DNA of 47,809 nt from Fusobacterium perfoetens. Lineage in GTDB: Bacteria; Fusobacteriota; Fusobacteriia; Fusobacteriales; Fusobacteriaceae. The stretch is taken from positions 1 through 47,809 of the forward strand of contig NZ_JADYTX010000015.1 in the NCBI RefSeq assembly GCF_021531475.1, given 5' to 3'. Under the pieces are notes generated by a model. That model searched no databases. It had not been told where the DNA came from and worked only from the letters and a program-made list of their open reading frames with translations. Position 1 is the first letter of the stretch, and every line of letters begins with the position of its first letter. Shown piece after piece: positions 1 through 47,809 of the stretch. A program made the position numbers and the translations under genes.

Positions 1-99
1 TTAAAATCACAAAACTCGCTAACGCTCAAACAGTTGTGATTTTTAGCATTCGATATCGCTTTATAAATCTAATTTTTCTTCATAATTTCCGTAATTTTT
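1..99 (-). repeat. Dispersed hairpin repeat, copy 1
   Basis: Read on the minus strand, this stretch matches 9575-9672 on the plus strand over about 98 bases with roughly 85% identity by eye. It contains a stem of the type AAAATCACAA...TTTTGTGATTTT around a loop with GTTTGAGCG and GCGAG. The copy may continue past the left edge of the window. No coding function is visible. The two copies lie in inverted orientation about 9.5 kb apart. Confidence 0.75.
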
Positions 100-138
100 A
101 ATTTATATTCTTATTAATAAAAATGCAACAGTCCTTTT

Positions 139-405
139 TTATTCCTCATCAGAGGATATTATATTTAGTATAGTTTTTGTGAGGATTAGGTTTTTATTAC
201 CTGTTTTGTAGGCTATCAATTTTCTTTCAGACAAAGCCTTATAAATAGTTGACTTCCCCATACCAAGAAACTCTGAAAGTCTTTTTATTGTAGTCAATTC
301 TCCAAGAGTTTTATAAGCTATCTTTAGAAATTCTTCCTCTTTAGGATTTCTTGGTTTTGTCCCCTCGATTATCTCCCAATCCTCCATAAAATCAAAATTT
401 ATCAT
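139..405 (-). CDS. Small HTH (excisionase-like) DNA-binding protein
   Basis: An 88-residue protein. The middle part (about residues 38-75, with TIKRLSEFLGMGKSTIYKAL) reads as a helix-turn-helix followed by a short wing, as in MerR/excisionase-type 'helix-turn-helix domain' proteins that bind one DNA site. The N-terminus is acidic. GGAGGAATC precedes the ATG, which supports this start. It is the last gene of a minus-strand run with the antirepressor and replication-initiator-like genes, so a role in regulating or excising the accessory element is inferred. The exact function is not known. Confidence 0.7.
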   Translation of the reverse strand: MINFDFMEDWEIIEGTKPRNPKEEEFLKIAYKTLGELTTIKRLSEFLGMGKSTIYKALSERKLIAYKTGNKNLILTKTILNIISSDEE

Positions 406-444
406 GATTCCTCCTATGTTTAGGTGTAGAAAATAAACTCCCTT

Positions 445-603
445 TTATTTTCTTAATACCCAAGTTAAATCTTTAAAAAATGAGCTATAACGTTGAAGTA
501 GAACAAATAAACTTGTATCATCTATCTTCATAACTTCTCCTATTTTCTCAAGAGTATAACCTTTCAAAAGATAATGTTTTATTAAGTTTAAATTGCTATC
601 CAT
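445..603 (-). CDS. 52-aa HTH-like small protein
   Basis: A short open frame of 52 codons with the strong site GGGAGGGCAT just before its ATG. It ends well before the next gene and starts 10 bases after the antirepressor stop, so it fits the same transcript. The segment YTLEKIGEVMKIDDTSLFVL resembles a helix-turn-helix (helix, turn at G, recognition helix). No family is recognised. The case for a real gene rests on the ribosome binding site, tight packing and plausible fold; it is small enough that chance cannot be excluded. Confidence 0.55.
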   Translation of the reverse strand: MDSNLNLIKHYLLKGYTLEKIGEVMKIDDTSLFVLLQRYSSFFKDLTWVLRK

Positions 604-612
604 ATGCCCTCC

Positions 613-1401
613 CTATGATAAACTTTCTCCATATTTTTCTTCGTAAAGTTTTTTAATAAAAAGATTTATAAAATATACCTGTCCTTTTCCTGTAACCTTA
701 GTAGTGGCAACCACTGATTGATGTCCATTTGAATGTGTAACAAGGCTTTCTTTTATCTCGAATAATCTCATATCCATAGATTTTTGAGTAGGCATATTGT
801 AAGAATCCCCTTTTTTCATCAGATAATTATTCTCTCTAAGCCAAGCAAATAGACGTTTTTGTCCTATATCGTATCCTTTTTGTTTAATGATTTTTGCAAG
901 TTCTCCAATGAGAATTGAGTGGTTAGACCCCTCCACAGCCTCAGCAAAAATAACTTTTGGACGGTCTTGGCTGGCGTTATTTTCTAGTGCTTTTATTTTC
1001 ATAGTCTTTTCATCAATTTCTGATTGCATCAAAAGTACAGCCTTTGCTAATAATAGTTTTTCCTCATCTTTAGGTGGTTTAGCAAGATATACCCCTTTTT
1101 TACGGATAGTTTTTAATATCTCTTTTATCTTTCTTTTAAAAGTTTTTGCAATAGGTTTTCTTGATTGCATCAAAACTTCATAAAGTCCATCTTCTGTTAA
1201 AAACCACATTTCTCTATTTTGACCTGAGTTACACATTGTGTAAGTCAGCTTTTCATCATCATCAACCATATTCAACATATGAGAGATATTAGTATGCCCA
1301 ATCCAACTAGCCACATCACGAGCTAAAAATAGAGGGTTTTCAATATCTCCATAGATTTTAAAAGATCTTCCCATCATGTTTCTCTTTGCCAAAACTTTCA
1401 T
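613..1401 (-). CDS. Phage antirepressor (BRO-N plus KilA-C-type domains)
   Basis: A 262-residue protein. The N-terminal third (about 1-105) is a BRO-N domain, with FLARDVASWIGHTN early on and WFLTEDGLYEVLMQSRKPIA later. The C-terminal part (about 150-260) looks like the KilA-C/antirepressor DNA-binding domain, with a typical AKIIKQKGYDIGQKRLFAWL. Phage antirepressors of this kind relieve repression of lytic genes. The start is taken at the ATG with GGAGGAAAT in front; an upstream in-frame ATG at 1461 lacks such a site and would add a hydrophobic, unlikely leader. A 29-base palindrome (1222-1250) lies inside the coding region and recurs elsewhere in the window. Confidence 0.88.
   Translation of the reverse strand: MKVLAKRNMMGRSFKIYGDIENPLFLARDVASWIGHTNISHMLNMVDDDEKLTYTMCNSGQNREMWFLTEDGLYEVLMQSRKPIAKTFKRKIKEILKTIRKKGVYLAKPPKDEEKLLLAKAVLLMQSEIDEKTMKIKALENNASQDRPKVIFAEAVEGSNHSILIGELAKIIKQKGYDIGQKRLFAWLRENNYLMKKGDSYNMPTQKSMDMRLFEIKESLVTHSNGHQSVVATTKVTGKGQVYFINLFIKKLYEEKYGESLS
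1222..1250. repeat. Palindrome family A, copy inside antirepressor gene
   Basis: An imperfect 29-base inverted repeat (ACCTGAGTTACAC, loop ATT, GTGTAAGTCAGCT) inside the antirepressor coding sequence. It matches the metK terminator at 28996-29024 almost base for base on the opposite strand, and the element at 9430-9458. Here it encodes residues LTYTMCNSG. Confidence 0.7.
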
Positions 1402-1488
1402 ATTTCCTCCTTTTTCTAATAAAAATAAAATATAAAAATAAGTATTTTTGATTATATACATATCATAAACTACGATTTTTTATCATAT

Positions 1489-2163
1489 TTATATAAATCC
1501 CATATGTTTATAAAGTTCAATATTATCATCGGGGATTTCACTATCTTTGTAGGTTTCTTCCCCTATCTTTTTAAAGTTTTTCTCAATGTTATAAAGCCTG
1601 TAATCATCTCGTATAGCACTTACTATCCAACCCTCTCCTTTGTTGTTTGATTTTGCAAAAGCCACTACATCTTTTACTCTTTGGATAGGTTTTTTAAATC
1701 TCACAATAGTCATATAATTTATGTTCCAATCTTTTAAAATCTCTTTTATAGTATCTTTGTAGAGAGTATCATCTATTTTATTATTTATATTATTATCTAT
1801 ATTATTGGGTATAATATTTTGACCTATCTCAGTAAAATCTTTTGACTGACAAGCTATATTTTTTTGACTTTCATCAGTTAAAATATTTGACTGGTTGTCC
1901 AAAGCCCTATAAATATATGTTCTCATACTTTTGTTAATCCCTACTCTTTGGATAAGCCCTTTATTCATAAGGGATTTAATAACAGTAATCACAGTCTGTT
2001 TGCTAGAACCTATCCAACCAGCTAAGTAGTTAAGACTTCCCTCAAAAGATGAGTTATTTTTTGAAAATCCGTAGATAATACCGTATATTATAAGTTCATT
2101 CCCCTTGAGTTTCAAATCATCTACCATAAATCTTTCAATGATAAAAAATCCGTTTTTCTTCAT
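1489..2163 (-). CDS. Replication-initiator-like winged-helix protein
   Basis: A 224-residue protein. Residues 1-90 form a winged helix as found at the N-terminus of phage and plasmid replication proteins, with 'NELIIYGIIYGFS' followed by 'SLNYLAGWIGSSKQTVITVI'. An Asn/Asp-rich linker (about 110-140) leads to a C-terminal part (about 145-200) that may be a DnaD-like or other replisome region, but I cannot assign it firmly. GGAGGATAT precedes the ATG. In phages such proteins work with a DnaC-like loader, and one is encoded at 4200-4973, though on the other strand. A transcription-regulator role is the main alternative. Confidence 0.6.
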   Translation of the reverse strand: MKKNGFFIIERFMVDDLKLKGNELIIYGIIYGFSKNNSSFEGSLNYLAGWIGSSKQTVITVIKSLMNKGLIQRVGINKSMRTYIYRALDNQSNILTDESQKNIACQSKDFTEIGQNIIPNNIDNNINNKIDDTLYKDTIKEILKDWNINYMTIVRFKKPIQRVKDVVAFAKSNNKGEGWIVSAIRDDYRLYNIEKNFKKIGEETYKDSEIPDDNIELYKHMGFI

Positions 2164-2201
2164 ATATCCTCCTAATTATTCGCCTTAAACGTATAAAAAA
2201 G

Positions 2202-2423
2202 TCAAAAAAATATATACCTTTTAGATATAGTTTCCTCTATCATTTTTATTCCCTCTAAGGATATAATTTTTCCTTTTTTTAGTTTGTATAGCCAAGTAAC
2301 AAAGGTTGTATAGGGAATACCAATATTACGAGCCATACTCTTTAGAGTTTTTTTATTATTTTTAGAATATTCAATTACATCTTTATAAATTTTTTTAGCC
2401 AAAGTTTCAAAATTATCTTTCAT
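2202..2423 (-). CDS. Cro-like small DNA-binding protein
   Basis: A basic 73-residue protein with an HTH-like centre (KSMARNIGIPYTTFVTWLYK, about residues 27-46). GGAGGGCG lies 8 bases before the ATG. It is the first gene of the minus-strand run and starts beside a palindrome (2440-2456) that is a good candidate operator, so a Cro or early-repressor role is inferred. The family is not certain. Confidence 0.6.
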   Translation of the reverse strand: MKDNFETLAKKIYKDVIEYSKNNKKTLKSMARNIGIPYTTFVTWLYKLKKGKIISLEGIKMIEETISKRYIFF

Positions 2424-2439
2424 AATTAATCGCCCTCCT

Positions 2440-2456
2440 CGTATAATTATTATACG
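2440..2456. promoter_or_regulatory. Palindromic operator candidate CGTATAA-N3-TTATACG
   Basis: A perfect 7-base inverted repeat with a 3-base spacer, just upstream of the Cro-like gene at 2423. CGTATA half sites recur near 4099-4119 and partial versions around 3985-4035, all next to phage-type promoters. This is a likely binding site for the XRE repressor or the Cro-like protein. Confidence 0.55.
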
Positions 2457-2605
2457 CCATAGTACGACGTATTGTCAAGAGATTTTTTTTAAAAATATTT
2501 TTTTGAGGAAACTCTCCAACACCCTCTCAAACCCTCTATCTCGTATTTTTAGAAAAAATTTTTTTATGGTATCATTTATATATCAAAAGAAAAGGAGGAG
2601 ATAGA

Positions 2606-2905
2606 ATGACAAATCAAGAGGCAAAACCAATCGTAGAGGAATCTTTAGCAAAGCTTAAGGAATCAGTAAAAAGAGAGGGGACTTATAATAAGGAGATAGC
2701 AGATGACAAGCTGACTTTAAAGACTTTGGAAAAGATGAAAACAGATGGAGAGGAGTTACCATTAGATTGTCCATATGAAAGTTTTGATGAGTGGATAACT
2801 CAAATAAACAAAGAGATAAAATCTGGTGAAAACTCTCTTGCAAGAATTGGCAAAGAGAAAGCTGAGATAGTGGCTTTTGAGTATTTTGTATCTAATGCTA
2901 ATTAG
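2606..2905 (+). CDS. Hypothetical 99-aa phage-type protein
   Basis: A 99-residue, highly charged, probably mostly helical protein with no signal peptide or membrane segment. AAAGGAGGAGATAGA precedes the ATG and a TGG-TATCAT extended -10 lies at 2567-2575, so expression is plausible. Its N-terminus (KPIVEESLAKLKESVKREG) and C-terminus (KEIKSGENSLARIGKEKAEI) suggest short coiled coils. It faces away from the Cro-like gene, as an early phage gene would. I do not recognise the family. Confidence 0.65.
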   Translation: MTNQEAKPIVEESLAKLKESVKREGTYNKEIADDKLTLKTLEKMKTDGEELPLDCPYESFDEWITQINKEIKSGENSLARIGKEKAEIVAFEYFVSNAN

Positions 2906-3101
2906 TATCAATGGATAACTTTTATAAGTACAAGCTGTTGGAGATAATTATCTTGGTAGTAGAAAAAATTCTAAAAACCCTATTTGGCGATTGATTTTCT
3001 TTTACAATTTTTTTACAAGAAATAAATATCTTTTTAACAGAAAAAGGGTATAATCCTCTCAAGAGATTAACCCCTACCCAAGTCAAAAATTTATCCAGAA
3101 A

Positions 3102-3133
3102 AAAAGAGCTAGACATTTTTGTTTAGCTCTTTT
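3102..3133. terminator. Bidirectional terminator after ImmA-like gene
   Basis: Stem AAAAGAGCTA / TAGCTCTTTT with runs of A and T on both sides, lying just after the stop of the minus-strand protease gene at 3149 and downstream of the plus-strand gene ending at 2905. It could stop transcription from either side. Confidence 0.75.
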
Positions 3134-3148
3134 GCTATATTTGTGATT

Positions 3149-3541
3149 TTATTTGTAAAATATATCCCAATATTTTTTATCAATCTGTGAGGTTGCACAC
3201 CAAGTTTCGTTATCTTTTAAAAGCTCCTTTGCAAAAAGATTAGCCTCATCTTCATAAACTGATATATTCACAAGGTATGTGTTATTAAGAAGAAAATTCA
3301 GATTATCAAAATGGTTGCACATCAAGTGTCCCAACTCGTGGGCACAGGTAAAAAGCCGATCTACCTCATTTAGATTTTCATTTATACAGATATATTTTCT
3401 TCTAAATTTTTTCATAGAGTACCCTTTAAGATTACCTAAATCCTTGTAACTTACGATTATTCCAAGATAATTGCAAAGACTAAAAGGATTACTCGTACCC
3501 CATTTTTCAACTAATTTTTTTACTCTTAAAGGAATATCCAT
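3149..3541 (-). CDS. ImmA/IrrE-type metallopeptidase
   Basis: A 130-residue protein with the zinc-protease motif HELGH in CAHELGHLMCNHFD and a downstream acidic helix (YEDEANLFAKELL) that supplies the third zinc ligand in this family. ImmA-type proteases cleave their partner repressor to induce phages or ICEs (known from ICEBs1). The ATG at 3541 has AGGGGTGGGG just upstream and clears the end of the repressor gene; an upstream ATG at 3577 would overlap it. It directly follows the XRE repressor gene, the usual immR-immA arrangement. The C-terminus is short relative to some family members. Confidence 0.88.
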   Translation of the reverse strand: MDIPLRVKKLVEKWGTSNPFSLCNYLGIIVSYKDLGNLKGYSMKKFRRKYICINENLNEVDRLFTCAHELGHLMCNHFDNLNFLLNNTYLVNISVYEDEANLFAKELLKDNETWCATSQIDKKYWDIFYK

Positions 3542-3551
3542 TTCCCCACCC

Positions 3552-3968
3552 CTATTTTTTTCTTCTTTTGTTAGCAAGTTTTATCTCAAAATAAGCCTCT
3601 TGTAAAGATTCAAAAAGTTTAGCCTTGTCCTCATCAGAGATTTTTTCATTTTGGAAGTATAAAATGGCATCTTGTAAGAAATCATTTAACTCTATTCTTT
3701 GATTTTTAGAAAGATTGCAAGTCTTATCTGTATCAAATACTATATTACGTCCTAAAAATGCTGAATCCAATCTATTTCTTTCTTTTTTAGTAAGTTTTAA
3801 TGTTTCACTAAGGATATCTAAAGTTTTTTGACTTCCTCTACTTTTTCCACTTTCGATATCTCCGATAGTTCCATTTCCAACTCCACTTAATTCAGATAAT
3901 TTTTTTATAGTTAGACCTCTAGAGTTTCTTAATTCCTTTAAAACCAAACTTAATCTTGTCCTTTGCAT
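3552..3968 (-). CDS. XRE-family (ImmR-like) repressor
   Basis: A 138-residue protein with an N-terminal Cro/CI helix-turn-helix (about 6-62: LTIKKLSELSGVGNGTIGDI then ESGKSRGSQKTL). The remainder is charged and helical and may be the dimerisation part and the protease cleavage target. GAGGAGGAAC precedes the ATG. It starts opposite the DnaC-like gene, with a 230-base divergent control region carrying CGTATA-type half sites, so it probably represses that promoter and its own. The adjacent metallopeptidase is the likely antagonist. Confidence 0.85.
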   Translation of the reverse strand: MQRTRLSLVLKELRNSRGLTIKKLSELSGVGNGTIGDIESGKSRGSQKTLDILSETLKLTKKERNRLDSAFLGRNIVFDTDKTCNLSKNQRIELNDFLQDAILYFQNEKISDEDKAKLFESLQEAYFEIKLANKRRKK

Positions 3969-4079
3969 AGTTCCTCCTCGATTGAATGTACGATAAAATT
4001 TATTCCTTAAGATAATTATTCGATAGTTACGTATTTAATCTCATTATACTCCACTATTATAAAAAAAACAAGATTTTTC

Positions 4080-4119
4080 TTTACTTATTTACTTTTAACG
4101 TATATAATAGTATTATACG
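4080..4119 (+). promoter_or_regulatory. Promoter with overlapping operator for dnaC-like gene
   Basis: A -35 TTTACT at 4080-4085 and a -10 TATAAT at 4103-4108 are 17 bases apart. The inverted repeat CGTATA-N9-TATACG (4099-4119) covers the -10, which is a classic repressor position. The half site matches that of the palindrome at 2440-2456. Confidence 0.55.
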
Positions 4120-4199
4120 GATATAAACGAATAAATATAAAAAATGATCTAAATTATTTTTATTTCTTAAATTAGTAATGAAATTGTAAGGGGGAGTTT

Positions 4200-4973
4200 A
4201 TGAAAAATATTCCTATTTGCAGATATTGTGGGAAACCTTATAAAAAAAATCCACATATTTTGGAGGGGTTACCCGATTTTATAAAAGAGAAAATAATCTA
4301 TATTCCTGATTGTGATTGTCTTGAAATCCAAAAAGAAAAAGAACTAGAAGAGCTTGAGAAAAAGAGAGTGGAGGAGTGCAAAGCAAACAGAATAAAGAGG
4401 TTTAGAGATATATCTTTGATAGACGAGAAGTTTAGGTTAAGCACTTTTGAAAGAGCTGATATGAGTCAAAACTATATAAAGATAGCTCGTGCTTTTGCTG
4501 AAAAGTTTATAGAGAAAGGGAATGCTCCAAGGGGGATTTTATTTTATGGGGGAGTTGGTACAGGGAAGACCTACGCCTCTAGCTGTATAGGGAATTATCT
4601 TATGGACAGTGGCAAAACAGTTGTTATTATGAATATGGGGCTTTATATTGGGAAAATTCAAAGGGAGTGGGCTGAGGCAGAAAAAGATTTACTTTCTTAT
4701 ATAAAAGACTCTGACCTTTTGATAATAGATGATTTTGGTGCTGAAAAAATATCAGAGTTTGTTATTGAAAAAACTTTTGCTATGATAGACACTAGATACA
4801 GAGCTTTAAAACCTCTTATTATCACCACTAATCTAAATATAGAGGAGATTGGGGAAAGGTTTGGTGCAAGGATAGCTGATAGAATTTCTGAGATGTGCTT
4901 TCCTATTCTGGTTACAGGTATGTCAAAGAGAGGGGCTGACACTAAAAGAAAATTTATGGAGTTTTTAAAATAA
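4200..4973 (+). CDS. DnaC/IstB-like helicase loader ATPase
   Basis: A 257-residue AAA+ protein. The N-terminus has a cysteine cluster (CRYCGKPY, then CDC near residue 38) like the zinc-binding part of phage DnaC proteins. A Walker A motif GGVGTGKTYAS lies at about 117-127 and a Walker B-like LLIIDDFGAE at about 175-184. Such proteins load the replicative helicase during phage or plasmid replication. GGGGGAG lies a few bases before the ATG. It is transcribed away from the repressor. A transposon IstB is less likely because no IS21 partner transposase is present. Confidence 0.88.
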   Translation: MKNIPICRYCGKPYKKNPHILEGLPDFIKEKIIYIPDCDCLEIQKEKELEELEKKRVEECKANRIKRFRDISLIDEKFRLSTFERADMSQNYIKIARAFAEKFIEKGNAPRGILFYGGVGTGKTYASSCIGNYLMDSGKTVVIMNMGLYIGKIQREWAEAEKDLLSYIKDSDLLIIDDFGAEKISEFVIEKTFAMIDTRYRALKPLIITTNLNIEEIGERFGARIADRISEMCFPILVTGMSKRGADTKRKFMEFLK

Positions 4974-4979
4974 AGAAAA

Positions 4980-5002
4980 AAGCCCTTGATTTTCAAGGAC
5001 TT
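4980..5002 (-). terminator. Terminator after ilvA
   Basis: Stem AAG-CCCTTGA / TCAAGG-A-CTT with loop TTT; on the minus strand it is followed by a run of T residues. It lies 40 bases past the stop of the minus-strand threonine ammonia-lyase gene. It could also act weakly on transcripts from the dnaC-like gene. Confidence 0.75.
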
Positions 5003-5042
5003 TAGTCTGGACTATTTATATAAAATATTACCAAAGATAAAA

Positions 5043-6251
5043 CTATCTTAATTGGAAACCAGCTGATTTAATAGTTTCAATTATTCTATCTCTATGAGCC
5101 TCGTCCATACACTCGATAGCCACAGTGGCTTTTTGAGAGTTTATTGGTAGGTTAGAGCTATACATAGTTTGGTTGATGCTTAGGACACTTGCTTTTTCTT
5201 GAGCAAGGATTGATAAAAGTTTGTTAAGTTCTCCAAATCTATCCTCAACAATAACGTTAAGTTCAACCTTTCTACCAGATAGTACAAGGGCTTTGTTGAT
5301 TATTCTTTCAACAGCAGTTATATCAGCATTACCACCAGACACAACACAACAGATATTTTTACCTTTTTCTTTTATTTTACCAGAAAGTAGAGCAGCAAGA
5401 GGAGATGCTCCAGCTCCCTCAGCCAATACTTTAGATTTTTCTAATAAGAAAAGTATAGCTTTTGCAAGTTCGTCCTCAGTAACTGTCACTATATCATCAA
5501 CATACTCAGAGATTATTTTGCAAGTTAAGTTACCAGCACGAGCCACAGCAATACCGTCAGCAATAGTAGGACTAACTTTTACAGTACAAGGGCAACCTTT
5601 AGCCACAGCCTCTTTCATAGATGGTGCGTTAGACGGTTCAACACCTATTATTTTAACATCTTTTTTAATAGATTTTATAGCTTTAGCAATACCAGAGATA
5701 ATACCTCCACCACCGATTGGAACTATTACCACATCTACATTTTCTAAATCTTCTAATATTTCAAGCCCAATTGTACCTTGACCAGCTATTACATATGGAT
5801 CATCAAATGGGTGTAAGAAAGTTGCTCCAGTTTCTTTTTGGATTTCACAAGCTTTTTTATATGCGTCATCATAAACAGTACCTACTTGTACAACCTCAGC
5901 TCCATAATTTTTAGTGGCAGCTACCTTTGATAAAGGTGCAGTCCCTGGCATAACAATAGTTGATTTTATACCAAGACTTGTAGCTCCAAGAGCCACCCCT
6001 TGAGCGTGATTACCAGCAGAAGATGCAATAACTCCACGAGCTTTTTCCTCATCTGTCAAGTTCATAATCTTATTCATAGCTCCTCTTATTTTGAAAGAAC
6101 CAGTTTTTTGAAGATTTTCTAGTTTGAAATAAACTCTATTTCCAGTCATTTCAAAAAGAGTAGGACATTCCATAAGTTGAGTTCTTTTTATCGAATCTTT
6201 TATGGTGTAAGCAGCGTCTTTAATCATTTCAAGAGTTACATCATTTACCAT
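5043..6251 (-). CDS. ilvA: Threonine ammonia-lyase (threonine dehydratase) with ACT domain
   Basis: A 402-residue PLP enzyme that deaminates L-threonine to 2-oxobutyrate and ammonia. The PLP lysine lies in GSFKIRGAMNK (Lys54), SSAGNHAQG binds substrate and carboxylate, and GGGGIISG is the phosphate-binding loop. Residues about 330-402 form one ACT-like domain, so the length fits the 400-residue clostridial/TdcB-plus-ACT type rather than the 329-residue TdcB or 510-residue IlvA. It may serve isoleucine synthesis or threonine fermentation; the name ilvA rather than tdcB is a choice. It lies 27 bases after the cobA-hemD gene on the same strand and probably shares its transcript. Confidence 0.9.
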   Translation of the reverse strand: MVNDVTLEMIKDAAYTIKDSIKRTQLMECPTLFEMTGNRVYFKLENLQKTGSFKIRGAMNKIMNLTDEEKARGVIASSAGNHAQGVALGATSLGIKSTIVMPGTAPLSKVAATKNYGAEVVQVGTVYDDAYKKACEIQKETGATFLHPFDDPYVIAGQGTIGLEILEDLENVDVVIVPIGGGGIISGIAKAIKSIKKDVKIIGVEPSNAPSMKEAVAKGCPCTVKVSPTIADGIAVARAGNLTCKIISEYVDDIVTVTEDELAKAILFLLEKSKVLAEGAGASPLAALLSGKIKEKGKNICCVVSGGNADITAVERIINKALVLSGRKVELNVIVEDRFGELNKLLSILAQEKASVLSINQTMYSSNLPINSQKATVAIECMDEAHRDRIIETIKSAGFQLR

Positions 6252-6278
6252 ATTATTTACCTCACTTTTTATTTTGTT

Positions 6279-7742
6279 TTAAAAGATTTCTAAATTTTTT
6301 AAAATTTCATCACCAGTATAGATTTTACACTCTATCACAGGTATTTGGCTAAACTCCCTTATTTTACGAGTGGTAGATGGACCTATTGAGATTACCTTTA
6401 TTCCCTCAAGAAGACTGTCATCTTCTAAGGTTTTGAAAAAATTCTCAGCACTAGACCCACTAAAGAAAGTAATATGAGTAGCCCCTTTGATAGTATCTAT
6501 TATATTCTCTTTTGTTGTGTTGCAAGGGATATTCTTATACCCAATATATTTTTTAAACTCTCTTTTATATTTTTTTGAAAAACTTGCCTCGTCAATAGGA
6601 GATACATCAGAGGTCATAATAAATATCTTGTCCCCTTCACTTGTAACCTTAGTCATCTCAAAAGCTAGATTTTCACTTAAATATTCACTTGGCATAACAT
6701 CAGGAGTTATTTTATATTTTTTTAGCTCTTGGGAAGTCTTGCTACCGATAGCCCCAATTTTAAGATGAGCTATATTTCTTATATCATCTATATGTTCAAA
6801 GAAAAATTTTACACCATTTGGTGAGTTAAACATTATCCCTTGATAGTTTTTAAGCTCTTTGTAATCAAAATCCATCATATCATCTATAAGGTCTATCATA
6901 GGTAAAGATATAGCCTTTCCTCCAAGTCTTTCAATTTGAGAGCCAAACTTATACCCCTCACGAGCCTCACGAGTAACAACCACCTTTTTACCAAACAGTG
7001 GCTTATCCTCAAACCATTTATATAGTTCTCTTTTTTCGACAACCTGACCAATTATAATAATAGCAGGTGGTTTTATCCCCTGAGCCTTTGTCATTATATT
7101 TTCTAAAGTCCCAATAGTTGTATTTTGACGAGCCTCGCAACCTCTTTCTATTATTCCGATAGGTGTTTCAGGATTTTTACCATATTTTATAAGGGATTTT
7201 GTGATAGTTTCTAGATTTTTAACTCCCATTAAAAATACCAAAGTTCCTTGAAGTTTTGCAATAGTTTCAAAATCTAAACTATCATCATCAGCTGTCATAC
7301 CTGTAAATACGTGGAATGAACGAGCAATTTTCCTATGAGTAACAGGGATACCAGCATATTCTGGTACAGCGATAGATGATGAAATCCCCGGTACCATTTC
7401 AAAAGGGATATTGTGAGGAAGTATCGCCTCTATCTCCTCTCCTCCTCTACCGAATACAAAGGAATCTCCACCTTTCAGACGGACAATATTTTTATATTTT
7501 CCAGAGATAGCTTTTTTCACAAGAGTTTGGTTTATTCTCTCTTGAAGAAGTCCCCCCTCTGTATTTTCTTTTCCAAGGTAAATTAGTTCTGCATTAGATT
7601 TTGCAAAACTAAGTATCTTATCATTTATAAGTCTGTCATAGATAATACAATCGGCATTTTCTATATATCTTTTTCCTTTTAGGGTCAAAAGTTCAAAATC
7701 TCCAGCTCCAGCCCCTACAAAATAGATTTTTCCTTTATCCAT
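6279..7742 (-). CDS. cobA-hemD: Fused uroporphyrinogen-III methyltransferase and uroporphyrinogen-III synthase
   Basis: A 487-residue fusion. Residues 1-245 are an S-adenosylmethionine uroporphyrinogen-III methyltransferase (VGAGAGDFELLTLKG at the N-terminus, VRLKGGDSFVFGRGGEE in the middle), which makes precorrin-2. Residues about 250-487 are uroporphyrinogen-III synthase (start KKVVVTREAREGYKFGSQI). The fusion gives the committed entry to corrin and sirohaem synthesis and is known from clostridia and fusobacteria. It overlaps the 3' end of hemC by 8 bases, so the two are co-translated. No precorrin-2 dehydrogenase domain is attached, so it lacks the CysG oxidation step. Confidence 0.93.
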   Translation of the reverse strand: MDKGKIYFVGAGAGDFELLTLKGKRYIENADCIIYDRLINDKILSFAKSNAELIYLGKENTEGGLLQERINQTLVKKAISGKYKNIVRLKGGDSFVFGRGGEEIEAILPHNIPFEMVPGISSSIAVPEYAGIPVTHRKIARSFHVFTGMTADDDSLDFETIAKLQGTLVFLMGVKNLETITKSLIKYGKNPETPIGIIERGCEARQNTTIGTLENIMTKAQGIKPPAIIIIGQVVEKRELYKWFEDKPLFGKKVVVTREAREGYKFGSQIERLGGKAISLPMIDLIDDMMDFDYKELKNYQGIMFNSPNGVKFFFEHIDDIRNIAHLKIGAIGSKTSQELKKYKITPDVMPSEYLSENLAFEMTKVTSEGDKIFIMTSDVSPIDEASFSKKYKREFKKYIGYKNIPCNTTKENIIDTIKGATHITFFSGSSAENFFKTLEDDSLLEGIKVISIGPSTTRKIREFSQIPVIECKIYTGDEILKNLEIF

Positions 7743-8646
7743 CTATATCACCTTTTAAAAGTGAGGCTAAAAGCCTTGCTACCATTATATTTTTATCCAA
7801 TTTTCCAAACATCTTTCTTTTGTAAAACTTGCCATTCATAGAGTACATTCCAAAAAGCTCAATAAATTTTTCCCCATTTTCTTCAACTATCTTACCACTG
7901 CAACCAATAGGAGTGTGACAACCACCGTCAAATATCTTAGAAAACTCCCTTTCAGCCTCAATAACTTTTGTTACTTCTAAGTCGGTTATAGCGTCAAGTA
8001 GATTTTTTACAACCTCATCATTTTCTCTATACTCGATACATAAAGCCCCTTGTGCTGGTGCAGGTACAACGTCTTCTATATCAAAAAATTCAGTTATCTT
8101 ATTACTCAGACCTGTTCTTAAAAGCCCAGCTCCAGCAAGAACAATCCCGTCATAATCTTCCTCATATAATTTTCTGATTCTTGTGTGGATATTTCCTCTA
8201 AGTGGTTTTATTATTGCATCAGGTCTTATTTGTTTTATACATTGACTACGTCTAAGAGAGCTTGTCCCAATAATGGGATTTGGTGGCAGTTCCATAAGTT
8301 TTTGAGAATTTTTTGAAATAAATATATCTCTGTTGTCCTCACGGATTGGTACCCCTGCCATTATTAAACCATTAGGTAAAATGCTTGGCATATCTTTCAT
8401 TGAGTGTACTGCAAAATCAATATCTCCCTCAAGTAACTCTTTTTCAATCTCCTTAGTGAAAAAATTCTTAATAGATACCCCTTGGCTACCCCAGTTAGTA
8501 GAGAGGTCTTTATCTCCAGTTGTAACGATTATTTTTATTTCAAATTCATAGTCAGGGAATCTACTTTCAAGTAGAGATTTAACTATCTTTGTTTGAGCAA
8601 GAGCAAGTTCACTTCCCCTTGTTCCTATTAGAAATTTCTTTTTCAT
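7735..8646 (-). CDS. hemC: Porphobilinogen deaminase (hydroxymethylbilane synthase)
   Basis: A 303-residue enzyme that joins four porphobilinogens into hydroxymethylbilane in the cytoplasm. It has the N-terminal GTRGSELALAQ, AVHSMKDMP, GTSSLRRSQ and LRGNIHTR motifs, and the dipyrromethane-cofactor cysteine in DGGCHTPIGCS (Cys243). The start at 8646 is chosen because AAAGGA lies 8 bases before it and it follows the cbiJ stop by one base; an ATG at 8661 would overlap cbiJ. It feeds the CobA-HemD fusion directly downstream. Confidence 0.95.
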   Translation of the reverse strand: MKKKFLIGTRGSELALAQTKIVKSLLESRFPDYEFEIKIIVTTGDKDLSTNWGSQGVSIKNFFTKEIEKELLEGDIDFAVHSMKDMPSILPNGLIMAGVPIREDNRDIFISKNSQKLMELPPNPIIGTSSLRRSQCIKQIRPDAIIKPLRGNIHTRIRKLYEEDYDGIVLAGAGLLRTGLSNKITEFFDIEDVVPAPAQGALCIEYRENDEVVKNLLDAITDLEVTKVIEAEREFSKIFDGGCHTPIGCSGKIVEENGEKFIELFGMYSMNGKFYKRKMFGKLDKNIMVARLLASLLKGDIDG

Positions 8647-8647
8647 T

Positions 8648-9415
8648 CTAGTTCCTTTCATCTAAATAAATTTTTAAAATCTCCTCTATGTTACTGCTAA
8701 CCCAAGGATATTGGATAGCAGGACGTCTGAGTATAAGGACTTTTGCCCCTATATCAAGAGCAGATTTTATTTTTTCTAATTCTCCCCCAGTAGTTCCACT
8801 TTCTTTTGTTACTAAATAATCTATCTTGTAATTTTTAAGAATAGCCAAGTTAAAATCATAGGAAAATGGTCCTTGCAGAGCAATTATATTTTTAGCCATT
8901 ATTCCACATTCCTCTAACTTTCCAAGAGCCAAAGTTGTAGGTAAAATTCTAAAATAGATATTCTTAAGATTTGGTAGATTTTTAAATTTTTCTATTGTGT
9001 TACTCCCCAGAGTAACCAAGATATTTTTATTGAGATTTGAAATAAATTTAGTTATTTCAAAAATATCTGTAAAGTAAATTATATTCTTATTATCAGAGAA
9101 ATTATTTTCGAGATTTTCCCTCTCAAAACGGTAGTAAAGAATGTTCACAACCTTTGAAATATCCATAGCATTTTTTGATATTTCCTGTGCATATGGGTGA
9201 GAGAAATCAAATATCCTTTTTATAGAATATTTTTTGATAAACTCCCTCATCTCATCTATGTCCATAGGCTTTACAATTACATCTATTGGATACTCTTCAA
9301 GAAGTTTTTTCCCATAAGGTGTGGCTGTTGTTACTATAATATTATTTTTATTTTGTTTAAGTAGACTCTCTATAAAATCTCTAGAATCCTTTGTTCCTCC
9401 AATTATCCAATCCAT
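8648..9415 (-). CDS. cbiJ: Precorrin-6A reductase (CbiJ/CobK)
   Basis: A 255-residue NAD(P)H-dependent reductase of the corrin macrocycle. Evidence is the N-terminal IGGTKDSRDF, the family hallmark FDFSHPYAQEIS (about 90-101), ALQGPFSYDFN and TKESGTTGGELEKI near the C-terminus. It is the first gene of the minus-strand group with hemC and cobA-hemD, and it diverges from cbiA across a 585-base gap. AAAGGAT precedes the ATG. The palindrome at 9430-9458 lies just upstream of this site and could influence its expression. Confidence 0.92.
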   Translation of the reverse strand: MDWIIGGTKDSRDFIESLLKQNKNNIIVTTATPYGKKLLEEYPIDVIVKPMDIDEMREFIKKYSIKRIFDFSHPYAQEISKNAMDISKVVNILYYRFERENLENNFSDNKNIIYFTDIFEITKFISNLNKNILVTLGSNTIEKFKNLPNLKNIYFRILPTTLALGKLEECGIMAKNIIALQGPFSYDFNLAILKNYKIDYLVTKESGTTGGELEKIKSALDIGAKVLILRRPAIQYPWVSSNIEEILKIYLDERN

Positions 9416-9429
9416 TTTTTATCCTTTTG

Positions 9430-9458
9430 ACCTGACTTACACAATATGTAAGTGAGTT
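9430..9458. repeat. Palindrome family A, copy upstream of cbiJ
   Basis: ACCTGACTTACA and TGTAAGTGAG arms separated by a short loop, with a T-run on the plus strand. On the minus strand it sits directly before the cbiJ ribosome binding site, where it is not placed to end any gene. The minus-strand sequence continues with GTCAGGTCAAAA, matching the antirepressor gene beyond the palindrome itself. Confidence 0.65.
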
Positions 9459-9574
9459 TTTTTTATTAAAGTTTTATATAAGGAAAATTAAAACCCCTTT
9501 TCCCTACTTTCTCATAATTCTAAAACCAATATAAGAAAAATAAACTAAATCACTTCTCTCTTATCACATATATT

Positions 9575-9672
9575 AAAAATTACGAAAATATGGAAGAAAT
9601 TTATGATTTAATAAACGACATGGAATGCTAAAAATCTCAATTGTTTGAGCGTAGCGAGTTTTGAGATTTTAA
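9575..9672 (+). repeat. Dispersed hairpin repeat, copy 2
   Basis: Matches the minus strand of 1-99. The stem here is AAAATCTCAA...TTTTGAGATTTT, whereas copy 1 has CAC/GTG at the same place, so both arms changed together. The loop GTTTGAGCG(T)TAGCGAG is kept. Confidence 0.75.
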
Positions 9673-9694
9673 TGGAGTGAGTTTTAATTAAATC

Positions 9695-9807
9695 AAATTT
9701 CTGTAATCTGTAGTAATTTTTAATTATATAAAAGGAAATTAACTTTAAACTTTCTTTATACGAAAAAGAAAATTTTTGTAATTTATATTAATTTCTAATA
9801 ATATAAA
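9695..9807. repeat. Two 38-base AT-rich direct repeats, 75 bases apart
   Basis: The segments at 9695-9732 and 9770-9807 agree at 32 of 38 positions by eye (AAATTT-TGTAAT... to ...ATATAAA). In DNA this AT-rich part of the match could be by chance. Confidence 0.4.
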
Positions 9808-10000
9808 CTATTAAAGCCCTATAAATATAAGGGCAAACTACCTCATTATATATTATCATTTTACCTTTTTAATTACCAAAAGTAAAGGAATTTTTATAAT
9901 TTATTTCTAATTAATTGTACACGAAATTATAGAGAATTTTTTCAAAAAATATAGTATAATATACCTAGATTCAAAAATTTTTTAACAAAAGGGGGATAAT

Positions 10001-11452
10001 ATGAAAGGGTTTATTATTGCTGGAACTAAGAGCGGTATAGGCAAGACAACTATAACACTTGGACTTATGAAAAATTTTCAAAATGTATCTCCTTTTAAGA
10101 TAGGACCTGACTATATAGACGGGAGATTTCACGAATATGCTACCAAAAATCCAAGCTACAACCTAGATTATTTTCTTATGAAAGAGGAGGGTATAAAATA
10201 TAGTTTCCTAAAACATAGAAAAGATATATCTATAATCGAGGGTGTAATGGGACTTTATGACGGACTGGGAGATAGTCTCACAAATGGAAGTACAGCTCAT
10301 ATTTCAAAAATCTTAAATCTTCCAATAATTCTAGTAGTAGACGGAGAAAAAAGAGGGACTAGTATATCTGCTGAAGTCTTAGGATACAAAAACTTTGACT
10401 CTGAGATAAATATCTGTGGTGTTATCATAAATCGTGTAACTTCAAAAAAAGCCTATGATATTTTAGCAAGTTCTATTGAAAAATATACAGGGATAACTTG
10501 TCTTGGTTATCTACTAAAAATTCAAGAAGTAGAACTTGGAGAAAGACACCTTGGACTTATTCAAGCTGGTGAAGATGAAAAGCTTGAAGAAAAATTAGAG
10601 ATACTAGCAAGTAAAATAAAAGAAACAATAAATCTTGATAAAATCTTAGAGCTAACTGAAATAAAAACAAAAGAAAATGAGATAGTTGATAAACTTATAA
10701 GTGGTACTATAATCAATACCAACAAGGTAATAAATCTAAAATCAAAAATAATCTCCCTTGATAAAAAAGACAAATATCAAGGGGTTACAATAGGTATTGC
10801 AAAGGACAGTGCTTTTAGTTTTTATTATAATGATAATATAGAGTTTTTAAAAGGTTTAGGGGTAGAGATAAGATATTTTTCACCAATAAAAGATAAAACT
10901 ATTCCAGATAATGTGGATATACTATATTTTGGTGGAGGTTATCCTGAAAACTATGGAGAAACTTTATCTAAAAATCAAAGTATGATAGATTCAATAAGGG
11001 ATTTTTACAGCAGAAATGGAGTTATATATGGAGAGTGTGGAGGATATATCTACCTTTCAAAATCTCTTACAACTTTAGATGACAAAACCTATAACTTTGT
11101 AGGGGTTACAGATAGAAGTTTTGTTATGAAAAATAGATTAAATATCAAAAGATTTGGATATATAGATGTAAACTTTAAAGGATTTTCCTACCCTGCTCAC
11201 GAATTTCACTATTCTGAGGTTATAGGTGGCAGAGAGGGAGTGTTTAAAATCTCAAAAAAAGACGGACGTAGCTGGGATTGTGGCTACGAAGATAAAAATC
11301 TTCTGTGTGGCTATCCACATATCCATTTTTTTACAAGCAAAGATTTGATATTTGACTTGCTTGATAGGGCTTTGGCATACAGAGAAAAGAAAAATCGTTT
11401 TAGTTTTATGGATTTTTTTAATTTTGGAAATTTTAGAAAGGGAAAAGAGTAA
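10001..11452 (+). CDS. cbiA: Cobyrinate a,c-diamide synthase
   Basis: A 483-residue ATP- and glutamine-dependent amidase acting on carboxylates a and c of (cobalt-)cobyrinate. The N-terminal part has the P-loop AGTKSGIGKTTIT and IEGVMGLYDG. The C-terminal class I glutamine amidotransferase domain (about 265-460) has the nucleophile cysteine in GECGGYIYLS, and HEFHYSE and PHIHF at the end. GGGGGAT lies before the ATG. It heads the plus-strand corrin operon and overlaps cbiC by one base (TAATG). Confidence 0.94.
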   Translation: MKGFIIAGTKSGIGKTTITLGLMKNFQNVSPFKIGPDYIDGRFHEYATKNPSYNLDYFLMKEEGIKYSFLKHRKDISIIEGVMGLYDGLGDSLTNGSTAHISKILNLPIILVVDGEKRGTSISAEVLGYKNFDSEINICGVIINRVTSKKAYDILASSIEKYTGITCLGYLLKIQEVELGERHLGLIQAGEDEKLEEKLEILASKIKETINLDKILELTEIKTKENEIVDKLISGTIINTNKVINLKSKIISLDKKDKYQGVTIGIAKDSAFSFYYNDNIEFLKGLGVEIRYFSPIKDKTIPDNVDILYFGGGYPENYGETLSKNQSMIDSIRDFYSRNGVIYGECGGYIYLSKSLTTLDDKTYNFVGVTDRSFVMKNRLNIKRFGYIDVNFKGFSYPAHEFHYSEVIGGREGVFKISKKDGRSWDCGYEDKNLLCGYPHIHFFTSKDLIFDLLDRALAYREKKNRFSFMDFFNFGNFRKGKE

Positions 11453-12099
11453 TGAGAGAATATATAAAAGAACCACAACTTATTGAAAAAAGAAGTTTTG
11501 AAATAATAACTAGTGAGCTTGGGGATAAGATAAAAAACTTTACTGACGAGGAGCTACCAATAGTTAAAAGGGTTATCCATACAACAGCAGATTTTCAGTA
11601 TGCTGACCTTATAAAATTTCTAAATAATCCAATAGAAAGTGGGAAAAAAGCACTTTTAGAGGGGACAAAAATATATTGTGATACCAATATGATAGTAAAT
11701 GGGCTTAGCAAAATGGTTTTAAAAAAATTTGGTTGTACAGCTTATACTTTGGTGTCAGATGAAGAAGTGGCAAGAGAGAGCAAAGAAAGAGGGGTTACTC
11801 GTTCAATAGTTGGGATAGAACATGCCTCAAGGGATACGGATACAAAGATATTTTTAATTGGGAATGCTCCAACAGCTCTTTATAGATTAAAGGAGCTTAT
11901 AGAAAGTGGAGAGATTGAAAAACCACTGCTTGTAGTGGGAGCACCTGTTGGATTTGTAGGAGCTAGTGAGTCAAAGGAATTTTTCAAATCAGTTGATGTA
12001 CCATATATCACTATTGACGGAAGAAAAGGGGGAAGTACAGTAACTGTGGCAATACTTCACGGAATATTGTATCAGATTTATAAAAGAGAGGGATTTTAA
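11452..12099 (+). CDS. cbiC: Precorrin-8X methylmutase
   Basis: A 215-residue enzyme that moves the C11 methyl group to C12, giving (hydrogeno)cobyrinate. Family features include VKRVIHTTADFQYADL near residue 40 (with the catalytic histidine), YCDTNMIVNG, and a C-terminal GAPVGFVGASESKE followed by GRKGGSTVTVAILHG. Length is normal. It is translationally coupled to cbiA and is followed immediately by cbiD with no gap. Confidence 0.95.
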   Translation: MREYIKEPQLIEKRSFEIITSELGDKIKNFTDEELPIVKRVIHTTADFQYADLIKFLNNPIESGKKALLEGTKIYCDTNMIVNGLSKMVLKKFGCTAYTLVSDEEVARESKERGVTRSIVGIEHASRDTDTKIFLIGNAPTALYRLKELIESGEIEKPLLVVGAPVGFVGASESKEFFKSVDVPYITIDGRKGGSTVTVAILHGILYQIYKREGF

Positions 12100-13218
12100 A
12101 TGAAAAAGTTAAAATCTGGGTATACCACAGGAAGTTGTGTTGTAGCCTCTGTTATTGCAAGTCTTAATTACCTTATAAAAGATGAGATATTGGACTTTGT
12201 AGATATATTTTTAGTTGATAATAAAACCCTAAAAATCCCAATAAATCGTCTTAGAAAAAGAAAAAACTTTTGTACAGCCTCTGTTATAAAATACTCTGGT
12301 GATGACCCAGATGTAACAAATGGTATGGAGATTTTTACAAAGGTAACTTTGGTTGATGAAATAAAGCCTAATCCCTCAATGTATAATATAGATAATATCT
12401 ATATAACAGGTGGTCGTGGTGTAGGAGTTATCACAAAAAAAGGTTTGCAACAGCCAATTGGGAAATATGCAATCAATCCAAAACCCCTTGAAATGATAGT
12501 AAAAAATATAAAGTTATTTCTTAAAGAAAATCCCATTGGAAATAAAAAAATCTTAGTAAAAATCTATATTCCCAAAGGGCGAGAGATAGCTAAAAAAACC
12601 TTTAATGAAAAGTTAGGTATAAAAGGTGGACTTTCGATTTTAGGTACTACTGGGATATTAAAACCAATGAGTGAGGAGGCGTTAAAAGACTCTCTAAAGC
12701 TAGAACTTAAAGTTTTAAAAGAGAATAACAAAAAAGATTGGATAATTTTTTCCTTTGGGAACTATGGGAAAAAATATTGTGAGGAGCTTGGGCTTGATAC
12801 CGAAAACCTTATAGTTATTAGTAACTATGTTGGATTTATGCTAGACTGTGCAGTGGAGCTTGGTTACAAAAAAATATTTTTAGTTGGGCATATTGGTAAG
12901 GCTATAAAGATAGCTGGGGGGATTTATAATACCCATAGCAAAGTGGCTGATGCTCGTATAGAAATAATGGTTGCAAATGCTCTTTTAGTAGGAGAGAATA
13001 TAGAAAATATCCATAAAATCTTGGGAGCTAATACAGTTGAAGAGGCTTGTGATTATATAGAAAAGACAGAATTTTTTGATTTTATAGCCAATAAAGTAGC
13101 ACAAAAATGTGAAGAATATCTAAGAGGAGAGGATATAAGGTGTGAGGCACTGATTTTTTCCTTTAAAGATAAAATAGGCATAAGTAAAGGCTTTAAATCT
13201 ATGGTGGAATTTATATAA
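12100..13218 (+). CDS. cbiD: Cobalt-precorrin-5B C1-methyltransferase
   Basis: A 372-residue SAM-dependent enzyme of the anaerobic B12 route, which methylates C1 after loss of the acetaldehyde fragment. Recognised by the N-terminal SGYTTGSCVVAS, SGDDPDVTNGMEI, ITGGRGVGVITKKGL and LVGHIGKAIKIAGGI with THSKVADARIEI. It belongs specifically to the oxygen-independent pathway. The stop is only 25 bases before the toxI promoter, so the type III toxin-antitoxin locus interrupts the operon at this point. Confidence 0.95.
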   Translation: MKKLKSGYTTGSCVVASVIASLNYLIKDEILDFVDIFLVDNKTLKIPINRLRKRKNFCTASVIKYSGDDPDVTNGMEIFTKVTLVDEIKPNPSMYNIDNIYITGGRGVGVITKKGLQQPIGKYAINPKPLEMIVKNIKLFLKENPIGNKKILVKIYIPKGREIAKKTFNEKLGIKGGLSILGTTGILKPMSEEALKDSLKLELKVLKENNKKDWIIFSFGNYGKKYCEELGLDTENLIVISNYVGFMLDCAVELGYKKIFLVGHIGKAIKIAGGIYNTHSKVADARIEIMVANALLVGENIENIHKILGANTVEEACDYIEKTEFFDFIANKVAQKCEEYLRGEDIRCEALIFSFKDKIGISKGFKSMVEFI

Positions 13219-13243
13219 TAAACAGATTGAAAAAATAAAAATC

Positions 13244-13272
13244 TTGATTTCTTAATAATGAAATGGTATAAT
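13244..13272 (+). promoter_or_regulatory. Promoter of the ToxI-like antitoxin RNA
   Basis: TTGATT at 13244-13249 and TATAAT at 13267-13272 with a 17-base spacer; TGG before the -10 makes it an extended -10 as well. Transcription would start near 13279, right at the first repeat. This is one of the best promoter matches in the window. Confidence 0.8.
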
Positions 13273-13280
13273 GAAGAAAA

Positions 13281-13394
13281 TAAAAACGAGTGAGCCTCTG
13301 CTCTAAAAAGAGGAGCTATAAAAACGAGTGAGCCTCTGCTCTAAAAAGAGGAGCTATAAAAACGAGTGAGCCTCTACTCTAAAGTGGGGAACTA
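13281..13394 (+). repeat. Tandem repeat array, 3 x 38 bases
   Basis: Direct abutting repeats with a period of exactly 38 (the CGAGTGAGCCTCT core starts at 13287, 13325 and 13363). There are no unique spacers, so this is not a CRISPR array. It forms the body of the ToxI-like RNA. Confidence 0.9.
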
Positions 13395-13401
13395 TAAAAA
13401 C

Positions 13402-13428
13402 AAAAGCTATCTTGATGATAGCTTTTTT
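13402..13428 (+). terminator. Terminator between toxI and toxN
   Basis: Stem AAAAGCTATC / GATAGCTTTT, loop TTGAT, and a run of six T residues. In type III systems a terminator at this place sets the excess of antitoxin RNA over toxin mRNA. Here it also lies upstream of cbiE-T-L-F-G-H. Confidence 0.88.
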
Positions 13429-13446
13429 CTTTATACAAGGAGAGAT

Positions 13447-13971
13447 ATGAAAATAGTAGAATTAGATAAAGATTATATAAATTATTTAAGAGGTTTTGAT
13501 AAATTTGTTTTAAAACCTGATGGAAAAGATTATAAAAAAGAAAGAAAATATTTGGGAGTTGTTTTTTCTTATGATTGTTTTGATTATTTTATTCCTTTTT
13601 CTTCTCCTGATAAAAAAGATGATTATGATAAAGATGGAAAAATAAGAAAATCATCAATGGTTGTTATAAGAATGGTGGACAAAAAAGAAAAAGCTAAACT
13701 TTTAGGAACATTAAGATTAAATAGTATGATTCCAATATATAATAAGAATGTAATAAAAGAATATGATATATTAGAAGAAAATGATATTTTTTATAAGAGT
13801 TTATTATTTAAAGAGTATAATTTTATAAAAGAAAATAAAGAAATAATCATAACAAAAGCTAAAAAACTTTATGATTTAAAAGTTAATAATTCTAAAATAC
13901 CAATGTTAAATTTTGTTTGTAATTTTAAATTATTGGAAGAGAAATCTTTAGAGTATATATTAAAAAAATAA
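13447..13971 (+). CDS. toxN: ToxN/AbiQ-like type III toxin endoribonuclease
   Basis: A 174-residue basic protein. Family features are the N-terminal VELDKDYINYLRGFDKFV, the RKYLGVVF strand, YFIPFSSPDKK (the SSP serine region, about residues 48-56) and LGTLRLNSMIPI (86-97). ToxN/AbiQ proteins are sequence-specific ribonucleases inhibited by their repeat RNA and often give phage resistance by abortive infection. The start is the ATG with AAGGAG 4 bases before; longer in-frame starts would read backwards into the repeats and terminator. The gene is more AT-rich than its cbi neighbours, which suggests it arrived by transfer. It lies 17 bases before cbiE. Confidence 0.88.
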   Translation: MKIVELDKDYINYLRGFDKFVLKPDGKDYKKERKYLGVVFSYDCFDYFIPFSSPDKKDDYDKDGKIRKSSMVVIRMVDKKEKAKLLGTLRLNSMIPIYNKNVIKEYDILEENDIFYKSLLFKEYNFIKENKEIIITKAKKLYDLKVNNSKIPMLNFVCNFKLLEEKSLEYILKK

Positions 13972-13988
13972 AAAAGAGAGTTGTAAAT

Positions 13989-14627
13989 ATGATAAATGTT
14001 ATAGGCTTAGGAGTAGGAAATCTTGAATATTTTTCAAAGGTAGGAGAAAATAGAATAAAAACTTCAGATATAATTATAGGTGGAGAAAGGCAGTTAGAGG
14101 ATATATCACCTATAATACCAAAAGTTTGTAAAGTCTACACACTAAAAAAGTTATCAGATATGTTAGATTTTATAAAATCAAACCTAGATAAAAATATTTC
14201 AATAATAGTTTCAGGGGATACTGGTTTTTATAGCCTTTTAAGATATATAAAGAAAAACTTACCTAATGAAAATATAGAGGTTATCACAAATATTTCATCT
14301 TTTCAATATTTATTTGCCAAAATCTGTGATACTTGGGAAGACTTTACTCTTTTAAGTGTCCACGGTAGGGAAAATGATATTGTGAAAGCCTTAGAAAAAA
14401 GCAAAAGAGGTTTGATACTTCTTACAGATAGCAAAAATAACCCCTATGAGATAGCTAAAACTCTAGCGGATAGTGGGTATCAAAACACTCAAATTATAGT
14501 TGGAGAAAGATTATCATATAGTGATGAAAAAATAACTAGATTTTATGCAAGGGATTATAAATCTTATCAAAGAGATTATCAAATGAATGTGGTTATTTTA
14601 GAAAAGGAGAGCCAATGGGACATATAA
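13989..14627 (+). CDS. cbiE: Cobalt-precorrin-7 (C5) methyltransferase, CbiE
   Basis: A 212-residue SAM-dependent tetrapyrrole methylase. It begins MINVIGLGVGNLEYFS, with the family VSGDTGFYSLLRY (about 77-89) and SVHGRENDI. CbiE methylates C5 of the corrin ring, and CbiT handles C15 and decarboxylation; in many bacteria both are fused as CobL, but here they are separate. The 3' end overlaps cbiT by 13 bases, so the two are coupled. Its promoter is unclear because the toxI terminator lies upstream. Confidence 0.92.
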   Translation: MINVIGLGVGNLEYFSKVGENRIKTSDIIIGGERQLEDISPIIPKVCKVYTLKKLSDMLDFIKSNLDKNISIIVSGDTGFYSLLRYIKKNLPNENIEVITNISSFQYLFAKICDTWEDFTLLSVHGRENDIVKALEKSKRGLILLTDSKNNPYEIAKTLADSGYQNTQIIVGERLSYSDEKITRFYARDYKSYQRDYQMNVVILEKESQWDI

Positions 14628-15187
14628 AAGATAGAGATTTTATCCGAGGGGAAGTTCCTATGACTAAAGATGAAGTAAGAGCTATCTCAATAGCAAAACT
14701 TGATTTAAGAGAAAATTCAATCCTTGTAGATGTAGGAGCAGGGACAGGAAGTGTCGGTATTGAGGGAAGTACCTACCTTACAAAAGGGTATGTTTATGGA
14801 ATAGAGAAAAATCCAAAAGGTTGTGAATTGATAAAAGAAAATCTAAAAAAATTTAGGATAAACAATTATAAACTTATTGAGGGTATAGCTCCCAAAGATT
14901 TAGATGAGATAAAAAATATAGGTTTTGATAGAATGTTTATAGGTGGCTCATCTGGAAATATGGAGGAGATTATAGATTTTTTTATTGAATACTCTAGTGA
15001 TGATAGTATTTTTGTAATAAATTTAATAGCTCTGGAAACTCTAACAGAGGTTATGAATATTTTAAAAAGAAAAAATTTAAAAGATATAGAGATAGTAAAT
15101 ATTTCAGTTTCAAGAAGTAAAAAATTAGGAAATTATACAATGATGATGGGAGAAAATCCCATATATATAATAAACGGGAGAAAGTAA
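14615..15187 (+). CDS. cbiT: Cobalt-precorrin-6B C15-methyltransferase (decarboxylating), CbiT
   Basis: A 190-residue class I SAM methyltransferase. The N-terminus has IKDRDFIRGEVPMTKDEVRA, which is typical of CbiT, followed by the SAM-binding VDVGAGTGSVGIEG and the acidic YGIEKNPKG. It methylates C15 and removes the C12 acetate carboxyl. Length matches stand-alone CbiT. It starts inside the end of cbiE and stops 3 bases before cbiL. Confidence 0.93.
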   Translation: MGHIKDRDFIRGEVPMTKDEVRAISIAKLDLRENSILVDVGAGTGSVGIEGSTYLTKGYVYGIEKNPKGCELIKENLKKFRINNYKLIEGIAPKDLDEIKNIGFDRMFIGGSSGNMEEIIDFFIEYSSDDSIFVINLIALETLTEVMNILKRKNLKDIEIVNISVSRSKKLGNYTMMMGENPIYIINGRK

Positions 15188-15190
15188 ATA

Positions 15191-15919
15191 ATGAGTAAAT
15201 TATATGGAATAGGAGTAGGTGTTGGAGAGCCTGAAATGATAACAATAAAGGCTGTGAATACCCTAAAAAAAATAGATGTGGTGATACTGCCTAACGCAGG
15301 TCGTGAGTTTTCAAGTACAGCTTATGGAATAGCTAAAGAATATTTAAAAGAGGGAATAGAATTTATTGATATGGAGTTTTCTATGAATCCCGACGTTAAG
15401 CAGAGGGAGATTGAAAGAAAACAAAATGCAAAGGTAATTGAGGAACATCTTGATAGAGGTTTAAATGTTGGATTTATAACGATAGGCGACCCAATGACAT
15501 ATAGCACATATATTTATATATTAGAATATCTTAATGAAAAATATCAAGTGGAAACAATACCGGGGATTTCATCTTTTGTAGATATTGCTTCTCGTGTTAA
15601 TATTCCACTGGTTATTGGAGATGAGAGCCTAAAAGTAATTGGACTTTATAGAAAATGCGATAGAGATTTTATAATAAAGCATATAGAGGAAAATGATAAC
15701 CTTGTAGTTATGAAAGCCTCTCTTAAATTTGAGGAGCTTAAGGAGGCATTAAAAATCACAGGAAATGAAAATAATATAGTTTTGGTTTGCGACTCTGGAA
15801 AGCCAAATCAAAGAGTATATTTTGATATAATGGACTTAAAAAAAGATGAGATACCATATTTTTCAACTCTAATTCTTAAGAAAGGGGGGATTGAAAAATG
15901 GAAAAAGTTTATTTCATAG
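15191..15919 (+). CDS. cbiL: Cobalt-precorrin-2 C20-methyltransferase
   Basis: A 242-residue tetrapyrrole methylase that adds the C20 methyl of (cobalt-)precorrin-2. It starts with LYGIGVGVGEPEMITIKAVN, then has TIGDPMTYSTY (about 97-107) and TIPGISSFVDIASR, all typical of CbiL/CobI. The downstream cbiF starts 22 bases before its stop. Ordering by reaction does not follow gene order, as is common in these operons. Confidence 0.92.
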   Translation: MSKLYGIGVGVGEPEMITIKAVNTLKKIDVVILPNAGREFSSTAYGIAKEYLKEGIEFIDMEFSMNPDVKQREIERKQNAKVIEEHLDRGLNVGFITIGDPMTYSTYIYILEYLNEKYQVETIPGISSFVDIASRVNIPLVIGDESLKVIGLYRKCDRDFIIKHIEENDNLVVMKASLKFEELKEALKITGNENNIVLVCDSGKPNQRVYFDIMDLKKDEIPYFSTLILKKGGIEKWKKFIS

Positions 15920-16659
15920 GAGCAGGACCGGGAGACCCAGAACTAATCACAGTAAAAGGGCAAAGACTTATAAAAGAGGCTGATGTGATTATATATGCAG
16001 GTTCACTTGTTCCAAGAGAAGTTATCAATTGTCATAAAGAGGGGGCAGAGGTTTATAATAGTGCCACTATGACTTTAGAAGAAGTTATGGACGTTACTAT
16101 AAATGCAGTAAAAAATAATAAAATGGTAGCAAGAGTTCATACAGGGGATCCTAGTATTTTTGGAGCTCATAGAGAGCAAATGGATATTTTAGAGGAAAAT
16201 AGGATAGAATTTGAGGTTATTCCGGGAGTTAGTTCTTTCCTTGCATCAGCTGGTAGCCTAAAAAAAGAGTTTACTTTGCCAGATGTTAGCCAAACAGTTA
16301 TCTGTACAAGACTTGCTGGTAGAACTCCAGTTCCTGAGAGAGAATCTTTAGAGAGCCTTGCCTCACATAGAGCCTCAATGGCGATATTTTTATCAGTTCA
16401 AATGATAGATGAGGTGGTAGAAAAACTTTTAACACACTATCCAATAGATACTCCAGTGGCAGTAGTTCAAAGAGCCACTTGGAAAGATGAAAAAAAAGTT
16501 ATAGGAACTTTAGCAACTATCTCAGACCTTGTAAAAAAAGAAAATATTACAAAGACTGCTCAGATTTTAGTAGGAGATTTTTTAGGAGATAGATACTCAA
16601 AGTCAAAACTTTATGATAAAACCTTTACTCACGAGTATAGAAAGGGAAAAGATGAATAA
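15898..16659 (+). CDS. cbiF: Cobalt-precorrin-4 C11-methyltransferase
   Basis: A 253-residue tetrapyrrole methylase acting at C11. Motifs are [20 protein letters not shown] at the N-terminus, [29 protein letters not shown], and the substrate region [14 protein letters not shown]. Length is normal. It overlaps cbiL at its 5' end and cbiG by 8 bases at its 3' end, so the whole block is tightly coupled. Confidence 0.95.
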   Translation: [253 protein letters not shown]

Positions 16660-17644
16660 AATAGCTCTTATTACTGTTACCAAAAAAGGTGTAGAACAAG
16701 CAAAAAAAATAGAAAAAATCTATACTAAGGCTCCAATAGACATCTATACTATGGAAAAATTTTCTGATGAATCTACCTTTACTATTAAGGGGAGTTTTAA
16801 GGAGCAAGTTGGGGAGATTTTTTCTGAATACAAAAGAATTATTTTTATAACAGCGGTAGGGATAGCAGTTAGAGCTATTGCTCTATATATAAAAACAAAA
16901 GATGTTGACCCTTGTGTTTTGGTTATAGATGAGGGGAGTGATTTTATAATTCCGATACTTTCAGGACATCTTGGAGGTGGAAATGAACTAGCTCAAGATA
17001 TATCCCAAAGTATAGGAGCATATCCGCTTATTACTACATCATCAGATATTTCAGGGAAGATTGCTGTGGACACTCTAGCTCAAAAAATAAATGGAAAGTT
17101 GGAAAGTTTAGAGTCAGCCAAAAAAGTTACAAGCCTTATTGTAGCAGGGGAGAGTGTTTCTATAAAAGTTCCACAAAATATAGAAGATAGTAATCCAAGT
17201 GGTGTGATAGTAGTATCAAATCGTGAGAAAATTGAAATAACTCAGATTATTCCAAAAAATATTTCAATTGGTATTGGTTGCAAAAAAGATACCCCAAAAG
17301 AAAAGATAATTGAAATAATAGAAACAACTCTAAAATCTCTAAACATCTCTACAAAAGCCATAAGAGTTATGGGGACAGTTGATATAAAAAAAGACGAAGT
17401 TGGAATAATAGAAAGTGCAAAATATTTTAATGTTCCACTAAAAATTATTTCAAGAGATGAGATAAAAAAAATAGAGGATAAGTTTGAAACTTCTGATTTT
17501 GTGAGAAAAACCATAGGAGTAGGGGCAGTATCAGCTCCGTGTAGTATTCTCGCCTCAGAAAGAGAGGGAAAACTTTTAATAGAAAAGTCTAGATTTCAAG
17601 GTATTACAGTGTCAGTATACGAGGAGGAGACAAAAGATGGGTAA
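16652..17644 (+). CDS. cbiG: Cobalt-precorrin-5A hydrolase
   Basis: A 330-residue protein that opens the lactone and releases the C20 fragment as acetaldehyde, a step specific to the anaerobic route. The middle has IIFITAVGIAVRAIA, and then LSGHLGGGNELAQDI. The C-terminal part (about 205-330) carries IGIGCKKDTPKEKI and VGAVSAPCS. The ATG at 16652 is chosen because AGAAAGGGAAA lies just upstream; an in-frame ATG at 16613 would extend it deep into cbiF. It overlaps cbiH by 8 bases. Confidence 0.92.
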   Translation: MNKIALITVTKKGVEQAKKIEKIYTKAPIDIYTMEKFSDESTFTIKGSFKEQVGEIFSEYKRIIFITAVGIAVRAIALYIKTKDVDPCVLVIDEGSDFIIPILSGHLGGGNELAQDISQSIGAYPLITTSSDISGKIAVDTLAQKINGKLESLESAKKVTSLIVAGESVSIKVPQNIEDSNPSGVIVVSNREKIEITQIIPKNISIGIGCKKDTPKEKIIEIIETTLKSLNISTKAIRVMGTVDIKKDEVGIIESAKYFNVPLKIISRDEIKKIEDKFETSDFVRKTIGVGAVSAPCSILASEREGKLLIEKSRFQGITVSVYEEETKDG

Positions 17645-18359
17645 GATTTACGTTGTAGGGTTAGGACCAGGGAATAAAGAGAATATGACTTTTAGAGCCT
17701 ATGATGTCCTAAAAAATTCAGATATAATAATAGGGTATAAAACATATGTTGATTTAATAGAGGGTATGTTTCCAGATAAAAAAATAATAAAATCCTATAT
17801 GAAAAAAGAGGTGGCAAGATGTGAAGAAACTTTAAAACTTGCTCTTGAAGGAAATATAATATCACTTATTAGTTCTGGAGATGCAGGAGTTTATGGAATG
17901 GCAGGTTTAATGCTAGAGATTGCAGGCGGTCAAGTAGAAGTTGAGATAGTTCCGGGAATAACTTCAGCTAACGCCTCAGCAAGTCTTGGGGGAGCTCCTA
18001 TTGTTCATGATAGTGTAAATATCTCTTTAAGCAATCTTTTAACAGATTGGGAACTTATTAAAAAAAGAATAGATTTGGCATCACAAGGGGATTTTGTAAT
18101 CACTCTATATAATCCAAAAAGTAGTGGCAGATCTGAACTTATAAATGAAGCAAGAGATATTATGTTAAAACATAAAAGAAAAGATACTCCAGTTCTAATT
18201 GCAAGAAATGTTGGTAGAGAGGGAGAGAATTATGACATCACTACTCTTGATAAGATGTTAGATTATGAAATAAATATGTTTTCTACTGTGATAATAGGAA
18301 ATTCCAATACAAAAGTAGTAAATAACAAGATGATCACTCCTCGTGGTTATAAGGTTTAA
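17637..18359 (+). CDS. cbiH: Cobalt-precorrin-3 C17-methyltransferase
   Basis: A 240-residue tetrapyrrole methylase that methylates C17 and drives ring contraction. It begins IYVVGLGPGNKENMTFRAYD, followed by SSGDAGVYGMAGLMLE (about 80-95) and VPGITSANASASLGGAP, all characteristic of CbiH/CobJ. It is the last gene of the plus-strand corrin operon. No clear terminator follows before the HU gene; the next 118 bases are AT-rich. Confidence 0.94.
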   Translation: MGKIYVVGLGPGNKENMTFRAYDVLKNSDIIIGYKTYVDLIEGMFPDKKIIKSYMKKEVARCEETLKLALEGNIISLISSGDAGVYGMAGLMLEIAGGQVEVEIVPGITSANASASLGGAPIVHDSVNISLSNLLTDWELIKKRIDLASQGDFVITLYNPKSSGRSELINEARDIMLKHKRKDTPVLIARNVGREGENYDITTLDKMLDYEINMFSTVIIGNSNTKVVNNKMITPRGYKV

Positions 18360-18477
18360 ACCTAAGTAAAATAAATTTCAAAAAAAATAAAAATTTTTTA
18401 GACAAAACAACGTTTTTTAAAGTCTTATATATTAAGTTAAATGATTTTTTATCTATTATCTTTTAAAGGGAGGAACT

Positions 18478-18801
18478 ATGAAAAAAGTAGAATTTGCAGA
18501 ATTACTTATGAAAAAGGCAAATTTGCCAAGTAAAGAAGAAGCAAAAAGACAAGTAGAAGTTTTTGTAGAAACACTAAAAGAAGCACTTGCAACAGAAGAA
18601 GTTTTAGTTTTTAGAGGGCTAGGAACTTTTGAAAGAAAAACTACAAAAAGAGCTGAAGGTATCAACCCTAGAACTGGTGAACCTATCAAAATAACTCCTA
18701 AAAACTATGTAAAATTTAAAGTTGGAAAAGACTTATCAGACAGATTAAACGTTAAAGAAGAACCTAAGAAAAAAAGAACTTGCAAAAGAAAAGCTAAATA
18801 G
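18478..18801 (+). CDS. HU-family DNA-binding protein
   Basis: A 107-residue nucleoid-type protein. It starts MKKVEFAELLMKKANLPSKE and has GLGTFERKTTKRAEGINPRT, with the DNA-intercalating proline region RTGEPIKI. A lysine-rich C-terminal tail of about 15 residues (KKKRTCKRKAK) extends beyond the usual 90-residue HU and should add DNA affinity. GGGAGGAACT precedes the ATG. It stands alone between the corrin and polyphosphate genes. It is related to HU/IHF but the exact role is unknown. Confidence 0.9.
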   Translation: MKKVEFAELLMKKANLPSKEEAKRQVEVFVETLKEALATEEVLVFRGLGTFERKTTKRAEGINPRTGEPIKITPKNYVKFKVGKDLSDRLNVKEEPKKKRTCKRKAK

Positions 18802-18823
18802 TTAACAAAATAGTAATATAAAT

Positions 18824-18873
18824 AAGAGTTGTAGTAATGGTGATTTTATTCATTTTTACGCAACTCTTTTTTT
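18824..18873 (+). terminator. Terminator after HU-like gene
   Basis: Arms AAGAGTTG (18824-18831) and CAACTCTT (18861-18868) followed by a T-run. The loop is long, about 29 bases, and may fold internally. Confidence 0.65.
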
Positions 18874-18972
18874 AATGTAAATTTTTTTACACTGTTTTTA
18901 CATAAAATAAATATTAAAATTACATTGAAAGTTTACAATATACACTGAGAAATTATAGAAGGAGGAGTGTAT

Positions 18973-19902
18973 ATGGTTTATGGAATAATTGACTTGGGGT
19001 CTAATACCATAAGATTGTCGATTTTTAAATATGAAGATGGGAAGATAAGACTTTTACAAAATAAAAAAGCTATAGCTGGTCTAGCTGCTTGTGTAGAAGA
19101 TGGAGGTCTTACAGAGGTAGGGATTTCAAAAGCTTGTTTTGTTTTAAATAGATATAAGGATATATTAAAATCACAAAATATAGAAAATTACTCTGTATTT
19201 GCAACAGCATCTCTTAGAAATATTAACAATAGAGAGATAGTTTTAAATGAAATAAAAGAAAGAACAGGAATTGTTCCAGAAGTTTTATTTGGAGATGAGG
19301 AAGCAAGACTTGATTTTATAGGAGTAAAAAACTCTTGTGAATTATCAAGAGGGGTTCTTATAGATATCGGTGGTGGAAGTACAGAGCTTGTTTTATTTGA
19401 AAATGGAGAGATAAAAAGATTAACTAGTATTCCAATAGGAGCTTTAAATCTTCAAAATAAATCAGTAAAAGGAATTATAGCTACAGATAGAGAGCTTAAA
19501 AAGATGAAAAAAATCATCAATAACGCTTTAGATGAACTTCAATGGAATTTTGAAAGTAACTATGAAACAATGTATGCTATTGGAGGAAGTTCAAGAGCTG
19601 CTCTTGAAATATCAAAAGAGTTATTTAAAATACCAGCTGAGGAAAGATCTTTCAACAGAGCAAATGTTAAGGAGATTTTAAATAGACTTAAGAGTTCAGA
19701 TGTTAAAGATTACAAAGCTGTATATAAAATCAAACCTGAACGTATATTTTCTCTTTCAGGAGGACTTGTAATCTTAAACGAAGTAATCAAAAGATTTGGT
19801 TGCGAAGTAATAAAGATTAGTAAAGACGGAATAAGAGAGGGATATTTTATAGATAGAATCATAGATCAAATGAGTGATAAGGAAGAAAATAATGAAAAAT
19901 AA
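18973..19902 (+). CDS. ppx: Ppx/GppA-type exopolyphosphatase
   Basis: A 309-residue phosphatase of the ASKHA fold. Motifs are IDLGSNTIRLSIF at the N-terminus (phosphate 1 loop), ATASLRN, GDEEARLDF, IDIGGGSTELVLF (about 127-139) and AIGGSSRA. It is the short two-domain type that removes terminal phosphate from polyphosphate or pppGpp. The ATG at 18973 is preferred, with AAGGAGGA 7 bases upstream; a GTG two codons earlier is too close to it. It overlaps ppk by 11 bases, the usual ppx-ppk pairing. Confidence 0.9.
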   Translation: MVYGIIDLGSNTIRLSIFKYEDGKIRLLQNKKAIAGLAACVEDGGLTEVGISKACFVLNRYKDILKSQNIENYSVFATASLRNINNREIVLNEIKERTGIVPEVLFGDEEARLDFIGVKNSCELSRGVLIDIGGGSTELVLFENGEIKRLTSIPIGALNLQNKSVKGIIATDRELKKMKKIINNALDELQWNFESNYETMYAIGGSSRAALEISKELFKIPAEERSFNRANVKEILNRLKSSDVKDYKAVYKIKPERIFSLSGGLVILNEVIKRFGCEVIKISKDGIREGYFIDRIIDQMSDKEENNEK

Positions 19903-21955
19903 TGAAAAAATTGAGTATATAGATAATCGTGAACTTTCGTGGCTAAAATTTAATGAAAGAGTGTTAGAAGAGGCAGATTGTGAGACAACTCCTTTGCTTG
20001 AGAGATTAAAATTCATATCAATTTTTACAACAAACCTTGATGAATTTTTTATGGTAAGGGTTGGGACACTTAATGACTATATGAAGTATATCCCAAACTA
20101 TTCAGATGATAAAACAGGAATGAGTGCTAAGGAACAACTTTCAGAAATATATAAAAATACAGAGACACTTTATAGACTTCGTGATTATGTATATGAAAAA
20201 ATTGATGTTTCTTTAAGAGAAAATAATATAAACTTTGAAAAAATGGCAAATCTTAATGAAAGCGGAATAAAAAAAGTAGAGAAATATTTTAAAAGAAATA
20301 TTTTACCTATTCTATCTCCACAAATCATAGATTTATGGCACCCATTTCCATTTATACCAAATAAAAAATTGCACGTAGTAGTGCATTTGGAAAACAAAAA
20401 AAATGAGGTTATAGGAATTATTCCTGTACCAGAAAGTATAGATAGAATAGTGGTTTTAGACAAAGAAAATGGAATATATCTATTACTTGAAGATATTATT
20501 CTGTACTTTGCTCAAAGCATTTTCTCAATGTATAAGTTTGTAGATAGCACTATTATGTGTATCACAAGAAATGCTGATATAGATACTGACTTAGAAATTT
20601 ACGATGACTCAATTGATTATAGACAACATATGAAAAAACTTATAAAAAGCCGTTCAAAACTTTCTCCAGTAAGAATTGAAATGCAAAAGAAAATGAAAAA
20701 AGATTTTAATAAATATTTTATGGAAAAATTAGGCTTAAAGAGTGAGCAATTTTTCATTTCAGATACACCACTTGATACAACATATTGTTTTTCATTAGAA
20801 AATATTATATCAGAGGAATTAAAACAAAAACTTACATACGTTCCATTTATACCAGTTCAAACTATAAAAAAAGAAAGTATGATAGAAGAGGTATTCCAAA
20901 GAGAGCTACTTATCCATTATCCATTTGAAAGTATGAAACCATTTTTGGAACTTGTAAAAGAGGCGGCTAACAATCCAAAAGTAAAAGCTATCAAAATGAC
21001 TTTATACCGTATCTCTAAGGATTCAACTCTAGCCACTTATCTTATAAATGCTGCTGAAAATGGAAAAGAAGTTACAGTACTTATGGAGTTACGTGCAAGA
21101 TTTGATGAAAATAACAATATTGAATGGGCTCAAAAATTAGAAGAAGCAGGTTGCAGAGTAATATATGGAATGGATAAATTTAAAGTACACTCTAAAATCT
21201 GTCTAATAACTTACAAAGATGAAAATGAATTTAAGTATATAACACAAATAGGTACAGGAAATTATAACGAAAAAACAGCAAAAATATATACAGACCTTTC
21301 TTTTATAACAAGTGATGAGGAAATCGGTGTTGACGCTGATAAATTCTTCAAAAATATGGCTATGGGAAATCTTTATGGAATGTATAAAAAATTATGGATT
21401 GCCCCAGTTGGATTTAAGTGCAACATAATAAAGTCTATTGAAGAAGAGATAAAAAAATGTGAAGAGGGAAAAGAGGGAGTAGTAATAATAAAATGTAACT
21501 CTTTTACTGACAAGGATATTATAAAAGAACTTATAAAAGCGTCTGAAAAAGGTGTAAAAATAATTCTTATTATAAGGGGAATTTGTTGCCTTATCCCAGA
21601 GATAATTGGAAAAACTTCAAATATAAAAGTCATAAGTATTGTGGGACGTTTCCTTGAACACTCAAGAATTTATGCTTTTGGAACAAAAGAAGAAAGAAAA
21701 ATCTATATATCTTCTGGGGATATGATGACTAGAAATACAGAACATAGAGTTGAAATCTCTTGTCCAATCACTTCACAAGAAAGCAAAGATAGGATAGAAC
21801 ATATCCTTGAAGTGATTATGAAAGATAATACAAAGGCAAGAGTGCTACAAAATAGCAAAAGATATTTAAGACTAATTCCAAAAATAGGTGAAGAAAGTAT
21901 AAATTCACAAGAGACATTTATGAAAGAGGTCTACGAAAACAAAGAAACTTTATAA
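19892..21955 (+). CDS. ppk: Polyphosphate kinase (Ppk1)
   Basis: A 687-residue enzyme that makes polyphosphate from ATP. The N-terminus has the Ppk1 hallmark NRELSWLKFNERVLEEA. The phospho-accepting histidines are His433 in KFKVHSKICL and His590 in FLEHSRIYAFG, two residues off the E. coli positions 435 and 592. TRNTEHRVEISCP lies in the C-terminal PLD-like domain. AAGGAAG lies before the ATG at 19892, and it overlaps the end of ppx. Length matches the family. Confidence 0.96.
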   Translation: MKNNEKIEYIDNRELSWLKFNERVLEEADCETTPLLERLKFISIFTTNLDEFFMVRVGTLNDYMKYIPNYSDDKTGMSAKEQLSEIYKNTETLYRLRDYVYEKIDVSLRENNINFEKMANLNESGIKKVEKYFKRNILPILSPQIIDLWHPFPFIPNKKLHVVVHLENKKNEVIGIIPVPESIDRIVVLDKENGIYLLLEDIILYFAQSIFSMYKFVDSTIMCITRNADIDTDLEIYDDSIDYRQHMKKLIKSRSKLSPVRIEMQKKMKKDFNKYFMEKLGLKSEQFFISDTPLDTTYCFSLENIISEELKQKLTYVPFIPVQTIKKESMIEEVFQRELLIHYPFESMKPFLELVKEAANNPKVKAIKMTLYRISKDSTLATYLINAAENGKEVTVLMELRARFDENNNIEWAQKLEEAGCRVIYGMDKFKVHSKICLITYKDENEFKYITQIGTGNYNEKTAKIYTDLSFITSDEEIGVDADKFFKNMAMGNLYGMYKKLWIAPVGFKCNIIKSIEEEIKKCEEGKEGVVIIKCNSFTDKDIIKELIKASEKGVKIILIIRGICCLIPEIIGKTSNIKVISIVGRFLEHSRIYAFGTKEERKIYISSGDMMTRNTEHRVEISCPITSQESKDRIEHILEVIMKDNTKARVLQNSKRYLRLIPKIGEESINSQETFMKEVYENKETL

Positions 21956-21984
21956 AAAATATAGTTTATAAAATAAGCAGTAGA

Positions 21985-22022
21985 AAAGATACCGAGAAGA
22001 TTTTCTTTTTGGTATTTTTTTT
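21985..22022 (+). terminator. Terminator after ppk
   Basis: Arms GATACC (21988-21993) and GGTATT (22011-22016), with a nested GAGAA/TTTTC part and a run of eight T residues. It lies 33 bases past the ppk stop. Confidence 0.75.
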
Positions 22023-22064
22023 ACCTTTATTTTTGTGAAAAGAATACAAATTAACTAAAATATA

Positions 22065-22073
22065 TGATATAAT
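22065..22073 (+). promoter_or_regulatory. Extended -10 promoter element of cobU operon
   Basis: TGA-TATAAT is an extended -10 match, 33 bases before the TTG start of cobU and after the ppk terminator. The -35 is weak. No cobalamin riboswitch fits in the space between. Confidence 0.45.
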
Positions 22074-22105
22074 TATCAATAAGAAAATTAAGGAGGTCTT
22101 TTATT

Positions 22106-22666
22106 TTGGGAAAAATAATCTACGTTAGTGGTGGGGCTCGTTCTGGTAAAAGTGGTTTTGCAGAAGAGTATATAGAAGAAAGATATAGCAAAAAAATTTA
22201 TTTAGCAACAGGTATAGCTTTTGATGATGAAATGCAAGATAGAATTACTAAGCATAAAAGAAGAAGAGGTAAAAACTGGAAGACAATTGAAAATTATAAA
22301 AATATCCCAACTCTTTTAAAAGGGCATATTGAGGGGTATGATGTTATACTTTTAGATTGTCTAACTAATATGGTTACTAACTATATGATACTTGATAATG
22401 ACAGAGATTGGGACAATACTTCTATGATGGAAGTTGATAAAATAAAAAAATTCATTATAAATGAAGTTGTGGCAATTTTAGATTTTGTAAAAGAAAGTCC
22501 AGTAGATATGGTAGTTGTTACTAATGAGCTTGGTATGGGACTTGTTCCAGACAATCATTTAGGAAGATATTTTAGAGATATAGCTGGAAAAATAAATCAA
22601 ATAGTGGCTAAAGAAGCTGATGAGGGATATTTTGTAGTTTCAGGAATCCCTATGAAATTAAAATAA
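22106..22666 (+). CDS. cobU: Adenosylcobinamide kinase / guanylyltransferase
   Basis: A 186-residue bifunctional enzyme that phosphorylates adenosylcobinamide and then transfers GMP. It has the P-loop GGARSGKSGFAEEY (from residue 9), and TKHKRRRGKNW, whose histidine matches the guanylylated His of the family, and LLDCLTNMVTN. The start codon is TTG, set by AGGAGG 9 bases upstream and the position of the P-loop. It heads the cobU-S-C-T group with an 18-base gap to cobS. Translation from TTG may keep its level low. Confidence 0.93.
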   Translation: MGKIIYVSGGARSGKSGFAEEYIEERYSKKIYLATGIAFDDEMQDRITKHKRRRGKNWKTIENYKNIPTLLKGHIEGYDVILLDCLTNMVTNYMILDNDRDWDNTSMMEVDKIKKFIINEVVAILDFVKESPVDMVVVTNELGMGLVPDNHLGRYFRDIAGKINQIVAKEADEGYFVVSGIPMKLK

Positions 22667-22683
22667 TTTGTGGAGGAGATTAG

Positions 22684-23505
22684 ATGGAAGGATTGATATT
22701 ACTTTTTAAATTTATGACAAGACTACCTATTCCAATGGATCCAAAATTTGATTCTATAAAAATGGGAAAAAGTATGAGATTTTTCCCAGTAGTAGGGATA
22801 GTTATAGGAATAATTATGTATGTTTTTTATTTGCTGTTTGGAAGCTTTATCCGTTCAGCTTATATACTTGCAGGGGTAATGGTTTTACTAGAAATAGCCT
22901 TAACAGGTGCAATGCATCTTGATGGACTTTCAGATACATTTGACGGGATTTTTAGTTACAGAAGTAAACAAAAAATGCTTGAGATAATGAAAGATTCAAG
23001 AATAGGTGCTAACGGAGCTATTGCTCTTATAATGTATTTCCTATTAAAAGTTTTATTACTTGCAGGGATTCAAAATGAATTTCCTATTATAAATTTAGGT
23101 TTGCTTTCAGGAAAATTACAACTTAATGGAATGGGACTAGCTCTTTTAATCTCTCCGGTTATTGCAAGAGCCAACAGTGTTTTAAACTGTGGAATGTCTC
23201 CATATGCTAAAGCCTCTGGAAGTGCAAAGGATTTAGTAGAACAAACAGACAGACAAGGGGTAATGGTAGGGATTTTAATATCTCTTATCTATTCTTTACT
23301 TGTTCAAGCTATATTATATAGAGGTTTCAATGCTCTTTATGTAGTTAATACTATTTTTGTAACTCATGTTCTAGGAGCTTATTTTGCAAAACTTATGGAG
23401 AGAAAAATAGGTGGAATTACAGGAGATACATTAGGAGCTGTACTAGAGCTTTCACAACTTGTTGTACTATTTGGAATCTATATTTCATTAGGAGTTAGCC
23501 TATGA
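22684..23505 (+). CDS. cobS: Adenosylcobinamide-GDP ribazoletransferase (cobalamin synthase)
   Basis: A 273-residue integral membrane enzyme that joins adenosylcobinamide-GDP to alpha-ribazole(-phosphate). Features are FKFMTRLPIPMD near the start, MHLDGLSDTFDGIFS (about 78-92, with the acidic metal-binding residues), MKDSRIGANG, and several hydrophobic helices. Length fits the family. TGGAGGAG precedes the ATG. It overlaps cobC by 4 bases. Confidence 0.94.
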   Translation: MEGLILLFKFMTRLPIPMDPKFDSIKMGKSMRFFPVVGIVIGIIMYVFYLLFGSFIRSAYILAGVMVLLEIALTGAMHLDGLSDTFDGIFSYRSKQKMLEIMKDSRIGANGAIALIMYFLLKVLLLAGIQNEFPIINLGLLSGKLQLNGMGLALLISPVIARANSVLNCGMSPYAKASGSAKDLVEQTDRQGVMVGILISLIYSLLVQAILYRGFNALYVVNTIFVTHVLGAYFAKLMERKIGGITGDTLGAVLELSQLVVLFGIYISLGVSL

Positions 23506-24092
23506 AAAAATTAATCTTAGTTAGACACGGAGAAACTACAATGAATCTTCAAAAGCTTTATTATGGTTTCTTAGATGCAGACCTTACAGAAAAAGGTATA
23601 GAGCAAGTTAAGTCAGCTAGGGAGATTTTAAAAAATATGGATTATGATGAGATTTACTCTAGTGATTTAAAAAGAGCTTATAAAACAGCTGAGATAATCA
23701 ATCATAAAGGTTTAGAGATAAAAGTTTCAAAGGAGATAAGAGAGCTAAACTTTGGGATTTTTGAAGGATATACTTATCAAGAACTGAAAGAAAAATATCC
23801 CGAAGAGCTTTTGATTTCTCAAAAAGAATGGAAAACATATAATTTTGAGAATGGAGAAAGTCCAAGTGACTTACAAAAAAGGGTAGTTAATTTTGTAGAG
23901 AGTTTAGAAGATAATAAGACCTATCTTATAGGGACACATTGGGGGGTAATATGCACTATGCTTAGCTATTACTTTGCTAATAAAACTCTTGATAGTTATT
24001 GGAAATATAAGATAGAGAATGGAAGTGTTACTATAATAGAGTTTAAAGACAATTATCCTTTGCTTTGTGGACTAAATTGGAAAGGAGTCTAA
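23502..24092 (+). CDS. cobC: Alpha-ribazole phosphatase (histidine phosphatase)
   Basis: A 196-residue phosphoglycerate-mutase-type phosphatase with LVRHGETTMN at the N-terminus (catalytic His9) and SSDLKRAYKTAEII, then the second His in IGTHWGVI. It removes phosphate from alpha-ribazole-5'-phosphate or cobalamin-5'-phosphate. The reaction is assigned from neighbours, since the fold alone covers many phosphatases. It is co-translated with cobS (ATGA overlap) and lies just before cobT. Confidence 0.85.
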   Translation: MKKLILVRHGETTMNLQKLYYGFLDADLTEKGIEQVKSAREILKNMDYDEIYSSDLKRAYKTAEIINHKGLEIKVSKEIRELNFGIFEGYTYQELKEKYPEELLISQKEWKTYNFENGESPSDLQKRVVNFVESLEDNKTYLIGTHWGVICTMLSYYFANKTLDSYWKYKIENGSVTIIEFKDNYPLLCGLNWKGV

Positions 24093-24098
24093 TTTTTA

Positions 24099-25160
24099 AT
24101 GAAAAGATTTCAAGAAAGTTTAAGAGATGTGACTTTTTTAAATAAAAACTCAAAAAGAGAGTGTAAAGAGATTCTTGATAGCAAGATGAAACCTATTGGA
24201 AGTCTTGGAGTTTTGGAGGAGATTGCAGAGCAACTAGCAGGGATACTACCTTATTCGATAGGAAAGATAAAAAGAAAAGGTTGTCATATTGTGGCAGTTT
24301 CTGACAATGGTATTATAGAGGAAAATATCTCTCCTTGTCCACCAGAATATACAAGACTTGTGGCAGAAGAGATGTTAAATGGAATTGCTCCCATTGGGAT
24401 ATTTTGTAAAAATCTAGACGTTGATTTAAAAGTTATAGATGTAGGAATGAAAAAAAGTATTCCTAGAAAATATCCAAACTTTTTTATATCAAAAGTTGTA
24501 AATGGGACTAAAAACTTTAGAAAAGAGCCAGCAATGGAGATAAATCAAGTGATTGATACTATTGAAAATGGAATATTTACAATAGAGGAACTTGAAGAGG
24601 AGTATGATGTTTTCTCAACAGGAGAGATGGGAATTGGAAATACTACAACATCTTCAGCAGTTTTATACTCACTTACAAGATGTGGTTTAGACGAGGCTGT
24701 TGGTAGAGGGTCTGGAGTTAATGACGAGGGGTTAGCCCTTAAGAAAAAAATAATATTTGAAAGTTGTGTTAGATATAATACTTTCCAAATGAGTCCTACA
24801 GAGATATTAGCCTCTGTTGGAGGGTTAGACATTGCATTTATGGTGGGACTTTATATAGGTGCTGCAAAATGTAGAAAATTGATATTAGTAGACGGATTTA
24901 TATCAGCAGTGGCAGCTTTAGTAGCCTCTAGATTAAATCCAATAATAAAAAATTATTTATTATTTACTCACATAAGTGAAGAGCCAGGAATGAAATTAAT
25001 ATTAAAAGAGCTTGGAAAAGAGGCTTTTTTAAATATGAAGATGAGACTTGGAGAGGGAACAGGAGCGATTTTTGCTTACCCTATGGTTTGGGGAGCTGTT
25101 GACATATATGAAAAAATGAAAACACCAAGAGAGGTTTATAATCTATTTTTTGAAGAATAA
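24099..25160 (+). CDS. cobT: Nicotinate-nucleotide--dimethylbenzimidazole phosphoribosyltransferase
   Basis: A 353-residue enzyme that activates the lower-ligand base to alpha-ribazole phosphate. Motifs include SKMKPIGSLGVLEEIAEQL (with the PxGSLG substrate loop), AVSDNGIIEENISPCPPE, TGEMGIGNTTTSSAV (about 168-182) and GRGSGVNDEG, and the catalytic-glutamate region LGEGTGAIF near the C-terminus. It ends the cobU-S-C-T group, 12 bases before radC. The bases it uses in this organism cannot be told from sequence. Confidence 0.95.
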   Translation: MKRFQESLRDVTFLNKNSKRECKEILDSKMKPIGSLGVLEEIAEQLAGILPYSIGKIKRKGCHIVAVSDNGIIEENISPCPPEYTRLVAEEMLNGIAPIGIFCKNLDVDLKVIDVGMKKSIPRKYPNFFISKVVNGTKNFRKEPAMEINQVIDTIENGIFTIEELEEEYDVFSTGEMGIGNTTTSSAVLYSLTRCGLDEAVGRGSGVNDEGLALKKKIIFESCVRYNTFQMSPTEILASVGGLDIAFMVGLYIGAAKCRKLILVDGFISAVAALVASRLNPIIKNYLLFTHISEEPGMKLILKELGKEAFLNMKMRLGEGTGAIFAYPMVWGAVDIYEKMKTPREVYNLFFEE

Positions 25161-25172
25161 TTAGGAGGGAGT

Positions 25173-25898
25173 ATGATGAGTATTCCAAAAACTAATATTG
25201 ATGAAAAAATAAAAAATAGTAGAGAGGGACATAGAAAAAGACTTCAAGAGAGATACTTAAATGGTGGATATAAAGCCCTCGCAGATTATGAGATAGTTGA
25301 GTTTTTGCTATTTTTAGTAATCCCTAGAAAAGATACCAAAGCTCTGGCTAAAGAGTTACTAGAGAGATTTTCGTCTATTAACGGAATTTTTGAGGCTAAC
25401 TTAGAGGAGCTTAGGAGCATAAAAGGTTTAGGAGATGTATCATCTACATATATAAAATTTTTAGGGGATATGTATTCCTATTATTTTGAAGAAAAAATGT
25501 TAACAGGAGCTGAGGGCGATAATATCGCTATCAGGTCGAAAAATCAACTGATTAACTATCTTAGAAAAAATATAGGGATTTCAAAATCTGAGGAGTTTAA
25601 GGTTTTGTTTCTAAATTCCAATAATGAAGTATTAGGTATGGAAACTTTATTTGAGGGGACAATAGATAGAAGTGCTGTGTATCCAAGAAAGATTTTAGAA
25701 AGGGTACTTGCTTATAATGCTCGTTCTATAGTTTTTGCTCACAATCACCCATCAGGAAATACAACACCCTCTCAAAAAGATATAGAGCTTACAAATCTAT
25801 TAAAAGATTTTTTTAAGTTGGTAGATGTTTCTATACTGGATCATATAATAATATCAAAGGATTCCTATTTCAGTTTTTTAGAAGAGGGAATTCTATAA
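25173..25898 (+). CDS. radC: RadC/YicR-type JAB-domain protein
   Basis: A 241-residue protein with an N-terminal helix-hairpin-helix part (LRSIKGLGDVSST) and a C-terminal JAB/MPN metalloprotease-like domain containing HNHPSGNTTPSQKD. The historical 'DNA repair' name is not backed by firm biochemistry. The start could equally be the second ATG at 25176; GGAGG serves both. An unusual stretch, LTGAEGDNIAIRSK, is encoded by a palindrome (25510-25535) that nearly equals the HAD-gene terminator at 33894-33919. Confidence 0.88.
   Translation: MMSIPKTNIDEKIKNSREGHRKRLQERYLNGGYKALADYEIVEFLLFLVIPRKDTKALAKELLERFSSINGIFEANLEELRSIKGLGDVSSTYIKFLGDMYSYYFEEKMLTGAEGDNIAIRSKNQLINYLRKNIGISKSEEFKVLFLNSNNEVLGMETLFEGTIDRSAVYPRKILERVLAYNARSIVFAHNHPSGNTTPSQKDIELTNLLKDFFKLVDVSILDHIIISKDSYFSFLEEGIL
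25510..25535. repeat. Palindrome family B, copy inside radC
   Basis: CTGAGGGCGAT-AAT-ATCGCTATCAGG is an imperfect 26-base inverted repeat within radC, which agrees at 23 or so of 26 positions with the terminator hairpin at 33894-33919. It lies in frame and codes for a stretch between the helix-hairpin-helix and JAB parts. Confidence 0.65.
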
Positions 25899-25916
25899 AG
25901 AATATAGAGGAGAATT

Positions 25917-26924
25917 ATGAAAGAGATAGAGAATGTAGAAAATATAGAGATAAAAGAATTTCAAGATAAGAAAATTGAAAATATAGTTGAAATAGTAGAG
26001 GAAATAGAAGAAGTAGAAGAAAAGAAAGAGGAAGAAAAATTTTATACTGTTGTAGGTGTAATCTTTGAAATAACTAAAAAAAGATATTATTTTGAGGTTG
26101 TAAATAAAGATGAAGTCTACAGAAAAGGAGATAAAGTTATAGTTGACACAATAAGAGGTCAAGAGATAGGGGTAATCTACAATACACCAATAACTTTATC
26201 AGAAAAATATCTTGTACTACCTCTAAAACCTGTTATTAAAAAAGCAAGTGAAGATGAGATAAAAAGATATGAAGATTTAAGACGTGAAGCTAATGAGGCT
26301 TATAAAATCTGTAAAGAGAAGATAGCTGAACATAAACTTCCTATGAAACTTATAAATACAGAGTTTACTTTTGATAAAACAAAATTAATATTCTATTTTA
26401 CAGCTGAAGGAAGAATTGACTTTAGAGATTTAGTAAAAGATTTAGCAAATATATTTAGATTAAGAATAGAACTTCGTCAAATAGGTGTAAGAGATGAGGC
26501 AAGAATTTTAGGAGATATAGGAGTTTGTGGTAAAGAGTTATGTTGTAGAACTTTTATCAACAAATTTAACTCTGTATCAATAAAAATGGCTAGAGACCAA
26601 GGACTTGTAATAAATCCTGCAAAAATATCTGGGGTTTGTGGTAGACTTCTTTGTTGTATCAACTATGAGTATCAACAATATGAAGAGGCTCTAAGAATGT
26701 TCCCAGCAGTTAACCAAATAGTTAGAACTGAAAAAGGCGAAGGAAAAGTAACAAGTATCAGTCCATTAAATGGATTTTTATATGTAGACTTACCAAATTT
26801 AGGAATAACAAGATTTGATATTTCTGAGGTTAAATTCAATAGAAAAGAGGCTAAAAAACTTAAAAATGAAACTCCTATTGTATCAGAAGATGGAACAAGT
26901 CTTGATATACTAGAAAAAGAGTAG
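25917..26924 (+). CDS. ricT: PSP1-domain protein, RicT (YaaT)-like
   Basis: A 335-residue protein. Residues about 1-45 are strongly acidic and Glu/Val/Ile-rich and add a low-complexity leader not seen in the shorter YaaT. The PSP1 core carries the cysteine motifs CGKELCCRTF and SGVCGRLLCCINYEYQQYEE. In Bacillus, RicT (with RicA and RicF) forms an iron-sulphur complex that adjusts RNase Y action; only the homology is shown here. AGGAGAAT precedes the ATG. It is followed after 3 bases by the methyltransferase gene. Confidence 0.88.
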   Translation: MKEIENVENIEIKEFQDKKIENIVEIVEEIEEVEEKKEEEKFYTVVGVIFEITKKRYYFEVVNKDEVYRKGDKVIVDTIRGQEIGVIYNTPITLSEKYLVLPLKPVIKKASEDEIKRYEDLRREANEAYKICKEKIAEHKLPMKLINTEFTFDKTKLIFYFTAEGRIDFRDLVKDLANIFRLRIELRQIGVRDEARILGDIGVCGKELCCRTFINKFNSVSIKMARDQGLVINPAKISGVCGRLLCCINYEYQQYEEALRMFPAVNQIVRTEKGEGKVTSISPLNGFLYVDLPNLGITRFDISEVKFNRKEAKKLKNETPIVSEDGTSLDILEKE

Positions 26925-26927
26925 CCT

Positions 26928-27605
26928 ATGAATGAGAAAGTAAATATTACTACTTTTGATGATGATATAAAGATGTACCAACTTGTAGATGGATTTAGAT
27001 TTTCTGTTGACCCTATTATATTGGTTAATTTTTTTGAGGGAAATTCAAAGAAAAAACTTTTGGATATTGGAAGTGGTACAGGGATAATACCCATACTTCT
27101 TGCTAAAAGAAAAAATATGCAGGATATAACAGGGGTAGAAATTCAAGAGGATTCTGCTAGACTTTTCAGAAAAAATGTAGAGGAAAATGGACTTTCTGAT
27201 AGAATAACCATAGTCCATCAAGATATTAAAAATTTTGATAAATCAAATACCTTTGATTATGTGATTTCTAATCCACCTTATATGGTGTTAGATGGGAAAA
27301 AAATCTCTGAAAATGAGAATAAAAAAATCTCTCGTCACGAAATCACTTTGAATCTAGAGGATCTAATAAAAAATACCAAAAGGCTTTTAAAACCTCAAGG
27401 GGAGTTTTTTATGGTTCATCGTAGTTTTAGACTTCCTGAGATTATAATGGAGCTAGAAAAAAATAAGTTTTCTCTAAAGAAAATACAATTTGTATATTTT
27501 AATAGAGAAAAAAATTCAAACCTTGTTTTAGTTCAAGCCTCAAAAGGTAAGAAAAATAAATTAGAGATAATATCCCCACTGTTTTTGGAGGAAGAGGGAT
27601 ATTAA
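26928..27605 (+). CDS. TrmN6-like tRNA1(Val) adenine-N6 methyltransferase
   Basis: A 225-residue class I SAM methyltransferase. It has LLDIGSGTGIIPILLAKR (motif I) and the amino-methylating NPPY motif in DYVISNPPYMVLDG. The N-terminus, DDDIKMYQLVDGFRFSVDPI, matches the YfiC/TrmN6 group that methylates A37 of tRNA-Val. The specific substrate is inferred from family. It is coupled to the RicT-like gene, and the metK riboswitch starts shortly after its stop. Confidence 0.82.
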   Translation: MNEKVNITTFDDDIKMYQLVDGFRFSVDPIILVNFFEGNSKKKLLDIGSGTGIIPILLAKRKNMQDITGVEIQEDSARLFRKNVEENGLSDRITIVHQDIKNFDKSNTFDYVISNPPYMVLDGKKISENENKKISRHEITLNLEDLIKNTKRLLKPQGEFFMVHRSFRLPEIIMELEKNKFSLKKIQFVYFNREKNSNLVLVQASKGKKNKLEIISPLFLEEEGY

Positions 27606-27616
27606 AAAAATATATA

Positions 27617-27645
27617 TTGACTTTTTAGAGACAGTGTATTATAAT
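27617..27645 (+). promoter_or_regulatory. metK promoter
   Basis: TTGACT (27617-27622), 17-base spacer, TATAAT (27640-27645). Transcription would start near 27652 at the 5' edge of the SAM riboswitch. Confidence 0.8.
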
Positions 27646-27649
27646 ATAC

Positions 27650-27786
27650 TGCAGCCATCAAGAGAGACGGAGGGAGTGGCCCAAAGATGTCTCAGCAACC
27701 TACTTTTTGTGTGGTGCTAATTCCAACCAGATGGGGATTGTAGTTGTTAAAAAGCAAGTCCCTTTCTTATGAAAGGGATTTTTTAT
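27650..27786 (+). ncRNA. SAM-I (S-box) riboswitch with terminator
   Basis: The aptamer has the S-box consensus strings AAGAGAG, GGAGGGA-TGGCCC, CAGCAACC and GTGCTAATTCC in the right order between about 27658 and 27725. P1 is formed by CCATC near 27655 and GATGG near 27730. It is followed by a terminator, stem AGTCCCTTTC / GAAAGGGATT with loop TTAT and a T-run (27757-27786). High SAM should favour termination ahead of metK, whose product is SAM. Confidence 0.95.
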
Positions 27787-27827
27787 TTATTAATTATTGA
27801 TTTGTATTTTTATAGGAGGAAAAAATA

Positions 27828-28982
27828 ATGGAAGATTTAGTATACTTTACTTCTGAGTGTGTATCACCTGGACACCCAGACAAAGTAGCAGACCAAATTT
27901 CAGATGCTGTGTTAGATGCTTGTTTAAAAGATGACCCTAATTCAAGAGTTGCTTGTGAAGTTTTTTGTACAACAGGACAAGTTATAGTTGGTGGAGAAAT
28001 CACAACTAAAACATATATAGATATTCAAGATATAGTTAGAAAAAAAATATATGAAATAGGATATAGACCTGGAATGGGATTTGATGACAGTTGTGGAGTA
28101 TTCAACTCAATTCACTCTCAATCACCAGATATCGCTATGGGAGTTGACATTGGAGGAGCTGGAGACCAAGGAATAATGTTCGGTGGAGCTGTAAAAGAAA
28201 CTCCAGAACTTATGCCACTTGCTCTTGTACTTTCTAGAGAAATCTTAAAAGTGTTAGTTGATTTAAGAAAAGAGGGAGTTTTATCTTGGGCTAGACCAGA
28301 TGCAAAATCTCAAGTTACTTTAGCATATGACAGAGAAGGAAATATAAAATTTGTTGATACAATAGTTGTATCAGTTCAACATAACCCAATTGTAACTCAA
28401 GAACAAATACATCACGATATAAAAGAATTAGTTATAAAACCAGTTTTAGCTAAATATGAATTAAACTTTGATGATGTTAAAAAAATATTTATAAACCCAA
28501 CTGGAAAATTTGAAATAGGAGGACCACACGGAGATACAGGTCTTACTGGAAGAAAAATCATAGTTGATACTTATGGTGGATACTTTAGACACGGTGGAGG
28601 AGCTTTCTCTGGAAAAGACCCTTCAAAGGTTGACAGATCAGCCGCTTATGCAGCTAGATGGGTAGCAAAAAATATCGTTGCAGCAGATTTAGCAGACAAA
28701 TGTGAAGTTCAACTTTCATATGCAATCGGTGTTGCAGAACCTACATCAATAAAAATTGATACTTATGGAACAGGAAAAGTTGATGAAATAGAACTTGCAA
28801 AAGGAGTTTCAAAAATATTTGACCTATCTCCAAGAGGAATCGAAAGAGATCTAAAACTTAGAAGTTGTGAATTTAGATATCAAGATTTAGCAGCTTTTGG
28901 ACATATTGGAAGAACAGACATCTCTCTTCCTTGGGAACAATTAGATAAAGTTGATGAATTAAAAGCATACTTTAATAAATAA
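27828..28982 (+). CDS. metK: S-adenosylmethionine synthetase
   Basis: A 384-residue enzyme making SAM from methionine and ATP. Motifs are [20 protein letters not shown] at the N-terminus, [12 protein letters not shown] (the catalytic hexapeptide region, about 120-131), and [18 protein letters not shown], the P-loop-like glycine motif. Length is typical. AGGAGG precedes the ATG. It provides the methyl donor for the many corrin methylases in the window and is controlled by the SAM riboswitch in front of it. Confidence 0.97.
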
Positions 28983-28995
28983 TAAATGAAAAAAG

Positions 28996-29024
28996 ACCTG
29001 ACTTACATAATGTGTAACTCAGGT
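28996..29024. terminator. metK terminator, palindrome family A copy
   Basis: ACCTGA-C-TTACAT, loop AAT, GTGTAA-C-TCAGGT, then a T-run, with an A-run on the other side, so it can also act as the terminator for the convergent mgtC-like gene. Its core matches the coding sequence at 1222-1250 in the antirepressor gene at 26 of 27 positions by eye, read on the opposite strand. Confidence 0.8.
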
Positions 29025-29047
29025 TTTTTCTTTTGAAGTTTTTTATA

Positions 29048-29770
29048 TTACTTGAAAGATACTTTTGTAACATCTTCATTTCTTGAAATTTCAGAAAGAA
29101 GGTCAAAGGAGTTAAATTGTTTAGGGACTATTATAGAAAAAGTTATTTTTTTATTATCCTCATTTTTTTCCATATTTTTAATTTTTATATTTTTATTTTT
29201 TAAAGTGTCATAGATTTTTATAGAATCATTTCCAAGAGATGCCTCAGGTTTAAAAAATATTTCAAGACAAGCTACAAATTTTTTATCAATTACAGATTCT
29301 TCAAATTTCTTTAAAGTAACAAGAACTACTATGATTGCAACTCCAGCGGGAATAGCAAGATTATAGAATCCCCAACCGATACTTAATCCAAGACAACCAG
29401 TGGCCCAGATAGAAGCTGCTGTAGTAAGTCCACCTATTACTCCCCCTTTATCTCTCATTATAGTACCAGCACCTAAAAATCCTATACCACTTACAACCTG
29501 AGCACCGATTCTTCCAATATCTGTTTTGATTACTTGAGCAACTTCAGGGTAAGCAATAGCAAAATTTGTTGTGTTAACTCTCAACTGATCTTGGATAATA
29601 GAAACAATACAAGCTCCAAGACAAACTAAAATATGAGTTCTAAATCCAGCAGGGGCAGTTCTGTTGTGAATCCCTCTTTCATATCCTATGGCTCCTCCAA
29701 TAAGGACAGAAATAAAAATTCTAAGTAAAATTTCTTTTGTTGTTAAAGATAAAGTAAATACATCATTCAT
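29048..29770 (-). CDS. MgtC/SapB-family membrane protein
   Basis: A 240-residue protein. The N-terminal 150 residues hold four or five hydrophobic helices with family motifs ISVLIGGAIGYERG, AGFRTHILVCLGACIVS, GIGFLGAGTIMRDKG and GGLTTAASIWATGCLG. A soluble C-terminal part (about 165-240) may be ACT-like. MgtC of Salmonella affects growth at low Mg2+ and inhibits ATP synthase; function here is not known. GAGGAGAG precedes the ATG. It has a leader containing a terminator-like hairpin at 29809-29846. Confidence 0.9.
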   Translation of the reverse strand: MNDVFTLSLTTKEILLRIFISVLIGGAIGYERGIHNRTAPAGFRTHILVCLGACIVSIIQDQLRVNTTNFAIAYPEVAQVIKTDIGRIGAQVVSGIGFLGAGTIMRDKGGVIGGLTTAASIWATGCLGLSIGWGFYNLAIPAGVAIIVVLVTLKKFEESVIDKKFVACLEIFFKPEASLGNDSIKIYDTLKNKNIKIKNMEKNEDNKKITFSIIVPKQFNSFDLLSEISRNEDVTKVSFK

Positions 29771-29808
29771 AATTCTCTCCTCTTAATTATAATATTTTTA
29801 AATTATAC

Positions 29809-29846
29809 AAAAAAATGAGCCACTCAAAAAAATTGAAAAAAGCTCA
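29809..29846 (-). terminator. Terminator-like hairpin in mgtC leader
   Basis: Arms TGAGC (29816-29820) and GCTCA (29842-29846) with, on the minus strand, a run of seven T residues following. It lies about 40-75 bases before the start of the mgtC-like gene and no other minus-strand gene precedes it, so it may be an attenuator. Confidence 0.45.
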
Positions 29847-30057
29847 CTCCACTCCGCTTTAATATATAATTTAACTAATCAATTTCATCATAACATAAAT
29901 AATATAAAAAGTCAAAGGATAAAAAAGATAATTTTGTGAAAAAAATTCTATGTTAAAATAATGTTAAAAAAATGTTAATATTAAGTAAATAAGTTCTGAA
30001 AAAATATTAAATATTTATTTTCAAATCAATAATTTGTTTAAAAAAACATAAATTTGA

Positions 30058-30086
30058 TTGACAAAAAATGATATTGTTGATAGAAT
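30058..30086 (+). promoter_or_regulatory. dctP promoter
   Basis: TTGACA (30058-30063), 17-base spacer and TAGAAT (30081-30086). The transcript would start near 30093. Confidence 0.7.
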
Positions 30087-30120
30087 AATATCAAAGGAAT
30101 AAAAAGCTTGGAGAGAAGGA

Positions 30121-30168
30121 GTAGCTAATTATTATAGAGAAATCTATAATTTTTTGCTACTTTTTTTT
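30121..30168 (+). terminator. Terminator/attenuator hairpin in dctP leader
   Basis: Outer arms GTAGC (30121-30125) and GCTAC (30156-30160), an inner stem TTATAGA / TCTATAA closed by a GAAA tetraloop, and a run of eight T residues. It lies between the promoter and dctP. Confidence 0.65.
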
Positions 30169-30212
30169 ATTTAAGCAATGTTTTTTAATAAATTTTTGAA
30201 GGGAGAATGGCT

Positions 30213-31238
30213 ATGAGAAAATTTAGAGATTTGTTATTAGTGTTAGCTTTGGGTGTTTCAATTGTAGGTTGTGGTGGCGACAAAAAATCAGAAGCAAAAG
30301 TTGAAAAGAGAGTTTTCAAAGTAAGTACAAAATTTGTTGACGATGAGCAAACTGCAAAATCATTAGTAAAAGTTGTAGATAAGGTAAATGAAAGAAGTAA
30401 AGGTGCTTTAGAATTACAACTATTTACAGGAGGAACTTTACCAATAGGAAAAGATGGAATAGAACAAGTTGTTAATGGTTCAGATTGGATATTTGTTGAC
30501 GGAGTTAACTTCTTAGGAGATTATGTACCAGATTATAATGCTGTTACAGGTCCATTATTATATCAATCATTTGATGAATATTTAAGAATGGTTAGAACTC
30601 CATTAGTTCAAAATTTAAATAAACAAGCTGAAGAAAAAGGAATAAAAGTATTATCACTAGATTGGTTATTTGGATTCAGAAGTATGATGACTAAAAAACC
30701 TATCAAAACTCCTGCAGATATGAAAGGAATAAAAGTAAGAGTTCCAACTAGCCAACTTTATACATTTACAATAGAAGCACTAGGTGGAAATCCAGTTGCA
30801 ATGCCTTATCCAGATACATATGCAGCTATTCAACAAGGTGTTATTGATGGTGTTGAAGGTTCTATAATGACTTACTATGGAACTAAACAATATGAGAACG
30901 TAAAAGAATACTCTTTGACTAGACACTTACTAGGTGTATCAGCAGTTTGTATTTCTAAAAAAGTTTGGGACGAATTAACTGATGAACAAAGAGCAATACT
31001 TCAAGAAGAATTTGATGCTGGAGCAGAAGATAACTTAAGAGAAACTATAAAACTTGAAGGTGAATATGAACAAAAATTAAAAGAACTTGGTGTTAATTTC
31101 CATGAAGTTGATGGAGAAGCATTTAATAAAGCAGTAGCTCCTGTTTATTCTAAATTCCCTAAATGGACACCAGGAATCTATGATGAAATAATGAAAGAAC
31201 TTACAAAAATTAGAGAAGACATAAAAAACGGAAAATAA
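30213..31238 (+). CDS. dctP: TRAP transporter substrate-binding lipoprotein, DctP type
   Basis: A 341-residue secreted solute receptor. A lipoprotein signal (LLVLALGVSIVGCGG, Cys20 as the lipidated residue) is followed by the DctP fold. MKGIKVRVPTS contains the arginine that usually grips the substrate carboxylate, and NPVAMPYPDTYAAIQQGVID is a family signature. Substrate is an organic acid, but which one cannot be told. The second ATG at 30213 is preferred because GGGAG lies 8 bases upstream; the ATG at 30207 is too close to it. It is followed by dctQ and dctM. Confidence 0.9.
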   Translation: MRKFRDLLLVLALGVSIVGCGGDKKSEAKVEKRVFKVSTKFVDDEQTAKSLVKVVDKVNERSKGALELQLFTGGTLPIGKDGIEQVVNGSDWIFVDGVNFLGDYVPDYNAVTGPLLYQSFDEYLRMVRTPLVQNLNKQAEEKGIKVLSLDWLFGFRSMMTKKPIKTPADMKGIKVRVPTSQLYTFTIEALGGNPVAMPYPDTYAAIQQGVIDGVEGSIMTYYGTKQYENVKEYSLTRHLLGVSAVCISKKVWDELTDEQRAILQEEFDAGAEDNLRETIKLEGEYEQKLKELGVNFHEVDGEAFNKAVAPVYSKFPKWTPGIYDEIMKELTKIREDIKNGK

Positions 31239-31255
31239 AATTAACTTTTTAAAAG

Positions 31256-31278
31256 AATAGGGGAGAAATTCCCCTATT
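31256..31278 (+). terminator. Intercistronic hairpin between dctP and dctQ
   Basis: Arms AATAGGGG / CCCCTATT with a 7-base loop and no proper T-run. It could stabilise the dctP mRNA or partly stop transcription, so that the binding protein is made in excess over the permease. Confidence 0.55.
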
Positions 31279-31322
31279 TCTTAACTACAAATAGAAAAGT
31301 TTATATTTATAAGAGGTGAAAT

Positions 31323-31790
31323 ATGAGAGAATTTTTAAAAAAATTTGAATTGTATCTAGGTAGTATATTTATTGCCATAACAACATCAGTTGTTGTAATG
31401 AATGTATTTACAAGATATGTTTTAAAATTCACATATTTCTGGGCTGAGGAGATAGCTGTTGGATGTTTCGTTTGGACAATATTTTTAGGGACAGCAGCAG
31501 CTTATAGAGAAAAGGGACTACTTGGAGTAGAGGCTATTGTAGTTTTACTTCCTAAAAAAATCAGAGATATAGTTGAATTTTTTACATATATATTACTACT
31601 TATTTTAAGTGGAGTAATGTTTTATTTTAGTTACACTTATGTAGCAACATCTACAAAAATAACAGCAGCACTAGAAATATCATATGCTTATGTAAATGCT
31701 GGAATAGTTCTTTCATTTGGACTTATGACTATTTATTCGTTATTATTTGCAATAGATGGATTTAAAAAAGTATTTTTAAAGAAAAATTAG
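31323..31790 (+). CDS. dctQ: TRAP transporter small permease, DctQ type
   Basis: A 155-residue membrane protein with four hydrophobic helices (about 11-33, 40-60, 84-104 and 123-145) and the motif FTYFWAEEIAVGCFVWTIFL, in which the conserved W-E-E is typical of DctQ. It pairs with DctM in Na+-driven uptake. AGAGGTGAAAT precedes the ATG. Ten bases separate it from dctM. Confidence 0.9.
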   Translation: MREFLKKFELYLGSIFIAITTSVVVMNVFTRYVLKFTYFWAEEIAVGCFVWTIFLGTAAAYREKGLLGVEAIVVLLPKKIRDIVEFFTYILLLILSGVMFYFSYTYVATSTKITAALEISYAYVNAGIVLSFGLMTIYSLLFAIDGFKKVFLKKN

Positions 31791-31800
31791 GGGGTAGACT

Positions 31801-33087
31801 ATGCACGCATTATCACCAGTAATAGTGCTATTTATATTATTCTTTCTAAATATCCCTATTGGATTTGCTCTTATGGGGTCAGCACTATTTTACTTTATGT
31901 TTATAAATCAAACTATGGCTATGAATATGGTTATTCAACAATTTGCTACATCTGTTGAATCTTTTCCATACTTAGCAGTACCATTTTTTATAATGGTTGG
32001 TTCAGTGATGAATTATTCTGGAATAAGTGAGCAACTTATGAATATGGCTGAGGTTTTAGCAGGTCATATGAAAGGGGGACTTGCTCAAGTAAACTGTCTT
32101 TTAAGTGCTATGATGGGTGGAATTTCTGGTTCTGCCAATGCTGATGCAGCTATGGAATCAAAAATTCTTGTACCAGAAATGATAAAAAAAGGATTTTCTC
32201 CAGAATTTTCAGCAGCAGTAACAGCAGCATCTTCAGCAGTTAGCCCTGTAATACCACCTGGAACAAACTTAATTCTTTATGCTTTGATAGCTAATGTACC
32301 AGTTGGAGATATGTTCTTAGCAGGATATACACCAGGTATTTTGATGACAGCTGCTATGATGATTACTGTTTATATAATTTCTGTAAAACGTGGATATGCT
32401 CCATCAAGAGATAAGATGGCAAGTCCAAGTGAGATTGGAAGACAAGCTTTAAAATCAATATGGGCTTTGGCAATACCATTTGGTATTATTATGGGAATGA
32501 GAATGGGAATGTTTACTCCAACAGAGGCTGGAGGAGTGGCAGTAATATTCTGTTTCTTTGTTGGTTTCTTCGTTTATAAAAAATTAAAATTAAAACATAT
32601 ACCAATTATCTTAATGGAAACAGTAAAAAGTACAGGTTCAGTTATGATAATTATAGCTAGTGCAAAAGTATTTGGTTACTATATGACACTAGAAAGAATA
32701 CCACAAATTATAACTCAAGGTTTAATGGATTTCACAGACAATAAATTTGTACTTTTAATGGTTATAAATCTTTTACTTCTTTTCATTGGAATGTTTATAG
32801 AAGGTGGAGCAGCACTTGTAATATTAGCACCACTTTTAGTACCAGCTGTAAGAAGTTTAGGTGTAGACCCACTTCATTTTGGTGTTATCTTTATAGTAAA
32901 TATTATGATTGGAGGATTAACTCCACCATTTGGTTCAATGATGTTTACAGTTTGCTCTATAGTCAATGTAAAACTGGAGGACTTTATAAAAGAAGTATGG
33001 CCATTTATAATATCTTTAGTAGTGGTTCTATTATTAGTAACTTACTCACAAGATGTGGCTTTATTTATACCTAACTTATTTAGATAA
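31801..33087 (+). CDS. dctM: TRAP transporter large permease, DctM type
   Basis: A 428-residue membrane protein with about 12 helices and the usual signatures LNIPIGFALMGSALFYF, VPFFIMVGSVMNYSG, GGISGSANADAAM, SSAVSPVIPPG and GGLTPPFGSMMF. It is the main transport subunit; with DctP and DctQ it gives a complete binding-protein-dependent secondary transporter. AGGGGGTAG lies just before the ATG. A HAD phosphatase gene follows 21 bases on and may share the transcript. Confidence 0.93.
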   Translation: MHALSPVIVLFILFFLNIPIGFALMGSALFYFMFINQTMAMNMVIQQFATSVESFPYLAVPFFIMVGSVMNYSGISEQLMNMAEVLAGHMKGGLAQVNCLLSAMMGGISGSANADAAMESKILVPEMIKKGFSPEFSAAVTAASSAVSPVIPPGTNLILYALIANVPVGDMFLAGYTPGILMTAAMMITVYIISVKRGYAPSRDKMASPSEIGRQALKSIWALAIPFGIIMGMRMGMFTPTEAGGVAVIFCFFVGFFVYKKLKLKHIPIILMETVKSTGSVMIIIASAKVFGYYMTLERIPQIITQGLMDFTDNKFVLLMVINLLLLFIGMFIEGGAALVILAPLLVPAVRSLGVDPLHFGVIFIVNIMIGGLTPPFGSMMFTVCSIVNVKLEDFIKEVWPFIISLVVVLLLVTYSQDVALFIPNLFR

Positions 33088-33108
33088 TCTTAAAAGGGAG
33101 AGGTGAAT

Positions 33109-33891
33109 ATGGAGGGAAAAAACTGCTATTTATTAGATATGGATGGAACAATCTATCTAGGAGAACAACTGATAGATGGGGCGAAAGATTTCCTAAAAAA
33201 AATTAAATCAAGTAATAAAAGATATATATTTTTAACAAATAACTCTTCCAAAAATAAAAACTCTTATGTTGAAAAATTAGCAAGACTGGGGATAGAGGCT
33301 ACTTCAGAGGAGGTTTTTAGCTCAGGAGAAGCCACTATATTTTGGTTGAAGAAACAGAAGAAAAATGCAAAAATATTTTTATTGGGGACAAAAGCCTTAG
33401 AAGATAGTTTTGTAGAAGCTGGATTTGAACTTGTAAGAGAGAGAAATAAAGAGATAGATTATGTAGTTTTAGGATTTGATACTACTTTAACCTATGAAAA
33501 GTTGTGGATAGCTTGTGATTATATCAGTGATGGGGTAGAATATGTTGCTACTCATCCAGATCTTGTTTGTCCTCTTGAGGGGGGAAGATATATGCCAGAT
33601 ACTGGTTCTATGATGGCTCTTATAAAAGCTACCACAGGAAAAGAGCCTATCGTAATAGGAAAACCTAATCATTATATAATAGATGCTATTTTAGAAAATT
33701 ATAATTTAAAAAAAGAGGAATTGGTAATGGTTGGGGATAGGTTATATACAGATATTAGAACAGGACTTGATAATGGAGTTACTTCAGTTCTTGTGATGAG
33801 TGGAGAAACTACAAAAGAAATGCTTAAGGATACATCTTTTAAACCTGACTATATCTTTAATTCAGTAAAAGATATGATAGATTATATTTAG
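33109..33891 (+). CDS. HAD-IIA family phosphatase (NagD-like)
   Basis: A 260-residue cytoplasmic phosphatase. Motif I is LLDMDGTIYLG, motif II lies in FLTNNSSKNK, the lysine in GKPNHYII and motif IV in MVGDRLYTDIRTG. The cap domain is of the C2 type. Substrates of this family include sugar phosphates, nucleotides and 4-nitrophenyl phosphate, so the role is open. The ATG at 33109 is chosen over a GTG at 33103 because GGGAGAGG is spaced properly for it. It sits after the TRAP genes. Confidence 0.85.
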   Translation: MEGKNCYLLDMDGTIYLGEQLIDGAKDFLKKIKSSNKRYIFLTNNSSKNKNSYVEKLARLGIEATSEEVFSSGEATIFWLKKQKKNAKIFLLGTKALEDSFVEAGFELVRERNKEIDYVVLGFDTTLTYEKLWIACDYISDGVEYVATHPDLVCPLEGGRYMPDTGSMMALIKATTGKEPIVIGKPNHYIIDAILENYNLKKEELVMVGDRLYTDIRTGLDNGVTSVLVMSGETTKEMLKDTSFKPDYIFNSVKDMIDYI

Positions 33892-33893
33892 AT

Positions 33894-33919
33894 CTGATGG
33901 CGATATTATCGCTATCAGG
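33894..33919. terminator. Terminator after HAD gene, palindrome family B copy
   Basis: CTGAT-G-GCGAT, loop ATT, ATCGC-T-ATCAG, then G and a T-run, starting 3 bases after the stop codon. It nearly equals the palindrome inside radC at 25510-25535. Confidence 0.75.
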
Positions 33920-33972
33920 TTTTCTAAAAAAAATATAGGACTATGGAAAAAATAGTAAAATGATTTAACTTA

Positions 33973-34006
33973 GACTGTTGTAATAAAACTACAGCAGTCT
34001 TTTTTT
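33973..34006 (+). terminator. Second terminator before the kinase operon
   Basis: Arms GACTGTTGTA (33973-33982) and TACAGCAGTC (33990-33999), one G-T pair, and a run of seven T residues. With the hairpin at 33894 it makes a double stop between operons, or closes a short unannotated transcript. Confidence 0.8.
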
Positions 34007-34042
34007 ATTGTTAAAAATAAAGTTATGAAGAAATTGAAAAAA

Positions 34043-34052
34043 ATGGTATAAT
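34043..34052 (+). promoter_or_regulatory. Extended -10 of kinase operon
   Basis: ATGG-TATAAT, with TATAAT at 34047-34052 and an extended TG before it, 30 bases upstream of the kinase start. A TTATGA at 34023-34028 could be a poor -35. Confidence 0.45.
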
Positions 34053-34081
34053 TAAGGAAATAAAATTTTTTGAGGTTTAGT

Positions 34082-36088
34082 ATGAAAAAATTCTTTCTGG
34101 TGTTTTTTTTGATGATAAATTCCTTTATTTCTCAAGGAATATCAATAGAAAGAACTCCCAAAAAAATAGTTTTAAAAAAAGAATATGTAGTGGCTTTTGA
34201 TCCTATGGAACCTCCTTTACAATTCGTAGAAGAGGGAGTAATAAAGGGATTTAATATAGAGCTTTTAAATCTTATAGGACAAAAAAACAATGTTAAATTT
34301 ATATATGTCCCTATGACTAAAAAAGAGTCTTATGAAAAGTTAGTAAATAAAAAAATAGATGCTGTAATTGGAATGAGATTTGATAAAGAGTATGAAAATA
34401 AAATTAGATATACAGATAGTATTGGAGAATATAGTGTCTGTATAGTGGCTCCTAAAACTAAGATAAAAAGTATAAAAGAGGGATTTGGTAATGAAGATTT
34501 TTTAGTAGGAGTAGAGAAAGGCTCATCAGAATATAACTATCTAAAAAATATGAAAAAAGTTAATTTTAATATTGTATTTGATCAAGAATCTCTTTTTAAA
34601 CTTTTGGAATTGGAAAGAGCAGATTTTGCGATCGGTGTACAAGAGATAGCTGAATATATAATGCTAGAAAAAAATCTATATAATAAGTATGAAATAATGA
34701 ATAGTTATACTGCTCCAGTAAGTTATTATATAGGAGTTTCTTATGAAAATGAAAGTTTAGTTAAAGTTATCAATGGAGAATTAAAAAATTTAAAAATAAA
34801 TGGTAGTTATGAAAATCTTTTTGTGAAATGGAATAAATCGGCAGAGCTTGAGAAAGAAAAGCAGATGTTACAAAATATAAAAACAATATCTTATGTTTCT
34901 TTGATTTTGGTTTTGATATTGCTAGTTATAAGTATTTGGAATATTCAATTAAAAAAAGTTGTAAAAGATAAAACTGCTAAACTTAGAAAAATAAATAAAG
35001 AACTTGAAGAAAAAATCATAGAGATAAGAAATAATAACGAGCTTAATAGCATTATTTGTGAAAGTAGTCCTAGATGTATCACTATTTTTGATAGAGATAG
35101 AAAGATAACTTTTATGAATAAAAATTCTATAAATCTTTTTAATGCAGGAGATAACTTCAAAGGAAAAGATGCTTATTATTATCCCATAATGGAAAAAATT
35201 ATAGGAAATGGAGTTTTTGAAAAAACTGTTTTTGAGAATGAGGCTCATATAACAAGAGAGCTTAAAATAAATCTGAATGGAAGAGAGGAGTATTTTAGAT
35301 ATACCCTTTATCCACTTTTAGATTATCAAAAAAATAATATTGGGGCTTTTCTTACTATGGAAGAGTGTACTAAGGAGAAACTTTTAAGAGAAAAATCTCT
35401 AAAAAAAGAGAAAGATACAGCTATTGCCACTATAATTGCTGGGATTGCTCACGAGATAAGAAATCCAATGACAGCTATAAAAACATATATTGAACTTTTG
35501 CCACTAAAAAAAGATAATGAAAAATTTAGAGAACAGATAGTGACAATAGTTCCCAAAGAAGTAGAAAGAGTAAATAGATTGATAGAAAATCTTATAGATT
35601 ATATAAAACCAAAGGCTAATTCCATATCTGATATAAATTTATATGATATTATAAATTCATCAATGTTACTTCTTAAGCCTACATTTGATAAAAATTCTAT
35701 AAAAATAGAACTTGATATAGATACCACTCTTTCTATCAAAGGGGATCCAGCTCAAATAAAGCAAGTTATGATAAATATTCTTTTGAACTCAATAGATGCT
35801 ATAAATGAGAAAAAAGAAAAAATAGATGAGAAAGAGGAGTATTTTATCAAGATAAAAAGTTATGCTTTTGAGGAGCATAGAATAATTGAGATAACAGACA
35901 ATGGAATTGGAATGACAGAAAAAGAATTGAATAATATATATGAAGTGTTTTATACAACTAAAGCAAAGGGAACGGGACTTGGGTTACCTTTGACAAAACA
36001 ACTTGTAGAAAAAAACAGTGGAAATCTATTTGTTGAAAGTGAAAAAAACAAGTTTACAAAATTTACTATAATTTTTGAGGTGATATAG
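34082..36088 (+). CDS. Sensor histidine kinase with periplasmic-binding-type input domain
   Basis: A 668-residue membrane kinase. A signal or first membrane segment (MKKFFLVFFLMINSFI) leads to a SBP_bac_3-like sensor domain (about 30-255, with VVAFDPMEPPLQFVEEGVIK), a membrane helix (about 270-290), a coiled linker, a PAS-like domain (about 325-425), the H-box GIAHEIRNPMTAIKTY, and an ATPase domain with NILLNSIDAI, DNGIGMTEKEL and TTKAKGTGLGLPLTK. It would sense a small solute outside and phosphorylate the adjacent regulator. The ATG at 34082 has GAGG 6 bases before it; the upstream TTG is not used. Confidence 0.92.
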   Translation: MKKFFLVFFLMINSFISQGISIERTPKKIVLKKEYVVAFDPMEPPLQFVEEGVIKGFNIELLNLIGQKNNVKFIYVPMTKKESYEKLVNKKIDAVIGMRFDKEYENKIRYTDSIGEYSVCIVAPKTKIKSIKEGFGNEDFLVGVEKGSSEYNYLKNMKKVNFNIVFDQESLFKLLELERADFAIGVQEIAEYIMLEKNLYNKYEIMNSYTAPVSYYIGVSYENESLVKVINGELKNLKINGSYENLFVKWNKSAELEKEKQMLQNIKTISYVSLILVLILLVISIWNIQLKKVVKDKTAKLRKINKELEEKIIEIRNNNELNSIICESSPRCITIFDRDRKITFMNKNSINLFNAGDNFKGKDAYYYPIMEKIIGNGVFEKTVFENEAHITRELKINLNGREEYFRYTLYPLLDYQKNNIGAFLTMEECTKEKLLREKSLKKEKDTAIATIIAGIAHEIRNPMTAIKTYIELLPLKKDNEKFREQIVTIVPKEVERVNRLIENLIDYIKPKANSISDINLYDIINSSMLLLKPTFDKNSIKIELDIDTTLSIKGDPAQIKQVMINILLNSIDAINEKKEKIDEKEEYFIKIKSYAFEEHRIIEITDNGIGMTEKELNNIYEVFYTTKAKGTGLGLPLTKQLVEKNSGNLFVESEKNKFTKFTIIFEVI

Positions 36089-37453
36089 GTGGAAAAAATA
36101 ATTATAATAGATGATGAGATTTCAATTTGTTCATCTCTTACTTTTGCATTGGAAGATAGCTATGATGTTCAAGCTACTACTGATCCGAGCTTGGGAATAG
36201 AGATAATAAAAAAAGAAAATATTAATCTTGTACTTCTTGATCTAAAAATAGGAGATGTAGATGGTCTAGAGGTTTTAGAAGAAATAAAAAAAATAAATAA
36301 AGATATAGTTGTGATAATTATGACAGCATATGGTTCTATAATGTCATCAGTAGAGGCAATGAAAAAAGGTGCTTATACATATTTGACTAAACCTATGAAT
36401 TTAGAAGAACTTTATATGATAGTAAAAAAGGCTCTAGAGTTTCAAAAAATGAATGAAAAGATAGAGTATCTTAGCAAGGAACTTCAAAATAAATATCAAT
36501 TTGAGGGAATAATTGGAAAAACAGAGGGAATGAAAAGGATATTTTCTTTGATTGATAAGCTAAAAGATGTTGATACAGGAGTGATGATAACAGGAGAAAG
36601 TGGAACAGGAAAAGAGTTAGTTGCGAGAGCCATACATTTTTCAGGAAAAAGAAAAGATAATAAATTTGTAGAAGTAAATTGTGCAGCTATTCCAGAGGGG
36701 TTACTTGAGGAGGAGTTTTTTGGTCATAAAAAAGGAACTTTTACCAATGCTGTAAGTGACAAAATAGGAAAATTTCAATATGCTAATAAGGGGACAATAT
36801 TTCTTGATGAGATAGGAGATATGTCTTTAAGTCTTCAATCAAAGCTTTTAAGAGTGTTACAAGAAAAATCTTTTATTCCTTTGGGGGCTAATGAGCCAAT
36901 AGAAACTGATGTAAGAATTATTGCTGCTACTAATAGAGATCTTAAAAAAATGGTAGAAGAGGGAACATTTAGAAGAGATTTATACTTCAGACTTAATATA
37001 GTAGAAATAAAAATACCACCTCTTAGAGAGAGAAAACAAGATTTACCACTGCTTTTTAAACATTTTATAGAAATTTATAATAAAGAGATGGGTAAAAATA
37101 TAAAAGGTTTAGATAGAAGATGTGAAAAAATATTGATGAACTATGATTATCCTGGAAATGTCAGAGAGCTTTCAAATATAATTGAAGGTGGAGTTCTTTT
37201 ATCGCAAAACGATACAATAGAGCTAGATTGTTTGCCAAGCCAGTTAACAGATATGGGAATTGGAACGATTAACACTACAGATAAAATTATTTTAGAAGGA
37301 AAAGATCTTACAGAGATGACATTAAAAGAGGCTGAAAAAGTTTTAATAGAAGTTTGTCTAAGAAAAAATAACGGACATAAAAGACAGACAGCTGAGATGT
37401 TGGGGATAAGCGAGAGAGGATTAAGGAATAAAATCAATGAATATGAACTATAA
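36089..37453 (+). CDS. NtrC-family sigma-54-type response regulator
   Basis: A 454-residue protein. The receiver domain (1-120) has the phospho-acceptor Asp51 (LVLLDLKIG) and Lys101. The AAA+ domain (about 138-375) has Walker A GESGTGKE (169-176). The sigma-54 contact loop, usually GAFTGA, is GTFTNA here (216-221). A Fis-type HTH (about 415-452, with RQTAEMLGISERGL) ends it. Translation starts at GTG directly after the kinase stop, with GAGGTG just upstream. It should activate a sigma-54 promoter, but I see none near. It overlaps the TAXI gene by 17 bases. Confidence 0.92.
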   Translation: MEKIIIIDDEISICSSLTFALEDSYDVQATTDPSLGIEIIKKENINLVLLDLKIGDVDGLEVLEEIKKINKDIVVIIMTAYGSIMSSVEAMKKGAYTYLTKPMNLEELYMIVKKALEFQKMNEKIEYLSKELQNKYQFEGIIGKTEGMKRIFSLIDKLKDVDTGVMITGESGTGKELVARAIHFSGKRKDNKFVEVNCAAIPEGLLEEEFFGHKKGTFTNAVSDKIGKFQYANKGTIFLDEIGDMSLSLQSKLLRVLQEKSFIPLGANEPIETDVRIIAATNRDLKKMVEEGTFRRDLYFRLNIVEIKIPPLRERKQDLPLLFKHFIEIYNKEMGKNIKGLDRRCEKILMNYDYPGNVRELSNIIEGGVLLSQNDTIELDCLPSQLTDMGIGTINTTDKIILEGKDLTEMTLKEAEKVLIEVCLRKNNGHKRQTAEMLGISERGLRNKINEYEL

Positions 37454-38396
37454 AAATATATTTTTAAAAGTGGTAGTATTTCTGTGTTTTCTATCTATGT
37501 CCTTTGGACAAGATTATAAAGATGTATTTATAAGTATAGGAACGGGACCCATTGATGGAGTGTTTTATCCTGCTGGGACAGCTATATCAGAGATAATAAA
37601 AAAAGTAGGATATAACTCCTCTGCCTGCTCAACTGCTGGGTCTGGAGAAAATATAGACCTTATTATTGATAAAAAAATAGAGATGGCAATAGCGATGTCT
37701 GACACTGTTTATCAAGCTTATTATGGAGTTGGAGCCTATAAAGGAAAAGGACCAATAAAAAATTTAAATTGTATAACGGGACTTCATCCAAATTATACTC
37801 AGATAGTTACTTTGAGAGATTCCAATGTAAAAACTTTTAAAGATTTAAAAGGAAAAAGGATAGGAATAGGGATATATAACTCAGGAGTTGAGTTAAATGC
37901 AAGACTTTTATATGAGGCTCATGATATGAAATATTCTGATAGTGAGATAAGTTATGGTACCCCTGGAGAACTTATAGAGCAATTAAAAAACCATATTTTA
38001 GATGCAATATTTTTAACGAACACAGTACCAACGGATATTATTTATAATCTTTCATTAGAAATGCCGATAAACTTTGTAGCTATTGAAGATGAAGGAATAG
38101 AAAAATTAAGAGAAAAATGGCCTTTTTTCTTTAAGGAAAAAATTACTAAGGAAGATTATAATATAGAAAAGGATATTCAAACTGTGGCAGTACAAAATCT
38201 TTTGTTAGTGGATAGAAATCTTCCTGAGGGGATAGTTTATGATATTACAAAAGCTTTCTTTGAAAATATAGAAGAAGTAAGATGTTCTAATCTTGGGATA
38301 AGAAGAAATGTATCCATTGAAAATTATGATAAAAATGTTGATATTCCATTTCATAAAGGTGCTTTAAAATATTATAAGGACAAGGGTATAAGGTAG
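37437..38396 (+). CDS. TAXI-family TRAP substrate-binding protein
   Basis: A 319-residue secreted protein with a signal peptide (about 1-24, cleaved after SMSFG) and the TAXI fold: SIGTGPIDGVFYPAGTAISE, ACSTAGSGENIDLI, DLKGKRIGIGIYNSG and ATDIIYNLSLEM-like region near residue 200. TAXI receptors usually feed a fused DctQM permease, but none follows here. Being in the same transcript as the kinase, it may instead be a sensing partner. It starts inside the regulator gene, so it is co-translated. A terminator follows at 38424. Confidence 0.88.
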   Translation: MNMNYKNIFLKVVVFLCFLSMSFGQDYKDVFISIGTGPIDGVFYPAGTAISEIIKKVGYNSSACSTAGSGENIDLIIDKKIEMAIAMSDTVYQAYYGVGAYKGKGPIKNLNCITGLHPNYTQIVTLRDSNVKTFKDLKGKRIGIGIYNSGVELNARLLYEAHDMKYSDSEISYGTPGELIEQLKNHILDAIFLTNTVPTDIIYNLSLEMPINFVAIEDEGIEKLREKWPFFFKEKITKEDYNIEKDIQTVAVQNLLLVDRNLPEGIVYDITKAFFENIEEVRCSNLGIRRNVSIENYDKNVDIPFHKGALKYYKDKGIR

Positions 38397-38423
38397 GATA
38401 TAAAAAATTAATTAGTTGTAGAT

Positions 38424-38457
38424 AAAAAAAGCTGACTTTCAAAAGCCAGCTTTTTAT
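38424..38457. terminator. Bidirectional terminator between TAXI gene and gltS
   Basis: AGCTG-A-CTT / AAG-C-CAGCT hairpin flanked by runs of A and T on the two sides, at the convergent ends of the TAXI gene and gltS. Confidence 0.85.
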
Positions 38458-38491
38458 TTTATACTTAATCAATTAACTTTTCAATTAACTA

Positions 38492-39709
38492 TTATTTGAA
38501 CATATTCATGAAGAATGTGATGATAACAGCGTTGAAGAAGTCGATGAATAATGATCCAACTAATGGAATTACGAAGAAAGCTTTAACAGATGGTCCGTTA
38601 GCTTTAGTGAATGATTCCATGTTAGCCATTGCGTTAGGAGTAGCTCCCATTCCAAATCCACAGTGTCCACAAGCTATAACAGCAGCGTCGTAGTCTCTTC
38701 CCATGATATTGAATGTTACGAAGTAAGCATAGATAGCCATGATTACTGTTTGAACTAATAAGATTACGATTAATGGTAATGCTAGAGCAGCAAGTTCCCA
38801 TAATTTCATTGACATTAATGCCATTGCTAAGAATATAGAAAGTGCGATATTTCCAAGCATTGATATTTCAGTTAATGGAAGTTTTTTCTTAGACATATCC
38901 ATAACGTTTCTGAATATAGCAGCAACTAACATTGGTCCTAAGTAAACTGGAATTGCAACACCTAATGATTTTGCAAATGGAGGAATCCAAGCTCCACATC
39001 CCATTGCTAAACCGATAGCAACAACAGCTTTGAATAAACTTTCTTCACTAACTTTTTCTTCGAAAACGTCAAGGTCTCCTTCGAAAACTTCATTGTCTAT
39101 TTCTCTCTTAGTTTGATGAGGTTTTTCGTCTTTTTTAGCAACTAAACCAAATTTTTCTATAAGTTTTTTAGCGATTGGTCCACCGATTAAACATCCAGCA
39201 ACAAGTCCAAATGTAGCAGAAGCCATAGCAACTGACATTGCTCCAACTGCTCCACCTTGTTCCATTAATGGTCCGAAAGCTCCAGAAGTTCCGTGTCCAC
39301 CTGTTAATGGTACTGATCCAGCAGCAAGTCCGATATATGGATGTAATCCAAATATTTTAGCTAGAGATACACCAACTGAGTTTTGGATAACAACTAATAT
39401 GATAGCAGCTAATAAGAATAATACAACCCCGATTCCACCTTTTTTAAGAAGTTCGAAACTTGCAAGGTATCCAACTGTAGTATAGAAAGCTATCATTAAG
39501 AAATCTTTTAATACTCCGTCAAAAGCGAAAGAGAAAGCACCAGTTTCATGTCCTATTAATAATACGATAGAGAAGATAACTCCACCAATAACTGGTCCAG
39601 GAATAAAGAATCTTTCAAGAACTGGAACTCTTTTTTTAACAGCAGCTCCGACTAAAAGAATAACGATTGCTATGGCAAGTGTTTCAGCCATATTAAAAGT
39701 GAAAGTCAT
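38492..39709 (-). CDS. gltS: Sodium/glutamate symporter
   Basis: A 405-residue Na+/glutamate carrier of the ESS family, with 10-12 membrane helices, the two pore-loop motifs SVPLTGGHGTSGAFGPL and CGHCGFGMGATPNAMANM typical of GltS, and a cytosolic acidic stretch (about 200-225) in the middle. It would import the substrate for the glutamate-fermentation operon on the other side of the IclR gene. AGGGGGTATT precedes the ATG. It is transcribed divergently from the IclR gene with a 499-base gap. Confidence 0.95.
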   Translation of the reverse strand: MTFTFNMAETLAIAIVILLVGAAVKKRVPVLERFFIPGPVIGGVIFSIVLLIGHETGAFSFAFDGVLKDFLMIAFYTTVGYLASFELLKKGGIGVVLFLLAAIILVVIQNSVGVSLAKIFGLHPYIGLAAGSVPLTGGHGTSGAFGPLMEQGGAVGAMSVAMASATFGLVAGCLIGGPIAKKLIEKFGLVAKKDEKPHQTKREIDNEVFEGDLDVFEEKVSEESLFKAVVAIGLAMGCGAWIPPFAKSLGVAIPVYLGPMLVAAIFRNVMDMSKKKLPLTEISMLGNIALSIFLAMALMSMKLWELAALALPLIVILLVQTVIMAIYAYFVTFNIMGRDYDAAVIACGHCGFGMGATPNAMANMESFTKANGPSVKAFFVIPLVGSLFIDFFNAVIITFFMNMFK

Positions 39710-40113
39710 AAATAATACCCCCTGTATAATTTAATGAATACATCCCATGTGGGTTAGAAATTTTTTGGCGATAATTAAGCCTTTCAAAATTCAGTTATGC
39801 TATAATTACATAATTTGAGTTCTGAAACTGTAATTAAAGTATCAAAAAAACTCTAAAATGTATTTGATAATCTAATATTATCACATAAAATATCAAAATA
39901 AAAATTCATTTATTTTATACTATAAATATTTTTTATATATGTTATATATTTTTTTAAATAAAAATGTAAAGAAAATACTAAATAAATGAAAAAATAAGAT
40001 GTTATATAAAAAATAAAGACATATTTTTGATAAAAAAATATATAGAGATAGAGAAAATAAATTAAAAAAAATTTTACTTGAATTTATTACAAAAAAATAA
40101 TAAATATAAAAAG

Positions 40114-40142
40114 TTGACTTATAAAAAAAAATAGGGGATAAT
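40114..40142 (+). promoter_or_regulatory. Promoter of IclR-type gene
   Basis: TTGACT (40114-40119), 17-base spacer and GATAAT (40137-40142). Confidence 0.65.
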
Positions 40143-40170
40143 GATATAAAAGGGTATTGTAATTTTTTTA

Positions 40171-40208
40171 AAGGAGGAAATTAATATATACTATATTAAT
40201 GAAGAAAA
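40171..40208 (+). promoter_or_regulatory. Shine-Dalgarno and hairpin spacer before the IclR-type start
   Basis: AAGGAGG (40171-40177) is too far from the ATG at 40209 in linear terms, but a perfect inverted repeat, ATTAATATA-TAC-TATATTAAT (40180-40200), lies between. If folded, it leaves 10 unpaired bases between the site and the start. A stop codon in frame at 40200 excludes a longer protein. Confidence 0.55.
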
Positions 40209-40958
40209 ATGATACAAAGTTTATTAAGAGCAATGGAATTACTAGAAATTTTAAAGAGAGCAAACGATACTTGTTCCATAGCACAATTAGCTGAAGAACT
40301 GGAGCTACCACCAAGTACAGTTCATAGAATATTAAAGACATTGTGCTCGACAATGTATGTTGTGAAAGATGAGAAATCCCATGAATATAGATTGGGACCA
40401 GCACTTATTCCTCTCGGGACATCAGCTTCTAAACACGTACATCTTCAAAGTGTAGCATATGATGTGTTAAAAAAGATAGCTTTAGAAACGGGAGAGGATA
40501 CTTTCTTGATTATTCCTGTAGAGTATAAAGGTATAGTTTTAGAGAGGGTTGATGGAAAAAGAACTTTAAAACTAGTTGAAGAATTTGGAGATGAGTTGTA
40601 TCTTCACTATGGTGCTATAAGAAAAGCGATACTTGCATTTCAATCAGACGAGTTTATAAATGACTACATAAAAAAAGTAATAGAAAAAGGAAAAACTTCT
40701 CTTAGAATAACACCTTTAGAGCTTAGAGAAAAACTAAAGAGAATAAGAGAAGAGGGAATATCTACATCGTCTGGAGATTATGCCAAAGGGACTATTGGAA
40801 TAGGAGCTCCTATAAGAAATAGTTCAGGAAATGTTATAGCTTCTGTTGGAATAGTAGTTGCAAAACCTAAAATCTTCTCAGAGGAGAGAGTAGAAAATCT
40901 TAAAAATATTATAAGAAAAGCAGGAGAAGATATTTCTAAGGGTATAGGATATTTTTAA
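40209..40958 (+). CDS. IclR-family transcriptional regulator
   Basis: A 249-residue protein with an N-terminal winged helix (about 1-60: AMELLEILKRANDTCSIAQL and ELPPSTVHRILKTL) and a GAF-like IclR effector domain (about 75-245; TSSGDYAKGTIGIGAPIRNS). It lies between gltS and the gcd operon, so glutamate metabolism is the likely target, with a metabolite such as 2-hydroxyglutarate, glutaconate or glutamate as a possible effector (inferred). The start is fixed by an in-frame stop at 40200. Repressor or activator cannot be decided from sequence. Confidence 0.9.
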   Translation: MIQSLLRAMELLEILKRANDTCSIAQLAEELELPPSTVHRILKTLCSTMYVVKDEKSHEYRLGPALIPLGTSASKHVHLQSVAYDVLKKIALETGEDTFLIIPVEYKGIVLERVDGKRTLKLVEEFGDELYLHYGAIRKAILAFQSDEFINDYIKKVIEKGKTSLRITPLELREKLKRIREEGISTSSGDYAKGTIGIGAPIRNSSGNVIASVGIVVAKPKIFSEERVENLKNIIRKAGEDISKGIGYF

Positions 40959-41099
40959 GATATGCTTTACATATATATGATAAATATATTTTAAAATGTT
41001 ATACTATTTAAATTATAAATTATGTAAGCTTTTAGAATAAAAAATGTTAAAAAAAAACTTAAAACAAGAGAATAAATAAGAAAATATACAAAAAATTTA

Positions 41100-41128
41100 T
41101 TGACTAAATAGAAATTTTGTATTATAAT
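41100..41128 (+). promoter_or_regulatory. Promoter of glutaconyl-CoA decarboxylase operon
   Basis: TTGACT (41100-41105), 17-base spacer and TATAAT (41123-41128), near the consensus, as expected for a highly expressed catabolic operon. Confidence 0.85.
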
Positions 41129-41149
41129 TAATTTGAAAAAATGAAATAC

Positions 41150-41166
41150 ATTCCATAATGTGGAAT
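41150..41166. promoter_or_regulatory. IclR-type operator candidate
   Basis: ATTCCA-TAATG-TGGAAT is a perfect 6-base inverted repeat with a 5-base spacer. It lies about 22 bases after the -10, in the early transcribed region, where a bound repressor would block elongation. Its TTCC...GGAA form resembles known IclR-family sites. Confidence 0.6.
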
Positions 41167-41194
41167 ATAATAACATAAGGAGGTGTGAGAAGAG

Positions 41195-41485
41195 ATGTTT
41201 ACTGGTAGTACTATGGGAATATTTGAATCATTAATAGTTTCTGCTTTAGGATTGTCTGTTGTTTTTACAGCTCTAGCGGTATTGGCTATTGCTATCATTA
41301 TTTTCTCTAAAATATTCAGTTGTTTAGGAATTTCTGAACAAAAACCAGCACCAAAAGTAGTAACTAAGCCTGCAGAAGAGGACTTAAGTGAAGAATATTG
41401 TGCTGTGTTAATATCAGCTGTTTCAGAAGAATTACGTTCTGTAAGAGGTGAATATAGAGTAAAATCTATAAGAGAAATTAAATAG
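41195..41485 (+). CDS. gcdD: Glutaconyl-CoA decarboxylase small membrane subunit (delta, OadG type)
   Basis: A 96-residue protein with one membrane helix (about 16-38, LSVVFTALAVLAIAIIIFS), a Pro/Lys-rich hinge, and an acidic C-terminal region (AEEDLSEEYCAVLISAVSEE). This is the OadG/GcdD pattern, a small anchor that assembles the sodium-pump decarboxylase. AAGGAGG lies 11 bases before the ATG. It is the first gene of the operon. Assignment rests on neighbours as much as on sequence, because the family is short and variable. Confidence 0.85.
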   Translation: MFTGSTMGIFESLIVSALGLSVVFTALAVLAIAIIIFSKIFSCLGISEQKPAPKVVTKPAEEDLSEEYCAVLISAVSEELRSVRGEYRVKSIREIK

Positions 41486-41584
41486 TGTTTTAAAAGGGTT
41501 TTTATTTTATTAAAAGGTATTGAGTTTATTAAAAAATTAAAATTTAAAAAATTATGAAAAATTGAAAGGACGGTTTTTAAGAGA

Positions 41585-42028
41585 ATGAAGTATATTGCCA
41601 ATGTAAATGGAAAAAGATATGAAATAGAATTAGAGAGAGTTGAAGATTACAGACCAATGACTCGTGAGGAAATAGCAGCACCAGTAACAGCATCAGCACC
41701 TATCGTAGCAGCACCTGCAGCTCCAGTAGCACCAACACCAGTAGCAGCACCTGCACCAGTTGCTCCAGCTCCAGTAGCAGCTCCAGCACCTACAGCAGCA
41801 CCAGTTTCAGCAGGAGCATCTACAGTAGTAGCTCCACTTCCAGGAACAATCTTAGACGTTAAAGTTGCACCAGGACAAGCTGTAAAAACTGGAGAAATAG
41901 TAATCATAATGGAAGCTATGAAAATGGAAACAGAAGTTGTAGCAGCGGCTGATGGGGTAGTAGATTCTATCCTAGTTAAAAAAGGTGACGCAGTAGATAC
42001 AGATGCAACTCTAATTACATTGAAATAA
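41585..42028 (+). CDS. gcdC: Glutaconyl-CoA decarboxylase biotin carrier (gamma)
   Basis: A 147-residue biotinyl protein. After a short N-terminal strand (1-25), an Ala/Pro-rich flexible linker runs from about 32 to 78 with repeated PVAAPAP-like units. The biotinyl domain (about 80-147) has the attachment motif EAMKMETEV, with Lys113 carrying biotin. It shuttles the carboxyl group from the alpha to the beta subunit. The linker length matches the swinging arm seen in Acidaminococcus and other GcdC proteins. Confidence 0.95.
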   Translation: MKYIANVNGKRYEIELERVEDYRPMTREEIAAPVTASAPIVAAPAAPVAPTPVAAPAPVAPAPVAAPAPTAAPVSAGASTVVAPLPGTILDVKVAPGQAVKTGEIVIIMEAMKMETEVVAAADGVVDSILVKKGDAVDTDATLITLK

Positions 42029-42041
42029 GGAGGAGTTGTAA

Positions 42042-43184
42042 ATGAATTTTATAGACGTATTTAAAGGAATTTTATTAGAGTCAGGGTTCATAGGAGCAAC
42101 TTGGCAAGAGCTAGTAATGATACTAATATCATTCGTATTAGTATATATGGCTGTAGTAAAAAAATATGAGCCATTATTACTATTACCTATAGCTTTCGGT
42201 ATGTTCTTAGCTAACTTACCTTTAGCTGGTCTTATGAAAGAAGCAGAACCTTGGTACTCATCAGGAGTATTAAGAATAATCTATAGTGGAGTAAAAAGTA
42301 GTTTATTCCCTTGTTTAATATTTACTTGTGTTGGATCAATGACAGACTTCGGTCCATTAATTGCTAACCCAGTAAGTTTACTATTAGGAGCAGCAGCTCA
42401 ATTTGGTATCTATGTAGCATTTACATTAGCTAATGCAACTGGATTATTTACAGTTGGAGAAGCAGCAGCTATCGGTATCATCGGAGGAGCTGACGGACCT
42501 ACAGCTATTTATATAGCTAACAACCTAGCTCCAGACTTAGTAGCACCAATCGCAGTTGCAGCTTACTCATACATGGCGTTAATCCCTATGATTCAACCAC
42601 CTATCATGAGAGCTTTAACAACTGAAAAAGAAAGAAAAATTAAAATGGGACAATTAAGAAAAGTTTCTAAAGTAGAAAAAGTAGTTTTCCCTATATTCGT
42701 AACATTATTCTGTGCTTTATTACTTCCATCAACAGCACCATTAATCGGTATGTTAATGTATGGTAACTTATTAAAAGAATCAGGAGTAGTTGCTCGTTTA
42801 TCTGATACAGCTCAAAACGCTTTATGTAACTTAGTAACATTATTACTAGGACTTGCAGTTGGAGCTACAGCAAACGGAACTATCTTCTTAAGAACTCAAA
42901 CTTTAGCAATAGTTGGAATGGGACTTTTAGCTTTCTGTTTCGCAACAGTTGGAGGAATCTTATTAGGAAAAGTTTTATGCTTAATAACTGGTGGAAAAAT
43001 CAACCCACTTATTGGATCAGCTGGGGTATCAGCAGTTCCAATGGCAGCTCGTGTTTCTCAAGTTGAGGGAGCAAAAGCAAATCCTACTAACTTCCTATTA
43101 ATGCACGCTATGGGACCTAACGTTGCAGGAGTTATTGGGTCAGCAGTTGCAGCTGGATTCTTTATGATGGTATTTGGAAAATAA
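42042..43184 (+). CDS. gcdB: Glutaconyl-CoA decarboxylase beta subunit (Na+ pump)
   Basis: A 380-residue integral membrane protein with about 9-11 helices. It decarboxylates carboxybiotin and exports Na+. Conserved features are GSMTDFGPLIANP, EAAAIGIIGGADGPTAIYI with the acidic residues of the ion path, VAAYSYMALIPMIQPPIM, and a C-terminal LIGSAGVSAVPMAARVSQ then LLMHAMGPNVAGVIGS. AGGAGG precedes the ATG. It closes the membrane half of the complex; gcdA lies three genes downstream. Confidence 0.95.
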   Translation: MNFIDVFKGILLESGFIGATWQELVMILISFVLVYMAVVKKYEPLLLLPIAFGMFLANLPLAGLMKEAEPWYSSGVLRIIYSGVKSSLFPCLIFTCVGSMTDFGPLIANPVSLLLGAAAQFGIYVAFTLANATGLFTVGEAAAIGIIGGADGPTAIYIANNLAPDLVAPIAVAAYSYMALIPMIQPPIMRALTTEKERKIKMGQLRKVSKVEKVVFPIFVTLFCALLLPSTAPLIGMLMYGNLLKESGVVARLSDTAQNALCNLVTLLLGLAVGATANGTIFLRTQTLAIVGMGLLAFCFATVGGILLGKVLCLITGGKINPLIGSAGVSAVPMAARVSQVEGAKANPTNFLLMHAMGPNVAGVIGSAVAAGFFMMVFGK

Positions 43185-43246
43185 TAAAATCTTAAAAATT
43201 ATAACATTTGAATAAAAACAAAATAAAATTTAAGGAGGTTTTTGAC

Positions 43247-44209
43247 GTGGAAAGTAAAATAATGTCTTTAAAAGACGCAGTAGCAAAATATGTCAAAAAT
43301 GGAGATCATATGGTTATAGGTGGATTCACTACTAACAGAAAACCATATGCACTAGTTTATGAAATTCTAAGACAAGGATTCACAGATTTTGTAGGAGAAT
43401 CAGGACCTGCAGGTGGAGATTGGGATATGTTAATAGGAGCTGGAAGAGTAAAAGCTTATATTAACTGCTATACAGCTAACTCAGGAGTAACTAACGTTTC
43501 TAGACGTTTCAGAAAATGGTATGAAGAAGGAAAACTTAACATGGAAGACTACTCACAAGACGTTATCATGTTAATGTTACACGCTGCATCTCTAGGATTA
43601 CCATATTTACCAGTTCGTTTAATGATGGGAACTGACTTAGTAAACAAATGGGGAATCTCTAAAGAAGTTAGAAAAACAATAGACAAAATACCAGATGACA
43701 AATTTGTTTATGTAGAAAACCCATTCAAACCAGGTGAAAAAGTAGTAGCTGTTCCAGTACCTGAAATAGACTTAGCTATAATTCACGTACAAAAAGCATC
43801 TCCAGATGGAACTTGTTCAATAATTGGTGACGAATTCCACGACGTAGACATCGCTATCGCAGCAAAACGTTGTATAGTAACTTGTGAACAAGTAGTAAGT
43901 AACGAAGAAATTCGTTTAGATCCTACTAAAAACTCAATAGCTGGATTCTGTGTTGACGCAGTTGTACATGCACCATACGGAGCTCACCCAACTCAATGTT
44001 ACGGATTCTATGACTATGACAACGCTTTCTTAAAATTATATGACGTTGCAAGTAAAACTCAAGAAGACTTTGAAGCATTCTTAAAAGAATGGGTATATGA
44101 CGTACCAACTCACGAAGCTTATTTAAATAAATTAGGAGCATCTCGTTTAATCAATTTAAATATAGTTCCTGGATTAGGATATGCTAAAAAAGCTGAGGAG
44201 GTAAAATAG
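43247..44209 (+). CDS. gctA: Glutaconate CoA-transferase subunit A
   Basis: A 320-residue subunit, the same length as in Acidaminococcus fermentans. It has the CoA-transferase family I features MVIGGFTTNRKPYALV, GESGPAGGDWDML, RLMMGTDLV and IHVQKASPDGTCS. With GctB it moves CoA from acetyl-CoA to 2-hydroxyglutarate. The start is a GTG at 43247, fixed by AAGGAGG 8 bases before; earlier in-frame codons would lie ahead of this site. It is followed 2 bases later by gctB. Confidence 0.92.
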   Translation: MESKIMSLKDAVAKYVKNGDHMVIGGFTTNRKPYALVYEILRQGFTDFVGESGPAGGDWDMLIGAGRVKAYINCYTANSGVTNVSRRFRKWYEEGKLNMEDYSQDVIMLMLHAASLGLPYLPVRLMMGTDLVNKWGISKEVRKTIDKIPDDKFVYVENPFKPGEKVVAVPVPEIDLAIIHVQKASPDGTCSIIGDEFHDVDIAIAAKRCIVTCEQVVSNEEIRLDPTKNSIAGFCVDAVVHAPYGAHPTQCYGFYDYDNAFLKLYDVASKTQEDFEAFLKEWVYDVPTHEAYLNKLGASRLINLNIVPGLGYAKKAEEVK

Positions 44210-44211
44210 AA

Positions 44212-45015
44212 ATGGCAGATTACACTAATTATACAAATAAAGAAATGCAAGCAGTTACAATTGCAAAACAAATTAAAAATGGACAAATAGTTATAGTTGG
44301 AACTGGACTTCCATTAATCGGAGCCTCTGTTGCTAAAAAAGTATTTGCACCTGAATGTAATATCATAGTTGAAAGTGGACTTATGGACTGTAACCCAATC
44401 GAAGTACCAAGAAGTGTTGGAGACAACAGATTCATGGCTCACTGTTCAGTACAATGGCCAAACGTTCGTTTCATAGGATTCGAAGCTAACGAATGGTTAC
44501 ACGATGAAACAAGATTAGTAGCTTTCATCGGTGGAGCTCAAATAGACCCATACGGAAACGTTAACTCAACTTCAATAGGAGATTACAACCATCCAAAAAC
44601 TAGATTCACTGGTTCAGGAGGAGCTAACGGAATCGCTACTTATGCTAACACTATCATAATGATGCAACACGAAAAAAGAAGATTTATAAATAAAGTAGAC
44701 TACATCACATCTCCAGGATGGATGGACGGACCTGGTGGTCGTGAAAAAGTTGGATTACCTGGAAACAGAGGACCAATAATGGTTGTTACTGACAGAGGAA
44801 TCTTAAAATTCGATGAAGAAACTAAGAGAATGTATCTAGCTGGATACTATCCAACTTCATCTCCAGAAGATGTATTAGAAAACACTGGATTTGATATTGA
44901 CGTATCAAGAGCTGTATTATTAGAAGCTCCATCTCCAGAAGTTATCAAAATGATAAGAGAAGAAATTGACCCAGGTCAAGCATTCATCAAAGTTCCAGTA
45001 GAAGAAGCAAAATAG
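44212..45015 (+). CDS. gctB: Glutaconate CoA-transferase subunit B
   Basis: A 267-residue subunit. The catalytic glutamate, Glu54 in the NIIVESGLMDCNP motif, has the same number as in Acidaminococcus and forms the glutamyl-CoA intermediate. Also present are GLPLIGASVAKK, IDPYGNVNSTSIGDY and GSGGANGIAT. It pairs with GctA. GAGGAGG lies shortly before the ATG, within the 3' end of gctA. Confidence 0.95.
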   Translation: MADYTNYTNKEMQAVTIAKQIKNGQIVIVGTGLPLIGASVAKKVFAPECNIIVESGLMDCNPIEVPRSVGDNRFMAHCSVQWPNVRFIGFEANEWLHDETRLVAFIGGAQIDPYGNVNSTSIGDYNHPKTRFTGSGGANGIATYANTIIMMQHEKRRFINKVDYITSPGWMDGPGGREKVGLPGNRGPIMVVTDRGILKFDEETKRMYLAGYYPTSSPEDVLENTGFDIDVSRAVLLEAPSPEVIKMIREEIDPGQAFIKVPVEEAK

Positions 45016-45055
45016 TCTTTTATATCTAAAAGTAGACAAAATCAGGAGGAAATAA

Positions 45056-46816
45056 ATGAATAATTATTCAATGCCAAAATATTTTCAAAATATGCCTACA
45101 CTAGGAAAACCTCTAGCTGCAGCTAATAACGAAAATATGGAAGCTTTAAAAGCAATTGAAGCTGATATACACGAAGCAATAAAAACAGTACAAGCTGAAG
45201 GACGTACTGATGAATCTTTAAACGAATCAGGACAAATGACAGCTTTACAAAGAATAGCAGCATTAGTAGATAAAGGAACTTGGTGTCCATTAAATACTAT
45301 CTACAACCCAGAAGGAAATGACAATGGGTCTACTGGTATAGTAAAAGGATTAGGAAGAATCAACGGTAAATGGGCAGTAATCGTTGCATCTGACAATAAA
45401 AAATTAGCAGGAGCTTGGGTTGCAGGACAAGCTGACAACTTATTAAGAGCATCTGATACAGCTAAAACATTAAGAATTCCTTTAGTTTATGTACTAAACT
45501 GTAGTGGAGTTAAATTCACAGAACAAGAAAAAGTATATCCTAACAGAAGAGGTGGAGGAACTCCATTCTTCAGAAACGCTGAATTACAAAAATTAGGAAT
45601 TCCAGTAATCGTTGGAATTTACGGAACAAACCCAGCTGGTGGAGGATACCACAGTATCAGTCCAACTCTAATCGTTGCTCATAGAAAAGCTAACATGGCT
45701 GTTGGAGGAGCAGGAATCGTTGGAGGAATGAACCCTAAAGGACATATCGAAATACCTGATGCTGAACAAATCATCACTAACACAATAAACGCTGGAAAAG
45801 TAAACCCTCCTGGATCAGTTTCTATCCACTTCAATGAAACTGGATTTATGAGAGAAGTTTACCAAGAAGAATTAGGTGTAATAGAAGGAATCAAAAAATA
45901 TGTTGATATGTTACCAGCATATGATTTACAATTCTTCAGAGTTGACGAGCCAAGAGCTCCTAAATACTCAGCTGAAGACCTATATTCAATAGTTCCATTA
46001 AATCAAAAGAAAACTTACGATATCTATGAAGTTATCGCACGTTTATTTGACAATTCAGAATTCACTGAATACAAAAAAGGATTTGGACCTGAAATCGTAA
46101 CAGGTATGGCAAAAGTAAACGGATTATTAGTAGGAGTTGTAGCTAACGTACAAGGACTATTAATGAAATATCCTGAATATAGAGAAAATGCAATAGGAAT
46201 CGGAGGAAAATTATACCGTCAAGGTTTAATTAAAATGAACGAATTTGTAACTCTTTGTGGAAGAGACAAATTACCTATCGTATGGATCCAAGACACATCT
46301 GGTATCGATGTAGGTGACGAAGCTGAAAAGGCAGAATTACTAGGATTAGGACAATCTTTAATCTACTCAATTGAAAATTCAGACATACCTCAATTTGAAG
46401 TTACATTAAGAAAAGGAAGTGCGGCAGCTCACTATGTATTAGGAGGACCTCAAGGAAACAACACTAACGTATTCTCAATAGGTACTGCAGCAACTGAAAT
46501 GTATGTTATGAATGGAGAAACAGCTGCAATAGCAATGTACTCTAGAAAATTAGTTAAAGATAAAAAAGCTGGAAAAGATCTACAACCTACAGTAGATAAA
46601 ATGAACGAATTAATCAAAAAATTCTATGATGAATCAAGACCAAAAGCTTGTGCAGTAACAGGTATGGTAGATGAAATCGTTGATATGACAATGATTCGTC
46701 CATATATCGAAGCATTCGTAGAATCAGCTTACCAAAATCCAAAAGGAATCTGTGCATTCCATCAAATGTTACTTCCAAGATCAACTCGTGATTTTGATAG
46801 TTACACAAAAAGATAA
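45056..46816 (+). CDS. gcdA: Glutaconyl-CoA decarboxylase alpha subunit (carboxyltransferase)
   Basis: A 586-residue soluble carboxyltransferase that takes CO2 from glutaconyl-CoA onto biotin, giving crotonyl-CoA. The crotonase-like domains carry GTNPAGGGYHSISPTL and GGAGIVGGMNPKGHIE in the N-terminal half, and IQDTSGIDVGDEAEKAEL and AHYVLGGPQGNNTNVFS in the C-terminal half. The length equals that of the Acidaminococcus enzyme. CAGGAGGAA precedes the ATG. It forms a complex with GcdB, C and D. Confidence 0.95.
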   Translation: MNNYSMPKYFQNMPTLGKPLAAANNENMEALKAIEADIHEAIKTVQAEGRTDESLNESGQMTALQRIAALVDKGTWCPLNTIYNPEGNDNGSTGIVKGLGRINGKWAVIVASDNKKLAGAWVAGQADNLLRASDTAKTLRIPLVYVLNCSGVKFTEQEKVYPNRRGGGTPFFRNAELQKLGIPVIVGIYGTNPAGGGYHSISPTLIVAHRKANMAVGGAGIVGGMNPKGHIEIPDAEQIITNTINAGKVNPPGSVSIHFNETGFMREVYQEELGVIEGIKKYVDMLPAYDLQFFRVDEPRAPKYSAEDLYSIVPLNQKKTYDIYEVIARLFDNSEFTEYKKGFGPEIVTGMAKVNGLLVGVVANVQGLLMKYPEYRENAIGIGGKLYRQGLIKMNEFVTLCGRDKLPIVWIQDTSGIDVGDEAEKAELLGLGQSLIYSIENSDIPQFEVTLRKGSAAAHYVLGGPQGNNTNVFSIGTAATEMYVMNGETAAIAMYSRKLVKDKKAGKDLQPTVDKMNELIKKFYDESRPKACAVTGMVDEIVDMTMIRPYIEAFVESAYQNPKGICAFHQMLLPRSTRDFDSYTKR

Positions 46817-46840
46817 TCTATTAAATAATTAAAAAATATT

Positions 46841-46876
46841 AACAATATTTCACTTCGAAAGAGGTGAAATATTGTT
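46841..46876. other. Perfect 16-bp hairpin between gcdA and hgdC
   Basis: Arms of 16 bases, AACAATATTTCACTTC and GAGGTGAAATATTGTT, pair throughout (one G-T) around a GAAA tetraloop. There is no T-run after it, so an mRNA-stability, processing or weak termination role is likelier than a classical terminator. Confidence 0.7.
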
Positions 46877-46967
46877 GTATTATTAGATTTAAGTTTTTAA
46901 TATATATAAACTTAGATTATTATATAAAAAATAAATTTTTTTAAGTGCAAGGAAACGGAGGATTTTA

Positions 46968-47783
46968 ATGTACACAATGGGAATTGATATAGGTTCTACT
47001 GCATCTAAAAGTGTTATACTTAAAGATGGGAAAGAAATTATCAGTAAAGCCGTTATTAATGTAGGAGCAGGTACTAGTGGACCAGGTAGAGTTATTGAAG
47101 AAGTAACTAAACAAGCAGGTCTAAAAAGAGAAGATATAGATTGTGTATTAGCAACAGGATATGGTCGTAACTCTCTTTTAGAATGGGCAGATTACCAAAT
47201 GAGTGAACTTAGTTGTCACGCAAAAGGAGCTAACTATCTATTTCCTAATGTAAAAACAGTTATAGATATTGGTGGTCAAGATGCTAAAGTACTTAAAGTT
47301 GGACCTAAAGGAGTTCTTATAAATTTTGTAATGAACGACAAATGTGCAGCTGGTACTGGAAGATTCTTAGACGTTATGGCTAAAGTATTAGAAGTAAAAG
47401 TTAGTGACTTACAAACTTTATCTGCAGAATCAACAAAAGATGTAAGTATAAGTTCTACTTGTACAGTTTTTGCTGAATCAGAAGTTATTTCCCAATTAGC
47501 AAAAGGAACTGATAAAAGAGATATCATAAGAGGAATCCATCGTTCAGTAGCAGGAAGAGTTGGAGGACTTGCAAAAAGAGTAGGGTTAGAAGACGACTTA
47601 GTTATGACAGGTGGTGTGGCCCTAAATGGTGGAGTTGTTTTAGCTATGTCTGAAGAATTAGGAAAAGAAGTTAAAACTTCACCTTTAACTCAATATACAG
47701 GAGCAATAGGAGCAGCATTATTTGCATATCAAAAAAGTGATATGATACCCATAAAGGACACATATATATTATCAACAAATTAA
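46968..47783 (+). CDS. hgdC: Activator of 2-hydroxyglutaryl-CoA dehydratase (archerase)
   Basis: A 271-residue ASKHA-fold ATPase that passes a high-energy electron to the HgdAB dehydratase. The N-terminus has [14 protein letters not shown], and the [4Fe-4S] cluster cysteines shared between two subunits are Cys126 ([15 protein letters not shown]) and Cys165 ([12 protein letters not shown]), close to 127 and 166 in Acidaminococcus. [13 protein letters not shown] is the second ATP-binding loop. GGAGGAT precedes the ATG. The dehydratase genes hgdA and hgdB should follow just outside the window. Confidence 0.95.
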
Positions 47784-47809
47784 AAAATATAAGAAAGTTG
47801 GTAATGTAT

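Follow-up and report, generated by a model that had tools for sequence, protein, structure and literature searches.

Gene content of the window and the element before gcdD

The window, which is the whole stretch of DNA analysed, comprises the complete 47,809-nucleotide contig C15 of a 2.0-Mb Fusobacterium perfoetens genome (G000). Its right-hand part carries a glutamate-fermentation operon, and the features of this region are listed in Table 1. The gcd, gct and hgd gene names were assigned from Pfam families and gene order. The contig ends at 47,809, after hgdC, and in a relative (L073) the operon continues with two genes of the HGD-D family, taken to be hgdA and hgdB. The same gene families and neighbourhood (gcd, gct, hgd) are known from glutamate fermentation by the 2-hydroxyglutarate pathway. 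Fermentation of glutamate to butyrate is a main energy route of amino-acid-fermenting anaerobes, including the fusobacteria.

Table 1. Features of the window and of related loci
Feature	Position	Strand	Remarks
Histidine kinase with family-3 solute-binding domain	34070-36088
Response regulator with sigma-54-activator-type domain	36089-37453
TAXI-type binding protein	37437-38396		gene overlaps the response-regulator gene
gltS	38492-39709	minus
iclR, IclR-family regulator	40209-40958	+	249 aa; presumed binder; PF09339 and PF01614 above cut-off
gcd-operon promoter TTGACT-17-TATAAT	41100-41128	+	11/12 consensus bases; -35 TTGACT 41100-41105, 17 nt, -10 TATAAT 41123-41128
Candidate operator box 1, TGAAAT	41142-41147	+	conserved; 2-nt spacing to box 2
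Candidate operator box 2, ATTCCA	41150-41155	+
Candidate operator box 3, TGGAAT	41161-41166	+	after 5-nt spacer TAATG
gcdD, OAD gamma-type subunit	41195-41485	+	first gene of the operon; PF04277 41.7 bits
gcdC, gcdB, gctA, gctB, gcdA, hgdC	41585-47783	+	remaining operon genes within the window
Conserved dehydrogenase-GltS leader	L068:2405-2535, L069:7280-7402, L080:11240-11412, L082:10595-10762		other genomes

As the earlier note had stated, an IclR gene lies directly upstream of the operon. An iclR orthologue also directly precedes gcdD in five other gcd-bearing genomes of the genus (six in all); in L098, L100 and L101 it faces the hgdB end, and likewise in L102, with hdh-gltS2 in between. 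The protein belongs to the IclR family (PF09339, 49.5 bits against a cut-off of 22; PF01614, 94.5 bits against 24), and its recognition helix is LPPSTVHR (residues 33-40). The closest solved relative by sequence is 1mkm (E 3.6e-28), and the nearest named relative is 87% identical, in a Fusobacterium sp. MAG (L097). Like the PcaR/PcaU/PobR proteins, it matches TIGR02431 over the full length; unlike them, it stays far below the cut-off of that model (102.6 bits against 284.75) and is thus outside the subfamily.

The promoter is the best among 40 promoter-like sites in 38500-47809; since this number is at chance level (39.2 in shuffles), its weight comes from conservation. The earlier note had described a near-consensus promoter followed by the palindrome ATTCCA-TAATG-TGGAAT, and both were found exactly, the palindrome at 41150-41166. 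The site is, however, not a single palindrome: a TGAAAT half-site in front of it had been overlooked, and the extended element reads TGAAAT-2-ATTCCA-5-TGGAAT (41142-41166). In the genus alignment its form is TGRAAY-2-RTTCCA-5-TGGAAT with the spacer YAATR. Palindromes with up to two mismatches showed no clear excess in the window (7 versus 4.73 expected; 18/100 shuffles reached 7). Loose palindromes are common in AT-rich DNA, and therefore the case rests on conservation. The exact palindrome occurs at one place in the 2.0-Mb genome and at 19 more with one mismatch (reversed-pattern control, 3 places); the degenerate 25-mer, with at most one mismatch, has a single place there, 41142-41166.

Several neighbouring features were also noted. 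The kinase, response-regulator and TAXI genes face gltS (34070-39709), and among the ORFs of at least 90 aa from 34000 on none was recognised as a TRAP membrane gene. The usual sigma-54-contact loop is GAFTGA; in the response regulator it reads GTFTNA, and so this protein may not work with sigma-54. With up to two mismatches, the window has 14 matches to a sigma-54 promoter, no clear excess over the 10.1 expected (11/100 shuffles), and the gltS-iclR spacer has none of them. A 17-pair hairpin with a T-rich tail between gcdA and hgdC (46840-46877) is possibly an internal terminator or processing site, and a SAM riboswitch (RF00162, 61.6 bits) is found at 27652-27737. The cluster of kinase, regulator, TAXI and gltS genes is reminiscent of the TAXI-GltS transporter of PMC12344293.

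Conservation of the element and its occurrence with the IclR clade

Six gcd-bearing genomes of the genus were aligned over the iclR-gcdD spacer. Invariant columns make up 18/25 of the element, 11/12 of the -35 and -10 hexamers and 35/189 of the rest, so that conservation in this spacer is concentrated in the element and the promoter hexamers. The search for RTTCCAYAATRTGGAAT (spacer specified, at most one mismatch) gave exactly one place, before gcdD, in each of these six genomes, and no place in G035, a genus genome without a gcdD match. Among 61 family genomes the same search gave 8 places before gcdD and 9 in 7 other genomes; this background is at chance level, because the reversed control also gave 9. 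The spacing between boxes 1 and 2 is 2 nt in 19/19 elements as aligned. Box 1 is degenerate in G050 and in the two paralogue sites described below. Three boxes of alternating direction are conserved between genomes, as expected of a three-box site.

Co-occurrence of the element with the IclR clade was examined in 25 gcd- or gct-bearing genomes, 16 with the clade (9 Fusobacteriaceae, 7 Clostridia and relatives) and 9 without. The 61 Fusobacteriaceae genomes were searched with GcdD and IclR and gave 17 GcdD-like matches; G041 was dropped before the comparison (weak match, 38% over 59 residues with one internal stop). The gcd operons of the other 16 were taken from tblastn or from the window itself, 9 with the IclR clade and 7 without it. 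In the Anaerophilus class (Bacillota; Clostridia in the NCBI taxonomy; a sample of 391 genomes), IclR was found in 5 genomes (E <= 1e-50), all of which are among the 7 with gctB (E <= 1e-110); the remaining two, G434 and G310, gave no IclR match at E <= 1e-3. The named collection contributed two more genomes with this IclR, both MAGs: G062 (Tissierellia) and G063 (Ruminococcaceae). Contig ends interrupt the gcd operons of G033, G050, G051, G062 and G063.

The scan used a matrix built solely from the six genus elements, leaving out the genome's own, and covered at most 300 nt ahead of gcdD (ahead of gctA in G310, where no gcdD was found beside it); each genome was compared with 400 shuffles. 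The element beat all shuffles in 14 of the 16 IclR-clade genomes, including 8 of the 10 outside the training genus; its score was reached by 1/400 in G061 and by 8/400 in G050. None of the nine genomes without the clade stood out (30-298 of the 400 shuffles equalled or exceeded the best score). The Clostridia genomes G271, G292, G380 and G398, which were fetched after the motif had been fixed, have the element in 4/4. In G061 the contig leaves just 107 nt of upstream DNA, and next to the site is an inverted repeat, which may be an assembly artefact. The element is absent before gcdD in G017 and G037, which have only a paralogous IclR clade. A regular expression for the element was composed after the sites had been seen, and the matrix test is the one to rely on. 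Since the genomes are partly related and so not independent, the raw numbers overstate the contrast, but it appears separately inside and outside the Fusobacteriaceae. Absence of the palindrome from relatives carrying both genes, which the earlier note had named as evidence against its proposal, was not what was seen, two of the 16 gcdD sites (G061, G050) being weak.

The element was also sought before iclR (150 nt, 102 nt in G062; 16 genomes, 1000 shuffles). With the three-box matrix, a site at <=2/1000 shuffles was found in 7/16 genomes (G049, G051, G063, G292, G398, G380 and G271). The site of G050 is borderline (56/1000 three-box, 99/1000 two-box), and none was found in the six genomes of the window genus, G061 or G062. 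By eye, box 3 extends into the -10 in G292, G398, G380 and G271, which argues for a site read at the DNA level.

The earlier note had joined gltS to the gcd/gct/hgd operon under one regulator. This part was not borne out, since the best scores in the gltS-iclR spacer were at chance in 6/6 genomes (56 to 190 of 200 shuffles). The best match in this spacer of the window is ATGAATACATCCCATGTGGGTTAGA, from 39734, and it is not among the best matches of the other five genomes.

With at most one mismatch, the degenerate 25-mer gave 17 rows in 13 of the 61 genomes (reversed control, 6). Outside G001, G012 and G028, 8 rows stand before gcdD and 2 before TAXI genes (G049, G050); in G051, 2 rows that overlap each other precede a TRAP gene, named by eye as DctP-type. 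Two more, within an ORF read as urocanate hydratase (G031) and within an ORF in G002, were taken as chance. In G050 the gcd genes are preceded by a TAXI gene, a TRAP gene of DctM type and two more genes, whose copies in G049 are LamB/YcsF and CT_C_D proteins; these TAXI, TRAP, LamB/YcsF and CT_C_D genes are located at L077:3442-9134 (G050) and L189:534-6189 (G049). The TAXI match of G050 has a good element, TGAAATGCGTTCCGCATTGTGGAAT, 131 nt upstream, and that of G049 a second element 73 nt upstream; none was found before TAXI in G051. The weak gcdD site of G050 may be explained by the element before the upstream TAXI gene. Given these sites, the regulon in the genus of these genomes seems to include an uptake system, which suggests that uptake of glutamate-like compounds is co-regulated with gcd in G049 and G050. 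Binding of glutamate by TAXI proteins is reported in PMC12344293, as is one system that binds 2-oxoglutarate and 2-hydroxyglutarate.

Operator type, alternative explanations and mode of control

In the operator classification of Suvorova and Gelfand (PMC8222616), the group 1 operators of the IclR family include the subgroup WTTYCRYW3RYGRAAW. The earlier note had likened the palindrome to IclR-family operators, and this holds: ATTCCATAATGTGGAAT, read against that consensus, shows the WTT-11-AAW form, with boxes 2 and 3 fitting letter by letter. Group 2 is given there as TGRAACAN1-2TGTTYCA, with 3-4 nt between the TGRAAC arms; unlike this consensus, boxes 1 and 2 (TGAAAT-AC-ATTCCA) are separated by 2 nt and therefore do not form a group 2 operator. 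The pair of boxes 1 and 2 and the iclR-promoter sites of G049 and G051 nevertheless have the TGGAA...TTCCA arrangement of the E. coli IclR and KdgR group 2 sites, from which they differ in the 2-nt centre and, before gcdD, in the third box. Three-box sites are reported there for 32 orthologous groups. Like the three-box operators of PcaU, PobR and HmgR, the element has alternating boxes, and its recognition would be by an IclR-family HTH; the pathway is glutamate fermentation here and aromatic catabolism there. From the three-box-like layout and the 2-nt pair, the element was classed as a three-box IclR operator with a tighter first pair, and gene control at this locus would thereby add a case to a familiar kind.

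These comparisons of sequence suggest that 41142-41166 is the three-box operator of the neighbouring IclR protein, and the glutamate-fermentation operon is very likely under its control. Of the control that the earlier note had proposed, the operon part is well supported by comparison and the gltS part is not supported: the element tracks the IclR clade, fits the published consensus and precedes iclR itself in 7/16 genomes.

It is improbable that another IclR-family protein, or a different regulator, binds the element and that it merely co-occurs with the neighbouring iclR. G000 does have two more, distant IclR-family matches (21-22% identical); however, the presence of the element tracks this IclR clade in 25 genomes, and G026 and G027, with gcd and other distant IclR matches, have no element. 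Moreover, a changed palindrome accompanies the changed recognition helix of the paralogues.

Still less probable is a role of the palindrome as a 5'-leader RNA hairpin that controls stability or translation. The palindrome lies inside the likely transcript and boxes 2 and 3 can pair; 90.7% of the aligned cells are standard pairs, falling to 55.6% or less when the partner is shifted by 1-3 columns, and the symmetric change in the paralogue operator would keep the pairing. Nevertheless, the fold is unremarkable (-7.1 kcal/mol, z -1.09, 27/200 shuffles as good), and neither paired cells (143/500) nor covariation (71/500) exceed shuffles, as a structured RNA would. Pair 12-22 is broken in 4/18 distinct rows and pairs 9-25 and 14-20 in 3 each, there is no Rfam match at the palindrome, and the iclR-promoter copies of G292, G398, G380 and G271 lie mostly outside the transcript, by eye. 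RNA pairing between boxes 1 and 2 was tried and rejected (83.3% paired cells, 108/500 shuffles as good). A chance palindrome, or a sequence kept for some other reason, would agree with the lack of a clear excess of loose palindromes in the window, but is hardly credible given the same place and spacing across genera and phyla and the outcome of the matrix test.

For the predicted IclR operator, a mechanism can be outlined if transcription is taken to start near 41135, 7 nt past the -10. The IclR protein, as a dimer or tetramer, would occupy roughly positions +8 to +32 of the gcd transcript and block the strong promoter or early elongation, and the gcd-gct-hgd genes would stay off until an effector releases it. 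This effector, bound by the IclR_C domain, might be a hydroxyglutarate-route metabolite: glutamate, 2-oxoglutarate, 2-hydroxyglutarate or glutaconate. Repression is proposed because the element lies downstream of the -10; box 1 begins 11-16 nt past a -10 in 12 of 15 gcdD elements (best promoter in range taken), and among these 15 no promoter at the usual distance was clear for the two elements of G062 and that of G063. The IclR proteins PcaU and PobR can also activate, and therefore the sign of control is not certain. A more extended reading is tentative at best: that the cross-phylum IclR clade is a dedicated glutamate-fermentation regulator, whose three-box operator with a tight 2-nt pair permits two dimer arrangements and thereby two states of one site, which might be, for example, tight repression and partial release.

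No report of a transcription factor for 2-hydroxyglutarate-pathway glutamate fermentation was found in the open-licence papers searched, nor of an IclR regulator of glutamate fermentation in these papers, including passages of PMC9403272 and of the article proper of PMC8222616. A specific protein and a precise, conserved candidate site make control of the pathway directly testable.

A paralogous IclR clade and look-alike sites

Two extra IclR genes in G034 and G031 are located around genes for a D-2-hydroxyacid dehydrogenase (PF02826) and a GltS-type transporter, and one paralogous IclR gene in G017 and G037 is divergent from the same dehydrogenase-GltS pair. The solved relatives of the dehydrogenase include D-lactate dehydrogenase 3kb6 (E 6.5e-17) and (R)-2-hydroxyglutarate dehydrogenase 1xdw (E 2.7e-12). 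It was found in 6/61 family genomes, these four together with G050 and G051, which carry the gcd-clade IclR.

The palindrome of the paralogues, RTTCTA-N5-TAGAAC, stands before the neighbouring operon in G034 and G031. The sites upstream of the dehydrogenase are GTTCTACAATGTAGAAC (G034) and GTTCTATAATGTAGAAC (G031) and, by eye, GTTCTATAATACAGAAT (G017) and the weaker GTTTTATAATAAAAAAC (G037). The recognition helix is PK[ST]TA[HY]G in 6/6 paralogues and PPS[ST]xHR in 16/16 proteins of the gcd clade. Two helix-residue changes thus seem to go with a symmetrically changed palindrome, a correlation in few lineages rather than proof. IclR residues 35 and 40 correspond by eye to Arg47 and Arg52 of TtgV, which are critical or contacting residues in Table 5 of PMC8222616. 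G292, of the gcd clade, has T at the changed base of box 2 as well. The paired changes of helix and half-site make these clades a clean case and a natural test of the recognition code by which IclR proteins read DNA.

In the dehydrogenase-GltS leader, the stretch TCCCA...GCAAAATGGGATAA..TATGATA.AATCATACC... is conserved in four genomes, with TCCCA/TGGGA and ATGAT/ATCAT as likely stems. It matched no Rfam family at the gathering score, matches below being at chance level, and it is possibly a structured RNA of no recognised family.

Look-alikes of the 2-nt-spaced pair were also noted elsewhere. One such dyad, TGAAACGCGTTTCA, lies about 200 nt before another IclR-family match (G033:C41:174-187), and a run of alternating boxes with a 2-nt-spaced look-alike precedes the DctP-type TRAP gene of G051 (L190:2161-2193). 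The 2-nt pair may be common among fusobacterial IclR sites.
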